Shown here piece after piece: positions 1 through 64,000 of a DNA stretch of 64,000 nt. Each line of letters starts with the position of its first letter. The stretch's first letter is position 1. A program made the position numbers and the translations under genes. Location: NCBI RefSeq assembly GCF_017876495.1, contig NZ_JAGIOB010000001.1:4030001-4094000 (forward strand). Reading direction: 5' to 3'. The DNA comes from Microlunatus capsulatus. Lineage in GTDB: Bacteria; Actinomycetota; Actinomycetes; Propionibacteriales; Propionibacteriaceae. The notes below the pieces were generated by a model, which searched no databases, was not told where the DNA came from, and worked only from the letters and a program-made list of their open reading frames with translations.

Positions 1-182
1 CGGTCCGGGTGCTCATCCAGACCACCGACGGCCGGCGGGCCTGGACCACCGTCGGGGTCGGCCAGAACATCGTCGAGGCGTCCTGGGAGGCGCTCAGCGA
101 CGCCTACCTCTACGGGCTCATCCACGCCGAGACGCCGGAGCCGGCCGCCGTGCGCCCGGCCGAGGAGCGCGTCAGCGTCTGA
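1..182 (+). CDS. cimA: Citramalate synthase, C-terminal end (partial)
   Basis: The reading frame enters from the left edge (codons begin at base 3) and gives 59 residues ending at TGA 180-182. The residues [20 protein letters not shown] followed by [18 protein letters not shown] match the end of the LeuA-type allosteric domain. In actinobacterial CimA (citramalate synthase, isoleucine synthesis from pyruvate and acetyl-CoA) this domain closes the protein; in 2-isopropylmalate synthase the equivalent tail reads differently. The catalytic TIM barrel lies outside the window. I am fairly sure of the LeuA/CimA family and less sure of CimA over LeuA. Confidence 0.75.
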
Positions 183-237
183 GGGGCCGGCCGGTCGCCA
201 ACGTCTCCACCGCTGCCTGAGCTCGTGCTACCCGCTG

Positions 238-272
238 CCTGAGCCTGTCGAAGGCCCTTCGGCGGGCTCAGG
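238..272. repeat. Dispersed palindromic repeat, copy 1
   Basis: Imperfect 17-bp arms (238-254 and 256-272, 15/17 complementary) of the type CCTGAGCCTGTCGAAGG sit just after cimA. A partial second unit (CCCTTCGGCGGGC) follows near 285-297. The same element recurs at 24003-24037 with its flanks (CGCTG before, GCGCGG after), so it is a mobile or dispersed intergenic repeat and not only a hairpin. It may also act as a transcription terminator. It fills most of the cimA-deoA spacer. Confidence 0.75.
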
Positions 273-325
273 GCGCGGGGTCGGCCCTTCGGCGGGCGCG
301 GGGCGCGGGGTGCGGGCTCGGGCGG

Positions 326-1630
326 TCAGGCGATGCGGGCCAGCACCAGCGGCTCGGCCCGGGGCGCCTCCGGACCGACGGACCAGCCGCCCTCCAGGGC
401 GGCGCGGGCGCGGTCGAACCGCTCGGGGGTGTCGGTGTGCAGGGTGAGGACGGGGTCGCCGGCGCGCACCCGGTCGCCCGGCTTCACGTGCAGCTCGACG
501 CCGGCGCCGGCCTGGACGCTGTCCTCGCGCCGGGCCCGGCCGGCCCCGAGCCGCCAGGCAGCCAGCCCGACGGCCATGGCGTCGAGGGAGGTCAGCACGC
601 CGTCGGACTCCGCGCGGACGACCTCGGTCTCCCGGGCGCGGGGCAGCGGGGCGTCGGGGTCACCGCCCTGGGCGCGGATCATCCGCCGCCAGACGTCCAT
701 GGCCCGGCCGTCGGCCAGCGCCGCCGCCGGGTCGACGTCCCCGCGGCCGGCGGCCCCGAGCATCTCCCGGGCCAGCGCGAGCGTGAGCTCGACGACGTCG
801 GCCGGCCCGCCGCCCGCCAGCACGTCGACCGACTCCTGGACCTCCAGCGCGTTGCCCGCGGTCAGCCCCAGCGGGCTCGACATCTGCGTGAGCAGCGCGA
901 CCGTGGTGACGCCGGCGTCCTGGCCGAGCCCGACCATCGTCTCCGCCAGCGCCCGGGCGTCGGCCTCGTCCTTCATGAAGGCTCCGGTGCCGACCTTGAC
1001 GTCGAGCACCAGGGCCGAGGTGCCCTCGGCGATCTTCTTGCTCATGATCGAGGAGGCGATCAGCGGGATCGACTCGACGGTCCCGGTGACGTCGCGCAGC
1101 GCGTACAGCTTCTTGTCGGCGGGCGCGAGGCCCGAGCCCGCCGCGCAGATCACGGCGCCGACGTCCTCCAGCTGGGCCAGCATCTCGGCGTTGCTGAGCC
1201 CCGCCCGCCAGCCCGGGACCGCCTCCAGCTTGTCCAGCGTGCCGCCGGTGTGGCCCAGCCCGCGACCCGACAGCTGCGGCACCGCGACGCCGCAGGCCGC
1301 CACCAGCGGGGCGAGCGGCAGGGTGATCTTGTCCCCGACGCCGCCGGTGGAGTGCTTGTCGACGGTCGGCCGGGACAGCCCGGAGAAGTCGAGCCGCTCG
1401 CCCGAGGCGATCATCGCCGCCGTCCAGCGGCCCAGCTCGGCGCGGGTCAGTCCGCGGAAGAACACCGCCATGGCCATGGCCGCCATCTGCTCCTCGGCCA
1501 CCTCGCCGTCGGTGTAGGCCTGCAGCAGCCAGTCGACGGCGGCCGGCTCCAGCTCGCCGCCGTCGCGCTTGCAGCGGATCAGCTCGACGGCGTCGTAGGG
1601 GGCGCGGCCGGCGGCGGGGGGCGGGGTCAT
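326..1630 (-). CDS. deoA: Thymidine (pyrimidine-nucleoside) phosphorylase
   Basis: This is a 434-residue enzyme that splits thymidine/deoxyuridine with phosphate into base and deoxyribose-1-phosphate (pyrimidine salvage, cytosol). The phosphate-binding signature [10 protein letters not shown] is at residues 92-101, followed by [14 protein letters not shown], the classic family motif. An all-alpha N-terminal domain, a central phosphate-binding domain and a C-terminal alpha/beta domain ([14 protein letters not shown]) are all present, and the length is typical. The ATG is at 1630-1628. No Shine-Dalgarno is visible; a -10-like CACACT lies 7 nt upstream, suggesting a leaderless transcript divergent from the FAH gene. 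The assignment is firm; deoA versus the broader pdp specificity cannot be told from sequence. Confidence 0.93.
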
Positions 1631-1670
1631 GGGCCCCAGTGTGCCGGACGGGGAGGGGGTCGTCCCTCGC

Positions 1671-1683
1671 TAGGCTGGCCCCC
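1671..1683 (+). promoter_or_regulatory. Predicted -10 of a leaderless promoter (FAH gene)
   Basis: TAGGCT (1671-1676) is followed by 7 nt and then the ATG at 1684, the geometry expected when transcription starts at the initiation codon. No convincing -35 is visible. Confidence 0.45.
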
Positions 1684-2520
1684 ATGCGCATCGCACGTTT
1701 CGCCTCCGGCGGCGACCCCCAGTACGGCGTCGTCGAGCTCCTCGAGGACGGTGGCCGGAACCCCGGCACCGTCGCCGTCCTCACCGGCGACCCGCTCGCC
1801 ACCCCGGTCCAGCTGACCGGGGAGCGGCACGAGCTGGAGGGGGTGCGGCTGCTCGCCCCGGTGATCCCGCGGAGCAAGGTCGTGGCCGTCGGCCGCAACT
1901 ACGCCGCGCACGCGGCCGAGCTCGGCAACGCCGTGCCCACCACCCCGCTGACCTTCTTCAAGCCCAACACCTCCGTCATCGGCCCAGGCGACGCCATCGT
2001 GCACCCGCGGGTCAGCGAGCAGGTGAGCTTCGAGGGCGAGCTGGCTGTCGTCATCGGCCGGATCTGCAAGGAGGTGCCGGAGTCCCGCGCGGCCGAGGTG
2101 ATCTTCGGCTACACCGTGGCCAACGACGTCACCGCCCGCGACCTGCAGAAGAGCGACGGCCAGTGGGCCCGCGCCAAGGGCTACGACACGTTCTGCCCGC
2201 TCGGCCCCTGGATCACCACCCACCAGACCCTCGACGAGGTCGCCGACCTCGGCATCCGCACCACCCTCGACGGCGTCGAGAAGCAGAACGGCCGCACCAG
2301 CGACATGGTGCACTCCATCCCCGCGCTGATCGCCTACATCACCTCCTTCACCACCCTGCTGCCGGGTGACGTCATCCTCACCGGCACCCCGGAGGGCGTC
2401 GGCACGATGCGGCCCGGCCAGGAGGTCAGCATCGAGATCGAGGGCATCGGCACCCTCACCAACACCGTGACCTCGGACAGCCCCGAGGCCGCGGCCCCCC
2501 GCAGCACCGAGACGGAGTGA
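1684..2520 (+). CDS. Fumarylacetoacetate hydrolase (FAH) family protein
   Basis: The product has 278 residues. The ATG at 1684 was chosen because [10 protein letters not shown] is the usual start of actinobacterial FAH-fold proteins and because of the -10 spacing; an upstream in-frame ATG at 1639 would only add a non-conserved stretch. The FAH core is clear: [16 protein letters not shown], the metal-ligand strand EGELAVVIG, the segment [20 protein letters not shown], and [16 protein letters not shown] near the end. Relatives are divalent-metal acylpyruvases, oxaloacetate decarboxylases or 2-hydroxyhepta-2,4-diene-1,7-dioate isomerases. Its stop lies 4 bp before gltX, so the two are probably co-transcribed, an arrangement seen in other actinomycetes. 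The substrate is not determined. Confidence 0.88.
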
Positions 2521-2524
2521 CCCC

Positions 2525-4090
2525 GTGACCAGCCCCGACGTCCCCTCCAGCCCGCCCGACCCGTCCAGCCCGCCCGCCGACCGCGCCCTGCGCGGCATCG
2601 CCCCCGCCGACGTGCGGGTCCGGTTCCCGCCGTCGCCGACCGGCAACCTGCACGTCGGCAACGTCCGCAGCGCGCTGTTCAACTGGGCCTTCGCCCGCCA
2701 CCACGGCGGCACCTTCGTGCTCCGCATCGAGGACACCGACGCCGGCCGCAACCTCGAGGAGTCCTACACCGGGCTGCTCGACTCGCTCGGCTGGCTGGGC
2801 CTCGACTGGGACGAGGGCCCGGTCACGGGTGGGCCCTACGGGCCCTACATCCAGTCCGAGCGCAGCAGCGTCTACCGCGACGTCGTCGCGAAGCTGCTGG
2901 ACGCCGGGCTGGTCTACCGCTGCTTCTGCACGCGCGAGGAGATCGAGGCCCGCGAGGCCGCTCGGTCCAAGGGCACGCCGCCCGGCTACGACGGCTTCTG
3001 CCGCGACCTGCCGGCCGAGCGGGTGGCCGAGCTCGACGCGCTGGGCACCTCCTCGGTGGTCCGGATGCGGGTGCCCGACGCGCCGATCTCCTTCGACGAC
3101 CTGGTCCGGGGCCCCATCACCTTCGCGCCCGAGAACGTGCCGGACTACGTGCTCGTGCGCGGGAACGGCGAGCCGCTCTACACCCTCGTCAACCCCGTCG
3201 ACGACGCCCTGATGCGGATCACCCACGTGCTCCGCGGCGAGGACCTGCTGCCCTCGACGCCCCGCCAGATCGTGCTCTACCAGGCGCTGGCCCAGGTCGG
3301 CGTCGGCGGCGGCCAGGTCCCGGTGTTCGGCCACCTGCCGACGGTGCTGGGGGAGGGCAACCGCCGGCTCTCCAAGCGCGACCAGGGCTCCGGCCTGGCC
3401 GAGTACCGCGAGAAGGGCTACCTGCCCGAGGCGCTGCTCAACTACCTGGCCCTGCTGGGCTGGGCGATCGCGGAGGACCGCGACGTCTTCTCCCTGGCCG
3501 AGATGGTCGAGGCCTTCGACATCTCCCGGGTGAACGCCAACCCGGCCCGCTTCGACGCCCGCAAGTGCGAGGCCATCAACGCCTCCCACATCCGGGCGCT
3601 GCCGCCGGCCGAGCTGGAGCGCCAGCTGCTGCCCTTCCTGCACGCCGCCGGGCTGGTGCAGGACCCGCCGACGCCGGGGGAGAGCCAGCTGCTCGCCGCG
3701 GCGACGCCGCTGGTGCAGGAGCGGATGAACACGCTGTCGGAGGTCGTCGACATGCTCGGCTTCCTCTTCCGCGCCGACGCCGACGTGGTCATCGACCCGA
3801 CGGCCGGGATGAGCCCCGACGCCGACCGCACGCTCGCGGCCGCCGCCGAGGCGTTGGAGGGGCTGGACTCCTTCGACCACGCCGCCGTCGAGGCCGCCCT
3901 GCGGTCCGCGCTGGTCGAGGGGCTGGGCCTCAAGCCCAAGCTGGCCTTCGGCCCGGTGCGGATCGCGATCACCGGGCGGCGGATCTCCCCGCCGCTGTTC
4001 GAGTCCATCGAGCTGCTGGGCCGGTCCTCGGCGCTGGCCCGGATCGCCGCGGCGCGGTCCTCGCTGGCGACCGACCAGCCGGCGGGCTGA
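2525..4090 (+). CDS. gltX: Glutamyl-tRNA synthetase
   Basis: A class I aminoacyl-tRNA synthetase of 521 residues. The HIGH-type motif is PSPTGNLHVGNVRSALF (HVGN at 43-46) and the KMSKS-type motif is RRLSKRDQGSG near residue 281. VLRIEDTD and the GluRS-specific insertion and anticodon-binding helical C terminus follow. It starts with GTG 4 bp after the FAH gene, with about 25 weakly conserved residues before the core. Genes for tRNA-Gln and tRNA-Glu follow within 1.5 kb. In bacteria that lack GlnRS, GluRS charges both and GatCAB amidates Glu-tRNA-Gln; whether this one is non-discriminating cannot be shown here. Confidence 0.95.
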   Translation: MTSPDVPSSPPDPSSPPADRALRGIAPADVRVRFPPSPTGNLHVGNVRSALFNWAFARHHGGTFVLRIEDTDAGRNLEESYTGLLDSLGWLGLDWDEGPVTGGPYGPYIQSERSSVYRDVVAKLLDAGLVYRCFCTREEIEAREAARSKGTPPGYDGFCRDLPAERVAELDALGTSSVVRMRVPDAPISFDDLVRGPITFAPENVPDYVLVRGNGEPLYTLVNPVDDALMRITHVLRGEDLLPSTPRQIVLYQALAQVGVGGGQVPVFGHLPTVLGEGNRRLSKRDQGSGLAEYREKGYLPEALLNYLALLGWAIAEDRDVFSLAEMVEAFDISRVNANPARFDARKCEAINASHIRALPPAELERQLLPFLHAAGLVQDPPTPGESQLLAAATPLVQERMNTLSEVVDMLGFLFRADADVVIDPTAGMSPDADRTLAAAAEALEGLDSFDHAAVEAALRSALVEGLGLKPKLAFGPVRIAITGRRISPPLFESIELLGRSSALARIAAARSSLATDQPAG

Positions 4091-4092
4091 CG

Positions 4093-5244
4093 GTGGCCAA
4101 GCCGTCAGCCCCGCCCCCGGGGCCCCCGCCGAAGAAGGGCCGCTCGGGGAACCCGGCCGTCCGCTCTGGCGCCCAGCCGGCGCCGTCCCGCCCGTCCCCG
4201 CCGCGCGCGTCCTCGTCGCGCCCGTCCTCGTCGCGCCCGGATGGGTCGCGGCCGCCCCGCCCGGCGACCAGCGACCGCGGCCGGCCGGTCGGCGCCCCGG
4301 CCGGCTCCGCGGGGCCGCCGTCGGAGGTGCTGCCGGTCGACGGCGCCCCGTACCCGCTCGTCCTGCGGGGGCCGGGCTACGCGCCGGGCCGCTCGGTCCT
4401 CGGCGTGGTGCTCGGGCTGTCGCTGTTCGTGCTGCTGACCGGGCTGGTGAGCCAGGTCGTCATCGTGCTGGGCTGGGCGCTGACCGCGGGTGACGTCGTC
4501 TACGCCGACTACGCCCGGCAGGCGCTCGCCTTCGAGCGCCCGGTCGGGATGCTGGGGGCCAACCTCGGCATCGCCACGCTCATCCCCATCGCCTGCGGCA
4601 TCCTCTGGCTGGTCCACCGGGTGCACCCGCGCTGGCTGGCGTCGGTCCGCCCGGGGCTGCGGTGGCGCTACCTGCTGGTCTGCCTGGGCATCGCCCTGGT
4701 GAGCCTCAACGGGGTGCTGCTGCTCTCCCAGCTCGCGGCCCCCGACCGGCCCGCCGTGGGGCTGCAGCCGGGCTTCTGGGGCTTCCTCGTCGTCATCCTG
4801 CTGACCTCGCCGTTGCAGGCGGCGGCCGAGGAGATCTTCTTCCGGGGCTACCTCCTGCAGGCGCTGGGCAGCCTCGTCTCCCAGCCCTGGTTCGGCGTCG
4901 TCGTCTCCTCGGTGGTGTTCGCGCTCCTGCACGGCACGCAGAACCTGCCCCTGTTCGTCGACCGGCTCGCGTTCGGCCTGCTGGCCGCCGTGCTCGTCTG
5001 GCGCACCGGCGGCCTGGAGGCCGGGATCGCCGCCCACGTGGTCAACAACGTCTTCGCCTACGTGTTCGCGGGGGCGACCACCGGCATCGCCGCGCTCAAG
5101 GCCGTGCGGGAGATCGGGTGGCTCGACGCGCTGTTCGACGTGGGCGGCTTCGCCGTCTTCGCGGTGCTCGCGCACCTGGCCTTCCGGGCACTGAAGCTGC
5201 GGCACGTGGTCGACCTCGACGCCGCCGGGACCGTCGTCCGCTGA
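4093..5244 (+). CDS. CPBP-family intramembrane metalloprotease
   Basis: The product has 383 residues. The GTG at 4093, directly after the gltX stop, is chosen although the frame stays open far upstream inside gltX. The first ~95 residues are Pro/Ser/Arg-rich and likely a disordered cytoplasmic tail. About eight hydrophobic segments follow (SVLGVVLGLSLFVLLTGL, FWGFLVVILLTSPLQ and others). The CPBP (Abi) catalytic set is complete: EEIFFRG near 246-252, HGTQN near 280 and HVVNN near 315. Family members such as Rce1 are membrane-embedded proteases; bacterial roles include peptide processing and immunity. Its substrate and function here are unknown. Confidence 0.88.
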   Translation: MAKPSAPPPGPPPKKGRSGNPAVRSGAQPAPSRPSPPRASSSRPSSSRPDGSRPPRPATSDRGRPVGAPAGSAGPPSEVLPVDGAPYPLVLRGPGYAPGRSVLGVVLGLSLFVLLTGLVSQVVIVLGWALTAGDVVYADYARQALAFERPVGMLGANLGIATLIPIACGILWLVHRVHPRWLASVRPGLRWRYLLVCLGIALVSLNGVLLLSQLAAPDRPAVGLQPGFWGFLVVILLTSPLQAAAEEIFFRGYLLQALGSLVSQPWFGVVVSSVVFALLHGTQNLPLFVDRLAFGLLAAVLVWRTGGLEAGIAAHVVNNVFAYVFAGATTGIAALKAVREIGWLDALFDVGGFAVFAVLAHLAFRALKLRHVVDLDAAGTVVR

Positions 5245-5347
5245 CACGCCGGACCCGGTTTGGGCCTCGGGGCTCCCGTCGAGTAAAGTCTTCCCTCGTG
5301 CCCCGCGAGGGGCGCACCGAGCGGCGCAGGACGCCAAGGCCGCACGG

Positions 5348-5419
5348 TGGGGTATGGGGTAATTGGCAGCCCGGCTGATTCTGGTTCAGTTAGTCTAGGT
5401 TCGAGTCCTAGTACCCCAG
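5348..5419 (+). tRNA. tRNA-Gln (CTG anticodon)
   Basis: A 72-nt cloverleaf. Acceptor TGGGGTA pairs with TACCCCA and the discriminator is G. The anticodon stem GCTGA/TCAGT encloses loop TTCTGGT (anticodon CTG), and the T-arm contains TTCGAGT. No CCA is encoded. A possible -10 (TAAAGT, 5284-5289) lies about 60 nt upstream. Confidence 0.95.
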
Positions 5420-5502
5420 CGAGGCGGGAGCTGCGGATTCGCCGGATCACCGGTGAGTTGGTAGGCTTCCGCGGTCGGATCAGCGATGATCCCGGCGCTA
5501 GG

Positions 5503-5575
5503 GGCCCCGTTGTGTAGCGGCCTAGCACGCCGCCCTCTCAAGGCGGTAGCGCGGGTTCGAATCCCGTCGGGGCTA
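5503..5575 (+). tRNA. tRNA-Glu (CTC anticodon)
   Basis: A 73-nt cloverleaf. Acceptor GGCCCCG pairs with CGGGGCT and the discriminator is A. The anticodon stem CCGCC/GGCGG encloses loop CTCTCAA (anticodon CTC), and the T-loop is TTCGAAT. CCA is encoded at 5576-5578. It lies 83 bp after tRNA-Gln in the same direction and is probably co-transcribed with it. Confidence 0.96.
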
Positions 5576-5583
5576 CCAGCACG

Positions 5584-5613
5584 AACGGCACCTGACCTGG
5601 TCAGGTGCCGTTT
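5584..5613 (+). terminator. Intrinsic terminator after tRNA-Glu
   Basis: A near-perfect palindrome has arms AACGGCACCTGACC (5584-5597) and GGTCAGGTGCCGTT (5599-5612) and is followed by TTTC. It sits 6 bp after the encoded CCA. Confidence 0.85.
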
Positions 5614-5698
5614 CTGCGTCCCGGGCCGGCCGTCCCGCGCCGCCCGGCGGAGGAGCGGTAGCGTCGGCCGGGTCCCGGCCCACCACCGCAGGAGCCCC

Positions 5699-6883
5699 AT
5701 GACCACCCGCATCGGCGTCCTCGGCTTCGGCCTGCGCTCGAGCCTCGCCGCCTACGCCCACCAGCCCGACGCCGGCAGCCGCGTCGTCGCCGTCGCCGAC
5801 CCGGACCCCGCCCGGCGACGGGCGGCGGGGGAGCAGCTGGGGGACGGCGTGGCCCTGCTGCCCGACCTCGACACCCTGCTGGAGCAGGACCTCGACGCCG
5901 TGCTCGTGCTGACGCCGGACCACCGGCACGAGGAGCACGCCCTCCGCACGCTGGAGCGCGGGGTGCCGACCTTCGTCGAGAAGCCGTTGGCGATCACCAC
6001 GGACGGGGCCGACCGGATCCTCGAGCAGGCGCGGCGGACCGGCACCCGCCTCTACGTCGGGCACAACATGCGGCACATGCCCGTGGTCCGGGCGCTCCGC
6101 GACGCCGTGCTCGTGGGCCGGGTGGGTGAGGTGAAGGCCGTCTGGTGCCGGCACTTCGTCTCCACCGGCGGCGACTACTACTTCAAGGACTGGCACGCCG
6201 ACCGCACGCGGACGACCGGGCTGCTGCTGCAGAAGGGCGCCCACGACCTCGACGTCATCCACTGGCTGGCGGGCGGCTACACCACGCGCGCGCAGGCGAT
6301 GGGCACGCTGGCGGTGTACGGCGGGATCGCCGACCGTCGCGACAACGCCGACCGGCAGATGCCCGACTGGTACTCCGTGGACACCTGGCCCCCGACCAGC
6401 CAGCGCGAGCTCGCCCCGGTGCTGGACGTCGAGGACCTCTCGATGGCCAACCTGGCCCTCGACAACGGGGTGCTGGCCTCGTACCAGCAGTGCCACTTCA
6501 CCCCGGACTACTGGCGCAGCTACACCGTCATCGGGACCGAGGGCCGGCTGGAGAACTTCGGCGACGGCCCCGACGCCACGGTGGCCCTGTGGGACCGGCG
6601 CTCCGACACCTACCGCGCCGAGCCCGACGCCGTCCTGCCGCTGCGCTCCGGCGCCGGCGGCCACGGGGGTGCCGACCCCCTGCTCGTCGCGGAGTTCCTG
6701 CGCTTCGCCCGGGACGGCGGGCCGACCGACACCTCACCGGTCGCCGCCCGGCAGGCCGTGGCCGCCGGCGTCGCCGCCACCACGTCGCTGCGCTCGGGCG
6801 GGGCCGTCGTCGACGTGCCGGCGCTCGACCCCGGTCTCACCGCGTACTTCGCCGCCGGTCAGGTCGCGCCGACGGGCGCCTGA
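5699..6883 (+). CDS. Gfo/Idh/MocA-family oxidoreductase
   Basis: The product has 394 residues. The ATG at 5699 follows AGGAG by 5 nt. The N-terminal Rossmann fold reads RIGVLGFGLRSSLAAYAH (dinucleotide loop at residues 5-12), then VVAVADPDPARR. The family signature EKPLAIT is near residue 98, followed by GHNMRHMPVV, and the C-terminal alpha/beta domain begins with VGEVKAVWCRHF. The family oxidises or epimerises sugars and inositols with NAD(P). There are no sugar genes next to it, so the substrate is open. Its last 25 bp overlap the end of the convergent PLP decarboxylase gene. Confidence 0.9.
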   Translation: MTTRIGVLGFGLRSSLAAYAHQPDAGSRVVAVADPDPARRRAAGEQLGDGVALLPDLDTLLEQDLDAVLVLTPDHRHEEHALRTLERGVPTFVEKPLAITTDGADRILEQARRTGTRLYVGHNMRHMPVVRALRDAVLVGRVGEVKAVWCRHFVSTGGDYYFKDWHADRTRTTGLLLQKGAHDLDVIHWLAGGYTTRAQAMGTLAVYGGIADRRDNADRQMPDWYSVDTWPPTSQRELAPVLDVEDLSMANLALDNGVLASYQQCHFTPDYWRSYTVIGTEGRLENFGDGPDATVALWDRRSDTYRAEPDAVLPLRSGAGGHGGADPLLVAEFLRFARDGGPTDTSPVAARQAVAAGVAATTSLRSGGAVVDVPALDPGLTAYFAAGQVAPTGA

Positions 6884-8264
6884 GCCGCACCGCGGACCTG
6901 CGCCAGCACCCGGCCGATCGCGGCCGCGGCGCGGTCCACGTCGTCGTCCCCGGTGCGCCAGTTGGAGACCGAGATCCGCAGGACCGCCCGCCCCTGCCAC
7001 ACCGAGGGCGTCATCCAGGCCGTCCCCTCGGCCAGCAGCCGGCGTGCGACTCGCGGGTCTCGACGTCGCCGTCGAAGGCGAGGCAGACCTGGGTGAAGTC
7101 GACGTCGTTGACCACCGCGACGCCGTCCAGGGCGTCCAGCGCCGCCGCGAACCGGTGCGCCCGGTCGACGAAGCCCTGGACCAGCTCCGCGACCCCGGTC
7201 CGGCCGAGCGAGCGGAGCGCGGCCCAGACGGTGAAGCCGCGGGCGCGACGGGAGAACTCGGGCACCGAGGCGATGGGGTCGGGCCGCTCGTCCTGGATGA
7301 GGTAGGCGGCGTGCACGCCCATGGCGGCGTGCAGCGCGGCGGCGTCGGCGACCACGGCGAGCCCGCTGTCGTAGGGGACGTTGAGCGTCTTGTGCGCGTC
7401 GGTGGCCCAGGAGTCCGCACGCTCGTGGCCGGCGGTGAGGTGCCGCAGGCCCGGAGCGGCCGCCGCCCACAGCCCGAAGGCGCCGTCGACGTGCGCCCAG
7501 CCGCCGTGGGCGTGCACCAGGTCCACGGCCGGACCGAGGGGGTCGAAGGCCCCGCTGTTGACGTTGCCGGCCTGCAGGCAGACCACGAGCGGCCCCGGCG
7601 CGCGGGCCTCCAGCGCCGCGGCCAGCGCGTCGAGCCGCAGCCGGCCCTGCCCGTCGGCGGGCACCACGACGCTGCGCGCCGGACCCAGGCCGAGGTAGCG
7701 CAGCGCCACGTCGACGGTGTCGTGCCGCTCCTCGCCCACGACCACGGTCAGCGACGGCGCCCCCGTCAGGCCGTCGGCCTCGACGTCCCAGCCGATCCGG
7801 CGGTACACGGCGTGCCGGGCGGCGGCGAGGCAGGTGAAGTTGGCCATCATGGCGCCGGTGACGAACCCGACGCCCGCGTCGGCCGGAAGGCCCAGCAGGT
7901 CGAGCAGCCACCCGGCGGCCACCCGCTCGGCCCCGGCGGCCGCCGGGGAGCTGGCCAGCAGGCCCGCGTTCTGGTCCCACAGCGAGGTCAGCCAGTCCGC
8001 GCCCAGGGCGGCGGGCAGCACCCCGCCGATGACCCAGCCGAAGAACCGGCCCGAGGGGGTGGCGACCACGCCCGGACCGGCGCCGGCCACCAGGGCGTCC
8101 AGCACCGCGACGGGGTCCTCGCCCGTCTCCGGCAGCGGCCCGCCCAGGGCCTCGGCCACCTGGTCGACGTCGTGGGCGGCGCAGACCGGCCGCTCGTCGA
8201 GGCCGCCCAGGAAGTCCACCGCCTCGGCCACCACCCGGTCCATGACCCGTCGCTCAGCGTCCAC
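6859..8264 (-). pseudogene. PLP-dependent (DOPA/aromatic-type) decarboxylase, frameshifted near the C terminus
   Basis: From ATG 8264 one frame gives 417 residues with a group II PLP decarboxylase core: GRFFGWVIGG, GFVTGAMMANFTCLAAAR, HVDGAFGLWAAAAPG, and the PLP lysine in SWATDAHKTLNVPYDSG. It then stops at 7011 after an unrelated tail. The expected ending (ARRLLAEGTAWMTPSVWQG then VLRISVSNWRTGDDDVDRA) continues in another minus-strand frame to a stop at 6859. The switch falls at about 7048-7058, where one missing base within ACCCGCGAG would restore a full ~468-residue enzyme. The core looks intact, so this is either recent inactivation or a sequencing or assembly error. Substrate unknown (tyrosine, DOPA, tryptophan or diaminobutyrate are family options). 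Confidence 0.8.
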
Positions 8265-8399
8265 GTGCTCTCCTCGTCCGGTGCCTCAGGAGGAGGGAGC
8301 CCGCCCCCACCGCCGTGATACACCCCCGGCGCCCGCCCGGGGTAGGGGCGACGGCAAAGGGGGCCGGTCGGGGCGCGACCCGTCAGGCGGGGAGCGTGC

Positions 8400-9452
8400 T
8401 CAGGGCGTGACCTCGGGCTGCGGCGTCGGCGCGGCCAGCAGGCCGGTGTCGTCGAGCTTCTCGGCCAGGCCGGCGCCGTCGGGCGCGTAGAGCCACGGGA
8501 CCCGGGCGGCCCGGCCGGAGACGTTGTGGTCGCGGTACCCGGCCCCCGCCAGCACGGCCTCGCCCGGGCTCAGCTGGCGGATGCAGACCGCGGCGACCTT
8601 CTCGGCGTGCCGGGCGACGAAGGCGCCGTAGATCGCCTCGTCGTGCTGCCCGTCGTCGCCGACCAGCAGCCAGCGCACGTCCGGGAACTCCTCGGCGAGC
8701 CGCTCGAGGCTGGCCCGCTTGTGCTCGCGCCCGCTGCGGAACCAGCGGTCCGGCGTCGGGCCCCAGTCGGTGAGCAGCAGCGCGCCGCGCGGGTAGAGGT
8801 TGCGGGAGAGGAAGCGGGTCAGCGTCGGGGCCACGTTCCACGCCCCGGTGGACAGGTAGATGACGGGCGCTCCGGGGTGCTGGGAGGTCAGCCGCTCGTA
8901 CAGCACGGGCATCCCGGGGGTGGTGGTCCGGGCGTGCTCGTTGACCACGAAGGTGTGCCAGGCCGCCAGCAGCGGCCGGGGGAGGGCGGTGACCATCACC
9001 GTGTCGTCGATGTCGGAGACCAGGCCGAAGCCGACGTCGGGGTCGATGACCTCCACGTGGGCGCGGGCGGGGCGCGAGCCCTCGGCGCTGAGGGTGATCT
9101 CGTGCCAGCCCGGCTCGAGGTCGACGTCGACCACTGCGTCGACGATGCCGCTGTTGTCGGCCGTCACCACCGCCGTCGTGCCGCCCACCCGCACCTCGAC
9201 CTCGGCGTCCTCCACCGGCACCTTGGTGAAGTTGCGCCAGCCGCGCGCGCCGGCCGCCTCCCCGGCGTCGGCCGCGGCGGGCCGGTCCAGCACCACCCGG
9301 CCGAGCACGCGGATCCAGGCGGTGGAGCCGTAGCCGGTGTAGGGGATGACCGTCGCCACGTAGCCGTTCTCGCGGACGCGCCGCGCTCGCCAGCGCATGA
9401 CGGCGTGGTCGAGGCGGAGGGCGCGGTTGACCTTCGGGGTGGGGTCGCTCAC
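8400..9452 (-). CDS. App1-like phosphatidate phosphatase-domain protein (DUF2183)
   Basis: The product has 350 residues. The HAD-like catalytic motif is FGLVSDIDDTVMVTALPRP, preceded by a beta-rich N-terminal domain and followed by VIYLSTGAWNVAPTLTRFL and WLLVGDDGQHDEAIYG, the App1 conserved blocks. The yeast founder is an actin-patch phosphatidate phosphatase; bacterial homologues are common in actinomycetes and little studied. The start is set at GTG 9452 because TAGGTT lies exactly 7 nt upstream (leaderless geometry); a TTG at 9461 would add three residues but overlaps that -10. There is no signal peptide. Neighbours give no pathway clue. Confidence 0.85.
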   Translation of the reverse strand: MSDPTPKVNRALRLDHAVMRWRARRVRENGYVATVIPYTGYGSTAWIRVLGRVVLDRPAAADAGEAAGARGWRNFTKVPVEDAEVEVRVGGTTAVVTADNSGIVDAVVDVDLEPGWHEITLSAEGSRPARAHVEVIDPDVGFGLVSDIDDTVMVTALPRPLLAAWHTFVVNEHARTTTPGMPVLYERLTSQHPGAPVIYLSTGAWNVAPTLTRFLSRNLYPRGALLLTDWGPTPDRWFRSGREHKRASLERLAEEFPDVRWLLVGDDGQHDEAIYGAFVARHAEKVAAVCIRQLSPGEAVLAGAGYRDHNVSGRAARVPWLYAPDGAGLAEKLDDTGLLAAPTPQPEVTP

Positions 9453-9497
9453 GCGGCTCAACCTAGTGCGTGCGCACGGCCTCGCGGGCTCCTCGGG

Positions 9498-10220
9498 TCA
9501 CTCGGCGCCGCTGCGGCGCAGGACCTCGCTCAGCCGCTCGGCGGCGGCGATGACGGCGGGCGCGTGCAGCCGGCCGGGCTGGCGCGACAGCCGCTCGATC
9601 GGGCCGGAGACGCTGACGGCGGCGATGACCTTGCCGGAGGGGGAGCGGACCGGGGCCGAGACCGAGGCGACGCCCGCCTCGCGCTCGCCGACGGAGTGGG
9701 CCCAGCCGCGGCGGCGCACGGCGGCCAGCGCGACGGCGGAGTAGCGGCTGCCGCGCAGCCCGCGCTGCATCCGGTCGGGCTCCTCCCAGGCCAGCAGGAC
9801 CTGGGCGGCCGAGCCGGCGGTCATGGCCAGCTGGGTGCCCACCGGGATGCTGTCGCGCAGGCCGGACATCCGCTCCGCCGTCGCGACGCAGACCCGGAAG
9901 TCGCCCTGGCGGCGGAACATCTGGGCGGACTCGCCGGTGATGTCGCGCAGCCGGGCCAGCACGGGTCCGGCGGTGGCGAGGAGCCGGTCCTCGCCCGCGG
10001 CGGAGGCGAGCTCGCCGAGGCGGGGGCCGAGGATGAACCGGCCCTGCAGGTCCCGGCTCACGAGGCGGTGGTGCTCGAGCGCGACGGCCAGCCGGTGGGC
10101 GGTCGGCCGGGCGAGCCCGGTCGCGGCCACGAGGCCGGCCAGGGTGGTCGGCCCGGTCTCGAGCGCGCTCAACACCAGGGCGGCTTTGTCGAGCACGCCC
10201 ACACCGCTACTGTTGTCCAT
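9498..10220 (-). CDS. ndgR: IclR-family regulator of leucine biosynthesis (NdgR/LtbR-type)
   Basis: The product has 240 residues. The N-terminal winged helix includes [20 protein letters not shown] (residues 25-44), and the C-terminal IclR effector domain includes [20 protein letters not shown] and [20 protein letters not shown]. It is divergent from leuC with 116 bp between the start codons. This is the conserved actinomycete position of NdgR (Streptomyces), LtbR (Corynebacterium) and AreB, which control leuCD and other amino-acid genes. The leucine role is inferred from synteny plus family. It probably binds the shared spacer and also regulates itself. Confidence 0.88.
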
Positions 10221-10226
10221 GCCTTG

Positions 10227-10255
10227 ATACTGCCGTCTCGGATGCTGAAACTCAA
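10227..10255 (-). promoter_or_regulatory. ndgR promoter, leaderless geometry
   Basis: On the minus strand, -35 TTGAGT (10255-10250) and -10 CAGTAT (10232-10227) are separated by exactly 17 nt. The -10 ends 6 nt before the ATG at 10220, so transcription would begin at or next to the start codon. The same spacer must hold the leuC promoter and NdgR sites. Confidence 0.6.
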
Positions 10256-10336
10256 GTTGGGCCGCCTAGCCCGCCGGGGCGACAGTGGAGGACGCGGCCG
10301 GTGAGTGGCGGGCCGCGCAGCGACGAAGGAGATCTG

Positions 10337-11743
10337 ATGGGCAAGACACTGAGCGAGAAGGTCTGGGACGCGCACGTCGTCCGCTCCGCCGAGGGCGAGC
10401 CGGACCTGCTCTTCATCGACCTGCACCTCGTGCACGAGGTCACCAGCCCGCAGGCCTTCGACGGTCTCCGCCAGGCCGGCCGGCCGGTCCGCCGACCCGA
10501 CCTCACCCTCGCCACCGAGGACCACAACACCCCGACGCTGAACATCGACCAGCCCATCGCGGACCCGGTCTCGCGCACGCAGGTCGACACCCTGCGCCGC
10601 AACGCCGAGGAGTTCGGCGTCCCGATCCACAGCCTCGGCTCGGCCGACCAGGGCGTCGTGCACATCATCGGCCCGTGGCTGGGCCTGACCCAGCCCGGCA
10701 TGACCGTGGTGTGCGGTGACTCCCACACCTCGACCCACGGCGCCTTCGGGGCGCTGGCGTTCGGCATCGGCACCTCCGAGGTGGAGCACGTGCTCGCCAC
10801 CCAGACGCTGACCCAGGCCAAGCCCAAGACCATGGCCGTCAACATCAACGGCGAGCTGCCGCCCGGCGTCACCGCCAAGGACGTCGTGCTGGCCCTGATC
10901 GCCAAGGTGGGCACCGGCGGGGGCCAGGGCTACGTCGTGGAGTACCGCGGCTCGACCATCGAGGACCTGTCGATGGAGGGCCGGCTGACGATCTGCAACA
11001 TGAGCATCGAGTGGGGCGCCAAGGCCGGCATGATCGCACCCGACCAGAAGACGTTCGACTACGTGCAGGGCCGCCGGCACGCCCCGACGGGCGCCGACTG
11101 GGACGCCGCCGTGGAGTACTGGAAGACCCTGCGCACCGACGACGACGCCGTCTTCGACGCCGAGGTCGACCTCGACGCCACTCAGCTGAGCCCGTTCGTC
11201 ACCTGGGGCACCAACCCGGGCCAGGGCGTCCCGCTGGGCGCCTCCGTGCCCGACCCCGAGACGTTCTCCGAGGAGGCCGACCGGACGGCCGCCTCCAAGG
11301 CGCTGGAGTACATGGGCCTCGAGGCGGGCCAGCCGATGCGCGCGATCAGCGTCGACACCGTCTTCCTCGGCTCCTGCACCAACGGGCGGATCGAGGACCT
11401 GCGGGCCGCCGCGGACGTCATCCAGGGCCGCCACGTCGCCGAGAACGTCCGGATGCTCGTCGTCCCGGGCTCGGCGCGGGTCCGCCTGCAGGCCGAGGAC
11501 GAGGGCCTCGACGTCGTGTTCAAGGAGGCGGGGGCCGAGTGGCGCGCCGCCGGCTGCTCGATGTGCCTGGGCATGAACCCCGACCAGCTGGCGCCCGGGG
11601 AGCGGGCCGCGTCCACGTCGAACCGGAACTTCGAGGGCCGCCAGGGCAAGGGCGGCCGCACCCACCTCGTCTCGCCGCCCGTCGCCGCCGCCACCGCGGT
11701 GCTCGGCACGCTGAGCGCCCCCGCCGACCTGCAGGAGATCTGA
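10337..11743 (+). CDS. leuC: 3-isopropylmalate dehydratase, large subunit
   Basis: The product has 468 residues. The ATG at 10337 follows AAGGAG by 6 nt; an in-frame GTG at 10301 lacks a ribosome site. It is an aconitase-fold subunit carrying the [4Fe-4S] cluster through Cys347 (GSCTNGR), Cys407 and Cys410 ([17 protein letters not shown]). [21 protein letters not shown] is the substrate-loop motif. With LeuD it isomerises 2-isopropylmalate to 3-isopropylmalate in leucine synthesis. leuD starts 2 bp after its stop. Confidence 0.97.
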
Positions 11744-11745
11744 TC

Positions 11746-12345
11746 ATGGACGCCTTCACCACCCACACGGGGACCGCGGTGCCGCTGCGCCGCAGCAACG
11801 TCGACACCGACCAGATCATCCCGGCCGTCTACCTCAAGCGGGTGACCAAGACCGGCTTCGAGGACGGGCTGTTCGCCGCCTGGCGCAACGACCCGGCCTT
11901 CGTGCTCAACCAGCCGCAGTACGCCGGCGCGACGATCTTGGTCCCCGGCCCGGACTTCGGCACCGGGTCCTCCCGGGAGCACGCCGTCTGGGCCCTGCAG
12001 AACTACGGGTTCCGGGTGGTCATCGGGTCCCGGTTCGGCGACATCTTCCGCGGCAACTCCGGCAAGGCCGGGCTGCTGGTGGCCGGGGTCGACCAGAAGA
12101 TCATCGAGGAGCTGTGGGACCACGTCGAGACCCACCCCGCAGCGCCCCTCACCGTCGACCTGCACGAGCAGACGATCACCGCCGACGGCTTCTCCACCAC
12201 GTTCGACATCGACCCCTACACGCGCTGGCGCCTGCTCGAGGGCCTCGACGACATCGGCCTGACGATGCGCCAGGTCGACGACATCGCCACCTACGAGCAG
12301 TCCCGGCCGGCCTTCAAGCCGGTCACCCAGCTCACCTCCCGCTGA
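11746..12345 (+). CDS. leuD: 3-isopropylmalate dehydratase, small subunit
   Basis: The product has 199 residues, the swivelling domain partner of LeuC. The motifs [17 protein letters not shown] (residues 16-32) and [18 protein letters not shown] are diagnostic. The ATG at 11746 follows leuC by 2 bp and is preceded by AGGAG inside the leuC end, so translation is probably coupled. The operon ends here; hupB follows after about 150 bp with its own promoter. Confidence 0.97.
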
Positions 12346-12494
12346 GGCGCGGCCCGTCGCCGGCCCGTGCACACCGGGCCGGCGGGGGTCGGTGGTCGTC
12401 GCGGACCGGCTGCCGTTCTACCGTGGCAGGGAATCCGCCGTCGCGGCGGACCATGATCGCGGCTCCCGGGCCGACGACGGAGGGATGGCACCAC

Positions 12495-13124
12495 GTGAAC
12501 AAGGCAGAGCTGGTCGAGGCGCTCGCGCAGCACTACGACGGCAGCAAGGCGGAGGCGACCCGTGCGCTGAACGCCGTCGTGCAGACCATCACCCGCTCGA
12601 CGGTGGCGGGGGACAAGGTCGCGATCACCGGTTTCGGCGTGTTCGAGAAGGTCGACCGGCCCGCCCGGATGGTCCGCAACCCGCGCACCGGTGAGCGCAA
12701 GGAGGCCCCGGCCACGTCCGTGCCGCGCTTCCGCGCCGGCACCGAGCTCAAGGCCTACGTCGCCGGCCAGCGCGAGCTGCCCGCGCTCACCGTCGACGCC
12801 CCGACGCCCGCCGCGCGGCCGGCCCGGACCACCGCCCGGACGACGGCGCCCGCCGCCGCGCCCGCCGCCGAGGCGCCCGCCGCGGTGCAGGAGCCGCTCG
12901 TGACCGCGGCCGACGCGCCGGAGGCGAGCGCGACGAAGAAGGCGGGGAAGGCCGCCGCGGCGAAGACGTCCGACGCGAAGGACACGGTCACGAAGTCGGA
13001 CGCGAAGAAGTCGGACGCGAAGAAGTCGGACGCAAAGAAGTCGGACAAGAAGGCCGACGCCAAGAAGGCGGCGAAGAAGTCCGACGCCAAGAAGTCCGGC
13101 AAGGGCGGCGGGAAGAAGAAGTGA
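12495..13124 (+). CDS. hupB: HU-type nucleoid protein with histone-like lysine-rich tail (HupB)
   Basis: The product has 209 residues. GTG 12495 opens MNKAELVEALAQHY, the exact beginning of HU. Residues 1 to ~92 form the DNA-bending HU domain (ITGFGVFEKVDRPARMVRNP, then TSVPRFRAGTELKAYV). An Ala/Pro-rich linker and a Lys/Ala/Ser/Asp tail (KSDAK repeats, ending KGGGKKK) follow, resembling eukaryotic histone H1. This architecture is the actinobacterial HupB/HupS form, which compacts DNA and binds iron or RNA in relatives. A -10-like TACCGT (12419-12424) lies about 70 bp upstream. Confidence 0.94.
   Translation: MNKAELVEALAQHYDGSKAEATRALNAVVQTITRSTVAGDKVAITGFGVFEKVDRPARMVRNPRTGERKEAPATSVPRFRAGTELKAYVAGQRELPALTVDAPTPAARPARTTARTTAPAAAPAAEAPAAVQEPLVTAADAPEASATKKAGKAAAAKTSDAKDTVTKSDAKKSDAKKSDAKKSDKKADAKKAAKKSDAKKSGKGGGKKK
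12993..13052 (+). repeat. 15-bp tandem repeat coding KSDAK in the hupB tail
   Basis: Four consecutive 15-bp units begin at 12993, 13008, 13023 and 13038. The first two are identical (AAGTCGGACGCGAAG), the third has one change, and the fourth codes KSDKK. In-frame unit gain or loss would lengthen or shorten the basic tail without a frameshift. Confidence 0.8.
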
Positions 13125-13134
13125 GGGCGGCCGG

Positions 13135-13992
13135 CTAGAGCCAGGCCGAGCGGACCACGCCGTCCGCGTGGACGGCGTGCAGCCGCTGCCCGACGCGCAG
13201 GGGCGTCCGCAGCCCGTCGACCGCCTCTGGCGGCAGCACCAGCCGGTGGCCGTCGACGGCGACGGCCAGCGGGCGCCCCTGCTCGTCGGTCCAGCTCGTG
13301 GTCGTGACGACCGTCCAGGTGGCCAGCCGGTGCGTCCCCGGGGCGAGCAGGGCTGCCGTCGCGGGCCCGAGGCCCAGCCCGGCGGCCGGGCCGAGGTCGA
13401 TCTCGGTGTCGACGTCACGGCGCGCGTCCGGGACGGCGGTGCCCAGCGTCTCGTCGGTCAGCGGGACCGCTCCCGACTGGTGGTGGGCGGCGGCCGAGCG
13501 GCCCTGGAAGTGCGGCTCCAGCGGCACCCCGCGGGCCAGCAGCATCGTCGTCCCGACGCCCGAGGCGTCGGCGAGGAAGGCCTGGCCGGGCGCGTCCAGG
13601 GCGCCCAGCACCGTCCGGACCGAGTCCGGGCGCAGGGCCGGCAGGTCCCCGACGCAGGCCAGCACGGCCGCCGCCCCGCGCGCGACCGCGACGTCGGCAC
13701 CCCGGGCGAGAGCGCCGTTCATGCCGTGCGCGCCGCCCTCGGGCACCACCTCCGCCGCCACCCCGGCCCGGGCGAGCCGGCTGGCCAGCGCCGGTTGGTC
13801 GCTGACCACGAGCAGCAGGTCGACGGCGCCGGCCAGCGCGTGCAGGGTGTCCAGCGCCATCGTCCAGGCCAGCCGTCGGCGGAGGGCGTCGGGCAGCGTG
13901 GCCAGCCGGGACTTCGCGTGCACCGCGGGCTTGAGGGCCACCACCGCGGCCGCCGGGACGGGCGTCACGCCTCCCTGCGGCCCCGTGTCCAT
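13135..13992 (-). CDS. fbiD: Coenzyme F420 guanylyltransferase (CofC/FbiD) with C-terminal extension
   Basis: The product has 285 residues from ATG 13992; an in-frame upstream start at 14052 would add 20 unconserved residues. The nucleotidyltransferase core reads VVALKPAVHAKSRLATLPDA, GAHGMNGALARGADVA, LACVGDLPALRPDSV and RRDVDTEIDL at 191-200, where family members normally end. CofC/FbiD activates 2-phospholactate or phosphoenolpyruvate with GTP for F420 synthesis. About 65 more residues (218-285) follow with a pattern of short beta strands (WTDEQGRPLAVAVDGHR, HAVHADGVVRSAWL), a domain I do not recognise. No other F420 genes are in the window. Confidence 0.85.
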   Translation of the reverse strand: MDTGPQGGVTPVPAAAVVALKPAVHAKSRLATLPDALRRRLAWTMALDTLHALAGAVDLLLVVSDQPALASRLARAGVAAEVVPEGGAHGMNGALARGADVAVARGAAAVLACVGDLPALRPDSVRTVLGALDAPGQAFLADASGVGTTMLLARGVPLEPHFQGRSAAAHHQSGAVPLTDETLGTAVPDARRDVDTEIDLGPAAGLGLGPATAALLAPGTHRLATWTVVTTTSWTDEQGRPLAVAVDGHRLVLPPEAVDGLRTPLRVGQRLHAVHADGVVRSAWL

Positions 13993-14087
13993 GATCAGGA
14001 GATGCTGCCACGATCGCTTAGGGTGGGCCCACCTCGGGGTGCGCCGGACCACCTCCGTGCTGGACGGGTGATCAGGAAGTAGGTGGG

Positions 14088-14864
14088 ATGGGCGACGTGC
14101 TGCACCGGAGGGCGGGGACCGACCTGCCGCCGCTCGCCGAGGTGAACGCCGAGCCCGGTGGGCGGACGATCTACGGGGTCGTCAGCCTGCTGCACGCGGT
14201 CATCCGCCCGCTCACCCACCGCGACTGGCGCGAGCAGGACAAGATCCCGGCCGAGGGCGGCGTCGTCCTGGTCGTCAACCACATCTCGAACGTCGACCCG
14301 CTGGCCGTCGGCCAGTTCGTCGCCTTCTCCGGCCGCTGGCCGCGCTTCCTGGCCAAGGAGTCGCTGTTCCGCATCCCGGTCGTCGGAGCCGTCATCCGCG
14401 CCTGCGGCCAGATCCCGGTCCGCCGCGGCACCGCTGCTGCGCAGGACGCGCTGGCCGCCGCCGTCTCGGCCGTGCAGGAGGGCCGCGCCGTCGTCGTCTA
14501 CGCCGAGGGGACGATCACCCGGGACCCCGACCTCTGGCCGATGCGCGGGCGCACCGGTGCCGCTCGGATCGCGCTCAGCACGCAGGCGCCCGTCGTGCCC
14601 GTGGGGCAGTGGGGCGCGCAGGACGTCATGTCGGGCAAGAAGATCCACCTGCCGCACCTGCTGCCGCGCAAGACCTTCCGGCTCCTCGTCGGCGACCCGG
14701 TGCCGCTGGACGACCTGCGCGCACAGCCGCTGACAGCTGCCGTGCTCGCCGAGGCGACGGCGCGGATCATGGCCGCCGTCACCGCCCTGGTGGCCGAGCT
14801 GCGCGGCGAGCAGCCGCCGGCGGTGCCGTTCGACCCGCGGACGGCGACGGGGGTGGCCCGGTGA
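14088..14864 (+). CDS. 1-acyl-sn-glycerol-3-phosphate acyltransferase (PlsC-like)
   Basis: The product has 258 residues. The acyltransferase motif NHISNVD (NHX4D) is near residue 64; FLAKESLFRIPVVGAVIRACG is block II, VVYAEGTITRD is block III and VVPVGQWG block IV. It transfers an acyl chain to lysophosphatidate at the inner membrane face. AGGTGGG precedes the ATG. Its stop overlaps the gpsA start (GTGA), so glycerol-3-phosphate synthesis and acylation sit in one operon. Confidence 0.92.
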   Translation: MGDVLHRRAGTDLPPLAEVNAEPGGRTIYGVVSLLHAVIRPLTHRDWREQDKIPAEGGVVLVVNHISNVDPLAVGQFVAFSGRWPRFLAKESLFRIPVVGAVIRACGQIPVRRGTAAAQDALAAAVSAVQEGRAVVVYAEGTITRDPDLWPMRGRTGAARIALSTQAPVVPVGQWGAQDVMSGKKIHLPHLLPRKTFRLLVGDPVPLDDLRAQPLTAAVLAEATARIMAAVTALVAELRGEQPPAVPFDPRTATGVAR

Positions 14865-15880
14865 GCGCCACCGCGGCCGAGCGTCCGGCGCGGATCGCCG
14901 TCATGGGCTCCGGCTCGTGGGGCACCGCGTTCGCCCTCGTGCTGTCCGACGCCGGGAACGACGTCACGCTGTGGGCCCGGCGGCCCGAGCTGGCCGCCGC
15001 CATCAACGCCGAGCACCGCAACCCGGACTACTTCCCCACCGTCGAGCTGCCGCCGGCGCTGCGGGCCGTCAGCGACCCCGACGAGGCCGTGGCCGACGCC
15101 GAGTTCGTCGTCCTCGGCGTGCCCTCGCAGTCGCTGCGCACCAACCTCAGCCACTGGCCCATCCCCCGCGACGCGGTGGTGGTCAGCCTGGCCAAGGGCA
15201 TCGAGCTGGGCACCGGCCTGCGGATGAGCCAGGTCGTCGCCGAGGCGGGCGGCATCGAGGCGGACCGGATCGCCGTCGTCACGGGCCCCAACCTGGCCCG
15301 CGAGATCGCCGAGCGGCAGCCGTCGGCCAGCGTCGTCGCGAGCTCGTCGGAGGAGACCGCCGCCGCCCTGCAGCGGGTCTGCCACACCCCCCGGTTCCGC
15401 GCCTACACCAACACCGACGTCATCGGCTGCGAGCTGGGCGGGGCGACGAAGAACGTCATCGCGCTGGCCGTCGGGATGGCCGTCGGCCTCGGCTTCGGCG
15501 CCAACGCGACGGCGTCGGTGATCACCCGGGGGCTCGCCGAGATCTCCCGGCTGGGCCAGGCGCTGGGCGCCGACCCCTACACCTTCTCCGGCCTCGCCGG
15601 ACTGGGCGACCTGGTGGCCACCTGCTCGTCCCCCCTCTCGCGCAACCGAACCTTCGGCGAGGAGCTCGGCCGCGGCCGCACCGTCGCCGAGATCAGCGCC
15701 TCCACCCGCCAGGTGGCCGAGGGCGTCAAGTCCTGCGCCTCCATCCAGGCCCTCGCCGCCCAGCACGAGGTCGAGATGCCGATCGTGGAGAACGTCGCCG
15801 CCGTCATCGCCGGCGACCTCACCCCCGCCGGCCTGATGACGACCCTCATGTCCCGCTCCGCCAAGCCGGAACGCTACTGA
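14861..15880 (+). CDS. gpsA: Glycerol-3-phosphate dehydrogenase [NAD(P)+]
   Basis: The product has 339 residues. GTG 14861 overlaps the acyltransferase stop. The Rossmann signature MGSGSWGTAFALVLSDAGNDVTLW is near residues 14-37; SLAKGIELGTGLRMSQVV, VTGPNLAREIA, the catalytic lysine segment GATKNVIALAVGMAVGLGFG and AGLGDLVATC are all GpsA hallmarks. It makes sn-glycerol-3-phosphate for phospholipids from dihydroxyacetone phosphate. In many actinomycetes gpsA is followed directly by ddl and thiL; here two genes and two palindromes stand between. Confidence 0.97.
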   Translation: MSATAAERPARIAVMGSGSWGTAFALVLSDAGNDVTLWARRPELAAAINAEHRNPDYFPTVELPPALRAVSDPDEAVADAEFVVLGVPSQSLRTNLSHWPIPRDAVVVSLAKGIELGTGLRMSQVVAEAGGIEADRIAVVTGPNLAREIAERQPSASVVASSSEETAAALQRVCHTPRFRAYTNTDVIGCELGGATKNVIALAVGMAVGLGFGANATASVITRGLAEISRLGQALGADPYTFSGLAGLGDLVATCSSPLSRNRTFGEELGRGRTVAEISASTRQVAEGVKSCASIQALAAQHEVEMPIVENVAAVIAGDLTPAGLMTTLMSRSAKPERY

Positions 15881-15909
15881 CCCGGCCTGCGGCCGACCTC
15901 CGCTCCACC

Positions 15910-15955
15910 GGAACGCGTGAACGAATGGTGAGTAGACGCACCACTTGTTCACGCG
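15910..15955. repeat. Palindrome, copy A, at the 3' end of the AbiEi/DUF559-like gene
   Basis: The left arm CGCGTGAACGAATGGTG and right arm CACCACTTGTTCACGCG are complementary at 15 of 17 positions around a short centre. The left arm shares GGAACGCGTGAACGAATG with copy B at 16965. The right arm contains the last codons and stop of the minus-strand gene. It could serve as a terminator for both gpsA and that gene. Confidence 0.75.
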
Positions 15956-16899
15956 ATCACCGCGCAGTGCGGGCGGCAGGGGACCGGTCGGCCGTCCCAG
16001 CCGCGTTGCTGCAGCACGGCGGCCACCTGGCGGGCGACCAGGCACCGCTGCTCGTAGACGTCGACCGCGCCGAAGCGCAGCGTGACCTCGCCCGCCAGCA
16101 GCGTGCGGTTGTCCCGGACCATGTCGCGGAACCGACCGACGCCCTCGTGCCCCAGGCGCCCGTCGAGCTCGACGACCGTGCCGAAGGCGCGGTACAGCAC
16201 GTCGCGGACGTAGGCGTGGGTACCGGACCGCTGCTGCCGCTCCGCGACGGGCAGTCCGTGGGCGCGCTCGACATCGCGCAGGTAGCGCACCTCGAGCGGC
16301 GTCTCGGCGCCCGCCGCGACGTCGGCCAGCAGATCGGTGAGCAGCTCGCGGTGGCGGGCCCGGCGGCGCTGCAGCAGCGCGTCACGGAGCAGGGGCACGG
16401 TGGTCCGGCGCTCCTGCACGGCCGCGGTCACCCAGCCGATGGCCCCCGCCGCGGACGCGCGGTCGCAGAGGTCGAGCACGGTGTCCGGGACGCTCGTCCG
16501 GGGCGGGCTCCCGCCCGCCCGGTGCGACCGGACGCCCGGGCGCTCCCGGGAGAACTGCCACGGCTCGCGCGAGCGGAGGACCAGGTGCGCCGGCACGAGC
16601 ACCCGGATCCGCTGCGGTGGCTCGGGGAGCAGCCCGTGCAGGTGCGCGGCCGCCGTACCGCCCAGGCGTGACCCCGGCCCGCCGAGGAGGACGCCGGCCC
16701 AGGCCCACGCCAGCCAAGGCGGCTCGCCCGCGGCGGTGAAGTAGACGGACCGGTCCAGCCGCCGCCAGCGTCCCTGGTCGACGAGCCGACGCAGAGCCGG
16801 TCGCCCCAGCTCGTCCTGCACCTGCTCCGACAGCAGCACACCTGCCTGCCCGGCCGCGAGCGTCAGGAGCCTCGACGACGGATCCTGGCGCGGCAGCAC
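15949..16899 (-). CDS. AbiEi-like winged helix plus DUF559/Vsr-like nuclease-fold protein
   Basis: The product has 316 residues from GTG 16899. The N terminus (LLSEQVQDELGRPALRRLVD, then GRWRRLDRSVYFTA) looks like the AbiEi-type antitoxin winged helix. The middle (LGGTAAAHLHGL, IRVLVPAHL) continues the AbiEi pattern. The C terminus (GTVVELDGRLGHEGVGRFRD, RDNRTLLAGEVTLRF, then a terminal helix) matches DUF559, a Vsr-like restriction-endonuclease fold, with likely acidic residues in ELDG. Such proteins are numerous, variable accessory genes in actinomycetes and their function is unproven. No toxin partner is adjacent. The gene lies between two copies of one palindrome, suggesting arrival as a unit between gpsA and ddl. 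Confidence 0.75.
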   Translation of the reverse strand: MLPRQDPSSRLLTLAAGQAGVLLSEQVQDELGRPALRRLVDQGRWRRLDRSVYFTAAGEPPWLAWAWAGVLLGGPGSRLGGTAAAHLHGLLPEPPQRIRVLVPAHLVLRSREPWQFSRERPGVRSHRAGGSPPRTSVPDTVLDLCDRASAAGAIGWVTAAVQERRTTVPLLRDALLQRRRARHRELLTDLLADVAAGAETPLEVRYLRDVERAHGLPVAERQQRSGTHAYVRDVLYRAFGTVVELDGRLGHEGVGRFRDMVRDNRTLLAGEVTLRFGAVDVYEQRCLVARQVAAVLQQRGWDGRPVPCRPHCAVIA

Positions 16900-16964
16900 C
16901 GGGCCAGCGTGCTGCCTCCCGACTCCGCCGCCCGGGTCGCCCGGTCAATCTGTGGATGACTCAG

Positions 16965-17016
16965 CGGAACGCGTGAACGAATGTCTGGTCTAGTCACCAC
17001 TCGTTCACGCGTTCCG
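16965..17016. repeat. Palindrome, copy B, upstream of the AbiEi/DUF559-like gene
   Basis: The left arm CGGAACGCGTGAACGA (16965-16980) is perfectly complementary to TCGTTCACGCGTTCCG (17001-17016). It shares the 18-bp core GGAACGCGTGAACGAATG with copy A. It ends 17 bp before the stop of the cystathionine-type gene, so it may also terminate that transcript. Confidence 0.8.
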
Positions 17017-17032
17017 GTCAGACCCGGGGTGG

Positions 17033-18181
17033 TCAGGGGAGGGAGTTGAGGGCTTGGGCGAGGTCGGACCAGAGGTCCTCGACGTGCTCGACGCCGACGC
17101 TCAGCCGGACCAGGCCCTCGGGGACCGAGGGGAGCTCGCCGGCCCAGCGACGGCGGCGCTCCAGGCTGGACTCGACGCCGCCGAGGCTGGTGGCGAAGAC
17201 CCAGAGACGGGTGGCGTCGACGAAGGCGTCGGCGGTGGCGGCGTCGGCCAGGTCGACCGAGATCAGGGAGCCGAAGCCCGCCATCGTCCGGGCGGCGCGG
17301 GCGTGGCCCGGGTCGTCGGGCAGGCCGGGGAAGCGGACGCGCAGCACGGCCGGGTGCGCGGCCAGCCGTTCGGCCAGCACCTGCGCGTTGGCCTGGGCGC
17401 GCTCGAGGCGCAGCGGCAGCGTCCGCAGGCCGCGCAGCGCCAGGTACGCCTCCATCGTCCCGGGCGTGGCCCCGCGCGAGCGGCGGACCGCGTCCAGCTG
17501 GGCGAAGAGCTCGGTGTCGGACTCCCGCACGACGAGCGCGCCCAGCAGCGCGTCGGAGTGGCCGGCGATGAACTTGGTGACCGCGTGCAGCACGATGTCG
17601 GCGCCGACGGCGAGGGGCTGCTGCAGCAGCGGCGTGGCGAAGGTGTTGTCGACGACCAGCCGCACCTTCCCGGCCAGGGCCGCGCCGATCGCGGGCAGGT
17701 CGGCCACCTCGATGGTCGGGTTGGTGGGCGACTCGACCCACACGAGGTCGGCGCCCTCGGCGGCGGCCAGCACGGCGTCGGTGTCGGCGACGTCGACCTT
17801 GCGGACGGTCCAGCCGTCCTTCGCGGCTCGGACGTCGACGGAGGCGGCGACGCCCAGGTAGCAGTTGTAGGGCAGCACGACCGTGCTGCCGGGGGCCAGC
17901 AGGTCCAGCACCGCGTGCGCGGCGGCCATCCCGGAGGAGAAGGTCAGCGCCCGGCCGCCCTCCAGGGCGCCGATCCCGTCCTCCAGCGCCTGCCAGGTCG
18001 GGTTGCCGTACCGGCCGTAGCCGAGCGAGCCCGAGGTGGTGTCGTGGTCGCCCACGTAGGTCGCGGCGAAGGTCACGGGGGTGTTCAGGGGGGCGTCGAC
18101 GACGCGGGCGGGCCGGCCCACGGTGACGGCGAGGGTCTCGGGGCGCAGGCGCTCGGCGGGCTGGACGGGCTCGGAGGTCAT
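17033..18181 (-). CDS. Cystathionine gamma-synthase/lyase-type PLP enzyme
   Basis: The product has 382 residues from ATG 18181; the frame is open further upstream but MTSEPVQPAERLRPETLAV is the natural start. It is a Cys/Met-metabolism PLP enzyme: SLGYGRYGNPTWQALEDGIG, ALTFSSGMAAAHAVLDLL, WVESPTNPTIEVADL, VVDNTFATPLLQQPLAVGAD and the PLP lysine in HAVTKFIAGHSD. It catalyses a gamma- or beta-exchange or elimination in transsulfuration. Sequence alone does not separate synthase from lyase. It is divergent from ddl with 91 bp between. Confidence 0.9.
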   Translation of the reverse strand: MTSEPVQPAERLRPETLAVTVGRPARVVDAPLNTPVTFAATYVGDHDTTSGSLGYGRYGNPTWQALEDGIGALEGGRALTFSSGMAAAHAVLDLLAPGSTVVLPYNCYLGVAASVDVRAAKDGWTVRKVDVADTDAVLAAAEGADLVWVESPTNPTIEVADLPAIGAALAGKVRLVVDNTFATPLLQQPLAVGADIVLHAVTKFIAGHSDALLGALVVRESDTELFAQLDAVRRSRGATPGTMEAYLALRGLRTLPLRLERAQANAQVLAERLAAHPAVLRVRFPGLPDDPGHARAARTMAGFGSLISVDLADAATADAFVDATRLWVFATSLGGVESSLERRRRWAGELPSVPEGLVRLSVGVEHVEDLWSDLAQALNSLP

Positions 18182-18272
18182 GGCTCCAGTCTCGCGCGTC
18201 GGCCCGGCGGGTCCGCACGCCGCCGGTAGGGTCGGGCACCGAGCCACCGACACCGGACGAGGGGTGCACCCG

Positions 18273-19433
18273 ATGAGCGACAGCCTGTCGCGGCAGGACC
18301 ACGCCGAGGACGGGCGGACCCGGGTGGCCGTCGTCTTCGGCGGCACCAGCAGCGAGCACGGCGTCTCGTGCCTGACCGCCGCCGGCGTCTCCGCCGCGCT
18401 GGACCCCGAGCGCTACGAGGTGCTCGGCATCGGCATCACCCGCAGCGGCCGCTGGGTCCTCGTCGACGACGCGACCCTGGCCGGCCTGCAGGTCGCCGAC
18501 GGCCGGCTGCCCGAGCTGGGCGAGGACGCCGCCGACGCCGTGCTGCTGCGCGAGGGCGCGGGCACGGAGCTGGCCCGGCGCGCCCAGGACGGCCCGGAGC
18601 GCTCCGCCCTGGCCGAGATGGGCCGGATCGACGTCGCGTTCGCCTTGCTGCACGGGCCGTTCGGCGAGGACGGCACCATCCAGGGGCTGTTCGAGATGAT
18701 GGGCACCCGCTACGTCGGCGCCGGGGTGCTGGCCAGCGCCGTCGGCATGGACAAGCAGGTCATGAAGCTCGTGCTGGCGGCCTCGGGCCTGCCCGTCGGC
18801 CCGTTCGTGTCCATCCCGCCCGCCCGCTGGGCCGCCGACCGCACCGCCTGCCTCGAAGCCGTCGCCGCGCTCGGGATGCCCGTCTTCGTCAAGCCCGCCC
18901 GGGGCGGCTCCAGCCTGGGCATCAGCCGCGTCGACCGGCCCGAGGACCTCGTCGCGGCCGTCGAGGAGGCCCAGCGCTTCGACCCGAAGGTCATCGTCGA
19001 GGAGGGCTTCGTCGGGGCCCGCGAGCTGGAGTGCGGCGTCCTCGCCGACCTCGACGGCGGCCCGCCCGCCGCCAGCCAGGTGGCCGAGATCCGGGTGCAG
19101 AGCGCCTCGGGCTTCTACGACTTCGAGGCCAAGTACCTCCCCGAGGAGCAGGTCGCCCTGGATGTGCCGGCCGACATCCCCGCCGAGCTCGCCGACCGGG
19201 TGCGGGCCGTCGCGCTGGCCACCTTCGACGCCATCGGCTGCGAGGGGCTGGCCCGCGTCGACGTCTTCGTCACCCGCGAGGGCCAGGTGGTGGTCAACGA
19301 GATCAACACCATGCCCGGGTTCACCCCGCACTCGATGTTCCCGCGGATGTGGGCGGCCAGCGGCGTGCCGTACCCCGAGCTCGTCGACCGGCTGGTCCAG
19401 CTGGCGCTCCGCCGCCCGCTCGGCCTGCGCTGA
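18273..19433 (+). CDS. ddl: D-alanine--D-alanine ligase
   Basis: The product has 386 residues. ATG 18273 was chosen over in-frame upstream codons that overlap the divergent gene. The ATP-grasp ligase blocks are VVFGGTSSEHGVSCLTAAGV, ALLHGPFGEDGTIQGLFEMM, MPVFVKPARGGSSLGISRV, VIVEEGFVGARELECGVL and VNEINTMPGFTPHSMFPRMW. It joins two D-Ala for peptidoglycan. The phenotype-setting omega-loop region (SASGFYDFEAKYL) contains the Tyr/Phe pattern of D-Ala ligases rather than D-Lac ligases. A -10-like TAGGGT lies about 45 bp upstream. Confidence 0.96.
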   Translation: MSDSLSRQDHAEDGRTRVAVVFGGTSSEHGVSCLTAAGVSAALDPERYEVLGIGITRSGRWVLVDDATLAGLQVADGRLPELGEDAADAVLLREGAGTELARRAQDGPERSALAEMGRIDVAFALLHGPFGEDGTIQGLFEMMGTRYVGAGVLASAVGMDKQVMKLVLAASGLPVGPFVSIPPARWAADRTACLEAVAALGMPVFVKPARGGSSLGISRVDRPEDLVAAVEEAQRFDPKVIVEEGFVGARELECGVLADLDGGPPAASQVAEIRVQSASGFYDFEAKYLPEEQVALDVPADIPAELADRVRAVALATFDAIGCEGLARVDVFVTREGQVVVNEINTMPGFTPHSMFPRMWAASGVPYPELVDRLVQLALRRPLGLR

Positions 19434-19437
19434 GCCC

Positions 19438-19923
19438 TCAGCTGCAGGGCTGCTCGAGGGGGTCGTGGGCCTCGACGGCGGCGGCCAGGTCCACCAGGAC
19501 GTCCACCTCGGGCGCGTAGTCCGGCGGCACGCCGACCTCGACGGGGACCGCGCGGCCGATCGTGGTGAACAGCGTGCCGCCGTCGGCCGGCTCGCGGAAC
19601 CAGCCGACCCCGTTGACCTCGACGCACTCGCTCGTCGGCGTCAGCCCCGGGGGCGCGGGCACCCCGCAGCGCAGCACGATCGCCGGGTCGCCCCACGCGC
19701 GGCTGAGGGCCCCGGGCTCGGTGGGCCGGGTCGTCGACTCCAGCACCTGGTCGGGGAGCGCGGCCAGCACGGCGTCGCAGGTCGCGCGGTCGGCGGGGTC
19801 GGGGCTGGGTTCGTCGACCCGGACGGCCCCGGCGCAGCCGGTGACGGCGAGCAGCAGGGCGGCGCCCAGCGGGACCACCGGGCGCACGGTGCGCGGCCGG
19901 TGGGGGAGGGGAGCCGGCCTCAC
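19438..19923 (-). CDS. DUF3515-type lipoprotein
   Basis: The product has 161 residues. GTG 19923 overlaps the stop of the upstream Lrp-like gene, so the two are translationally coupled. A signal peptide with hydrophobic core VVPLGAALLLAVTGC gives a lipobox with Cys30. The mature part has conserved cysteines (ATCDAVLAALP, VLRCGVP, SECVEVNGVGWF, EQPCS). This matches DUF3515, an actinomycete-only family typically found between ddl and thiL. Function unknown; an envelope role is inferred from lipidation. It is convergent with ddl with 4 bp between stops. Confidence 0.85.
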   Translation of the reverse strand: MRPAPLPHRPRTVRPVVPLGAALLLAVTGCAGAVRVDEPSPDPADRATCDAVLAALPDQVLESTTRPTEPGALSRAWGDPAIVLRCGVPAPPGLTPTSECVEVNGVGWFREPADGGTLFTTIGRAVPVEVGVPPDYAPEVDVLVDLAAAVEAHDPLEQPCS

Positions 19924-20156
19924 ATGTGGACGACGGGGCAGGTGACCGTCCGCGTGATGCCGGGGACGGCCTGCACCTTCGCCAGCACCAGCTGGCCCAG
20001 CGCGTCCACGCTGGCGGCCTCGGCCCGGACGATGACGTCGTAGGGACCGGTGACGTCCTCCGACAGCACGACGCCGTCGACGGCGCCGATCGCCGAGGCC
20101 ACCTCGCCGGCCCGGCCGACCGCGGTCTGGACCAGGATGTAGGCCTGCACGACCAT
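19920..20156 (-). CDS. Lrp/AsnC-type ligand-binding (RAM) single-domain protein
   Basis: The product has 78 residues, the size of stand-alone RAM domains without the DNA-binding helix-turn-helix. ATG 20156 is preceded by GAAGGGA. VQAYILVQTAVGRAGEVASA, GPYDVIVRAEAASVDALGQL and TVTCPVVHM follow the beta-alpha-beta-beta-alpha-beta pattern of the family. Stand-alone RAM proteins bind amino acids and can pair with full Lrp regulators. It heads the DUF3515 gene, and its promoter overlaps that of thiL back to back. Confidence 0.85.
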   Translation of the reverse strand: MVVQAYILVQTAVGRAGEVASAIGAVDGVVLSEDVTGPYDVIVRAEAASVDALGQLVLAKVQAVPGITRTVTCPVVHM

Positions 20157-20188
20157 GGGGGTTCCCTTCGTCGACGTCTCCGGGACGG

Positions 20189-20198
20189 ACGCTACCCT
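20189..20198. promoter_or_regulatory. Overlapping divergent -10 elements (Lrp-like gene and thiL)
   Basis: TAGCGT on the minus strand (20194-20189) and TACCCT on the plus strand (20193-20198) share two base pairs. RNA polymerase could hardly occupy both at once, so the two directions may be mutually exclusive. Confidence 0.45.
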
Positions 20199-20204
20199 CG
20201 CCGG

Positions 20205-20258
20205 ATGCGTCACCGTACCCCCTGCGTCCCCCGCGTCCCCGGCGCGGATCCGCGATGA
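20205..20258 (+). CDS. Possible 17-residue leader peptide coupled to thiL
   Basis: ATG 20205 lies 6 nt after the -10 TACCCT, the leaderless geometry seen repeatedly here. The frame encodes MRHRTPCVPRVPGADPR and ends with TGA 20256-20258. That TGA overlaps the thiL start as ATGA. thiL has no Shine-Dalgarno, so reinitiation from this peptide is a plausible way for it to be translated. No homology is recognised; it may equally be an untranslated leader. Confidence 0.4.
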   Translation: MRHRTPCVPRVPGADPR

Positions 20259-21241
20259 CGGAGGTCGCCGGGCTCCCCGGCACGGCCACCCTCGCCGAGA
20301 TCGGGGAGCGGGCCGTGATCGCCACCCTGACCGCCGACCTGCCGCCCGCCGCCGACGTGCTGGTGGGCCCCGGCGACGACGGCGCGGTGCTGGAGGTCGC
20401 AGGCCCGCTGGTCACCTCCCTCGACGTGCTGGTGCAGGACGTGCACTTCAAGCTCGGCTGGTCCGATCCCGCCGACATCGGCCGCAAGGCGGTCGCGGTC
20501 AACGTCGCCGATCTCGAGGCCATGGGCGCGCGGGCGACCGCCGTCGTCCTCGGCTTCTCCGCCCCGCCGCACCTGCAGCTGCGCTGGGTGCGCGAGCTGG
20601 CCGGCGGGCTGCGCGCCGAGTGCGCCGCCGCCGGGGTGAGCCTGGTCGGCGGTGACGTCACCCGCGCCCGCGACCTCACCCTCAGCGTCACCGTGCTGGG
20701 CGGCCTCGAGGGCCGGCCGCCGGTCCTGCGCAGCGGGGCCCGGGCCGGCGACGTCGTCGCCCTGCGCGGCCGGACGGGCTGGGCCGCCGCCGGGTTGGCC
20801 GTGCTGAGCCGCGGCTTCCGCTCCCCGCGCGCCGTCGTCGAGGCCCAGCGCGTCCCGCAGGTGCCCTACGGCCAAGGCGTCGTCGCCGCCCGCGCCGGGG
20901 CCACCGCCATGGTCGACGTCTCCGACGGCCTGCTGGCCGACCTCGGCCACGTGGCCCGGGCCTCCGGCGTCGTCGTCGACCTGCGCCAGGACGCCTTCGA
21001 GGTGCCCGAGCCCCTGCAGGCGGTCTCGGCGGCGACGGGGGCCGACCCCTACGACCTGCTGCTCACCGGCGGCGAGGACCACGCGCTGGCCGCGACGTTC
21101 CCGGCCGGTGCCGTCCCGGAGGGCTGGCGGGTGGTCGGGGAGGTGCGGGCGGCCGGTGAGGACGAGGGCGCCGGCGTCCTCGTCGACGGCCGCACCTGGG
21201 CCGCGACGGGCGGTTTCGACCACTTCGGCGGGGGCCGCTGA
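20255..21241 (+). CDS. thiL: Thiamine-monophosphate kinase
   Basis: The product has 328 residues. The ATP/Mg sites of the PurM-like fold are present: GPGDDGAVL near residue 38, TSLDVLVQDVHFKLGWSDP, DIGRKAVAVNVADLEAMGA, SLVGGDVTRARDL and MVDVSDGLLADLGHVARASG; LTGGEDHALAATF follows. It phosphorylates thiamine monophosphate to the cofactor diphosphate. The ATG overlaps the stop of the 17-codon upstream frame. I saw no TPP riboswitch in the short leader. Confidence 0.95.
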   Translation: MTEVAGLPGTATLAEIGERAVIATLTADLPPAADVLVGPGDDGAVLEVAGPLVTSLDVLVQDVHFKLGWSDPADIGRKAVAVNVADLEAMGARATAVVLGFSAPPHLQLRWVRELAGGLRAECAAAGVSLVGGDVTRARDLTLSVTVLGGLEGRPPVLRSGARAGDVVALRGRTGWAAAGLAVLSRGFRSPRAVVEAQRVPQVPYGQGVVAARAGATAMVDVSDGLLADLGHVARASGVVVDLRQDAFEVPEPLQAVSAATGADPYDLLLTGGEDHALAATFPAGAVPEGWRVVGEVRAAGEDEGAGVLVDGRTWAATGGFDHFGGGR

Positions 21242-21278
21242 CCGGCGTGTGAGCCCGCTCCGGCCGGAGCCGATCGCG

Positions 21279-21290
21279 TAGCCTGCCAGC
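21279..21290 (+). promoter_or_regulatory. Predicted -10 of leaderless ftsK promoter
   Basis: TAGCCT (21279-21284) is followed by 6 nt and then ATG 21291. No Shine-Dalgarno is present between them. Confidence 0.45.
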
Positions 21291-23969
21291 ATGGCGACCC
21301 GCGCGTCTTCCCCACCGCGGTCCCGTAGCACACCTGCTCCGAACGGATCAGGGACGCGACCGCGGTCGTCCGGAAGCAAGTCCAGCCCTGCCCCTCGGTC
21401 CTCGACCGCGACGCAGGCCCGTCCAGCCGCGCGCTCGGGGCGCTCGTCCGGTCCCGCTCCGCGCGGGCGCGGGTCGAGTGCCGCCCGGCCCCGCGGCAAG
21501 GCGGCACCGCCGCCGCGCCGGTCCTTCGCCGAGCAGGTGGCGCGCGGGCTCGGCGCCCTGTGGCTCGGGCTGGCGCACGCCCTCGGCGCGGGCGCCCGCC
21601 GGATCGGCACCAGCGCCCGCGACATGGACCCCGCGCTCCGCCGCGACGGCGCCGGGCTGTTCCTGGTCGCCGCGGCCGTCGTCGTCGCCGCCGAGTTCTG
21701 GTGGGGGCTGCCCGACCCGGTCGGCCACGTCGTCCACGTGGGCGTCGCCGGCGTCGTCGGCACCCTGGGCTACACCGCCCCGATCCTGCTGGCCCTGATG
21801 GCCTGGCGCACGCTGCGCCACCCCGACCGCAACGGACCGGGCGGCCGGCAGGCCGTCGGCTGGAGCGCCCTCCTGCTGGGGCTCCTGGGACTGGTCAACA
21901 TCGCCCACGGGCTGCCGCGGACCGACGCCCCGGAGCTGCTGCGCGAGGCCGGCGGCATCGTCGGCTACATCTCCTCCAGCCTGCTCAGCGACCTGCTGAG
22001 CGTGTACGTCGCCGTCCCGCTGCTGGCGCTGCTGACCCTGTTCGGGGTGCTCGTCGTGGTCGGCATCCCCCTGCACGAGATCCCCGAGCGGGCCCGGTCC
22101 GCGCGCGCGGCGCTCTCGCGTCCCCCGTCGGTCATCGAGGGCGAGGTCGTCGAGGACCCGGAGTACGGCGTCGACGAGGCCTACGACACCCCCGTGGTGA
22201 CCGAGAAGAAGGGCCGGCGTCGCCGCGCCCTGCCGGCCGCTGCCGAGCCCGAGCCGTTCGACGACGAGCGCGAGCCCGACGACGTCCACGACCACGCCGG
22301 CGCCACCGCGCTGGACCCCGACGCGCCCTTCGGGGGTGACGACACGGGCGACGACGAGCCGACCCGCGCCGTCCGCCGACCGGTCACCGCCGGCCTGCCG
22401 CCCGGGGTCACCGTGCACGGCGAGGACGACGAGAAGCCCGGCCTGGAGCCGCCGCCGCACACGCCGATCCCGCAGCGGGTCGAGCAGCTGCAGCTCTCGG
22501 GCGACGTGCAGTACATGCTCCCGGACTCCGAGGCCCTCAAGCAGGGCAGCGTGCACAAGGCGCGCACCGAGGCCTCCGACGCCGTCGTGCACCGGCTGAC
22601 CGAGGTGCTGCGGCAGTTCGAGATCGACGCCCAGGTCACCGGCTACTCGCGCGGCCCGACGGTCACCCGCTACGAGGTCGAGCTGGGCCCGGCGGTCAAG
22701 GTCGAGAAGGTCACCGCGCTGAGCAAGAACATCGCCTACGCGGTGGCCAGCGCGGACGTCCGGATCCTGTCGCCGATCCCCGGCAAGTCCGCCATCGGCA
22801 TCGAGATCCCCAACACCGACAAGGAGGTCGTCTCCCTGGGCGACGTCCTCCGCTCGGGCACGGCGCGCAACGACCACCACCCGATGACGGTGGGGCTGGG
22901 CAAGGACGTCGAGGGCGGGTTCGTCGTGGCCAACCTGGCCAAGACCCCGCACCTGCTGGTGGCCGGCGCCACCGGCTCGGGCAAGTCGAGCTTCGTGAAC
23001 TCCATGATCACCTCGATCCTCATGCGGGCCACGCCGGACGAGGTCCGGATGCTGATGGTCGACCCCAAGCGGGTCGAGCTGACGGCCTACGAGGGCGTGC
23101 CGCACCTGGTGACGCCGATCATCACCAACGCCAAGAAGGCGGCGGAGGCCCTGCAGTGGGTCGTGCGCGAGATGGACATGCGCTACGACGACCTGGCCGC
23201 GTTCAACTTCCGCCACATCGACGACTTCAACAAGGCCGTCCGGGCCGGCAGCGTCAAGCCGCTGGACGGCTCCGAGCGGGTGCTCGCGCCCTACCCGTAC
23301 CTGCTGGTGATCATCGACGAGCTCGCCGACCTCATGATGGTCGCGCCGCGCGACGTCGAGGACTCGATCGTCCGGATCACCCAGCTGGCCCGGGCCGCCG
23401 GCATCCACCTGGTGCTGGCCACGCAGCGGCCGAGCACCGACGTCGTCACCGGGCTGATCAAGGCCAACGTGCCCAGCCGGCTGGCGTTCTCGACGTCGTC
23501 GATGACCGACTCCCGCGTCATCCTCGACCAGCCGGGCGCGGAGAAGCTGGTCGGGCAGGGCGACGGGCTCTTCCTGCCGATGGGCTCGTCCAAGCCCATC
23601 CGCATCCAGGGCGCCTGGGTGACCGAGAACGAGGTCCGCCAGGTCGTCGCCCACGTCACCGAGCAGCTGAAGCCGACCTACCGGGAGGACGTCACCGCTC
23701 CCGCGGAGGCCAGCACCAAGGTGGCCGAGGACATCGGCGACGACCTCGACCTCGTGGTCCAGGCGGCCGAGCTGGTGGTCAACCTCCAGCTGGGGTCGAC
23801 GTCGATGCTGCAGCGCAAGCTGCGTGTCGGCTTCGCCAAGGCCGGCCGGCTGATGGACATCATGGAGACCCGCGGCGTCGTCGGTCCCTCGGAGGGCTCC
23901 AAGCCCCGCGAGGTGCTGGTCAAGCCCGACGAGCTCGACGTCGTGCTGGACAACCTGCGGCTGGGCTGA
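21291..23969 (+). CDS. ftsK: DNA translocase FtsK/SpoIIIE
   Basis: The product has 892 residues. Residues 1-75 are basic and Ser/Pro-rich. Membrane segments lie around 120-270 ([58 protein letters not shown]). An acidic linker runs to ~390. The alpha-beta motor has Walker A GATGSGKS at 559-566, Walker [14 protein letters not shown] and the [20 protein letters not shown] segment. The C-terminal gamma domain ([20 protein letters not shown]) reads KOPS-type polar sequences. It pumps chromosome ends through the closing septum and activates XerCD. All parts are present and intact. Confidence 0.97.
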
Positions 23970-24002
23970 GCCGACCACCGCTGCCCGAGCTGACCACCGC
24001 TG

Positions 24003-24037
24003 CCTGAGCCCGTCGAAGGCCCTTCGACAGGCTCAGG
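24003..24037. repeat. Dispersed palindromic repeat, copy 2
   Basis: Arms 24003-24019 and 24021-24037 (CCTGAGCCCGTCGAAGG / CCTTCGACAGGCTCAGG) differ by one base from perfect complementarity. A half-unit AGTCAGGCTCAGGGCGCGG follows. It matches the element at 238-272 and lies between the ends of convergent ftsK and the helicase gene, where it could also terminate both. Confidence 0.8.
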
Positions 24038-24076
24038 GCGCGGGAGTCAGGCTCAGGGCGCGGTGGTGGGCGGGGC

Positions 24077-26611
24077 TCACCAGCCGCCGAGCTGCCCGAC
24101 CTCGGTGACCCGCACGACGGCGGTGCCCTCGGCGTCGCTGGCGGCGAGGTCGACCTCGGCGGTGAGGCCCCAGTCGTGGTCGCCCTCGGGGTCGTCGAGG
24201 ATCTGCCGGACCACCCAGCGGCCGGGCTCCTCGGTGACCAGCAGCAGGCCGGGACCGCGGGCGGCGGCACCGGTCTGCACGCTCGTGTGCTCGGCGAAGT
24301 ACGGCTCGAGCGCCTCCTGCCACCGCTCCGCCGGGAACGACTCGTCGAGCTCGCCCAGCGCCCACCAGTTCCGGCGCGCGACCAGCTCGACGCGGCGGAA
24401 CAGGGCGTTGCGGACCAGCACCCGGAAGGCGCGGACGTTGGCCGTCACCGGCGGGGCCGCGCGGTCGACGGCGACCACCGACTGCACCTCGGCGGTGGGG
24501 CTGCGCAGCGACTCCCACTCCTCCAGCAGGCTGGAGTCGACCTGGCGGACCAGCTCGCCGAGCCAGGCGATGAGGTCGGCGACGGCGTCGGTCCGGGCCT
24601 CCTCGGGCACCGTCTGCCGCAGCGCCTTGAAGGCGTCGGCCAGGTAGCGCAGCACGATCCCCTCGGCGCGGGCCAGGCCGTAGAAGCTGACGTACTCGGT
24701 GAAGGTCATCGAGCGCTCGTAGAGGTCGCGGGCCACCGACTTCGGCGACGGCTCGGTGTCGAGCACCCAGGGATGGCTCTGCCCGAAGGCGGTGTAGGCG
24801 ACGCGCAGCAGCTCCGCCAGCGGCTGGGCGTAGGTGACGTCCTCCAGCAGGACCATCCGCTCCTCGTACTCGAGACCGTCGGACTTCATCTCCGCCACCG
24901 CCTCGCCGCGCGCCTTGGAGCGCTGCGCGGTGAGCACCGGGCGGGGGTCGTCGAGGGTCGCCTCGAGCACCGAGAGCACGTCGAGGGCGTAGTCGTCGGA
25001 GTCGCGGTCCAGCAGGTCCAGGCAGGCCAGCGCGAAGGGGGACAGCGGCTGGTTGAGCGCGAAGTCCTGCTGCAGGTCGACGGTCAGCCGCGCCGTCCGG
25101 CCCTGCGCGTCCGGGGTGGGCAGCTGCTCGACGACGCCGGACTCCAGCAGCCCGCGGTAGATCTGCACGGCGCGGTGGACGTGGCGCCGGTTGCGCACCG
25201 GCGCCTCGTCGTTGTCGGTCAGCAGGTGCCGCATGGAGGCGTAGCAGTCGCCGGGCCGGTTGATGACGTTCAGCAGCATCGCGTGGCTGACCTTGAACGA
25301 GGACTCCAGCGGCTCCGGCTCGGCCTCGACCAGCCGCTCGAAGGTGGGCAGGCCGTAGCCGACCGTCCCCTCCGGCGGCTTCTTGCGCACCACCTTGCGG
25401 CGCTTCTTCGGGTCGTCGCCGGCCTTGGCCAGCGCCTTCTCGTTGGCCACCACGTGGTCGGGGGCCTGGACGACGACGGTGCCGGACGCGTCGTAGCCCG
25501 CCCGGCCCGCCCGGCCGCCGATCTGGTGGAACTCGCGCGCCGTCAGCAGCCTCGGCTTCACCCCGTCGTACTTGCTCAGCGAGGTGAGCAGCACCGTCCG
25601 GATCGGCACGTTGATGCCGACGCCCAGGGTGTCGGTGCCGCAGATGATCTTGAGCAGGCCCGCCTGGGCCAGCAGCTCCACGAGCCGGCGGTACTTGGGC
25701 AGCATCCCGGCGTGGTGGACGCCGATCCCGTTGCGGACCAGCCGGGACAGCGTCTTGCCGAAGCCGGCGGCGAAGCGGAAGCCGCCGATGAGGTCGGCGA
25801 TCTGGTCCTTCTCCTCGCGGGTGGTCACCTTGAGGCTGTTGAGGGCCTGGGCCTGCTCGATGGCCGCGGCGCGGCTGAAGTGCACGACGTAGACGGGCGC
25901 CTGGTGGGTGGCGAGGCGCTCCTCGATGGTCTCCAGCAGCGTGCTCGTCACGTACTCGTGCTGCAGCGGGACCGGCCGCTCGGCGGAGGCGACGACGGCG
26001 GTGGGCCGACCGGTCCGGCGGGTGAGGTCGGCCTGGAAGCGGGCGACGTCGCCGAGGGTGGCCGACATCAGCAGGAACTGCGCGCGCGGCAGCTCCAGCA
26101 GCGGCACCTGCCAGGCCCAGCCGCGCTCGGGGTCGGCGTAGTAGTGGAACTCGTCCATCACGACGGTGGTGACGGAGGAGTCGGCGCCCTCGCGCAGCGC
26201 GAGGTTGGCCAGGATCTCCGCGGTGCAGCAGATGATCGGCGCGGAGGCGTTGACGCTGGCGTCGCCGGTCATCATCCCGACCCGGTCGACCCCGAACACC
26301 TCGACGGCGGCGAAGAACTTCTCCGAGACCAGCGCCTTGATGGGCGCGGTGTAGAACACCCGGCCGGTCGGGTCGCCGTCGCCCTCCCGGTGAGCCAGCG
26401 CGGCGAACTGCGCGGCGGTGGCGACCAGGCTCTTCCCGGAGCCGGTCGGGGTGGAGAGGATGACGTTGGCCCCCGAGACCAGCTCGATGACGGCCTCGGT
26501 CTGCGTGGGGTAGAGCTCGAGGCCCCGGTCGGCGGCCCAGCCGCTGAAGGTCTCGAACAGGGCGTCGGGGCCGGGGTCGGCGGGGACGAGGTCACTCAGC
26601 AGGGGCGGCAT
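24077..26611 (-). CDS. DEAD/DEAH-box superfamily II helicase with DUF3516
   Basis: The product has 844 residues. Motif I is STPTGSGKS (near residue 57), the DEAD-type box is VVMDEFHYYADPERGW, motif III is LMSATL, and motif VI is HQIGGRAGRAGYD. VGINVPIRTVLLTSLSKYDG resembles Ski2/HelY-like helicases. The C-terminal ~380 residues match the DUF3516 region found with such helicases in actinomycetes. It probably unwinds RNA or structured nucleic acid; the biological role is not established. Length is typical. It is convergent with ftsK across the palindromic repeat. Confidence 0.9.
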   Translation of the reverse strand: MPPLLSDLVPADPGPDALFETFSGWAADRGLELYPTQTEAVIELVSGANVILSTPTGSGKSLVATAAQFAALAHREGDGDPTGRVFYTAPIKALVSEKFFAAVEVFGVDRVGMMTGDASVNASAPIICCTAEILANLALREGADSSVTTVVMDEFHYYADPERGWAWQVPLLELPRAQFLLMSATLGDVARFQADLTRRTGRPTAVVASAERPVPLQHEYVTSTLLETIEERLATHQAPVYVVHFSRAAAIEQAQALNSLKVTTREEKDQIADLIGGFRFAAGFGKTLSRLVRNGIGVHHAGMLPKYRRLVELLAQAGLLKIICGTDTLGVGINVPIRTVLLTSLSKYDGVKPRLLTAREFHQIGGRAGRAGYDASGTVVVQAPDHVVANEKALAKAGDDPKKRRKVVRKKPPEGTVGYGLPTFERLVEAEPEPLESSFKVSHAMLLNVINRPGDCYASMRHLLTDNDEAPVRNRRHVHRAVQIYRGLLESGVVEQLPTPDAQGRTARLTVDLQQDFALNQPLSPFALACLDLLDRDSDDYALDVLSVLEATLDDPRPVLTAQRSKARGEAVAEMKSDGLEYEERMVLLEDVTYAQPLAELLRVAYTAFGQSHPWVLDTEPSPKSVARDLYERSMTFTEYVSFYGLARAEGIVLRYLADAFKALRQTVPEEARTDAVADLIAWLGELVRQVDSSLLEEWESLRSPTAEVQSVVAVDRAAPPVTANVRAFRVLVRNALFRRVELVARRNWWALGELDESFPAERWQEALEPYFAEHTSVQTGAAARGPGLLLVTEEPGRWVVRQILDDPEGDHDWGLTAEVDLAASDAEGTAVVRVTEVGQLGGW

Positions 26612-26644
26612 GGCCCCCCGATCCTCCCACCCGCCGGCCCGCGG

Positions 26645-28126
26645 TCAGCCGGGCACGGCCGCCCGGGCGTCGAACCAGGTGCTCCGGTCGGTCGGGCCGG
26701 ACGCCACCCGGACCGCCCGCGCGACGCCCAGCAGCCGGGCGAGGCGCCGCTGCCGGGCCGGGGCCGAGCCGGCGTCGCCGTTGAAGTCGGCGACGCAGGC
26801 CTGCGGTCCGCCGAGGTCCCAGCAGACGGCCACGCTCTCGGCGTCCTCCTCGACCCGGGCGGTCGCGTCGCCCACCCGGACGGTGCGCCCGCCCGGCCGC
26901 GGGGTGCCCCCGATCGAGGAGCCGACGCTGACGTAGAGCGCGTTGGGCGACTCCTCCGTCTCGCCCGGCGGCAGGACCAGGACGGCCACCTGGCCGTCGA
27001 GGTCGTAGAGGCCGTGCACCTCCTCACCCGCCGGCAGCGCCCGGAGGTCGACGGGCAGCAGCACCGGCACCTCGGCCGGGACGACGGCGGCGGCCACGGC
27101 GAGCAGCTCGGCGTCGGTGCCCTCGGGGCTGCAGCTGAGCTCGAAGACGGTGCGCGGGCCGTCCCGCCACCACAGGCCGGCACCGCGGGAGCTGTCGGCG
27201 GCGAGGAAGCGACCCGGACGGGTGCCGACGCGGGTCGCCCGGCCCTCGGGCGTCGGGGCCGGCTCGGTGCTGCTGGTCGCGGTGACGTCGCAGGTCCGCG
27301 CCACTGCCCCGCCGCGGACCGCCGCCCGGTCGACCAGCTCGGCGGTGTCGCGGCCGGGGGTCAGGAAGCGGTTGAGCACCCGCACCTCCGCGTCCGGTCG
27401 GAGGTCGTAGCCGTAGACCCAGGTCCCGGCGGCCCGCGCGTACGGGTCGGGCCGCAGCACGCCGGGCAGCACCGTCGCCGCGGCGACCAGCGCGACGACG
27501 AGCACGCCCGCCAGCAGCCACCGGCCCCGGACCCGTCGCCGACGGGCCTCCAGCCCGCGCCGCGCCGTCTCGACCTGACCGCCGGTGGGCGGCTCGACGG
27601 CGGCGACCACCCGCTCGAGCTGGTGGCCGGGTGCCCCCACGGCATCGGTCGCGGTCGCCAGCGCCCGCGTCACGGACGGGCCGCTGCGCTCGGTCAGCCG
27701 GACGACGTCGGCCAGCGTCAGGCCCTCCACCTCCCGGAGCACCAGCACGGCGCGGGGGAGCGGGGCCAGCCCGTCGAGCCGCCGGCGGACGGCGTCGAGG
27801 TCCGGGTCGCCCTCCGCTGCCGGGCCCGGCCCGCCCGCCGGCGTGAGGTCGGGCTCGGTGGCCGGTCCGGCCGCCGGTGCGGGAGCGGACGGGCGGCGAG
27901 GTCCGCGGAGGAACGCGCGGACCAGGGCCGCGCGCCGGGCTGCGGCGCGCTCCTCCGCGGGGTCGACCACGAGTCCGGCGGCGTCCCCGGCGGGTCGCCG
28001 GCGCGGGCGGCGGTCGGCGGCCACCCGGGCTGCGGCCAGCAGCGCGGCGGCCCCGTCGGTGTCCCCGGCGAGCGCGCGCGCCAGCCGTCCCAGCCGGTCC
28101 GGCTCGGTCTCCGACAGCGCTCCCAC
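26645..28126 (-). CDS. Membrane-anchored protein with sigma-70 region-4-like N domain
   Basis: The product has 493 residues from GTG 28126 (start uncertain; GGGAG abuts it). After a low-complexity Ala/Arg/Pro stretch, residues 110-162 (LDGLAPLPRAVLVLREVEGL, TLADVVRLTERSGPSVTRAL) closely follow the helix-turn-helix of ECF sigma region 4. No region 2 is visible. One membrane segment lies at 203-222 (WLLAGVLVVALVAAATVLPG). The ~270-residue exterior part has several cysteines and beta-rich character but no recognised family. It may be a degenerate sigma factor turned membrane sensor, or a regulator using the DNA-binding half only. No anti-sigma gene is adjacent. Confidence 0.55.
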   Translation of the reverse strand: MGALSETEPDRLGRLARALAGDTDGAAALLAAARVAADRRPRRRPAGDAAGLVVDPAEERAAARRAALVRAFLRGPRRPSAPAPAAGPATEPDLTPAGGPGPAAEGDPDLDAVRRRLDGLAPLPRAVLVLREVEGLTLADVVRLTERSGPSVTRALATATDAVGAPGHQLERVVAAVEPPTGGQVETARRGLEARRRRVRGRWLLAGVLVVALVAAATVLPGVLRPDPYARAAGTWVYGYDLRPDAEVRVLNRFLTPGRDTAELVDRAAVRGGAVARTCDVTATSSTEPAPTPEGRATRVGTRPGRFLAADSSRGAGLWWRDGPRTVFELSCSPEGTDAELLAVAAAVVPAEVPVLLPVDLRALPAGEEVHGLYDLDGQVAVLVLPPGETEESPNALYVSVGSSIGGTPRPGGRTVRVGDATARVEEDAESVAVCWDLGGPQACVADFNGDAGSAPARQRRLARLLGVARAVRVASGPTDRSTWFDARAAVPG

Positions 28127-28249
28127 CTCCCTGGCCGGCCCCAGGCTACGGGTCCGCCCCGACCCGCGGGCGCGCTCGGCGGTGGTCCTGGCCGGCGACC
28201 GCGGCCACCCGCCCTGGCGGGGTCCGGGCAGCGGGGTGTACGGTCCGTC

Positions 28250-28261
28250 TAAACCGGTTTA
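28250..28261. promoter_or_regulatory. LacI-type operator upstream of the sugar locus
   Basis: TAAACCGGTTTA is a perfect 12-bp palindrome with the central CG typical of LacI-family operators. It lies between a weak -10 (TACGGT, 28239-28244) and the regulator start, as expected for autorepression. It was not found in the spacer before the binding-protein gene. Confidence 0.75.
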
Positions 28262-28283
28262 ACCAATGCTCGCCGAGGAGCCC

Positions 28284-29315
28284 GTGGACGTCCGCCGCCC
28301 CACCATCGCCGACGTGGCGAAGCGGGCCGGCGTGAGCAAGGGCCTGGTCTCCTTCGTCTTCAACGACAAGCCCGGCGTGGCCGCGCCCACCCGGGAGCGG
28401 ATCCTCGCCGCGGCCGCCGAGCTCGGCTGGCAGCCCGACCAGCTCGCCCGCTCGCTGTCCACCCAGCAGGCGGCCTCCCTGGGGCTGGTGGTCCGCCGTG
28501 ACCCGACCGTGCTGGCCGCCGACCCGTTCTTCCCCGCGTTCATGGCGGGCGTGGAGACCGCCCTCACCGAGCGCGGTTGGGTCCTGGTGCTGAGCCTGGT
28601 CCCCGACGCCGACGCCGAGGCCGCCACCTACCGCTCGCTCGCCGCCCACCGCCGCGTGGACGGCGTGCTGCTCACCGACCTGCGCCGCGACGACGAGCGG
28701 CTCCCGCTGCTCGCCGGGCTCGGCCTGCCGGCGGTCTGCGTGGGCCGGCCCGACGCCCCGGCGGGCTTCCCCGTGGTCAACCTCGACGACGCCGCCGGGC
28801 TGCGCGCCGTCGTCGAGCACCTCGTCGGCCTCGGCCACCGGCGGATCGGCTACGTCGGCGGCGACGTGGGCATGCTGCACGGCCTGCGCCGCCGCGCCAC
28901 CTTCCGCGCCGCCCTCGCCGGGCACGGGCTGGAGCCCGTCGGCCTGGTCGACACCGACTTCAGCGCGGCGGCGGGCGCGGCGGCGACGACCGCGCTGCTC
29001 GACGCCCCCGAGCGGCCGACGGCCCTGGTCTACGCCAGCGACCCGATGGCCGTGGCCGGGCTCGCCGTGCTGCAGCGCCGCGGCCTGCGGGTGCCTCAGG
29101 ACTGCTCGGTGACCGGCTTCGACGGGATGGAGCTCGGCGCCCACCTGCACCCGGCCCTGACCACGGTCGGGGCCGACCCGCTGGCCTGGGGGCGTGCCGC
29201 CGCCGGCGTGCTCCTGCGGCTCCTCGACGACGGCCGGGCCGAGGACCTCGAGCTGCCCGCCGCCGCCCTCCTCGTCCGGTCCTCGACCGGACCGCCCCCC
29301 GACCCGCCGGCCTGA
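28284..29315 (+). CDS. LacI-family transcriptional regulator
   Basis: The product has 343 residues. The GTG at 28284 follows GAGGAG and gives MDVRRPTIADVAKRAGVSKG, the normal LacI beginning; an in-frame ATG at 28266 without a ribosome site would add six residues. The helix-turn-helix and hinge (LAAAAELGWQPDQLARSLST) occupy residues 5-60. The periplasmic-binding-like effector domain follows (VVEHLVGLGHRRIGYVGGD, ALVYASDPMAVAGLAVLQRR, VTGFDGMELGAHLHPALTTV). It probably represses itself and the downstream sugar genes until the imported sugar binds. Confidence 0.92.
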   Translation: MDVRRPTIADVAKRAGVSKGLVSFVFNDKPGVAAPTRERILAAAAELGWQPDQLARSLSTQQAASLGLVVRRDPTVLAADPFFPAFMAGVETALTERGWVLVLSLVPDADAEAATYRSLAAHRRVDGVLLTDLRRDDERLPLLAGLGLPAVCVGRPDAPAGFPVVNLDDAAGLRAVVEHLVGLGHRRIGYVGGDVGMLHGLRRRATFRAALAGHGLEPVGLVDTDFSAAAGAAATTALLDAPERPTALVYASDPMAVAGLAVLQRRGLRVPQDCSVTGFDGMELGAHLHPALTTVGADPLAWGRAAAGVLLRLLDDGRAEDLELPAAALLVRSSTGPPPDPPA

Positions 29316-29397
29316 CCGGCCCGCACCCCGCACCGCCCGCACCCCGCACGACCCGCACACCGACGCACCGCTCGACCGCACACCACAAGGAGATCTC

Positions 29398-30699
29398 GTG
29401 CCCCGACGCACCCACGTCCTCCGAGCCCTGGCCGGCCTCGCCGCCCTGGGGCTCGCCCTCACCGCCTGCGGCGGCGGGGGTGACGCGCCCTCGGTCAGCG
29501 AGGCGCAGACCAAGAAGGGCCCCATCACCATCTGGTACTCCAACAACGAGCAGGAGGTGGCCTGGGGCAAGTCGATGGTGCAGGCCTGGAACACCGCGCA
29601 CCCCGACGAGCAGGTGGAGGGCCAGGAGATCCCGGCCGGCAAGAGCAGCGAGGAGGTCATCGGCGCGGCCATCACCGCCGGCACCGCGCCCTGCCTGGTC
29701 TTCAACACCGCGCCGTCCGCGGTCGGGCAGTTCCAGCGCCAGGGCGGGCTGGTGAACCTGGCCAGCTTCCCCGACGGCGCGTCCTACATCAGCGAGCGCA
29801 GCGGCGCGACGGCCGACCAGTACAAGGCGGCCGACGGCGGGTTCTACCAGCTGCCGTGGAAGTCCAACCCCGTGATGATCTTCTACAACAAGGAGCTGTT
29901 CGCGAAGGCCGGGCTGGACGCCGAGAAGCCCGAGCTGGCCACCTACGACCAGTTCCTGGCCGCCGCGAAGAAGATCAAGGACTCCGGCGCCGCCAACTAC
30001 GCGATCTACCCGGCGCCGACCAGCGAGTTCTACCAGACCCAGTTCGACTTCATGCCGCTCTACGCCGCCGCCAGCGGGGGCAAGTCCCTGGTGGCCGACG
30101 GCAAGGCGACCTTCACCGACCAGGCCGGCATCGACGTCGCCACCTTCTGGCGGGACCTCTACGCCGGCGGCTACGCCGGCCAGGAGACCTACCAGGGCGA
30201 CTCCTTCGCCGACGGCAAGGCGGCCATGGCCATCGTCGGCCCGTGGGCCGTCGCGGTCTACAAGGGCAAGGTCGAGTGGGGCTCGGTGCCCGTGCCCACC
30301 AAGGCCGGCACCGCGGCCGACCAGACCTACACGTTCAGCGACGCCAAGAACGTCGGCCTCTTCAGCGCCTGCCAGAACCAGGGCACCGCGTGGGAGGTGC
30401 TGAAGTTCGCCACCAGCACCGAGCAGGACCAGGCGCTGCTGGAGGAGACCGGGCAGATGCCGCTCCGCACCGACCTGCAGTCCGCCTTCCCGGACTACTT
30501 CGCGAAGAACCCGGCCTACCAGCAGTTCGGCAGCCAGGCCGCGCGCACCGTCGAGGTGCCGGCCGGCCCGAAGACCGTGGAGATGCTCCAGGACTTCCGC
30601 GACCAGTGGACCAAGGCCGTCATCACCGGCGACGGCGACGTGACGGCGGCGCTGCAGACCGCGGCCGACCAGATCAACGCCCTGGCCGGCGAGCGGTAG
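29398..30699 (+). CDS. ABC transporter sugar-binding lipoprotein
   Basis: The product has 433 residues. The GTG at 29398 follows AAGGAG. The signal peptide ends at a lipobox LALTAC with Cys24, then a Gly-rich linker. The extracellular solute-binding family 1 pattern follows: ITIWYSNNEQEVAWGKSMVQ, PWKSNPVMIFYNKELFAKAG, ADGKAAMAIVGPWAV. It would capture an oligosaccharide outside the membrane for the two permeases downstream. The 82-bp spacer before it contains short CCCGCAC-like repeats but no clear promoter, so it may be read from the regulator promoter. Confidence 0.93.
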   Translation: MPRRTHVLRALAGLAALGLALTACGGGGDAPSVSEAQTKKGPITIWYSNNEQEVAWGKSMVQAWNTAHPDEQVEGQEIPAGKSSEEVIGAAITAGTAPCLVFNTAPSAVGQFQRQGGLVNLASFPDGASYISERSGATADQYKAADGGFYQLPWKSNPVMIFYNKELFAKAGLDAEKPELATYDQFLAAAKKIKDSGAANYAIYPAPTSEFYQTQFDFMPLYAAASGGKSLVADGKATFTDQAGIDVATFWRDLYAGGYAGQETYQGDSFADGKAAMAIVGPWAVAVYKGKVEWGSVPVPTKAGTAADQTYTFSDAKNVGLFSACQNQGTAWEVLKFATSTEQDQALLEETGQMPLRTDLQSAFPDYFAKNPAYQQFGSQAARTVEVPAGPKTVEMLQDFRDQWTKAVITGDGDVTAALQTAADQINALAGER

Positions 30700-30703
30700 T
30701 CGG

Positions 30704-31663
30704 GTGACCGCTCTCGCCGACACCCGGCCCGGCGGCGCGACCGCCGGGTCGGGGGGCGGGCGGGCCCGCCCGGCCCGGCCGCTGCGCCGGGTCCTCGGCC
30801 GCCACCCGCTCGGGCTGCTGCTCAGCGCGCCCTACCTCGTCTTCGTCCTCGTCGTCTTCGCCTACCCGCTCGTCTTCGCCGGCTACATGTCCTTCCGCGA
30901 CTACTTCTTCGCCGCACCCGGCGTCGACGTCGACCGGCCCTTCGTCGGTCTGGAGAACTACCGGACGCTGGTGGCCGACCCGGCCGTGCGCCGATCGTTC
31001 GTCAACGTCGGCATCTTCCTGGTCATCAACGTGCCGCTCACCGTCGTCGGCTCGCTGGTGCTGGCCGCGCTGCTCAACCGGGTGGTCCGGCTGCGGACCT
31101 TCCTGCGCGTGTCCTACTACCTGCCCTACATCGCCGCCAGCGTCGCGGTGGTGGCCGTCTGGCTGTTCCTGTTCAGCGGCGGCGGCATCGTCAACCGGGT
31201 GCTGGGTCCGCTGGCCCCCGACCCCACGTGGCTGATCAACTCCGCGTGGGCGATGCCCTCGATCGCGCTGTTCGTGACCTGGAAGCAGATGGGCTTCTAC
31301 ATCCTGCTGTACCTGGCCGCGCTGCAGAACGTGCCGGAGGAGCTCTACGAGTCCGCCGCCACCGACGGCGCCGGGCGGTTCCAGCAGTTCCTCAACGTCA
31401 CCGTGCCCGGCGTCCGGCCGGCGACGGTGCTCGTCCTCCTGCTGTCCACCGTCACCGGGGCCAACCTGTTCACCGAGCCGTACCTGCTGACCGGCGGCGG
31501 CGGCCCCAACGGGTCGTCGGCCTCGCCGGTGCTGATCATGTACCAGGAGGGCATCGAGCAGGGCAAGCCCGGCTACGCCGCGGCGATCGGGATCGTGCTG
31601 GTGCTCGCCACCCTGGTGATCGCCCTGCTGCAGAACCGGTTCGCCGGGGAGAGGGACCGATGA
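30704..31663 (+). CDS. Sugar ABC transporter permease (MalF-type)
   Basis: The product has 319 residues from GTG 30704, 4 bp after the binding protein. There are six hydrophobic segments after a short basic N terminus (YLVFVLVVFAYPLVFAGYMS first). The EAA loop that contacts the ATPase reads ELYESAATDGAGRFQQFLNV. Its stop overlaps the next start as ATGA. No ATP-binding gene is in the locus, so a shared MsiK-type ATPase encoded elsewhere is likely, as is usual in actinomycetes. Confidence 0.93.
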   Translation: MTALADTRPGGATAGSGGGRARPARPLRRVLGRHPLGLLLSAPYLVFVLVVFAYPLVFAGYMSFRDYFFAAPGVDVDRPFVGLENYRTLVADPAVRRSFVNVGIFLVINVPLTVVGSLVLAALLNRVVRLRTFLRVSYYLPYIAASVAVVAVWLFLFSGGGIVNRVLGPLAPDPTWLINSAWAMPSIALFVTWKQMGFYILLYLAALQNVPEELYESAATDGAGRFQQFLNVTVPGVRPATVLVLLLSTVTGANLFTEPYLLTGGGGPNGSSASPVLIMYQEGIEQGKPGYAAAIGIVLVLATLVIALLQNRFAGERDR

Positions 31664-32493
31664 GCCGTACCGCGACCGTCCTGCGGGGACTGGTGCTGGG
31701 GCTGGGCGCCCTGGTCTTCCTGTTCCCCTTCTACTACATGGTGATCGGCTCGCTGCAGCTGGCGCCCGACCAGTCCGTGGCCGGGGCGTTCCCGCACCCG
31801 GGCAACCTGACCGGCGCCAACTACGCCGCCATCGACAGCCGGATCAGCCTGTTCCGCGGGCTCGTGAACTCGGGGATCTTCACCGGCGGCGTCGTCGCCT
31901 GCACCGTGGTCTTCGCGGTGCTCGTCGGCTACGCGCTGGCGGTGCTGCAGTGGCGGGGCCGCGGGGCGACGTTCGCGCTGGCCCTGCTCGTGCAGGTCGT
32001 CCCGTTCCAGCTGCTGATCATCCCGCTGTACGTGCTGATCGCCCGCAACTACGGGCTGGCCGACAACTACCTCGGCATGATCCTGCCGTTCGCGATCAAC
32101 TCCACCGCGGTGATCATCTTCCGGCAGTACTTCCTGCAGGTGCCCAAGGAGCTCTTCGAAGCGGCCCGGATCGACGGGGCGGGGGAGGTCGGGCTGCTCA
32201 CCCGGGTGGCCCTGCCGCTCGTCCGGCCGGCCCTGGTCACCGTGGTCCTGCTGACGTTCATCGGCCCCTGGAACGAGTTCCTGTGGCCGTTCCTCATCAC
32301 CAAGCGGGCGGACATGCAGCCGCTCGCCGTCTCGCTCGCCAACTACATCACCAACGTGGCCGCGACCGCGGCGAACCCGTTCGGCGCGGCCATGGCCGGC
32401 GCCGTCGTGCTCGCCGCCCCGCTGGTCGTGCTGTTCGTCGTCTTCCAGCGCTACTTCATCTCCACCGACCTCGGCTCCGGGGTCAAGGGATGA
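31660..32493 (+). CDS. Carbohydrate ABC transporter permease (MalG-type)
   Basis: The product has 277 residues. ATG 31660 overlaps the upstream stop. Membrane segments begin with GLVLGLGALVFLFPFYYMVI. The EAA motif reads ELFEAARIDGAGEVGLLTRV, and FIGPWNEFLWPFLITK is the typical C-terminal block. It is the second half of the translocation pore and functions with the MalF-type partner. Confidence 0.94.
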   Translation: MSRTATVLRGLVLGLGALVFLFPFYYMVIGSLQLAPDQSVAGAFPHPGNLTGANYAAIDSRISLFRGLVNSGIFTGGVVACTVVFAVLVGYALAVLQWRGRGATFALALLVQVVPFQLLIIPLYVLIARNYGLADNYLGMILPFAINSTAVIIFRQYFLQVPKELFEAARIDGAGEVGLLTRVALPLVRPALVTVVLLTFIGPWNEFLWPFLITKRADMQPLAVSLANYITNVAATAANPFGAAMAGAVVLAAPLVVLFVVFQRYFISTDLGSGVKG

Positions 32494-32527
32494 GCGCGCA
32501 CCCGATCCCCCCGAGAGGCTCCACCCG

Positions 32528-33637
32528 ATGACCCCCACCACCTCCCCGACGTCCGCTCCCGCCGTCGAGGCGGAGGGCTTCCCCTACCGGCTCACCCGGC
32601 TCGGCGTCGTGATGGCGCCCGAGGAGGGCAACGCGCACGAGGCCGAGGGCGTGCTGAACCCCGGCAGCGGCCGGACGCCCGACGGCCGCCTGCACCTGCT
32701 GCCCCGGCTGGTCGCCGCGGGCAACATCTCCCGGATCGGCCTGGCCGAGGTCGTCCTCACCGACGGCGTGCCCACCGGCGTCCGCCGCGACGGCGTCGTG
32801 CTGGAGCCCGACCGCAGCTGGGAGCGCGGGGCCGGCCACGGCGGCGTCGAGGACCCGCGGGTCACCTTCGTGGCCGCGCTGGGCGTGCACGTCATGACCT
32901 ACGTCGCCTACGGCCCGCTGGGCCCGCGGACGGCCGTCGCCACCTCTCCCGACCTGCGCACCTGGACCCGCCTGGGTCCGGTGCTGTACGGCTACGACGA
33001 CGCGCTGGACTGCGACCTCAACCTCTACCCCAACAAGGACACGGTCTTCTTCCCCGAACCCGTGACGGCACCGGACGGGACGCCGAGCCTGGCGGTCCTG
33101 CACCGGCCCATGTGGGACCTCGGCGAGATCGTGCCGGGGGAGAGCGACGCGCCGCCGACCGAGCTGCCCGACGACCGCGGCAGCATCTGGGTCGCCTTCG
33201 TCCCGCTCGCCGAGGCGCAGGCCGACCCGCGCGCGCTCGTGCACTGGCGCCAGCACCGCTTCGTCGCCGGTCCCGAGCACGGCTTCGAGGAGCTGAAGAT
33301 CGGCGGGGGACCGGCGCCCTTCCGGGTCCCCGAGGGCTGGCTGCTGCTGCACCACGGCGTGACGGGTGAGCTCGTCCGGGCCTTCGCGCAGCAGAAGAAG
33401 GTCAACTACGCCGCCGGCGGGATGATCCTGCACGCCGACCGGCCCTGGGAGGTCGTGCTGCGCACCAGCACGCCGCTGCTCGAGGCCGTCACCGAGGAGG
33501 AGCGCTCGGGCATCGTCCCCAACGTCGTCTTCCCCACCGCCATCGAGACCGTGGAGGACGTCCCCTACGTCTTCTACGGGATGGCCGACTCCAAGATCGG
33601 CGTGGCCCGGCTCGACCGGACCGCCGACCCCTCCTGA
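32528..33637 (+). CDS. Glycoside hydrolase family 130 phosphorylase
   Basis: The product has 369 residues. The five-bladed propeller motifs of GH130 are visible: NPGSGRTPDGRLHLLPRLV, HGGVEDPRVTFV (candidate catalytic Asp), DCDLNLYPNKDTVFFPEP, EELKIGGGPAPFRVPEGWLL and FPTAIETVEDVPYVFYGMAD. Characterised members phosphorolyse beta-mannosides (mannobiose, mannosyl-glucose, beta-1,2-mannan). Lacking a signal peptide, it should act in the cytoplasm on the imported sugar. Its place after the ABC permeases suggests the locus handles beta-mannosides; the exact linkage cannot be read. Confidence 0.9.
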   Translation: MTPTTSPTSAPAVEAEGFPYRLTRLGVVMAPEEGNAHEAEGVLNPGSGRTPDGRLHLLPRLVAAGNISRIGLAEVVLTDGVPTGVRRDGVVLEPDRSWERGAGHGGVEDPRVTFVAALGVHVMTYVAYGPLGPRTAVATSPDLRTWTRLGPVLYGYDDALDCDLNLYPNKDTVFFPEPVTAPDGTPSLAVLHRPMWDLGEIVPGESDAPPTELPDDRGSIWVAFVPLAEAQADPRALVHWRQHRFVAGPEHGFEELKIGGGPAPFRVPEGWLLLHHGVTGELVRAFAQQKKVNYAAGGMILHADRPWEVVLRTSTPLLEAVTEEERSGIVPNVVFPTAIETVEDVPYVFYGMADSKIGVARLDRTADPS

Positions 33638-33669
33638 CCTCCCCGCCGCTGCCACCCGTGAGGACTTCG

Positions 33670-35694
33670 ATGACGAAGCGCCGCCTGCCCCGCCTGCTGA
33701 TCGCCGGCACCGCCACCCTCAGCCTCGTGCTGGGGGTGGCGGGCACCACCCCCGCCGAGGCCCGGGCCCCCGAGCCCCGCGCGGACGGGGTGCTCACCAA
33801 CACCGCGCACCTGGACTTCCTGCTCGACGAGGTCAGCCCGGGGGCGGTGCCGGGGCACACCACCTACCGGCTCGCCGCCGAACCGGCGCTGACCATGCCC
33901 TGGACCTACGCCGACGCCCGCGACGGCGGCACCTTCGAGCGCGTGGGGGGCGGGCCGGAGGACCCCGTGACGGGGGACTACGGGCAGGGCGCCTACAACG
34001 CCGACGACGTCTCCCGGGCCGCCGTGGTCTACGTGCGGCACTGGCGCCAGTTCGGCGACGACGCCAGCCGGCAGAAGGCCTACGAGCTGCTCCGCGGGCT
34101 CACCTACCTGCAGACGGCGACCGGCCCGGACCGGGGCAACGTCGTGCTCTGGATGCAGGCCGACGGCGACCTCAACCCCAGCGCCGAACCCGTCGAGCTG
34201 CCCGACCCCTCGGACTCGGAGGAGAGCTACTGGCTCGCCCGGACCCTGTGGGCCCTCGGTGAGGGCTACGCCGCCTTCGAGGACGCCGACCCGGCGTTCG
34301 CCGCCTTCCTGCAGGACCGGCTCCAGCTCTCGGTCGGGGCCGTCCAGCGCGAGGTGCTGGACGACTACGGCCGCTACACCGTCACCGACGGCCGGCGGGT
34401 GCCGCGCTGGCTGATCGTCAACGGCGCGGACGCGACGGCCGAGGCCACCCTCGGGCTGTCCGCCTACGTCGCGGCCGTGCCGCAGGACCGGACCACCCGA
34501 CGCGTGCTCGCCCAGCTCCTCGAGGGCGTCGCGGCGATGGGGACCTCGCGGTCCGGCTGGCCGTACGGAGCCGTCCTGCCCTGGGCCGAGTCTCGCTCGA
34601 TGTGGCACGCCTGGTCCTCCCAGATGGCCGGGGCGCTCGCCCTGGGCTCGGAGACCCTGCGCCGCCCCGCCCTGCTGCGGCCCGCCGTGGCCGAGGCCGT
34701 CGGCTTCGACCCGACGCTGGTCGCCGCCGGCGGACCGGACAACGCCTGGTACCCGACCCCGGTGGACCGCACGCAGATCGCCTACGGCGCCGACTCCCGG
34801 GTGCAGAACCTCCTCGCCACCGCCGACGCGGCCCGGCTCCCGGGGCTGCGGACGCTGGCGGCCATGAACGCGAGCTGGTTCTTCGGGACCAACCGCTCCG
34901 GGACGCCGGTCTACGACCCGGCCACCGGCGTGACCTTCGACGGCGTGGCCCCCGACGGCACCGTCAACCGCAACAGCGGGGCCGAGAGCACCATCCACGG
35001 CCTGCTGACGATGATGGCGCTCGACGCCCGGCCCGCGGTGCGGGCCCAGGCCGTCGGGTGGACCCGGACGCCGGTGCGCGACGGCCTGGTGAGCGTGGAG
35101 GCCGAGACCGCGACGTCCTCGACCACCGGCAGCACCGTGACGCCGGACTCCGCCTGGACCGGGGAGTCCCAGCTGGGCGGCGGCGCCTACCTGCGGCTCG
35201 ACCGGGGCGAGCGGGCCCGGCTGGTGCTGGCGGCCGACGACCAGCCGCGGGTGCTCGAGCCCGTGGTGCTGCGGCCGGCCCGTTCGGGGCCGGTCAGCCG
35301 CTGGGCCGCCGGTGGAGAGACGGCAACGCTGCGCTCGCCGGCGCTGGCGCAGGGGCTCTCGGCCGTGCCCGGGGTGCTGCTGCCCCAGCGGCTCGGGCTC
35401 CCGCTGCCCGCGGGGGACGAGGTCGTCCGGGTCCGGGCTCAGCGCGGCACCCTCGCGCTGGACGCGGTGCTGGCCCGGCCGAGCATCTCCCGGGCCGTGT
35501 TCCCGACGGCCGACGGCGGCACCGAGCTGCTCACCTCGGCCGCCGGCGGGCGGGTCCGGGTCGCCACCCAGCTGACCGGGGCGCGGCGCGAGGCGCGCTA
35601 CGACCGGTCCGGGGTGCTCGTGCACCGCACCGCGCTCAGCGCCGGGCAGCGCGCCCGGGTGGAGCCGGGCGGCTTCACGCTGGTCACCCGCTGA
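33670..35694 (+). CDS. Secreted six-hairpin-glycosidase-like protein with CBM-like C domain
   Basis: The product has 674 residues. ATG 33670 has GAGG 6 nt upstream; GTG 33658 is a weaker choice. A signal peptide ([17 protein letters not shown]) with cleavage near AEA is followed by ~430 residues rich in Trp/Tyr helices ([60 protein letters not shown]), as in alpha/alpha-toroid glycosidases. From ~475 ([20 protein letters not shown]) the sequence looks like the start of a CBM6/CBM35-type module. Presumably it releases oligosaccharides for the adjacent transporter. I cannot name a CAZy family. Confidence 0.7.
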
Positions 35695-35741
35695 GCCGGG
35701 ACCGGTGGTGGCCGCGTGCCGCCACCGGCTCCGGTCCCGGC
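35695..35741 (+). terminator. Long GC-rich hairpin ending the sugar operon
   Basis: Arms GCCGGGACCGG...GGTGGC and GCCACCGG...CCGGTCCCGGC start right after the stop codon and pair over about 18 bp. No T-run follows, which is common for actinomycete terminators. Confidence 0.65.
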
Positions 35742-35749
35742 CCTGTGCG

Positions 35750-35777
35750 CCGGCCGCCCGCGCGAGCGGGCGGCCGG
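35750..35777. terminator. Second hairpin with GNRA-type loop before rimO
   Basis: A perfect 12-bp stem (CCGGCCGCCCGC / GCGGGCGGCCGG) closes a GCGA tetraloop (35762-35765). Together with the preceding hairpin it separates the sugar operon from rimO. Confidence 0.6.
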
Positions 35778-35807
35778 TGCGGGCCGATCGGTCATACTGA
35801 GGAGGCC

Positions 35808-37313
35808 ATGCCTGTCCCCACCGCGCCCACCCTGCCCGCTCCCGCCCGGGAGGCCGACGACCTCCTCGCCGTCCACCTGGTCACGCTGGGCTGCGCCCGC
35901 AACGAGGTCGACTCCGAGGAGCTCGCGGCCCGCCTGGAGGACGGCGGCTTCCGCCTCGTCGCCGACCCCGAGGACGCCGACGCGGTGATGGTCAACACCT
36001 GCGGCTTCGTCGAGGCGGCCAAGAAGGACTCCGTCGACACGCTGCTGGCCGCCGCCGACCTCAAGGAGCAGGGCCGGCCCCGGGCCGTCGTCGCCGTCGG
36101 CTGCCTGGCCGAGCGGTACGGCAACGAGCTGGCGGAGTCGCTGCCCGAGACCGACGCCGTGCTCAGCTTCGACGACTACACCGACGTGGCCGGTCGGCTC
36201 TCGGCCATCCTCGCCGGCCAGCCGCACACCGCCCACGTCCCGCGCGACCGCCGGACCCTGCTGCCGATGGCCCCGGCCGCCCGCCGCGCCGCCGCGCAGG
36301 GCCAGAGCCTGCCGGGCCACGGCGCGGCCCTGGACGCGCCCGACCTGCCCGCCGGACTGGCTCCCGCCAGCGGTCCGCGCCCGCTGCGCCGTCGCCTGGA
36401 GGGCGGGCCGACCGCCCCGCTCAAGATCGCGTCGGGCTGCGACCGCCGCTGCACCTTCTGCGCCATCCCGGCCTTCCGCGGCGCCTACCTCTCCCGGCCG
36501 CCGGCCGACGTCGTCACCGAGGCCCGCTGGCTGGTCGACCAGGGCGTCCGCGAGCTCTTCCTCGTCAGCGAGAACACCTCCTCCTACGGCAAGGACCTGG
36601 GCGACATCCGGGCGCTGGAGCAGCTCCTCGGCGAGCTGAGCGCGCTGGACGGCCTCGACTGGATCCGGGTCTCCTACCTCCAGCCCGCCGAGGTCCGGCC
36701 CACCCTGGTCAGCGCGATGACGAGCACCCCCAAGGTGGTGCCGTACTTCGACCTGTCCTTCCAGCACGCCGCTCCGGGCCTGCTGCGCCGGATGCGCCGC
36801 TTCGGCGACCCCGACTCCTTCCTCGGCCTCATCGCCTCCATCCGGGCCCAGGCGCCGACGGCCGGGATCCGGTCGAACGTCATCTGCGGCTTCCCGGGCG
36901 AGACCGAGGCCGACGTCGACGTGCTGTGCGACTTCCTCGGCGAGGCCGGCCTGGACGCGATCGGCGTCTTCGGCTACTCCGACGAGGACGGCACGGAGGC
37001 CGCCCGGCTGGACGGCCAGCTGCCGCTCGAGCTCGTCGAGGAGCGCCGCGAGCGGCTCGCCGACCTGGTCGACGAGCTGGTGGCCGAGCGCGCCGCCCAG
37101 CGCGTCGGGGAGACCGTGCAGGTGCTCGTCGAGGAGGTCGACGACGTCGTCACCGGCCGGGCCGCCCACCAGGGCCCCGAGGTCGACGGCTCGGTCGAGC
37201 TCGTCGACGCCGCCGGGGTCCGCGTCGGCGACCTCGTGGACGCCGTCGTCACCGCCAGCGGGGGGGCCGATCTGGTGGCCCGCCCGCTCGTCCCCGGGCC
37301 GGGTCGTGGCTGA
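35808..37313 (+). CDS. rimO: Ribosomal protein S12 methylthiotransferase
   Basis: The product has 501 residues. ATG 35808 follows GAGGAG. The N-terminal MTTase domain has cysteines in [32 protein letters not shown] and [11 protein letters not shown]. The radical-SAM cluster is CDRRCTFC in [20 protein letters not shown], and the TRAM domain closes the protein. It methylthiolates an aspartate of S12. An ~50-residue Ala/Pro-rich insert before the SAM cluster (around 155-190) is longer than in E. coli RimO. It heads a four-gene cluster with pgsA, pncC and clgR. Confidence 0.95.
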
Positions 37314-37956
37314 GCCGTCGACGCCGGGCCGCCCCGGTCCGGACGCCGACGCCCTGGCGCCCTCGGAGACGCACCCGACCGGCCCGATGGCCGAGCCCGA
37401 GACCAGCTCCTGGAACGTCCCGAACGCCCTGACCGGGCTGCGCATCGTGCTGGTCCCGGTGTTCGCGTGGATGCTGCTCGCGCACCCGGACGCGACGGGG
37501 TGGCGCCTCGCCACCGCGGCCGTCTTCCTCGGCGCCATCCTCACCGACAGCCTCGACGGCCACCTGGCTCGCAAGCACAACCTCATCACCCGCTTCGGCA
37601 AGCTCGCCGACCCCATCGCCGACAAGGCGCTGACGGGGATGGCCTTCATCGGGCTGTCGCTGGTCGGCGAGCTCTGGTGGTGGGTGACGGTGCTGATGCT
37701 CCTCCGCGAGTGGGGGATCACGGTGATGCGCTTCGTGGTCCTGCGCTACGGGGTGATGGCCGCGGGCCGCGGTGGCAAGCTCAAGACCGTCCTGCAGGCG
37801 GTGGCGATCATGCTCTACCTGCTCCCGCTGCCCGGCTGGGCGCACGTCGTCGCCGTCGTGGTCATGCTCGTGGCCCTCGCCGTCACCCTGGTCACCGGCC
37901 TCGACTACGTGCGGGACGCCGTGGCCCTGCGCCGCCGGAGCCGGACCGGCGGATGA
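37306..37956 (+). CDS. pgsA: CDP-diacylglycerol--glycerol-3-phosphate 3-phosphatidyltransferase
   Basis: The product has 216 residues from GTG 37306, overlapping the rimO stop; an internal ATG at 37387 just before the conserved part is possible. The CDP-alcohol phosphotransferase signature [20 protein letters not shown] continuing to ADPIADK is complete (DGX2ARX8GX3DX3D), and four to five membrane segments are present. It makes phosphatidylglycerophosphate, the first step to PG and cardiolipin. The next gene overlaps as ATGA. Confidence 0.94.
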
Positions 37957-38492
37957 GCCCGGCCCCCGCGCCCGACCCCGGTGGGCGCACCGGCGCCGAC
38001 CCGGGTGCCGCGGCCGCGCTGGCGGCCCTGGCCCTCGGGGCGGAGACGCTCGCCACCGCCGAGTCGCTGACCGGCGGGCTGGTCGGGGAGCTGCTGACGT
38101 CGGTGCCCGGCGCCTCCGCCGGCTACCTGGGCGGCGTCATCAGCTATGCGACGCGGCTCAAGCACACGCTCGCCGGCGTGCCCACGGCCACGCTGGACGC
38201 CCACGGGCCGGTGGCCGAGCCGACGGCCGCGGCCATGGCCGACGGGGTTGCCCAGCGCTGCGGGGCGGACTGGGGGCTCGCCGTCACCGGTGTCGCCGGG
38301 CCCGAGCCCCAGGACGGCCACCCCGTCGGCCAGGTGTTCGTCGGCCTCGCCCACCCGGCGATCGGCTGGCAGCAGGTGCGCGAGCTGCGGCTGGACGGCG
38401 ACCGGGCCACGATCCGCTGGCAGACCGCCGTCACCGCCCTGGCGCTGCTGACCGAGGCCGTGCGGAACAACGGACCCGCTGCGCGACGTTGA
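37953..38492 (+). CDS. pncC: Nicotinamide-nucleotide amidase (CinA C-terminal domain)
   Basis: The product has 179 residues. ATG 37953 overlaps the pgsA stop. The family motifs are TLATAESLTGGLVGELLTSV, SAGYLGGVISYATRLKHTL and AVTGVAGPEPQDGHPVGQVF. It deamidates NMN to nicotinate mononucleotide in NAD recycling. The N-terminal MoCF-like domain of full CinA is absent, as is normal for this cluster in actinomycetes. Confidence 0.93.
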   Translation: MSPAPAPDPGGRTGADPGAAAALAALALGAETLATAESLTGGLVGELLTSVPGASAGYLGGVISYATRLKHTLAGVPTATLDAHGPVAEPTAAAMADGVAQRCGADWGLAVTGVAGPEPQDGHPVGQVFVGLAHPAIGWQQVRELRLDGDRATIRWQTAVTALALLTEAVRNNGPAARR

Positions 38493-38559
38493 CCTCTCGG
38501 TGTCCCAGGACCGGTGAGGTCGACGGCGGTGGGGCGGACGAGGTGAGTACAGTTTCGGC

Positions 38560-38871
38560 ATGGGTCAGGAGAGTCCGATGAAGCAGGTGCTGGTGCGTGA
38601 GCTCATCGGGGAGTCGCTGCGCGAGGAGCGGGTCGCCCAGAGCCGCACGCTCCGTGAGGTCTCCAAGGCCGCCCGGGTCAGCCTCGGCTACCTGTCCGAG
38701 GTCGAGCGGGGTCAGAAGGAGGCGTCGAGCGAGTTGCTCGCGTCCATCTGCTCGGCGCTGGACCTGCCCCTGTCCGTCGTCCTCAACGTCGTCAGCGAGA
38801 AGATGGCCATGTACGAGCGCGTGACCCCGCTGCCCACCGTCCGCTCGCTCCCGCAGGCCGCCGCCGCCTGA
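38560..38871 (+). CDS. clgR: Clp gene regulator ClgR (XRE-type helix-turn-helix)
   Basis: The product has 103 residues. A Cro/CI-type helix-turn-helix ([20 protein letters not shown], residues 30-49) is followed by a short tail, the ClgR architecture. ClgR activates clpP/clpC and other proteostasis and repair genes and is itself degraded by ClpCP. Two in-frame starts exist: ATG 38560, placed 6 nt after a -10-like TACAGT (leaderless), and ATG 38578, which has AGGAG upstream. Both could be used. The rimO-pgsA-pncC-clgR order is conserved in actinomycetes. Confidence 0.92.
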
Positions 38872-38995
38872 GCCCGGGCCGCTGGCCCACCCCGACCGTC
38901 CGACCGCCGTCCCGAGCACCTCGCCCGGGGCGGCGTCGTCGCGTCCGGGGCGCTCAGCCGAGAGGCGGGCCGGTCGGGCCCGCGGGCCGGTGCGC

Positions 38996-41900
38996 TCAGG
39001 CCGAGGGTCGCAGCCGCAGCCCCTGGGGGGTCATCCGGAACCCGGCACCCTGCAGGGCGTCGCTGACGAGCGTGGAGCCGAAGACGTGCCCGCCGTCGGC
39101 CTTCTCGACGCTGAGCTTGCCCAGCTGGCCCCGCTGGACCGCCTCGGCCAGCACCGTCGCCGCCGGGGCCAGCCGCCGCGGGTCCTCGGTGAACGAGAGC
39201 AGCGTCTTGCCGCCCCGCTCGACGTAGAAGGTCAGCGCGCCGTCGACGAGCACCACGAGCGCGCCCGCCTTGCGACCGGGCCGGTGCCCCTCGCGCTCGG
39301 GCCAGGGGAGCGCCGCGCCGTAGGGGTTGGCCGCGTCGCACGCCGCCAGCACGACGGCCTGCGGCGCGTCGGGCTCGCGCTGGAACGAGCGCAGCCGGTC
39401 GACGGCGCCGCCGAGCGCGAACTGGGCGGCTCCGAGGCCCTCGATGAAGTAGCCGCGGCGGCACTGGCCCGACTCCTCGAGCGAGCTGAGCGCCCGGTAG
39501 GCCGCGCCGAAGCCGCCCTCGCCGTTCTCGGTCATCACGCTGCCGCGGCTGACCACCCCGTAGCGGTCGAGCTGGGCGAAGACGTCGGTCGCGAGCCGCT
39601 CGGCGGGGGTGGCGCCGGCGCGGGGCACCAGCGACCAGCGGCCGCCGGTCGTGGGCGAGGCGATCCGTGGCGCCCGCCCGGGCCGGCCCAGCCCCCCGCC
39701 GGCCAACCGCGCCCGGTGGGTCCGGGCCGTCGGACGGGTCGGCGCCTTGCGGTGCGCGCCTCCCGAGAGCGCCCGCACGGGGGCGAAGGTGTCCCCGGTG
39801 ACCAGTCCCGCCCAGACCAGGTCCCAGAGCGCGGCGACGTACTCGTCCCGGTGGCCCAGCGAGCCCGGCGGCAGCAGCGCGTCGAAGAAGTAGGCGCCCC
39901 CGCCGGCCAGGGCGTCGAGCAGCTCCTGGCTGCGGTGGTGCGCCGGCGCGCGGGCCTCGGACGGCTCCGCCCCGGCCACGTACCAGCGGACCCAGCCGTC
40001 GGAGTCGCCGATGCCGCCGTCGCCGACCCAGCTGACCTCGCCGCTGGCGGTCAGCTCGTCGAGCATCGCGGGGGTGTAGCCCGCCACCCGGGCGGGCAGG
40101 ATCACCGACTCGACGGCGCTGGCCGGCATCGCGTAGCCCGCCAGCTGCTCCAGGGCCCCCAGCACGCCGTCGCTGCCCCGGGCGCCGGAGCCGACGCCCT
40201 GCCACTCGGTGAGGAAGCGGGCGTAGGCCACCTGCTCGACCGGCTCGACCTCCTTGCGCAGCAGGGCGAGCGTCCGCCGCTTGATGAGCGCCAGGACCTG
40301 GCCGTGGCAGTACTGCCGGCGCTCCTGGCCGGCCTCGCCCTCGAGGTCGACGAAGGAGCCGCTGACCACGGTGCCGGCCGCGACGAGGGCGTCGCAGGCC
40401 TGCTCGACGACGGCGCGGCCCAGCCCGTAGCGGGTGGCGACCGTGCCGGCGACGAACGGGCCGTGGGTGCGGGCCCAGCGCAGCACGAGGTCCTCGACCG
40501 GGTGGGCGGAGGTCTCGGTGAAGGTGGCGGCGACGCCGGGCGGCACCGGTATGCCCAGCCCGTCGCGGAGCCGGGGGACGTCCTCGGCCACGGCGACCAT
40601 CGGCACGCCCGCGATCCGGACCTCGACGACGCGCCGGTCGAGCACCAGCTGCTCCAGGGCCGGCTCCAGGGCGAAGTCCTCCACGGTGCGCAGAGCCAGC
40701 TCGGCGCGGCTGTAGGGCCCGGCGGTGCGGACGAGGTCGAAGAGCTGCTCGACCGTCGTCGCCTGGCGCTCGGGGCTGAGGCCCTGCACGTCGGCCTCGC
40801 TGCGGGCGATGACGGAGGCGTCGAGCAGCTGCTTGAGCCCGTCCTTGCCCAGGAGCTCCGCCAGCAGGGTGGCGTCCAGCGAGAGCGCGGCCGCCTTCTT
40901 CTCCGCCAGCGGCACGTCGCCCTCGTAGACGAAGGCGCCGACGTAGCCGAACAGCAGCGACTTCGCGAACGGCGAGGGCTCCTTGGTCTCGACCTCGACC
41001 AGCCGGATCTTGCGCGAGGCGATCTCGCGCTGCACCTCCAGCAGCCCGTCGAGGTCGAAGACGTCGGTCAGGCACTCGCGCATCGTCTCCAGGACGATGG
41101 GGAACTCCGGGAACTGCGCGGCCACGGTCAGCAGCTGGGCCGAGCGCATCCGCTGCTGCCACAGCGGGGAGCGCGCCTTCGGGTCCCGGCGGGGCAGCAG
41201 CAGGGCCCGGGCGGCGCACTCGCGGAAGCGGGCCGCGAACAGCGCGGAGCCGCCCACCTCGTCGGTGACCACGGACTCGATCGTCTCGGGGTCGAGCACG
41301 ACCAGATCGGCCCCGGGCGGCTCGGAGTCGGTGTCGGGGATCCGCAGCACCATGCCGTCGTTCGTCGCGGTCGCCTGGACCTCGAGGCCGTAGCGCTGGC
41401 GGGCGGCGTGCTCGACGGCCAGCGCCCACGGCGTCAGCACCCCGGTGCCCAGGGCGGAGTGGACGCAGACCCGCCAGTCGCCCAGCTCGTCGCGGAACCG
41501 CTCGACGACGATCGTCTGGTCGGTCGGGAGCGCCCCGGTCGCGCTGGACTGCTCGGTGAGGTAGGCGACGAGGTTCCGCGCGGCGAACTCGTCCAGGCCG
41601 CTCTCCCGCAGCCGGGCGGTGGCCCGCGGCGCGGGCATGGTGCCCACCTCGCGGACGAAGCCGCCGAAGGCGCGGCCCAGCTCCAACGGCCGGCCGGGGG
41701 AGTCGCCCTTCCAGAACGGCAGTCGGCCCGGCACCCCGGGCGCCGGGGTGACGAGCACCTGGTCGTGGGTGATCTGCTCCACCCGCCAGCTGGTGGTGCC
41801 CAGGGTGAAGACGTCGCCCACCCGGGTCTCGTAGACCATCTCCTCGTCCAGCTCGCCCACCCGGCGGCCGGGCGCGTGCTTCCCGGCGGCGTTGCCCTCG

Positions 41901-43603
41901 CCGACGATGAACACGCCGAACAGGCCGCGGTCGGGGATGGTGCCGCCCGAGGTGACCGCGAGCCGCTGCGCCCCGGGCCGGGCGGTGAGCACGCCGGTGT
42001 CGCGCTGCCAGACCAGCCGGGGCCGCAGCTCGGCGAAGTCCTCGGACGGGTAGCGACCGCTGAGCATGTCCAGCACGGCCTCGAAGGCGCTGTAGGGCAG
42101 GTCGCGGAAGCTGCTGGCCCGCCGGACGAGGGCGTACAGCTCGTCGACCTTGGTCTCCTGGCCGGACACCACGGCCACGACCTGCTGCGCGAGCACGTCG
42201 AGCGGGTTGCGGAGCTCGGCGACCTCCTCGATGGCCCCGCGGCGCATCCGCTCGACCACCACGGAGGACTCGATGAGGTCGCCGCGGTGGTTGGGGAAGA
42301 AGACCCCGCGCGAGGTCGCGCCGACCTGGTGGCCCGCCCGGCCGACCCGCTGCAGGCCGCTCGCGACCGAGGGCGGGGACTCGACCTGGACCACGACGTC
42401 GACGGCGCCCATGTCGATGCCCAGCTCCAGCGAGGACGTCGCCACCACGCACGGCAGCAGGCCCGACTTGAGGTCGGACTCGATCTGGGCGCGCTGCTCC
42501 TTGCTCACCGAGCCGTGGTGCGCGCGGGCGACCGCGGGCGCGTGGGTGCCGTCGTGGCCCGAGGAGGACCCGGACTGCGCCATCACCTGCGCCGGCGGAC
42601 CCGACGCCTCCTCGGGCGGTGCCTCCATCCCCAGCCGCTCGGCGTGCAGCTCGTTGAGGTGGGAGGTCAGCCGCTCGGCCAGCCGGCGCGAGTTCGCGAA
42701 CACGATGGTGGAGCGGTGCTGGCCGATGAGGTCGAGGATCTTGTTCTCCACGTGCGGCCAGATCGACGGCGCCCGGGTGGGCGCCCGCTCGTCCTCCAGC
42801 GACGAGGGCGTGGAGGCGGACGCGCCGAGGTCGCTCATGTCCTCGACGGGCACGACGATCTCGAGGTCCCACGACTTCTCCGCGGGCGGTGCGACCACCT
42901 GGACCGGGTGCGGTCCGCCCAGGTAGGCGGCGACCCGCTCGGCCGGGCGGACGGTGGCCGAGAGCCCGATCCGCTGCAGCGGCCGGTGCGGCACGTCCGG
43001 CGACGCCGACTCGGCCGTCAGGGCCTCCAGCCGCTCGATCGACAGCGCGAGGTGGGCGCCGCGCTTGGTGCCGGCCAGCGCGTGCACCTCGTCGACGATG
43101 ACCGTGCGCACCGAGCGCAGCACGTCGCGCGCGTTCGAGGTCAGCATGAGGAACAGCGACTCGGGCGTGGTGATGAGGATGTCCGGGGGGCGGGTGGCGA
43201 TGACCCGCCGCTCGGCCGTGGTCGTGTCGCCCGAGCGGACGCCGACGGTCACGTTCGGTGGGGTCTGGTCGAGCCGCAGCGCGGTCTGGGTGATGCCCGC
43301 GAGCGGGGCCCGCAGGTTGCGCTCGACGTCGACGGCCAGCGCCTTGAGCGGGGACACGTAGAGGACGCGGCAGCGCTCCTGCGGCTCGGGCTGCGGGGAG
43401 CGGGTGAGGTCGTCGAGGGCCCACAGGAAGGCGGCCAGCGTCTTGCCCGAGCCGGTCGGGGCGACCACCAGCGCGTTCTTGCCGTCCGCGATGGCGCGCC
43501 ACGCGCCGGACTGCGCGGCCGTCGGGCGCGCGAAGACCTCCTGGAACCACGTGGCGGTGGCGGGGGAGAAGACCTTCAGGACGTCGGCGGGCACGTCCCC
43601 CAT
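38996..43603 (-). CDS. lhr: ATP-dependent helicase Lhr
   Basis: The product has about 1535 residues. Walker A is APTGSGKT, the DEVH box sits in VIVDEVHALAGTKRGAHLAL, and SLELGIDMGAVDVVVQVESP and GRAGHQVG are later helicase motifs. The Lhr-core winged-helix and beta-barrel domain and the long C-terminal region (to GLRLRPSA) are present, so this is full-length Lhr rather than Lhr-core. It is a 3'-5' single-strand translocase and RNA:DNA helicase that is damage-inducible in mycobacteria. The start is uncertain: ATG 43603, upstream codons to 43675, or a leaderless GTG at 43594 if the PafBC-type promoter is real. Confidence 0.95.
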   Translation of the reverse strand: MGDVPADVLKVFSPATATWFQEVFARPTAAQSGAWRAIADGKNALVVAPTGSGKTLAAFLWALDDLTRSPQPEPQERCRVLYVSPLKALAVDVERNLRAPLAGITQTALRLDQTPPNVTVGVRSGDTTTAERRVIATRPPDILITTPESLFLMLTSNARDVLRSVRTVIVDEVHALAGTKRGAHLALSIERLEALTAESASPDVPHRPLQRIGLSATVRPAERVAAYLGGPHPVQVVAPPAEKSWDLEIVVPVEDMSDLGASASTPSSLEDERAPTRAPSIWPHVENKILDLIGQHRSTIVFANSRRLAERLTSHLNELHAERLGMEAPPEEASGPPAQVMAQSGSSSGHDGTHAPAVARAHHGSVSKEQRAQIESDLKSGLLPCVVATSSLELGIDMGAVDVVVQVESPPSVASGLQRVGRAGHQVGATSRGVFFPNHRGDLIESSVVVERMRRGAIEEVAELRNPLDVLAQQVVAVVSGQETKVDELYALVRRASSFRDLPYSAFEAVLDMLSGRYPSEDFAELRPRLVWQRDTGVLTARPGAQRLAVTSGGTIPDRGLFGVFIVGEGNAAGKHAPGRRVGELDEEMVYETRVGDVFTLGTTSWRVEQITHDQVLVTPAPGVPGRLPFWKGDSPGRPLELGRAFGGFVREVGTMPAPRATARLRESGLDEFAARNLVAYLTEQSSATGALPTDQTIVVERFRDELGDWRVCVHSALGTGVLTPWALAVEHAARQRYGLEVQATATNDGMVLRIPDTDSEPPGADLVVLDPETIESVVTDEVGGSALFAARFRECAARALLLPRRDPKARSPLWQQRMRSAQLLTVAAQFPEFPIVLETMRECLTDVFDLDGLLEVQREIASRKIRLVEVETKEPSPFAKSLLFGYVGAFVYEGDVPLAEKKAAALSLDATLLAELLGKDGLKQLLDASVIARSEADVQGLSPERQATTVEQLFDLVRTAGPYSRAELALRTVEDFALEPALEQLVLDRRVVEVRIAGVPMVAVAEDVPRLRDGLGIPVPPGVAATFTETSAHPVEDLVLRWARTHGPFVAGTVATRYGLGRAVVEQACDALVAAGTVVSGSFVDLEGEAGQERRQYCHGQVLALIKRRTLALLRKEVEPVEQVAYARFLTEWQGVGSGARGSDGVLGALEQLAGYAMPASAVESVILPARVAGYTPAMLDELTASGEVSWVGDGGIGDSDGWVRWYVAGAEPSEARAPAHHRSQELLDALAGGGAYFFDALLPPGSLGHRDEYVAALWDLVWAGLVTGDTFAPVRALSGGAHRKAPTRPTARTHRARLAGGGLGRPGRAPRIASPTTGGRWSLVPRAGATPAERLATDVFAQLDRYGVVSRGSVMTENGEGGFGAAYRALSSLEESGQCRRGYFIEGLGAAQFALGGAVDRLRSFQREPDAPQAVVLAACDAANPYGAALPWPEREGHRPGRKAGALVVLVDGALTFYVERGGKTLLSFTEDPRRLAPAATVLAEAVQRGQLGKLSVEKADGGHVFGSTLVSDALQGAGFRMTPQGLRLRPSA

Positions 43604-43624
43604 CTTGCCCGGCGGCACCGACAG
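43602..43624 (-). promoter_or_regulatory. Candidate RecA-NDp (PafBC-type) promoter of lhr
   Basis: On the minus strand CTGTCGGTG (43624-43616) is followed by exactly 8 nt and CAAGAT (43607-43602). The consensus is TTGTCRGTG, 8 nt, TANNNT; two positions deviate (first base of each element). The GTG at 43594 lies 7 nt after the -10. Confidence 0.45.
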
Positions 43625-43710
43625 TTCTGCCCGGGCGCGGGCTCGGCTGGTCCCCGCGGGTCCGCTGGGGAACACTGGGGGCCGACGACGCGAGCGGGGG
43701 TGTGCAGGGC

Positions 43711-43905
43711 GTGAAGGAGACCGAGCTGTGGCAGCGGCTGCAGGACCAGCTGGGCGCGGGCTACCACCGCGTGTGGGCGGCCGAGTACAGCCTGTCCGAG
43801 CTGCAGGGTCGCACCGTGGTGCAGGCCGTCGCCGACGGGGTGCCCGTCAAGACCGTGTGGCGGGCCGTCTGGGCCGCGCTCGAGCTCCCGGCGCGGGAGC
43901 GCTGA
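43711..43905 (+). CDS. DUF3046 protein
   Basis: The product has 64 residues. GTG 43711 gives MKETELWQRLQDQLG, matching the usual DUF3046 beginning; GTG 43702 would add three residues. The small helical family reads YHRVWAAEYSLSELQGRTVV then KTVWRAVWAALELP. It is actinomycete-specific, nearly always directly upstream of recA, and of unknown function. Co-regulation with recA is unlikely because the damage-inducible elements lie downstream of it. Confidence 0.85.
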   Translation: MKETELWQRLQDQLGAGYHRVWAAEYSLSELQGRTVVQAVADGVPVKTVWRAVWAALELPARER

Positions 43906-43963
43906 CCCCGCTCCGGCCCGCCGGTCCAGGACGCGCGCGGCGCGCGGCGTGTCCGCTCGCCGT

Positions 43964-43979
43964 TCGAACACCTGTTCGG
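43964..43979. promoter_or_regulatory. LexA (SOS) box upstream of recA
   Basis: TCGAACACCTGTTCGG matches the actinobacterial consensus TCGAACNNNNGTTCGA at 11 of 12 informative positions. It lies 139 bp before the recA ATG. Confidence 0.88.
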
Positions 43980-44043
43980 TAAGTTGTCCACCGGGTCGTT
44001 CGACGCCCCGGCGCTGTCCACAGCGCCGCCGCGTCCCGGACCT

Positions 44044-44066
44044 TTGTCAGTGCCTCTCCTTAGAGT
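44044..44066 (+). promoter_or_regulatory. RecA-NDp (PafBC-dependent) promoter of recA
   Basis: TTGTCAGTG (44044-44052), exactly 8 nt, then TAGAGT (44061-44066) is a perfect match to TTGTCRGTG-N8-TANNNT. That is the LexA-independent DNA-damage promoter recognised in mycobacteria through PafBC. Transcription would begin near 44073, giving a ~45-nt leader. Confidence 0.88.
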
Positions 44067-44117
44067 CCCTGCACAGACCGCACGACACGGAACCGCCCGG
44101 ACGGGTGAGGGAAGGAC

Positions 44118-45167
44118 ATGATGGCGACCAACGACCGCGAGAAGGCGCTGGAGACAGCACTCGCCCAGATCGACAAGAACTACGGCAAGGGCTCGGTGAT
44201 GCGGCTGGGCGACAACGTCCGCGCACCGCTGGAGGTGATCCCCACCGGCTCGATCTCCCTCGACGTCGCGCTCGGCATCGGCGGGCTCCCGCGCGGCCGG
44301 GTCGTCGAGATCTACGGCCCCGAGTCCAGCGGCAAGACGACGGTGGCCCTGCACGCCATCGCCAACGCCCAGGCCGGCGGCGGCATCTGCGCCTTCATCG
44401 ACGCCGAGCACGCGCTGGACCCCGACTACGCCGCCAAGCTGGGGGTCGACACCGACTCGCTGCTGGTCAGCCAGCCGGACAACGGCGAGCAGGCGCTGGA
44501 GATCGCGGACATGCTGGTCCGCTCCGGCGCGCTGGCCCTCATCGTCATCGACTCCGTGGCGGCCCTGACGCCCCGCGCCGAGATCGAGGGCGAGATGGGC
44601 GACAGTCACGTCGGCCTGCAGGCCCGGCTGATGAGCCAGGCGCTGCGCAAGATGACCGGTGCGCTGAGCAACTCCAACACCACGGCCATCTTCATCAACC
44701 AGCTGCGCGAGAAGATCGGCGTCATGTTCGGCTCGCCCGAGACCACCACCGGTGGTCGGGCGCTGAAGTTCTACTCCTCGGTCCGGCTCGACGTGCGTCG
44801 TATCGAGACGCTCAAGGACGGCCAGGAAATGGTCGGCAACCGGACCCGGGTGAAGGTCGTCAAGAACAAGGTCGCGCCGCCCTTCAAGCAGGCCGAGTTC
44901 GACATTCTCTACGGCAAGGGAATCAGCCGCGAGGGCAGCCTGATCGACCTCGGCGTCGAGGTCGGCATCATCCGCAAGGCGGGGGCCTGGTTCACCTACG
45001 ACGCCGACCAGCTCGGCCAGGGTCGCGAGAACGCGCGCGGCTACCTGATCAGCAACCCCGACCTCGCGAACGAGCTCGAGAAGAAGATCAAGGAGAAGAT
45101 GGGCATCGGCCCGCAGGTGGACGTGCCGGCGGGTGTCGACCCCGTCACCGGTGAGGTGGAGTTCTGA
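44118..45167 (+). CDS. recA: Recombinase RecA
   Basis: The product has 349 residues. Walker A GPESSGKT is at 67-74, followed by [40 protein letters not shown] and the L2 loop with [20 protein letters not shown]. It forms filaments on single-stranded DNA, drives strand exchange and stimulates LexA self-cleavage. GGGAAGG precedes ATG 44118; a second ATG follows immediately. No intein. It is controlled by both a LexA box and a PafBC-type promoter. recX follows. Confidence 0.98.
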
Positions 45168-45211
45168 GTTCCGCCGTCGACCCGGCCCGTGACCAGCACG
45201 GGCCGGGCGGG

Positions 45212-45943
45212 GTGGACCCGGTCGACCAGGTCCGCTCCTGGCTGAGCGCGCGGGGTGCCCCGGTCCCGCCGCCCGAGCCGGTCCTCGAGCGGCCGGTGCG
45301 GTCCCGCCCTGCCCGCGCGGTCGGGGCGATGCCGGAGGACGACGAACCGGCGGATGACGACGGCTCGACCACACCCGCGGGTCGCGCGCGTTCCGGGCGG
45401 CGGTCGGGCCGCGGGTCGGGTCGGGGCCGTCGTGAGGGGACGACGCCGGCTGCCGGCCCTGACGACGTCGAGGCCGACCCCGAGGGTGTGGCGCGGACGA
45501 TCGTCCTGCGCAAGCTGGCCGCCCAGGCGCGGACACGGCACGAGCTGGCCAAGGCCCTCGCCGCCAAGGAGGTCCCCGAGGACGTCGCCGACGCAGTCCT
45601 GGACCGGATGGAGGCGGTCGGCCTGGTCGACGACGAGGCCTTCGCCCGCGACTGGGTGGCGTCTCGCCAGCAGCGTCGCCACCTGTCCCGCTCGGCGCTG
45701 CGGCGCGAGCTGCAGACCAAGGGGATCGAGCGCGACCAGATCGACGAGGCCGTGTCCGGGGTGGAGAACGACGACGAGGTCGAGGCCGCCCTCGCGCTCG
45801 CCACGAAGCGGTTCCGCTCCATGCAGGGCCTCGAGCGCGACGTGCAGTACCGCCGGCTGGCCGGCGCCCTGGCCCGCCGCGGCTTCAGCGGCTCGGTGGC
45901 CTCGACGGTGCTCAGCCAGGTCCTGGACACCCGGCGCGACTGA
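45212..45943 (+). CDS. recX: RecA regulator RecX
   Basis: The product has 243 residues from GTG 45212, 44 bp after recA. Residues 1 to ~90 are Pro/Arg-rich and likely disordered. The RecX three-helix repeats follow: RTIVLRKLAAQARTRHELAK, VGLVDDEAFARDWVASRQQR and LSRSALRRELQTKGIERDQI. It caps or destabilises RecA filaments. Its proximity to recA implies co-transcription and damage induction. Confidence 0.93.
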   Translation: MDPVDQVRSWLSARGAPVPPPEPVLERPVRSRPARAVGAMPEDDEPADDDGSTTPAGRARSGRRSGRGSGRGRREGTTPAAGPDDVEADPEGVARTIVLRKLAAQARTRHELAKALAAKEVPEDVADAVLDRMEAVGLVDDEAFARDWVASRQQRRHLSRSALRRELQTKGIERDQIDEAVSGVENDDEVEAALALATKRFRSMQGLERDVQYRRLAGALARRGFSGSVASTVLSQVLDTRRD

Positions 45944-46004
45944 GCGCCCCGGCAGGGTCGCGCCGCGCCGTCGGGCCGGTGCAGCCGGGGTGACCTCGCC
46001 CTGC

Positions 46005-46033
46005 TTGACCGGTGGTAGCCCGAGCCATACTCT
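46005..46033 (+). promoter_or_regulatory. Promoter in the recX-rny spacer
   Basis: TTGACC (46005-46010), 17 nt, then TACTCT (46028-46033) is the best sigma-A-like promoter in the spacer. Transcription would start near 46040, about 210 nt before rny. Confidence 0.6.
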
Positions 46034-46039
46034 GCAAGC

Positions 46040-46178
46040 ACGAGGTTTCAGCGTGTTTGTTCGGCCCGAAATGTGAACCGTCAACCAGAAGACGACGGCT
46101 TGATAAAACGCACGATCTGACGTTTGAAGTTCCGCTCCAGTGACCGCCCAGGACGCACCGTGCGCCGGGCGGTCCCTT
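46040..46178 (+). ncRNA. Candidate small RNA or structured leader before rny
   Basis: The 307-bp recX-rny spacer carries no coding frame. From about 46020 to 46135 its composition is clearly richer in A/T than the surroundings, with stretches such as GCTTGATAAAACGCACG. It begins after a good promoter and ends in a hairpin at 46142-46174 followed by CCTTGTT. It could be a ~135-nt sRNA or a regulated 5' leader of the RNase Y gene. No known RNA family was recognised. Confidence 0.4.
46142..46174 (+). terminator. Hairpin in the recX-rny spacer
   Basis: Outer arms GACCGCCC (46142-46149) and GGGCGGTC (46167-46174) pair perfectly, with an inner CGCA/TGCG stem around CCG. CCTTGTT follows, so weak intrinsic termination or attenuation is possible. 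Confidence 0.5.
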
Positions 46179-46250
46179 GTTCACAAATGCATGTCTGCGC
46201 AGGCTGAAGCCTCTTGAGTGCACGCGCGAGCGTGTAGACGGGAGTGCGCC

Positions 46251-47891
46251 ATGAGTTCAGGCCTGGCCCTGGTGGTTCTGGCCGTGCTGGTCGTCGTCAT
46301 CGGGGCGCTCGTCGCCGCGGTGGTGGTGGTCGTGCGGCGCTCGACCGCCCTCACCGTGCCGACCGCTCCGGTGACGCCGCTTGCCGAGGTCGCGGAGGAC
46401 CCGCGGCTGCAGGCCCAGCAGGCCGAGATCGCGGCCGCCCGCGAGGAGCTGGCCAGCCTCCAGTCCCGCTCGGAGCAGGAGCTGCGCGTCACCCAGGAGA
46501 AGGCCGGTGCGCTCATCGCCTCCGCCGAGAGCGCGCGCGCCGAGGCCGACCAGGAGGCGCGGGCCCGGCGGGCTGAGCTGCAGGAGCAGCGCGCCGACCT
46601 CGAGCGCCGCGAGCAGCGGCTCGGCGACCGCGAGGAGCGCCTCGACAGCGAGGGCCGCTCGCTGGACGAGCGCGCCCGGCACCTCGACGAGCTCAAGGCT
46701 CAGCTGAAGGTCCAGCGTCAGGCTCTGGCTGAGGTCGAGACCGAGCGCCAGCAGGCGCTCGAGCGGGTCGCGGGCCTCACCGCGGAGCAGGCCAAGGCCG
46801 AGCTCGTCGCCGCCGTCGAGCACGACGCCAAGCGGCAGGCGGTCCTGGTGGCCCGCGACATCGAGCGCCAGGCCCACCGCGAAGCGGACGCCAAGGCCCG
46901 GATGATCGTCGTCGGGGCCATCCAGCGGGTCGCCTCGGAGCAGACCTCGGAGTCCGTCGTCTCGGCCGTGCACCTGCCCGGTGACGACATGAAGGGCCGG
47001 ATCATCGGCCGCGAGGGCCGCAACATCCGGGCCTTCGAGCAGGTCACCGGGGTCAACGTGATGATCGACGACACCCCCGAGTCGGTGCTGCTGTCCAGCT
47101 TCGACCCGGTCCGTCGGGAGACGGCGCGGATGACGCTGAGCGAGCTCGTCAAGGACGGCCGCATCCACCCGCAGCGGATCGAGGAGGTGCACGAGCGCAG
47201 CAAGGCCCAGATCGAGCAGCAGTGCCTCCGCGCCGCGGAGGACGCGATGGCCGAGGTCGGGATCTCGGACCTGCACCCGGCCCTGGTGCCGATCCTCGGC
47301 ACCCTGCGCTACCGCACCTCCTACGGGCAGAACGTCCTCAAGCACCTCGTCGAGTCGGCGCACATCGCCGGCCTGATGGCGGCCGAGATGGGCCTGGACA
47401 TCGAGCAGTGCAAGCGCTCGGCCTTCCTGCACGACATCGGCAAGGCCCTCACCCACGAGGTCGAGGGCTCGCACGCGATCATCGGCGCCGACCTCGCCCG
47501 TCGCTACGGGGAGCACCCCGACGTGGTGCACGCCATCGAGGCGCACCACAACGAGGTCGAGGTCAAGACGGTCGAGGCGATCCTCACCCAGGCGGCGGAC
47601 GCGATCAGCGGCAGCCGTCCGGGCGCCCGGCGGGAGAGCATCGAGGCTTACGTGCAGCGGTTGGAGCGGCTGGAGGAGATCGCCGGCGCCCGCGACGGCG
47701 TCGACAAGGTCTTCGCCATGCAGGCGGGCCGGGAGCTGCGGGTGATGGTCGTGCCCGAGGTCGTCGACGACATCGAGGCCCAGGTGCTCGCGCGCGACAT
47801 CGCCAAGCAGATCGAGGAGGAGCTGACCTACCCCGGCCAGATCCGCGTCACCGTCGTGCGGGAGTCCCGCGCCACCGAGACCGCCCGCTGA
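46251..47891 (+). CDS. rny: Ribonuclease Y
   Basis: The product has 546 residues. ATG 46251 has GGGAG upstream; an in-frame GTG at 46218 lacks one and would precede the membrane anchor. The N-terminal anchor (LALVVLAVLVVVIGALVAAV) is followed by a long coiled coil rich in Glu/Arg/Ala (70-215). The KH domain has GRIIGREGRNIRAFEQVTGV, the HD domain has FLHDIGKALTHEVEGSHAI, and a conserved C-terminal domain follows. It is the membrane-bound endonuclease that initiates mRNA decay. Confidence 0.96.
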   Translation: MSSGLALVVLAVLVVVIGALVAAVVVVVRRSTALTVPTAPVTPLAEVAEDPRLQAQQAEIAAAREELASLQSRSEQELRVTQEKAGALIASAESARAEADQEARARRAELQEQRADLERREQRLGDREERLDSEGRSLDERARHLDELKAQLKVQRQALAEVETERQQALERVAGLTAEQAKAELVAAVEHDAKRQAVLVARDIERQAHREADAKARMIVVGAIQRVASEQTSESVVSAVHLPGDDMKGRIIGREGRNIRAFEQVTGVNVMIDDTPESVLLSSFDPVRRETARMTLSELVKDGRIHPQRIEEVHERSKAQIEQQCLRAAEDAMAEVGISDLHPALVPILGTLRYRTSYGQNVLKHLVESAHIAGLMAAEMGLDIEQCKRSAFLHDIGKALTHEVEGSHAIIGADLARRYGEHPDVVHAIEAHHNEVEVKTVEAILTQAADAISGSRPGARRESIEAYVQRLERLEEIAGARDGVDKVFAMQAGRELRVMVVPEVVDDIEAQVLARDIAKQIEEELTYPGQIRVTVVRESRATETAR

Positions 47892-47983
47892 CCCCGGCAG
47901 CCGCCGACCCCGCCAGCAGCCGACCCAGCCGACCCCGGCCCCGGCTGGCCGGCCCGCCACAGCGCCGTTGATAGGTTCGCCCG

Positions 47984-49174
47984 GTGAGCCTCGACCTCGT
48001 CCGCGTCCGCGCCGACTTCCCGGCCCTGGAGGCCGGGCTGGCCTACTTCGACAGCCCCGGCGGGACGCAGACGCCGGCGCCGGTCGCGGAGGCGATCCGC
48101 CGCACCGTCAGCGGGCCGCTCTCCAACCGGGGCACGGCCAACCTCGCGGCCCGCAACGCCGACGCGGTCGTCGTCGGCGCCCGGCAGGCCGTCGCCGACC
48201 TGACGGCGGGCGACCCGCGCGGGGTGGTGTTCGGCCGCAGCGCCACCCAGCTGACCTTCGACTTCGCCCGGACGCTCGCCCGCGACTGGCAGCCCGGCGA
48301 CGAGGTCGTGGTGACCCGGCTCGACCACGACGCGAACATCCGGCCCTGGGTGCTGGCGGCGGAGGACCGCGGGGTCACCGTGCGCTGGGCCGACTTCGAC
48401 CCGGCCACCGGCGAGCTGGAGCCGGCCGTCGTCTCCGCCCTGCTCACCGACCGCACCCGGCTGGTCGCGCTCACCGCCGCCAGCAACCTCATCGGCACCC
48501 AGCCGGACGTCCGGGCCGTCGCGGACGCGGCCCACGCCGTCGGCGCGCTGGTCTGGGTCGATGGCGTCCACCACGCCGCGCACGCCCTCGTCGACGTCGG
48601 GGCGCTGGGCTGCGACGTGTTCGTCTGCTCGCCCTACAAGTTCTTCGGCCCCCACCACGGCGCCCTGGTCGCCGACCCGGCCCTCCTCGAGGGCCTGCGG
48701 CCCGCCAAGCTGCTGCCCTCCAGCGACGCCGTCCCCGAGCGGTTCGAGCTGGGGACGCTGCCCTACGAGCAGCTCGTCGGCACCACGGCCGCCATCGAAC
48801 ACCTCGCCGGCCTGCTGCCCGGCACCGGCTCCCGGCGCGACCGGCTCGCGGCCAGCCTCGCGGCCGCCGAGGAGCACGAGGCCCGCCTCCAGACGCGCAT
48901 CGAGGACGGCCTGGCCGGCCTGGGCGCCACCGTCTACAGCCGCGCCGCGCGCCGCACCTCGACGCTGCTCTTCGACCTGCCCGACGTCGAGGCCGCCGAC
49001 GTCGCCGCCGGCCTGGCCGCCGTCGGGGTGAACGCGCCCGCCGGCCACTTCTACGCGATCGAGGCCTCCCGCCACCTGGGGCTGGGGGACCGGGGTGCGG
49101 TCCGGGTCGGCCTGGCGCCCTACAACGACGACGCCGACGTCGACCGGCTGCTGGCGGGGCTCGCGGCCCTCTAG
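47984..49174 (+). CDS. Cysteine-desulfurase-like class V PLP protein lacking the catalytic cysteine
   Basis: The product has 396 residues. It is a fold-type I aminotransferase class V protein: SNRGTANLAARNADAVVVGA, VVVTRLDHDANIRPWVLAAE, VWVDGVHHAAHALVDVGALG and the PLP lysine in FVCSPYKFFGPHHG. The SufS/IscS catalytic cysteine loop is replaced by NAPAGHFYAIEASRHLGLGD, with no cysteine in the C-terminal half. It therefore resembles the VC1184-type desulfurase-like subfamily, whose activity is unproven. Sulfur mobilisation should not be assumed. Its stop overlaps the convergent gluD stop by 4 bp. Confidence 0.88.
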   Translation: MSLDLVRVRADFPALEAGLAYFDSPGGTQTPAPVAEAIRRTVSGPLSNRGTANLAARNADAVVVGARQAVADLTAGDPRGVVFGRSATQLTFDFARTLARDWQPGDEVVVTRLDHDANIRPWVLAAEDRGVTVRWADFDPATGELEPAVVSALLTDRTRLVALTAASNLIGTQPDVRAVADAAHAVGALVWVDGVHHAAHALVDVGALGCDVFVCSPYKFFGPHHGALVADPALLEGLRPAKLLPSSDAVPERFELGTLPYEQLVGTTAAIEHLAGLLPGTGSRRDRLAASLAAAEEHEARLQTRIEDGLAGLGATVYSRAARRTSTLLFDLPDVEAADVAAGLAAVGVNAPAGHFYAIEASRHLGLGDRGAVRVGLAPYNDDADVDRLLAGLAAL

Positions 49175-50073
49175 CCCTGGCTGGGAGCCAGCGCCCCCGC
49201 CCCGCCCGCCGGGAGCAGCGTCGGGTCGTCCGGGTTCGCCGGCGGCCCGCCCTTCGCCGAGCGCTGCAGCCGCCGCTCCACCAGCCGGGCGACGAACGTC
49301 AGGCTGTAGTTGATGAGGATGAAGATCGCGGCGAGCACGATGAACGTCGGGATGAGGTTGCCGACGTTGGTGCTGAAGTTCTGGCCGCCGCGGATCAGCT
49401 CGGAGAAGTTGATGATGTAGCCGAGCGCGGTGTCCTTGAGGATGACGACGAGCTGGCTCAGCAGCGACGGCAGCATCGCGGTCACGGCCTGCGGCAGCAG
49501 GATGGCCGTCATGGTCTGGAACGGGGTCAGGCCGACCGCCAGGCCCGCCTCGCGCTGACCCTTCGGCAGCGAGAAGACCCCGGAGCGGATGAGCTCGGCG
49601 ATCACCGCGGAGTTGTAGAGGGTGAGCCCGGCGACGACGCCGAACAGCGAGGCGGCGTCGCCGGTGACGCCCACGACGAACACCGCGAAGAAGTAGGAGA
49701 AGATCATCATGACCAGCACCGGGACGGAGCGGAAGAGCTCCACGTAGACGCCGCAGAGCAGCCGGAGGACGCGGGACTGCGACAGCCGCCCGACCCCCAG
49801 CACGAAGCCGACGGCGATCGAGAGCACGACGGCGATGGCCGCGGCCTTGAGCGTGTTGAGCAGCCCCGGCAGCAGGTAGGCCGTCCAGGTGACCGGGTCG
49901 AGGAAGGGCCGCCACTTCTCGGCCGTGAACTGGTTGTCGGCCGGGTTGGCCAGGCCGCGGACCACCAGGGCGAGCAGCCCCAGCAGCACGAGCACGGCGA
50001 CGACGCCGATCACCCGGTAGGTGCGCCGGGCGCGGGGACCGGGGACGTCGAAGAGGACGGCCTGCGCGCTCAC
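49171..50073 (-). CDS. gluD: Glutamate-type amino acid ABC permease
   Basis: The product has 300 residues. There is an N-terminal membrane segment (VIGVVAVLVLLGLLALVVRG) and a His/Glu/Gln-type permease core with the EAA loop LPKGQREAGLAVGLTPFQTM and the partner segment LILKD-like VVILKDTALGYIINFSEL. It follows gluC with a 4-bp overlap. With gluA-gluC it matches the Corynebacterium gluABCD order. Confidence 0.9.
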   Translation of the reverse strand: MSAQAVLFDVPGPRARRTYRVIGVVAVLVLLGLLALVVRGLANPADNQFTAEKWRPFLDPVTWTAYLLPGLLNTLKAAAIAVVLSIAVGFVLGVGRLSQSRVLRLLCGVYVELFRSVPVLVMMIFSYFFAVFVVGVTGDAASLFGVVAGLTLYNSAVIAELIRSGVFSLPKGQREAGLAVGLTPFQTMTAILLPQAVTAMLPSLLSQLVVILKDTALGYIINFSELIRGGQNFSTNVGNLIPTFIVLAAIFILINYSLTFVARLVERRLQRSAKGGPPANPDDPTLLPAGGAGALAPSQG

Positions 50074-50759
50074 CGCTGCACCACCAGCCGGCGCGACAGG
50101 TAGGTGAACAGCACCCCGGTCGGCAGCGTCAGCAGGATGAAGCAGACCGCGATCAGCGCGAAGATGGCGTACAGCAGGGACGGGCTGAACTCGATCATGT
50201 TCCGCATCTGGTAGGCGAGCTCGGCCACCCCGATGGTCGCGACCACCGTGGTGTTCTTGGTCAGCGCGATGAGGGTGTTCCCGAGCGGGGCGATGGCCCC
50301 GCGGAACGCCTGGGGCAGGACCACCTCCCGCAGCGTGGGCAGGAAGCCGAGCCCGATCGCCCGGGCCGCCTCGGCCTGGCCCTGCGGCACGGTGTTGATG
50401 CCGCTGCGCAGCGCCTCGGCGACGAAGGAGGCGTGGTAGACGGCCAGGGCGACCACCCCGAAGCGGAAGGTGTTGTCCGCGATGGAGGTGGGGGAGTCCG
50501 GGTCGGCCAGCTGGACCTGCAGCGTGTTGGAGATGCCGAAGAGGCAGAAGAACACGATCAGCGTCAGCGGGGTGTTCCGGATGAGGGTGACGTAGGCGGT
50601 GCCGAACCCGCGGAGCACGGCCACCGGCGAGACGCGGCAGACCGCGACCACGGTGCCGATCACCAGCGCCCCGATCGCGGAGGCGACGGTGAGCTTGATG
50701 GTCATCCAGAACGCGCCGAGCACGTCGTACTCGGTCAGCAGCCTGCTGAAGGCGTCCAC
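50070..50759 (-). CDS. gluC: Glutamate-type amino acid ABC permease
   Basis: The product has 229 residues with five membrane segments. The EAA loop reads VPQGQAEAARAIGLGFLPTL, preceded by RNTPLTLIVFFCLFGIS, which is typical of polar amino-acid permeases. It pairs with GluD in the membrane pore. It lies 64 bp after gluB and overlaps gluD. Confidence 0.92.
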   Translation of the reverse strand: MDAFSRLLTEYDVLGAFWMTIKLTVASAIGALVIGTVVAVCRVSPVAVLRGFGTAYVTLIRNTPLTLIVFFCLFGISNTLQVQLADPDSPTSIADNTFRFGVVALAVYHASFVAEALRSGINTVPQGQAEAARAIGLGFLPTLREVVLPQAFRGAIAPLGNTLIALTKNTTVVATIGVAELAYQMRNMIEFSPSLLYAIFALIAVCFILLTLPTGVLFTYLSRRLVVQR

Positions 50760-50823
50760 GCCGTCCTCCTCGGGGGTCGGGCGGGGACCCGGGCGGGACG
50801 CTGCCCGCCCGGGTCCGCGGTGG

Positions 50824-51669
50824 TCAGGAGCAGGCGTCCGGCTTCGGCGGGTTGGTGGCCGCGTCCGGGGTGAACCCGGAGGCCCCGACGGTGTCGTCGA
50901 GCGCCTTCTGCCACGAGCCGTCGGTGACCATCTTCTGGATGGCGCCGTTCACCGACTCGCAGAGGGCCGTGTCGCCCTGCTTGATGCCCACGCCGTAGCG
51001 CTCCTCGGAGAACGGGGCGCCGACGACCTTGAGCTTGCCCTGGTACTGCGACTGCGCGGCGAAGCCGGCGAGGATGACGTTGTCGGTGGTGACCGCGTCG
51101 ATCGTGCCGCTGTTGAGGGCCTGCACGCACTTGGAGTAGGTGTCGAACTCCTGCAGCTGCACGCCGGAGGCGTAGTTGTCCTTGATCTTCTGCGCCGACG
51201 TCGAGCCGGTGACCGAGCACAGCTTCTTGCCGTTCAGCGCGTCGGGCCCGGTGATGTCGGTGTTGCCGGTCTTCACCAGCAGGTCCTGGCCGGCGACGAA
51301 GTAGGGCCCGCCGAAGGAGACCTTCTGCTTGCGCTCGTCGGTGATCGAGTAGGTCGCGAAGATCATCTTGACCTGGCCGCTCTGCAGCAGCGTCTCGCGC
51401 TGGGCCGAGGGCGACTCCTTGAAGGTCACGTCGGTGTAGCCGAGCTCCTTGGCGACGTAGCGGGCGACGGTGACGTCGAAGCCCTGGTAGTCGTTGCCGA
51501 CCTGCTGGCCGAGGCCCGGCTGGTCGAACTTGATGCCGATGGTCACGGGGCCGCCGGAGCTGGCCGCGTCCCCGGCGGGGGCGGCGTTCTCCTCGTTGAC
51601 GCAGCCGGCCATGGCCAGCGTGAGTGCCGCAGCGGCGGTGCTGCCGGCGATCTTGGTGATGGTCCTCAT
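50824..51669 (-). CDS. gluB: Glutamate-binding lipoprotein
   Basis: The product has 281 residues from ATG 51669, with GGAGGGG upstream; the frame is open far upstream into gluA, which is coincidence. The lipobox LAMAGC gives Cys23. The binding-protein family 3 pattern follows: DYQGFDVTVARYVAKELGYT, IFATYSITDERKQKVSFGGP, NGKKLCSVTGSTSAQKIKDN. It captures glutamate (or aspartate/glutamine) at the outer face of the membrane. Confidence 0.92.
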   Translation of the reverse strand: MRTITKIAGSTAAAALTLAMAGCVNEENAAPAGDAASSGGPVTIGIKFDQPGLGQQVGNDYQGFDVTVARYVAKELGYTDVTFKESPSAQRETLLQSGQVKMIFATYSITDERKQKVSFGGPYFVAGQDLLVKTGNTDITGPDALNGKKLCSVTGSTSAQKIKDNYASGVQLQEFDTYSKCVQALNSGTIDAVTTDNVILAGFAAQSQYQGKLKVVGAPFSEERYGVGIKQGDTALCESVNGAIQKMVTDGSWQKALDDTVGASGFTPDAATNPPKPDACS

Positions 51670-51785
51670 GGTGTGCGTTCCCCTCCGGTGTGGGCGTCGG
51701 GAGAGCAGGCCGCTGCTCCCGATCGCTCGGGTCGTCCGTGTGCACCGTGCCGCGACGGGTGGGTCGTGGCAGCGCACGTCCTGAG

Positions 51786-52622
51786 CTAGTGGGTCAGGAT
51801 CTTGCTCAGGAAATCCTGGGCCCGCGCCGAGCGCGGGGCGGTGAAGAAGGTCTCCGGCGGGGCCTCCTCGACGATCTGGCCGTCGGCCATGAACACCACG
51901 CGGTTGGCCGCCTTGCGGGCGAACCCCATCTCGTGGGTGACGACGACCATCGTCATCCCCTGGCGGGCGAGGGAGACCATCACGTCGAGGACCTCGTTGA
52001 CCATCTCGGGGTCCAGGGCCGAGGTGGGCTCGTCGAAGAGGATCACCTTGGGGTCCATGGCGAGCGCCCGGGCGATCGCCACCCGCTGCTGCTGGCCGCC
52101 GGACAGCTGGGCCGGGTACTTCTCGGCCTGGGAGTCGACGCCGACCCGCTTCAGCAGCTCCATCCCGCGCTGGCGGGCCTCCGCGGCGCTCTTGCGCCGC
52201 ACCTTGACCGGACCCAGGGTGACGTTCTCCAGGACGGTCTTGTGCGCGAAGAGGTTGAAGGACTGGAAGACCATGCCGACGTCGGCGCGGAGGCCGGCCA
52301 GCGCCCGGCCCTCCTCGGGCAGGCGGGCGCCGTCGATGGTGATCGTGCCGCCCTCGATCGTCTCCAGCCGGTTGATGGCGCGGCAGAGCGTCGACTTCCC
52401 CGAGCCGGAGGGCCCGAGCACGACGACGACCTCGCCGCGGCCGACCGTCAGGTTGATGTCGCGCAGCACGTGCAGGTCGCCGAAGTGCTTGTCGACACCG
52501 CTCAGCACGACGAGCGGCTCGCCGACCGGCGTCACCACCGGTGGGGCCGTGGACCCGTCCAGGGCGGCGTCGTGGTCCGTGCCCGCGTGCGGACCTGCAG
52601 GCGGCCCTCCCGACTCCGTCAT
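51786..52622 (-). CDS. gluA: Glutamate ABC transporter ATP-binding protein
   Basis: The product has 278 residues. Walker A is GPSGSGKST, the Q-loop is MVFQSFNLF, the signature is [20 protein letters not shown], Walker B is [14 protein letters not shown] and the H-loop is VVVTHEMGF. The first ~35 residues are a variable extension. It is the first gene of gluABCD; in corynebacteria the same operon also lies near recA-recX and miaB. TAGGGT lies exactly 6 nt before the ATG. Confidence 0.95.
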
Positions 52623-52628
52623 GGCCCG

Positions 52629-52634
52629 ACCCTA
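52629..52634 (-). promoter_or_regulatory. Predicted -10 of leaderless gluABCD promoter
   Basis: Minus-strand TAGGGT (52634-52629), then 6 nt, then ATG 52622. There is no Shine-Dalgarno between. Confidence 0.45.
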
Positions 52635-52694
52635 GAGGAGCGAGGTCACGGTTGGGGCGACCGACATGTTGAGATCCGGTTACGCCCGGCCCGC

Positions 52695-53597
52695 TCAGCG
52701 GCCGGTGACGCCCCAGCGGCCGGAGTAGCTCTTGCCCGGCGCGAGCACGATGAGCCCGTCGTGGGTGATGCCCTCGTTGAAGGCGTCGGGGCCGCACGTC
52801 ATCGGCTCGACGGCCAGCGAGAGGTCGCGGCGGTCCTCGCCGGTGAAGACCTGGATCCAGCTCATCGTCGCGTCACCCCACAGCTCGGCGTACCGGTCCC
52901 CGAGGGCCAGCTTGACCCGCCAGCGGCCGTCCTCGTCGCGGTCGAGGTCGGTGAACGCGTGGTCGAGGTTGGTGCTGCCCAGCGGCGCCCCCGCCCGCAG
53001 GTCCTTCTCCGTGCCCTCGACCGGGGCGAGCCGGACCGGCAGCAGCCGGTCGTCGACCTCCAGGTAGGTCCGGGCCGGGACGGTGAGGGCGACCTCGTCG
53101 ACGGTGGTCTCGCCGACGGTGAAGTAGGGGTGCGCGGCGTAGCCGAACGGCACGTCGGCGTCGCCGATGTTGGTCGCGCGCACGGTGACCTGCAGGCCGC
53201 GCTCGCCGACCTGGTGGGTGATGGTCGCCTCGAGGACCCCCGGCCAGCCGGAGCGGGGGTAGACGCGCACCGACTGCGTCACCGTGTCGGCGGTGTGCTC
53301 GACCAGGGTCCAGGGCACGTGCCGGACGAGGCCGTGGATGGCGTTGTGCCGGGAGGGCTCGCTGAGGTCGAGCTGCTGCTCCTCGCCGCCGAAGGTGTAG
53401 ATCCCGTCCCGGATCCGGTTCGGCCAGGGCAGCAGCTGCTGGCCGCGCCCCTTGTGGACCACCTCGTCGGCCTCGAAGCCGCGCACCACGTGACGGCCGT
53501 CGACGGTGTAGGCGCGCAGCGTCGCGCCGACCTCGGTGACGACGGCGCGGTGCTCGCCGGAGACGATCTCGTACTGCTCGCCGGTGGGGTTGGTCAT
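52695..53597 (-). CDS. Aldose 1-epimerase family protein
   Basis: The product has 300 residues of a galactose-mutarotase-like beta-sandwich: QLLPWPNRIRDGIYTFGGEE, RHNAIHGLVRHVPWTLVEHT with the catalytic His, GYAAHPYFTVGETTVDEV with the second His, and FTGEDRRDLSLAVEPMTCGP. It interconverts sugar anomers or hexose-6-phosphate epimers. It stands alone between gluA and miaB, so the sugar is unknown. Confidence 0.9.
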   Translation of the reverse strand: MTNPTGEQYEIVSGEHRAVVTEVGATLRAYTVDGRHVVRGFEADEVVHKGRGQQLLPWPNRIRDGIYTFGGEEQQLDLSEPSRHNAIHGLVRHVPWTLVEHTADTVTQSVRVYPRSGWPGVLEATITHQVGERGLQVTVRATNIGDADVPFGYAAHPYFTVGETTVDEVALTVPARTYLEVDDRLLPVRLAPVEGTEKDLRAGAPLGSTNLDHAFTDLDRDEDGRWRVKLALGDRYAELWGDATMSWIQVFTGEDRRDLSLAVEPMTCGPDAFNEGITHDGLIVLAPGKSYSGRWGVTGR

Positions 53598-53704
53598 GGT
53601 CGGGGAGCCTAGTGCGGGGCCTCCGCGCCGGGGGCGGCGGACCCGTGGCCGGCCGTCCGCGACGGGCGGCCGCGCCCGGCGTCGGCCGTTAGGCTGGGAC
53701 CGCC

Positions 53705-55210
53705 ATGTCGACCCCAGTCCTCGCCCCCCCGGCCGCCCGGACCTACGAGATCCGCACCCACGGCTGCCAGATGAACGTCCACGACTCCGAGCGCCTCGCC
53801 GGCCTGCTCGAGGGAGCGGGCTACGCGCGCGCCGACCGCGGCAGCGCGCCCGACGTCGTCGTCTTCAACACCTGCGCGGTCCGGGAGAACGCCGACAACA
53901 AGCTGTACGGCAGCCTCGGCCACCTGCTGCCCACCAAGAACGCCACCCCCGGCATGCAGATCGCCGTCGGCGGCTGCCTCGCCCAGAAGGACCGCAGCGA
54001 GATCGTCCGCCGGGCCCCCTGGGTCGACGTCGTCTTCGGCACCCACAACATCGGCGCCCTGCCCGTGCTGCTGGAGCGGGCCCGCGTCGAGCAGGAGGCG
54101 CAGGTCGAGATCGAGGAGGCCCTGCAGACCTTCCCCTCGGACCTGCCCACCCGGCGCCAGTCGCCCTACGCCGCCTGGGTCTCGGTGAGCGTCGGCTGCA
54201 ACAACACGTGCACCTTCTGCATCGTGCCGTCGCTGCGCGGCAAGGAGACCGACCGCCGGCCGGGCGACGTGCTGGCCGAGGTCGAGATGCTGGTCGCCGA
54301 GGGCGTCCAGGAGGTCACCCTGCTGGGCCAGAACGTCAACGCCTACGGTGTCGAGTTCGGCGACCGCGCGGCGTTCGCCAAGCTGCTCCGCGCGTGCGGG
54401 GAGATCGAGGGGCTGGAGCGGGTGCGCTTCACCTCACCGCACCCCAAGGACTTCACCGACGACGTCATCGCGGCGATGGCCGAGACCCCGAACGTCATGC
54501 CGCAGCTCCACATGCCGCTGCAGTCCGGCTCGGACGCGGTCCTGCGGGCCATGCGCCGCTCGTACCGCAGCGACCGCTACCTCGGCATCATCGACCGGGT
54601 CCGCGACGCCATGCCGCACGCGGCGATCACCACCGACATCATCGTCGGCTTCCCGGGCGAGACCGAGGCCGACTTCCAGGCGACCCTCGACGTCGCCGCC
54701 GCCTCGCGCTTCGCGGCGGCGTTCACGTTCCAGTACTCGGTGCGCCCGGGGACCCCGGCGGCGACGATGGCCGACCAGATCCCGAAGCCCGTGGTCCAGG
54801 AGCGCTACGAGCGGCTCGTCGCCCTGGTCGAGGAGACCGCCTGGCGGGAGAACCAGCAGCTGGTCGGCACCGAGGTCGAGGTGATGTTCGCCGACGGCGA
54901 GGGCCGCAAGGACGCCGCCACGGCCCGGATGTCGGGGCGGGCGCGGGACAACCGGCTGGTCCACGTGGCGGTCCCCGAGGACCCGGCGCTGCGGCCGCGG
55001 CCCGGCGACCTGGCCCGCACCACCGTCACCTACGCGGCCCCGCACCACCTGACGGCCGACTCCGGCATCACCGGGCTGCGGCGCACCCGCGGCGGGGACG
55101 CCTGGGAGGGCCGCCGGGCCGCTCCCGCCCGGGCCGTCGTCGGCCTGGGCCTGCCGGGCGTCGGCGTGCCCGCCCCGCTGGCCCCGGCCACCGGCTGCCA
55201 GGTCGCCTGA
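53705..55210 (+). CDS. miaB: tRNA-2-methylthio-N6-dimethylallyladenosine synthase
   Basis: The product has 501 residues. The MTTase cysteines are in [32 protein letters not shown] and [10 protein letters not shown]. The radical-SAM cluster is [20 protein letters not shown], and a TRAM domain follows. It methylthiolates A37 of tRNAs after MiaA. A ~45-residue C-terminal Gly/Ala/Pro tail follows TRAM. It is paralogous to rimO at 35.8 kb. TAGGCT lies 9 nt upstream of the ATG; no Shine-Dalgarno is seen. miaA is downstream in the same direction, interrupted by one opposite small gene. Confidence 0.95.
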
Positions 55211-55227
55211 GCCGGTCCCGGGAACGG

Positions 55228-55262
55228 CTCAGCCCCGCCGGTCCGGGACCGACGGGGCTGAG
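55228..55262. terminator. Bidirectional terminator between miaB and the MT0933-type gene
   Basis: Arms CTCAGCCCCG (55228-55237) and CGGGGCTGAG (55253-55262) are perfectly complementary, with an inner GGTCC/GGACC stem. It lies between convergent genes. Confidence 0.8.
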
Positions 55263-55270
55263 GAGAGGGG

Positions 55271-55468
55271 TCAGGCCGGGGGCGGCGTGCCGTCCTTGCG
55301 GAGGAACTCGCCCAGCTTCTCCTTGGCGACGCCGACGCCCTTGTCGATCTTGTCGGCGTGCTTGCCGCCGGTGCGCTCGTCGGCGAGGTCGCCCGCGCGG
55401 TCCAGGCCCTGGTCGACCTTGTCGGGGTGCTGGCTCAGCACGTCCTTGGCCTTGTCGAAGATGCCCAT
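55271..55468 (-). CDS. MT0933/Rv0909-type antitoxin-family protein (orphan)
   Basis: The product has 65 residues: MGIFDKAKDVLSQHPDKVDQ, TGGKHADKIDKGVGVAKEKL. The repeated DK(A/G) helices match the MT0933_antitox family, whose founder Rv0909 is paired with the SRPBCC-type Rv0910. No such partner is adjacent here, so the gene is an orphan and may have another role. Homologues often occur alone in actinomycetes. GGCGACACCC precedes the ATG, a weak ribosome site. Confidence 0.8.
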   Translation of the reverse strand: MGIFDKAKDVLSQHPDKVDQGLDRAGDLADERTGGKHADKIDKGVGVAKEKLGEFLRKDGTPPPA

Positions 55469-55628
55469 CGGGTGTCGCCTCTCGTTCGAAGGTGGTCCTG
55501 CTCGGCCCGGGCCGACCCGGAGGGGGCGGCGCCGTGCACGGGTCCAGGGTGCCCTGGTGCGCGCCCGGGCTCAACCACCGGGGCGGACACCGACCGGCCG
55601 CGCGGGACCGCTGGGCCAGACTGGGGCC

Positions 55629-56609
55629 GTGACCGTGGTGCTCGTGGGTCCGACGGCCGTCGGCAAGTCGGCGCTCGCCGTGGCGCTCGCCCGGCGCTAC
55701 CGCGACGCCGGCCGGCCGGCCGAGGTGGTCAACGCCGACTCCATGCTGGTCTACCGCGGGATGGACATCGGGACGGCCAAGCCGACCGCGCAGGAGCGGG
55801 CCGGCGTGCCGCACCACCTGCTCGACGTCCTCGACGTCACCCAGACCGCCACCGTCGCGGAGTTCCAGGCCCTCGCCCGCGCCGCGATCGCGGACTGCCG
55901 GTCGCGCGGGGTGGTGCCCGTGGTCGTCGGCGGCTCCGCGCTCTACGTCCGGGCCGTCGTCGACGACTTCGTCTTCCCCGGCACCGACGCGGCGGTCCGC
56001 GGCCGGCTGGAGGCCGAGCTGGCCGTCGTCGGGCCGGCGGCCCTGCACGCCCGGCTGGCCGCCGTCGACCCCGCCTCGGCCGCGTCCATCGGCCCCGCCA
56101 ACGGGCGACGGCTCGTCCGCGCGCTGGAGGTGGTGGAGCTGACGGGGGCGCCCTACACGTCCAGCCTGCCCGCGCACCGCTACGCGCTGCCCGGCGTCGT
56201 CCAGATCGGCCTGCGGGTCGACCGGCCGACGATGGACGCGAGGATCGCGCAGCGGGTCGACGCCATGTGGGCCGCCGGCTTCGTCGACGAGGTGCGCGCC
56301 CTGGCCGCCCGCTCGCCCGGGCTGCGGGACGGCGTCACCGCCTCCCGCGCCCTCGGCTACCGCCAGCTGCTGGCGCACCTGGACGGCGAGGTCACCGAGG
56401 AGGAGGCCCGCGCCCAGACGGTGCAGGGCACCCGCCGCTTCGCCCGCCGGCAGGGTGGCTGGTTCCCCCGCGACCCGCGGATCACCTGGCTCGACTGGGA
56501 CCGGCCCGACCTCGTCGACGCGGCGCTCGCGGTCGCCGGGCCCGACGGCGAGGGTGCCGACCGGCCCCCGGGCGGTGCGGGGGAGGCCGCGCCGGCTCTG
56601 GGAGACTGA
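55629..56609 (+). CDS. miaA: tRNA dimethylallyltransferase
   Basis: The product has 326 residues. The P-loop GPTAVGKSALAVALARRY follows the GTG at 55629 directly, then NADSMLVYRGMDIGTAKPT, HHLLDVLDVTQTATVAEFQ and VVGGSALYVRAVVDDF. It prenylates A37 of UNN-reading tRNAs, the substrate for MiaB. CAGACT lies 6 nt before the GTG, suggesting a leaderless mRNA. dapF follows 4 bp after the stop. Confidence 0.95.
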   Translation: MTVVLVGPTAVGKSALAVALARRYRDAGRPAEVVNADSMLVYRGMDIGTAKPTAQERAGVPHHLLDVLDVTQTATVAEFQALARAAIADCRSRGVVPVVVGGSALYVRAVVDDFVFPGTDAAVRGRLEAELAVVGPAALHARLAAVDPASAASIGPANGRRLVRALEVVELTGAPYTSSLPAHRYALPGVVQIGLRVDRPTMDARIAQRVDAMWAAGFVDEVRALAARSPGLRDGVTASRALGYRQLLAHLDGEVTEEEARAQTVQGTRRFARRQGGWFPRDPRITWLDWDRPDLVDAALAVAGPDGEGADRPPGGAGEAAPALGD

Positions 56610-56613
56610 GCCC

Positions 56614-57453
56614 ATGCGCAGGTGGTCGTTCAGCAAGGGTCACGGGACCGAGAACGACTTCGTGGTCCTGCTGGACCGCGACGACACGATGCACGTCGGG
56701 CCCGCCGAGGTCCGCTACCTCTGCGACCGGCACGCCGGGATCGGCGGCGACGGCCTGCTGCGCGCCGTCCGCGCCCGGCACGTGCCCGAGTGGGACGGCG
56801 ACGGCGCCCTCTGGTTCATGGACTACCGCAACGCCGACGGCTCGGTGGCGCAGATGTGCGGCAACGGCCTGCGGGTGTTCGCGCGGTTCCTGCTCGACCA
56901 CGACCTGGCCAGCGGGCCCACCATCCCCGTCGCCACGCGGTCGGGGCTCAAGGAGGCGACGGTGCTGCCCGACACCCGCATCCGGGTGTCGATGGGTCCG
57001 GTCCGCGTCGAGCAGCCGGGCACCCCGCTCGCCGTCCGCACCGCCGACGGCGCCGAGCACGCCGTGCTGCCCGCCGACGTCGGCAACCCGCACGCCGTCG
57101 CGTTCGTCGACGACCTGGCCGCGCTGGACCTGACCCGCGCGCCGCGGGTGCCCGACGGCGCGTTCCCCGAGGGCGTGAACGTCGAGTTCGTCCGGGTCCT
57201 GGGACCGCGCCACCTGGCCCTGCGCGTGCACGAGCGGGGCGTGGGGGAGACGCGCTCCTGCGGGACCGGCACCGTCGCGGCGGCCGCCGCCGCGCGGGTG
57301 CACGCCGGTGACACCGCGCCGCTCCCCGTCACCTATCGTGTCGAGGTGCCTGGCGGCGAGGTCGAGGTCGAGCTCGCCGAGGACCAGGCCCATCTGACCG
57401 GCCCGGCGGTGCTCATCGCCCACGGGCAGGTCCTGGTCCCCGAGGAGGGGTAG
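56614..57453 (+). CDS. dapF: Diaminopimelate epimerase
   Basis: The product has 279 residues. The two catalytic cysteines are in QMCGNGLRVFARFL and GETRSCGTGTVAAAAAAR, and KGHGTENDFVVLLDRDD is the N-terminal signature. It converts LL- to meso-diaminopimelate for lysine and peptidoglycan. GGGAGA precedes ATG 56614. Its TAG overlaps the next GTG by one base. Confidence 0.96.
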   Translation: MRRWSFSKGHGTENDFVVLLDRDDTMHVGPAEVRYLCDRHAGIGGDGLLRAVRARHVPEWDGDGALWFMDYRNADGSVAQMCGNGLRVFARFLLDHDLASGPTIPVATRSGLKEATVLPDTRIRVSMGPVRVEQPGTPLAVRTADGAEHAVLPADVGNPHAVAFVDDLAALDLTRAPRVPDGAFPEGVNVEFVRVLGPRHLALRVHERGVGETRSCGTGTVAAAAAARVHAGDTAPLPVTYRVEVPGGEVEVELAEDQAHLTGPAVLIAHGQVLVPEEG

Positions 57454-58220
57454 TGGCAGTCCTGGACACGTTCTCGCTGGCCGGCAAGGTCTCGGTGGTG
57501 ACGGGGGCGAACCGCGGCATCGGCCGTGCGCTCGTCACGTCCCTGGCGGAGGCGGGCAGCGACGTCGTCCTGCTCGTCCGCGACGCCGAGGCCGGCGCCC
57601 GCACCAAGGCCGAGGTCGAGCAGCTGGGCGTCCGCGCCCACGTCGTCGTCGCCGACGTCACCCACCCCGACGAGGTGCAGCGCGCCGTCGAGGAGTCGGT
57701 CGCCGGCCTGGGCAAGGTCGACGTGCTGGTCAACAACGCCGGCTACTGCGTGCACCGGCCCGCGCTCGAGGTCACCCCCGAGGAGTGGAGCTCGGTGATG
57801 GACGTCAACGTCACCGGCGTCTGGAACTGCGCCCAGGCGTTCGGCCGGGTGATGGTCGAGCAGGGCAGCGGCGCGATCATCAACATCGGCTCCATCTCCG
57901 CCCAGATCGTCAACCGGCCGCAGCACCAGCCCGGCTACAACGCCTCCAAGGCCGCGGTGCACCAGCTGACCAAGTCGCTCGCCGCCGAGTGGGCGCCGAT
58001 GGGCGTCCGCGTCAACGCGCTGGCCCCCGGCTACACCAAGACCGAGATGGCCCCGGTCGACAGCCCGGAGTTCCGCCGGCACTGGATCGAGGACGCCCCG
58101 ATGCAGCGCTACGCCCTGCCCGAGGAGCTCGGCCCCAGCGTCGTCTTCCTCGCCTCGGCCGCCTCCGGCTTCATCACCGGTGAGGTTCTGGTCATCGACG
58201 GCGGGTACACCCTCTTCTGA
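57453..58220 (+). CDS. Short-chain dehydrogenase/reductase
   Basis: The product has 255 residues. The cofactor motif is VTGANRGIGRAL (TGX3GIG) near residue 18, NNAG is in VDVLVNNAGYCVHRP, the catalytic Ser/Tyr/Lys set is in SISAQIVNRPQHQPGYNASK, and VIDGGYTLF is the classical C terminus. It resembles sorbitol/gluconate-type SDRs. Overlap with dapF implies coupling, but no functional link to lysine synthesis is known. Confidence 0.92.
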   Translation: MAVLDTFSLAGKVSVVTGANRGIGRALVTSLAEAGSDVVLLVRDAEAGARTKAEVEQLGVRAHVVVADVTHPDEVQRAVEESVAGLGKVDVLVNNAGYCVHRPALEVTPEEWSSVMDVNVTGVWNCAQAFGRVMVEQGSGAIINIGSISAQIVNRPQHQPGYNASKAAVHQLTKSLAAEWAPMGVRVNALAPGYTKTEMAPVDSPEFRRHWIEDAPMQRYALPEELGPSVVFLASAASGFITGEVLVIDGGYTLF

Positions 58221-58297
58221 GCGGAGCGGTGGTCCGGCGCCGGCGGGGTGAAATCCCCTCGGCGCCGGTTGTCGCCCCGTGAGACCCTGGAGGGACG

Positions 58298-59818
58298 ATG
58301 ACTTCACCTGAGCCGCAGCCCGTCAGCCCGAGCGACGCGGTCGAGGACGACCTGCTGATCGAGCGCCTCGACCCCCGCGACCACCCCGAGTTCGCCCGGC
58401 CCGCCCGGCCCGCCCCCGGTCCCGACGACTCCTACGACGGCGACCAGCAGGACCTCGCCGACCGGCAGTCGCTGCGCCGCGTCGCCGGCATGTCGACCGA
58501 GCTCACCGACATCACCGAGGTCGAGTACCGCCAGCTCCTGCTGGAGCGCGTGGTGCTCGTCAGCGTCTGGACCACCGGGACCGCCGCCGACGCCGAGAAC
58601 TCCCTCGCCGAGCTCAAGCTGCTCGCCGAGACGGCCGGCTCGCAGATCCTCGAGGGCCTGGTCCAGCGGCGCAGCCGCCCCGACCCCGCCACCTACATCG
58701 GCAGCGGCAAGGTCGAGGAGCTGCGCGAGGTCGTCGTCACCACCGGCGCCGACACCGTCATCTGCGACGGCGAGCTGTCGCCGGCCCAGCTGCGCAACCT
58801 CGAGGACAAGGTCAAGGTCAAGGTCATCGACCGGACCGCCCTGATCCTCGACATCTTCGCCCAGCACGCGCAGAGCGCGGAGGGCAAGGCGCAGGTCGAG
58901 ATGGCCCAGCTCAACTACCTCAAGCAGCGCCTGCGCGGCTGGGGTGGCAACCTCTCCCGGCAGGCCGGTGGGCGGGCCGCCGGCGGCGCGGGCATCGGCG
59001 GCCGCGGCCCCGGTGAGACCAAGATCGAGACCGACCGTCGCCGGATCAGCAGCCGGATCGCCAAGCTGCGCCGCGAGCTGCGCGACCTGGACAGCACCCG
59101 GCAGACCGAGCGGGCCGAGCGCCGTCGGCACGAGGTGCCCTCGGTGGCCATCGTCGGCTACACCAACGCCGGGAAGTCGAGCATGCTGAACCGGCTGACC
59201 GACGCCGGCGTGCTGGTCGAGGACGCGCTGTTCGCCACCCTCGACCCGACGACCCGGCGCGCGACCACCCCGGACGGCCGGGTCTACACCCTCACCGACA
59301 CCGTCGGCTTCGTCCGGCACCTGCCGCACGACCTCGTCGAGGCCTTCCGCTCCACGCTGGAGGAGTCGGTGCAGGCCGACCTGCTGCTGCACGTCGTCGA
59401 CGCCTCCGACCCCGACCCCGAGGGCCAGATCCGCGCGGTGCGCGAGGTGCTGGCCGACATCGGCGCCGGCAAGGTCGCCGAGCAGATCGTGCTCAACAAG
59501 GCCGACCAGGCCGACCCGGCCGTGCTGACGACGCTGCGGACCAGCTACCCGGGGGCCGTCATCGCCTCGGCGCGCACCGGTCGCGGCCTGGACGAGGTGC
59601 GCGCGGCGCTCGAGTCGCGGCTGCCGCGCCCCGAGGTCGCGGTGCGGGTGCTGCTGCCCTACGAGCGCGGCGACCTGCTCAACCGGATCCACCAGGCCGG
59701 CCAGATCGTCAGCCTCGAGCACACCGAGGAGGGCACCGTCGTCGACGCGCGCGTCCTGCGCTCCCTCGCCGGCGAGCTGGAGCCCTACCTGCTGGCCGCC
59801 AGCGGTCCTGCGTCCTGA
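58298..59818 (+). CDS. hflX: Ribosome-associated GTPase HflX
   Basis: The product has 506 residues. The N-terminal HflX domain includes RPDPATYIGSGKVEELREVV, the linker carries the glycine-rich AGGRAAGGAGIGGRGPGETK, and G1 is VGYTNAGKSSMLN. TDTVGFVRHLPHDLVEAFRS is G3, and NKAD is G4 (VLNKADQADPA). It splits stalled ribosomes under stress. GGAGGG precedes the ATG. A ~75-residue acidic/Pro-rich N extension precedes the conserved part. Confidence 0.96.
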   Translation: MTSPEPQPVSPSDAVEDDLLIERLDPRDHPEFARPARPAPGPDDSYDGDQQDLADRQSLRRVAGMSTELTDITEVEYRQLLLERVVLVSVWTTGTAADAENSLAELKLLAETAGSQILEGLVQRRSRPDPATYIGSGKVEELREVVVTTGADTVICDGELSPAQLRNLEDKVKVKVIDRTALILDIFAQHAQSAEGKAQVEMAQLNYLKQRLRGWGGNLSRQAGGRAAGGAGIGGRGPGETKIETDRRRISSRIAKLRRELRDLDSTRQTERAERRRHEVPSVAIVGYTNAGKSSMLNRLTDAGVLVEDALFATLDPTTRRATTPDGRVYTLTDTVGFVRHLPHDLVEAFRSTLEESVQADLLLHVVDASDPDPEGQIRAVREVLADIGAGKVAEQIVLNKADQADPAVLTTLRTSYPGAVIASARTGRGLDEVRAALESRLPRPEVAVRVLLPYERGDLLNRIHQAGQIVSLEHTEEGTVVDARVLRSLAGELEPYLLAASGPAS

Positions 59819-59910
59819 GGCCCGTCCCGCGGGCCCGGTCCGGTGCCCGCGGGCGCCGTCCACAGGGCCCGCGGGTTCGGTGTCCCCAGGGCCTGCGCGG
59901 AGGAGGGGCG

Positions 59911-59933
59911 CTGTCGGTGGAGGCCGTTAGAGT
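59911..59933 (+). promoter_or_regulatory. RecA-NDp (PafBC-type) promoter of the DinG-like helicase gene
   Basis: CTGTCGGTG (59911-59919), exactly 8 nt, then TAGAGT (59928-59933), against consensus TTGTCRGTG-N8-TANNNT: only the first base deviates. Six nucleotides later is GTG 59940, so the transcript would start at the initiation codon. Confidence 0.82.
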
Positions 59934-59939
59934 TCTGCG

Positions 59940-62015
59940 GTGACTCCCGCTCCGACCACGACCCGCCCCTGGGCGACCCGGGCCGGGCACCGGGACGTCC
60001 TCGTCGCCGCCGTCGAGAAGATCGGGGGCGCCGAGCGCCCCGGGCAGGTGGCCATGGCCGACGCCGTCGACGACGCCCTGGCCACCGGCCGCCACCTGCT
60101 GATCCAGGCCGGCACGGGCACCGGGAAGTCCCTCGGCTACCTCGCGCCGACGCTGGTCCGGCTGGCGGGCTCGCGCGAGCGGATCGTCATCGCGACCGCC
60201 ACCCTGGCCCTGCAGTCCCAGCTGGCCGACAACGACATCCCCGCGGCCCTGGACGCCGTCCAGAAGGTCACCGGCAAGCGGCCGAAGCACGCGGTGCTCA
60301 AGGGCCGCACCAACTACGCCTGCCTGCTCCGGGTGCGCGACGGCAGCGAGACCGACCAGACCACGCTGATCAGCGCCGCCGACCTGGCCAGCACGATCAC
60401 GCCGAAGGCGACGCCGGAGTCGGCGCTGGGCGCCGAGGTGCTCGCCCTGCGGGAGTGGGCCGAGGAGGAGGCGGGCTCGGGCGGCCTGGCCGACCGGGAC
60501 GGCGCGCCCAGCCACACCGACCGCGGCTGGCAGCAGGTGTCGATCCCCGTCCGCGAGTGCCTCGGGGTGCAGCGCTGCCCGTTCGGCGACGAGTGCTTCG
60601 TCGAGAAGTCCCGGGAGGCGGCCCGGGGCGCCGACCTCGTGGTCACCAACCACGCGCTGCTGGCCATCAACGCCATGCACGGCGGGACCGCCCTGCCCGA
60701 GCACTCCGCCGTCATCATCGACGAGGCCCACGAGCTGGTGGCCAGGGTGACCGGTGCCGCGTCGGCCGAGCTGACCCCCGCCCAGATCGAGCGGGTGGCC
60801 CGGCGGGCGATGGTGCACCTCGACGACGACGTCGCCCTGGACCTGCTGGAGTCGGCCGAGGCCCTCCGCGGGGCGCTCGAGGGCGCGCCGCTGGAGCGGG
60901 TCGAGGACGCCGCCTCCGGCTTCGTCGAGGGCTGCGGCGTCGTCCGCGACGCCGCGCGCACCGCCGTCAGCAAGCTGAGCGGCGGGGACGACAAGTCCGA
61001 CGGCGAGCGCCGGCAGGCCGCGGCAGCGGTCAAGGAGGTCTTCGACGTCGCCGAGCGGATGGCCGCCCTGCACGCGACCGACGTCGTCTGGGTGAGCGAC
61101 TCCGAGCGGATGGGCCGCGCCGCCCGGGTGGCCCCGCTCAGCGTCGCGGGGCTGATGCGCAGCGCCGTCTTCGGGGAGGCGACCACCGTCCTCACCTCCG
61201 CCACCCTCAAGCTCGGGGGCGAGTTCACCCAGATGGCGGGCAGCGTCGGGCTGCGGCCCTCCGAGCGCGACGACAGCGCCGACGAGCCCGCGAGCTCGGT
61301 CGCCGACACCGACGGCGCGACGGCCGACGACGACGCCCCGGTGCGCTGGCGCGGGCTCGACGTGGGGTCGCCGTTCGACTACGGGCGCCAGGGCATCCTC
61401 TACCTCACCCGCTCGATGCCGGCCCCGGGCCGCGACGGGATGCCGGCCGAGGTGCTGACCGAGATCGCCGAGCTGGTCTGGGCGGCGGGCGGGCGCACCC
61501 TGGGCCTGTTCTCGTCCCGGCGCGCCGCCGAGGCCGCCGCGGTGCACGTGCGCAAGCAGCTGCCCAAGCAGACGGTGCTGTGCCAGGGCGACGCCCAGCT
61601 CTCCGAGCTCACCCGCCGGTTCGTGGCCGAGGAGCAGACGAGCCTGTTCGGCACGCTCTCGCTGTGGCAGGGGATCGACGTGCCCGGGCCGACGTGCTCC
61701 CTCGTGATCATCGACCGGGTACCGTTCCCGCGCCCCGACGAGCCGCTGACGCTGGCGCGCCAGCGGGCGGTCGCCGAGGCCGGGGGCAACGGGTTCATGA
61801 GCGTCGCGGCGACGCACGCCGCGCTGCTGCTGGCCCAGGGCGCCGGCCGGCTGATCCGCCGGACCGACGACAAGGGCGTCGTGGCCGTGCTCGACCCGCG
61901 GCTGGCGACCGCCCGCTACGGCAGCTTCCTGCGCGCCTCCATGCCGCCGATGTGGCAGACGAGCGACCGGGAGACGGTGGTGCAGGCGCTGCGGAGGCTG
62001 TCCGGCCAGGCCTGA
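59940..62015 (+). CDS. dinG: ATP-dependent DNA helicase, DinG/XPD family
   Basis: The product has 691 residues. Walker A is IQAGTGTGKSLGYLAPTL (near 58). Candidate 4Fe-4S cysteines are in NYACLLRVRD and ECLGVQRCPFGDECFVEK. The DEAH box is VIIDEAHELV, and GLFSSRRAAEAAAVHV, LSLWQGIDVPGPTCSLVIID and GAGRLIRR are later motifs. The family unwinds R-loops and damaged DNA 5'-3'. The promoter predicts leaderless, damage-induced expression through PafBC. It is convergent with lexA with only 22 bp between stops. Confidence 0.93.
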   Translation: MTPAPTTTRPWATRAGHRDVLVAAVEKIGGAERPGQVAMADAVDDALATGRHLLIQAGTGTGKSLGYLAPTLVRLAGSRERIVIATATLALQSQLADNDIPAALDAVQKVTGKRPKHAVLKGRTNYACLLRVRDGSETDQTTLISAADLASTITPKATPESALGAEVLALREWAEEEAGSGGLADRDGAPSHTDRGWQQVSIPVRECLGVQRCPFGDECFVEKSREAARGADLVVTNHALLAINAMHGGTALPEHSAVIIDEAHELVARVTGAASAELTPAQIERVARRAMVHLDDDVALDLLESAEALRGALEGAPLERVEDAASGFVEGCGVVRDAARTAVSKLSGGDDKSDGERRQAAAAVKEVFDVAERMAALHATDVVWVSDSERMGRAARVAPLSVAGLMRSAVFGEATTVLTSATLKLGGEFTQMAGSVGLRPSERDDSADEPASSVADTDGATADDDAPVRWRGLDVGSPFDYGRQGILYLTRSMPAPGRDGMPAEVLTEIAELVWAAGGRTLGLFSSRRAAEAAAVHVRKQLPKQTVLCQGDAQLSELTRRFVAEEQTSLFGTLSLWQGIDVPGPTCSLVIIDRVPFPRPDEPLTLARQRAVAEAGGNGFMSVAATHAALLLAQGAGRLIRRTDDKGVVAVLDPRLATARYGSFLRASMPPMWQTSDRETVVQALRRLSGQA

Positions 62016-62037
62016 GGGCCGGCCGGACGCCCGCGCG

Positions 62038-62880
62038 TCAGACCTTGCGGAGGACGGCGACGACCTTGCCCAGGATCGAGGCGTGGTTGCCGTCGATCGG
62101 GTCGTAGGCCGGGTTGTGCGGCATCAGCCAGACCTGGCCGTCGCGCCGCTTGAACGTCTTGACGGTCGCCTCGTCGTTGAGCAGCGCGGCGACGATGTCC
62201 CCGTTCTCCGCCGTCGGCTGCTGCCGCACGACCACCCAGTCGCGGTCGCAGATGGCGGCCTCGATCATCGAGTCGCCGCGCACCTCGAGCAGGAACATCG
62301 TGCCCTGGCCCACGAGCTGGTGCGGCAGGGCGAACACGTCCTCGATCCGCTCCTCGGCCAGGATCGGCCCGCCGGCCGCGATCCGGCCCAGGACCGGGAC
62401 GTGCACGGGGGCGGGGTAGGCGTCGCCGCGGCCGGTGTCGTCGGTCTCCACCTCGGCCAGCACGGGGGGCCGGGGCGTGTCGGCCACCGCCGGCGCGACC
62501 GGGCGGGCGTCGCCCTCGCCCGGCAGCAGCACCTCGAGCGCCCGCGGCCGGTTCGGGTCGCGGCGCAGGAAGCCCTTCTGCTCCAGGGTCTTCAGCTGGT
62601 GGGCGACGCTCGAGGAGCTGGCCAGGCCCACGGCCTCGCCCATCTCCCGGATGCTCGGCGGGTAGCCGCGGCTGTCCACCGCCTCCTTGATGACCTCGAG
62701 GACGCGGCGCTGGCGCGGGGTCAGGCCGTGCGCGTCGGCCGGGCCGTCGGGCAGCGAGCGGACCGTCCCGCTGGTCCCCAGCTGGGCCTCGACCTCGGCC
62801 GCGCTGGGCCGTCCGCGCTTGCGCGTCCGGGGGGCGGGTGCGGGCCCGGTCGGGGAGGTGGGGTCGTCACGGTCTGCCAT
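62038..62880 (-). CDS. lexA: SOS repressor LexA
   Basis: The product has 280 residues. The N-terminal winged helix includes [20 protein letters not shown] (74-93). The cleavage bond is Ala169-Gly170 in [10 protein letters not shown], with the catalytic Ser204 (VRGDSMIEA) and Lys241 (ATVKTFKRR). It represses SOS genes and is self-cleaved on RecA filaments. ~45 N-terminal residues are an actinomycete-type disordered extension, and ~40 residues around 118-155 between domains are long. The promoter puts the transcript start at the ATG. Confidence 0.97.
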
Positions 62881-62887
62881 GCGGCTG

Positions 62888-62928
62888 AATCTAGGGAAGC
62901 CCCCGGGTGAAATCAAACACCTGTTCGA
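62888..62928 (-). promoter_or_regulatory. lexA promoter with overlapping LexA box
   Basis: On the minus strand, -35 TTGATT (62916-62911), 17 nt, then -10 TAGATT (62893-62888), followed by 7 nt and ATG 62880. The LexA box TCAAACACCTGTTCGA (62913-62928, plus-strand reading) covers the -35, giving direct autorepression. Confidence 0.82.
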
Positions 62929-63043
62929 GCGTGTCGCGCCCGCGTCCTGCAGGCGGGCGCCGGGCTCGGCGCCGAGAACTGTCAGTGGTCCCTGGTGGGG
63001 TGAGGACATGAGCACCTCCGGAGCGGCGACCCTCGACCTCGGG

Positions 63044-63059
63044 TCGAACACGCTTTCGA
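63044..63059. promoter_or_regulatory. LexA box 1 upstream of the SOS membrane-protein gene
   Basis: TCGAACACGCTTTCGA deviates at one informative base from TCGAACNNNNGTTCGA. It lies just upstream of the -35 (TTGGCA) of the plus-strand promoter. Confidence 0.75.
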
Positions 63060-63065
63060 ATGTGC

Positions 63066-63094
63066 TTGGCAGCCGCCGCCCCGTGCGGTACAAA
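63066..63094 (+). promoter_or_regulatory. Promoter of the SOS membrane-protein gene
   Basis: TTGGCA (63066-63071), 17 nt, then TACAAA (63089-63094). LexA boxes flank it on both sides, with two directly over the expected start of transcription. Confidence 0.68.
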
Positions 63095-63126
63095 TCAAAC
63101 ACACGTTCTATCGAACGTCTGTTCGA
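63095..63126. promoter_or_regulatory. Abutting tandem LexA boxes 2 and 3
   Basis: TCAAACACACGTTCTA (63095-63110, two deviations) is immediately followed by TCGAACGTCTGTTCGA (63111-63126), a perfect consensus box. With no gap between them, two LexA dimers would lie head to tail. Confidence 0.82.
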
Positions 63127-63147
63127 CATCTCCTGAGGAGCTCGACC

Positions 63148-63528
63148 ATGGACGTCACCACCCTCGAGGCACCGCTCGGCACCACCGCGACCGGCTCCCG
63201 CAGCACGGCCCGGACCGCCGCGCCCACCCGGGCACCGGGCCGGCCCCGCCGTCGCACGGGCCGGGGGACCGGTCCGCAGGCCCGGCCCGACCGTCCGCTC
63301 GCCGGCGGCACCCGGGTGCCGCGGCCGCAGTCCTGCGCCGTCGTGGCGCCTGCGGTCTCCGTGGCCGCCGCCCCTGGCTGGCGGCTCACCGAGCGGGGGA
63401 TCGCCCTGGTGCTGGTAACCGGCCTGTTGGTCGTCACCGCCGCCCTCACCGTGGTCGGCCTGACCGCCCTGCGCGTCACCGGCGAGCGCTACGCCGACGT
63501 CGGCCAGACGGTCCTCGTCCAGCCCTGA
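63148..63528 (+). CDS. SOS-induced single-pass membrane protein, probable cell-division inhibitor type
   Basis: The product has 126 residues. GAGGAG precedes ATG 63148. Residues 1-76 are basic, Pro/Arg/Thr-rich and cytoplasmic. One membrane segment lies at 84-108 ([20 protein letters not shown]), then 18 outer residues ending TVLVQP. Its place divergent from lexA, under three LexA boxes, is that of ChiZ (Rv2719c), DivS and relatives. Those read W-x-LTxRG-membrane segment-VVQPGDTLW, with a LysM domain. Here the identity ends exactly at VQP and the LysM is absent. A division-delay role is inferred from position and layout only. Confidence 0.72.
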
Positions 63529-63592
63529 GCTCCCCACCGCCCGCCCGGTCGATGACGACCCGTCCGGCCCCGGCGGCGGGCAGAATGGCCCC

Positions 63593-64000
63593 GTGAGCAC
63601 CCCGTCGTCGGCCCCGACCTTCCGCGCCACCCGCGGACTGGGCTACCTCGCCGGCACGGCGGTCTTCGGCGTCGGCGTCAGCGGCGTCTACGCGGCGACC
63701 GGCCTGGGGCTCCCGTGCCCCTTCCTGATGGCGACCGGCTGGGAGTGCCCCCTCTGCGGCGGAACCCGGCTCGGCAGCGCCCTGCTGCACGGCGACCTCG
63801 TCGCCGCCTTCCTCTACAACCCGGTCGTCCTGGTGGGCCTGGTGGTCGTCTCCGTGCTGGGGGTGCTGTGGACGCTGGAGGCCCTGGGCGGCCCGGCCGT
63901 CCGGCTGCCCGCACGGGTGGCCACCCGCGTCGCTCGGGTCCACCCGACCCGGTGGCTCGTCCTCGGTCTCGTGGCCGCGGCCGCCTTCGTGGTGCTGCGC
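63593..64000 (+). CDS. DUF2752 membrane protein (3' end cut by window)
   Basis: From GTG 63593 an open frame runs to the right edge (136 codons, no stop). The DUF2752 motif [20 protein letters not shown], followed by [19 protein letters not shown], is clear, with hydrophobic segments at [33 protein letters not shown] and [15 protein letters not shown]. It is a small inner-membrane family of unknown function in which the paired cysteines are conserved. Confidence 0.85.

Follow-up and report, generated by a model that had tools for sequence, protein, structure and literature searches.

The dinG gene and its promoter

The window analysed here is a stretch of 64,000 nt, whose positions are counted from its first letter (position 1), and it carries a gene for a helicase of the DinG/XPD family (Table 1), called dinG in the following. 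The product matches the profiles PF00270 (4.9e-09) and PF13307 (1.5e-33), and four of its cysteines, C128, C207, C213 and C219, are invariant across the five sequences aligned; they are candidates for the four Fe-S cysteines of the family. The NCBIfam equivalog cut-offs are missed, both for YoaA (402 of 680) and for DinG (280 of 598), and the product is therefore named by family and not by equivalog.

The TAG at 59928 lies in frame with the gene, so that no start codon is possible ahead of GTG 59940; the second in-frame start is found 108 nt further, beyond L21, A24, G30, R33 and Q36, all invariant in the five aligned sequences. Because of this stop within the -10 element and of the residues conserved from L21 on, the start is assigned to GTG 59940, the sole one that retains the conserved N-terminus. 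Inspection by eye of the region upstream of the GTG revealed only two purine-rich stretches, both inside the promoter, AGAG in the -10 element, which ends 7 nt ahead of the GTG, and GGAGG, 16 nt ahead; apart from these no ribosome-binding site was seen.

Table 1. Coordinates of the features discussed, in the numbering of the window
Feature	Position	Strand	Basis
PafBC (-26) element CTGTCGGTG; core TGTCGGTG fully matched	59911..59919	+	motif comparison
Spacer, 8 nt (GAGGCCGT)	59920..59927	+	motif spacing
-10 element TAGAGT; its TAG doubles as in-frame stop before dinG	59928..59933	+	reading frame
Predicted transcription start, the G of the GTG start codon	59940	+	inferred from -10 spacing
dinG, DinG/XPD-family helicase gene, 691 aa, DEAD and Helicase_C_2	59940..62015	+	profile matches
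Complete RecA-NDp motif at recA (internal reference)	44044..44066	+	0 mismatches
SOS-type box (exact) ahead of recA, for contrast with dinG	43965..43978	+	pattern scan

Positions 59911-59933 read CTGTCGGTG-GAGGCCGT-TAGAGT and are followed by TCTGCG (59934-59939) and by the start codon (59940-59942). Compared with the RecA-NDp motif TTGTCRGTG-N8-TANNNT, the site has one mismatch, namely the outermost T; TGTCRGTG is exact at 59912-59919 and the spacer to TANNNT is exactly 8 nt long. The outermost T is missing in seven of the eight core sites of the genome, and it is not part of the M. tuberculosis form of the motif, TGTCRG-N10-TANNNT, given in PMC8151990. The deviation of one base, the 8-nt spacing and the GTG 6 nt past the -10, all described in the first-pass annotation, are confirmed by the letters, and the presence of a RecA-NDp-type motif at dinG is thus confirmed.

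With 6 nt between TAGAGT and GTG, the start codon sits on the predicted +1. In S. lividans the distance from -10 to start has a mean of 6.3 nt and a range of 4-9, and a purine is found at 97.1% of leaderless starts, according to PMC8079986. Since the in-frame TAG fixes the start at GTG 59940 on the predicted +1, the dinG transcript is most likely leaderless, its 5' end being placed by the spacing of the -10 element.

The same annotation had seen no LexA box upstream of dinG, and the scan agrees with it. Using CGAAC-N4-GTTCG, which we assume as SOS consensus, no box-like site with up to two mismatches was found between those at 58381 and 62331, an interval that includes the dinG region; at this tolerance the window contains 52 matches versus 39.6 by chance, a barely noticeable excess. 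SOS-type boxes are present around lexA (TIGR00498), at 63112 (exact) and at 62914 and 63045 (one mismatch each). The lexA gene itself has, in its start region (62878-62927, minus strand), TAGATT 7 nt before its ATG (62880), accompanied by the one-mismatch box at 62914-62927, and looks leaderless too, judging from this spacing; M. tuberculosis LexA is reported as leaderless in PMC2897130. Another PafBC-like element, CTGTCAGTG, is found at 62979-63010 amid several SOS-type boxes, with TGGGGT replacing the -10, 6 nt before an ATG; the latter opens a frame of 42 codons, which is flanked by lexA and by an ATG frame running rightward from 63148.

PafBC and RecA-NDp sites in the genome

Six WYL matches are present in the genome, and PafB and PafC are encoded by a pair of overlapping genes near 3.992-3.994 Mb. 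PafB contains WYL and WCX domains and matches a chain of PDB 7p5x (phmmer 7.8e-59); PafC is recognized by HTH_PafC (4.9e-42) and also matches a 7p5x chain (phmmer 2.2e-46). The search for the two genes, which had been put forward together with the initial reading of the promoter, thus found both, near pafA: indeed, the pair is preceded on the same strand by this Pup ligase gene and by an FKBP gene, the latter separated from pafB by about 1.3 kb with open frames on both strands and no family match. Some 36 kb separate the end of the pair from the window, and no RecA-NDp site with up to one mismatch was detected in the 14 kb around it.

In the window, seven sites lie within two mismatches of TTGTCRGTG-N8-TANNNT, versus 0.81 expected from shuffles; the core followed by 6 nt and RTG occurs once exactly and once with one mismatch, versus a shuffle mean of 0.02. 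The whole genome of 4.41 Mb contains eight exact core sites and 20 sites with up to one mismatch to the longer motif, the reversed-pattern control giving none in either case; in four of these 20, a start opening a frame of at least 60 codons is lacking within 90 nt. The genes behind the eight core sites include recA, radA, dnaX and dinG; an ABC transporter gene, a gene for a 4Fe-4S protein and two genes whose products match no family belong to the eight as well, and not all of the set thus look like repair genes. A one-mismatch site lies upstream of polA, the DNA polymerase I gene, which was read to the end of the locus. The recA gene (TIGR02012), whose motif served as internal reference, is leadered, with GGGAAGGAC ahead of its ATG at 44118. 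At dinG, a leaderless promoter that depends on PafBC (RecA-NDp type) and is inducible by DNA damage is the likely driver of expression, as judged from its sequence.

Conservation at dinG orthologues

Conservation was followed at 112 dinG loci, drawn from 80 named loci, 29 of relatives and four others (the window's own, L016, L018 and L019), after leaving out L146, where the Walker pattern was unmatched and which had two mismatches in another scan; a phylum-wide DinG sample was mostly too distant for use. TANNNT is found 5-10 nt ahead of an in-frame start at 97 of the 112 loci, a criterion that permits several in-frame starts per locus and that chance could satisfy at a few; at L018 and L019, two loci from the same class, the hexamer is absent at this distance. 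Among the 97, TGTCRGTG is placed exactly 8 nt before the -10 without mismatch at 41, with up to one mismatch at 59 and with up to two at 70; over 99 other spacings the highest counts were 0, 1 and 9, respectively. These numbers are dominated by one genus, since Streptomyces contributes 43 of the 80 named loci, 41 of them within one mismatch. A locus within one mismatch occurs in 9 of the 28 named groups and the exact box in five: Acrocarpospora, Kibdelosporangium, Nocardia, Nocardioides and Streptomyces. In Streptomyces dinG the -10 and the ATG are separated by 9 or 10 nt, and a leader of 0-3 nt is therefore possible.

PafC scores over the family cut-off in 48 of the 50 genomes searched, which derive from the 80 named loci, and is thus too widespread for its presence or absence to be informative at the dinG loci. 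In the 350 nt upstream of dinG, the whole motif is matched at best with three mismatches in Terrabacter, with three to four in Kitasatospora and with at least four in Cutibacterium, Arachnia, Propioniciclava, Jiangella, Marmoricola, Propionicicella and Phycicoccus; Tomitella has a candidate with two mismatches, yet 16-19 nt ahead of its starts. The sequence checks proposed in the first-pass annotation were favourable for the most part: in the scan of orthologous dinG genes the exactly spaced motif recurs at many of them, but the box is missing in several Propionibacteriaceae and others, though PafC is present. One dinG, 53% identical to that of the window, comes from a metagenome bin labelled Spirochaetaceae (L083), probably a mis-binned contig.

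The distribution among relatives bears on the explanation that comes closest to competing, according to which dinG has a constitutive, sigma-A-dependent leaderless promoter, TGTCGGTG is a relic or a coincidence and the gene is not damage-induced here. Such promoters would resemble six loci (L125, L134, L136, L145, L147 and L148), out of 23 having such a -10 in the window's genome and relatives, in which TANNNT is still 6 nt before the start and the box has at least five mismatches; because these loci keep the hexamer without the box, leaderless geometry and PafBC box come and go separately. Conversely, in the window both core and spacing are exact, and the box is kept in L123, a 94%-identical relative, and is exact or with one mismatch in L124, L126, L128 and L137; this, together with the lack of any exact match at the other spacings, makes the constitutive promoter improbable in comparison with PafBC control.

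Even less probable is that dinG is mainly transcribed by read-through from hflX, its own promoter being minor. The hflX gene is on the same strand and ends 121 nt upstream, the region 59700-60100 showed no T-tract terminator, and in L130, L131 and L137 the dinG frame is open for 486-534 nt ahead of the Walker motif. However, a strong GC hairpin is possible in the gap between the two genes (59810-59905; -62.9 kcal/mol, z -2.64, no T tract), and a leadered dinG would have just the two purine-rich stretches mentioned above as ribosome-binding site, which argues for the promoter at dinG as the main one.

Motif and PafC across genomes

The association of the motif with PafBC was also considered on a larger scale. 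In 37 genomes, which are part of the 50 scanned for PafC (13 were omitted, 11 being metagenome bins), TTGTCRGTG-N8-TANNNT has 397 sites versus one for the reversed control and is present in 33; with an N10 spacer the same genomes give five sites versus four for the control. In a class sample PafC was found in 86 of 88 genomes, both lacking ones belonging to one family, in which none of five genomes has it. The core motif was searched in 75 genomes, with 16 of the 88 omitted and three more included from the family without PafC: the 70 genomes with PafC gave 860 sites versus 32 controls, and the five without it seven versus three. The presence of PafC is not sufficient, because in 5 of the 70 genomes the sites are no more than the control. 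By these counts the density of the motif goes with PafC in this sample, where the side lacking PafC consists of five genomes of one family with unmatched base composition.

Thus, an activator other than PafBC, either a different WYL regulator or ClgR, has only a very slight chance of being the one that reads the motif at dinG: the genome has six WYL matches, and ClgR was formerly credited with P1 (PMC5656591), but in the class sample the motif is rich in genomes with PafC and near control in the single family without it. As for TAGAGT being a weak Shine-Dalgarno sequence (AGAG, 7 nt from its end to the GTG) of a leadered mRNA and not a -10, this is hardly conceivable and was rejected, since the middle of the hexamer varies at other motif sites (TACCGT, TAACGT, TATGGT, TACGCT) and is often unlike a Shine-Dalgarno sequence.

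Two further observations concern sites elsewhere. Near-identical sites around TGTCAGTGGTGGCTTGTACGTT are repeated in two genomes (at least six in G192 and at least three in G160), which would fit a mobile element or a repeated gene family equipped with a RecA-NDp promoter of its own. In L352 a frame starts 6 nt past an exact core motif; from its N-terminus we presume it to be TnpB-like.

Leaderless starts at RecA-NDp sites

How often RecA-NDp sites are followed by leaderless starts was determined on 150 of the 397 sites (30 loci and 119 stretches among the sites listed, one with two sites), 149 being usable. An ATG or GTG lies 6 or 7 nt past the -10 at 68 of these, the mean per offset at 12-119 being 4.6; requiring an open frame of at least 70 codons, the count is 66 (mean 3.0 per offset), and 48 of 108 gene clusters have a member starting at 6-8 nt. 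A second sample included 30 loci from 15 further genomes of eight families, three of them left out as too short; a start at 6-7 nt was found in 16 of the 27 usable sites, and in 15 of them it opens a long frame. Among the proteins encoded at the 73 sites that have their start at 6-8 nt are six RecA, four of DnaX or delta-prime type, four UvrB and four calcineurin-like phosphoesterases; one of the latter was checked as SbcD. In six RecA loci, out of ten sites of the cluster (L187, L252, L257, L267, L274 and L297, from Jiangella, Nocardioides, Kitasatospora and Streptomyces), the start lies 7-8 nt past the RecA-NDp -10 and is in frame with RecA, and would add 12-22 residues before a later Met, unlike the leadered recA of the window's genome.

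The 66 of 149 sites are twice the genome-wide leaderless rates of 17% and 21% published in PMC8079986. However, when the Streptomyces -10 frequencies of that text are combined as a product, assuming independence, and conditioned on TAnnnT, 35-41% leaderless starts are expected for strict TAnnnT promoters. Against the two ends of this range, p is 0.012 and 0.24 for 66/149, 0.11 and 0.62 for 60/149 (background subtracted), and 0.027 and 0.28 for the 48 of 108 clusters; in the second sample it is 0.0087 and 0.044 for 16/27, and 0.023 and 0.094 for 15/27. That PafBC promoters are specially leaderless was not upheld, the excess in the main sample being weak, and such a link is not claimed, because a strict -10 alone predicts 35-41%; the idea is retained because the second sample leans the other way, with a modest excess. 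It is rather doubtful that, throughout Actinobacteria, the PafBC regulon is built for leaderless translation beyond the effect of a strict -10, so that repair proteins would be made independently of Shine-Dalgarno sequences under stress. No report linking leaderless mRNAs with PafBC or RecA-NDp was found in a limited literature collection, and the word "leaderless" is absent from the main text of PMC5087735, which describes the SCO6735 promoter.

Relation to known promoters and significance

The dinG promoter resembles mycobacterial RecA-NDp/PafBC promoters in TGTCRGTG-N8-TANNNT, in the presence of both PafB and PafC in the genome and in recA being among the sites, and differs in the gene, which here is dinG. 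The latter is unnamed in the main text of the PafBC papers searched; their supplements or the Mueller 2018 regulon table may list it. The Streptomyces recA and SCO6735 promoters have the same motif ahead of other genes: PMC5087735 describes the UV-induced RecA-NDp promoter at SCO6735, citing work on S. rimosus recA, and places this promoter type ahead of numerous damage genes in Actinomycetales, as repeated in PMC9411070; an extension of the motif beyond mycobacteria is also stated in PMC8223512. RecA-NDp promoters outside mycobacteria are thus already published, and dinG is a further case. PMC9380542 mentions an initial search from which conservation of the M. smegmatis motif in S. venezuelae seemed to be lacking; this is not in easy agreement with the numbers of sites obtained here for Streptomyces, from genomes that exclude S. 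venezuelae. With actinobacterial leaderless mRNAs dinG shares a start codon 6-7 nt past TANNNT, and it differs from them by the added damage-type -26 element.

In mycobacteria, PafBC is activated by single-stranded DNA upon DNA damage and acts by sigma adaptation (PMC11804915). For dinG we infer a similar sequence of events: activated PafBC would connect the TGTCGGTG element with the housekeeping sigma factor, at domain 4 of the latter, as in the mycobacterial mechanism; RNA polymerase would use the TAGAGT hexamer and initiate on the G of GTG 59940, and the resulting leaderless mRNA would be translated without a Shine-Dalgarno sequence. The interpretation originally given to this promoter is therefore supported, with the specification that leaderless geometry is not confined to PafBC promoters; at dinG this geometry and the PafBC box are separable in evolution. 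Outside mycobacteria, the likely targets of PafBC would gain a helicase, and dinG, with no SOS box found here, represents a simple test gene for whether the LexA-independent response works in other actinobacteria, a question raised but not settled in a 2022 Streptomyces paper.
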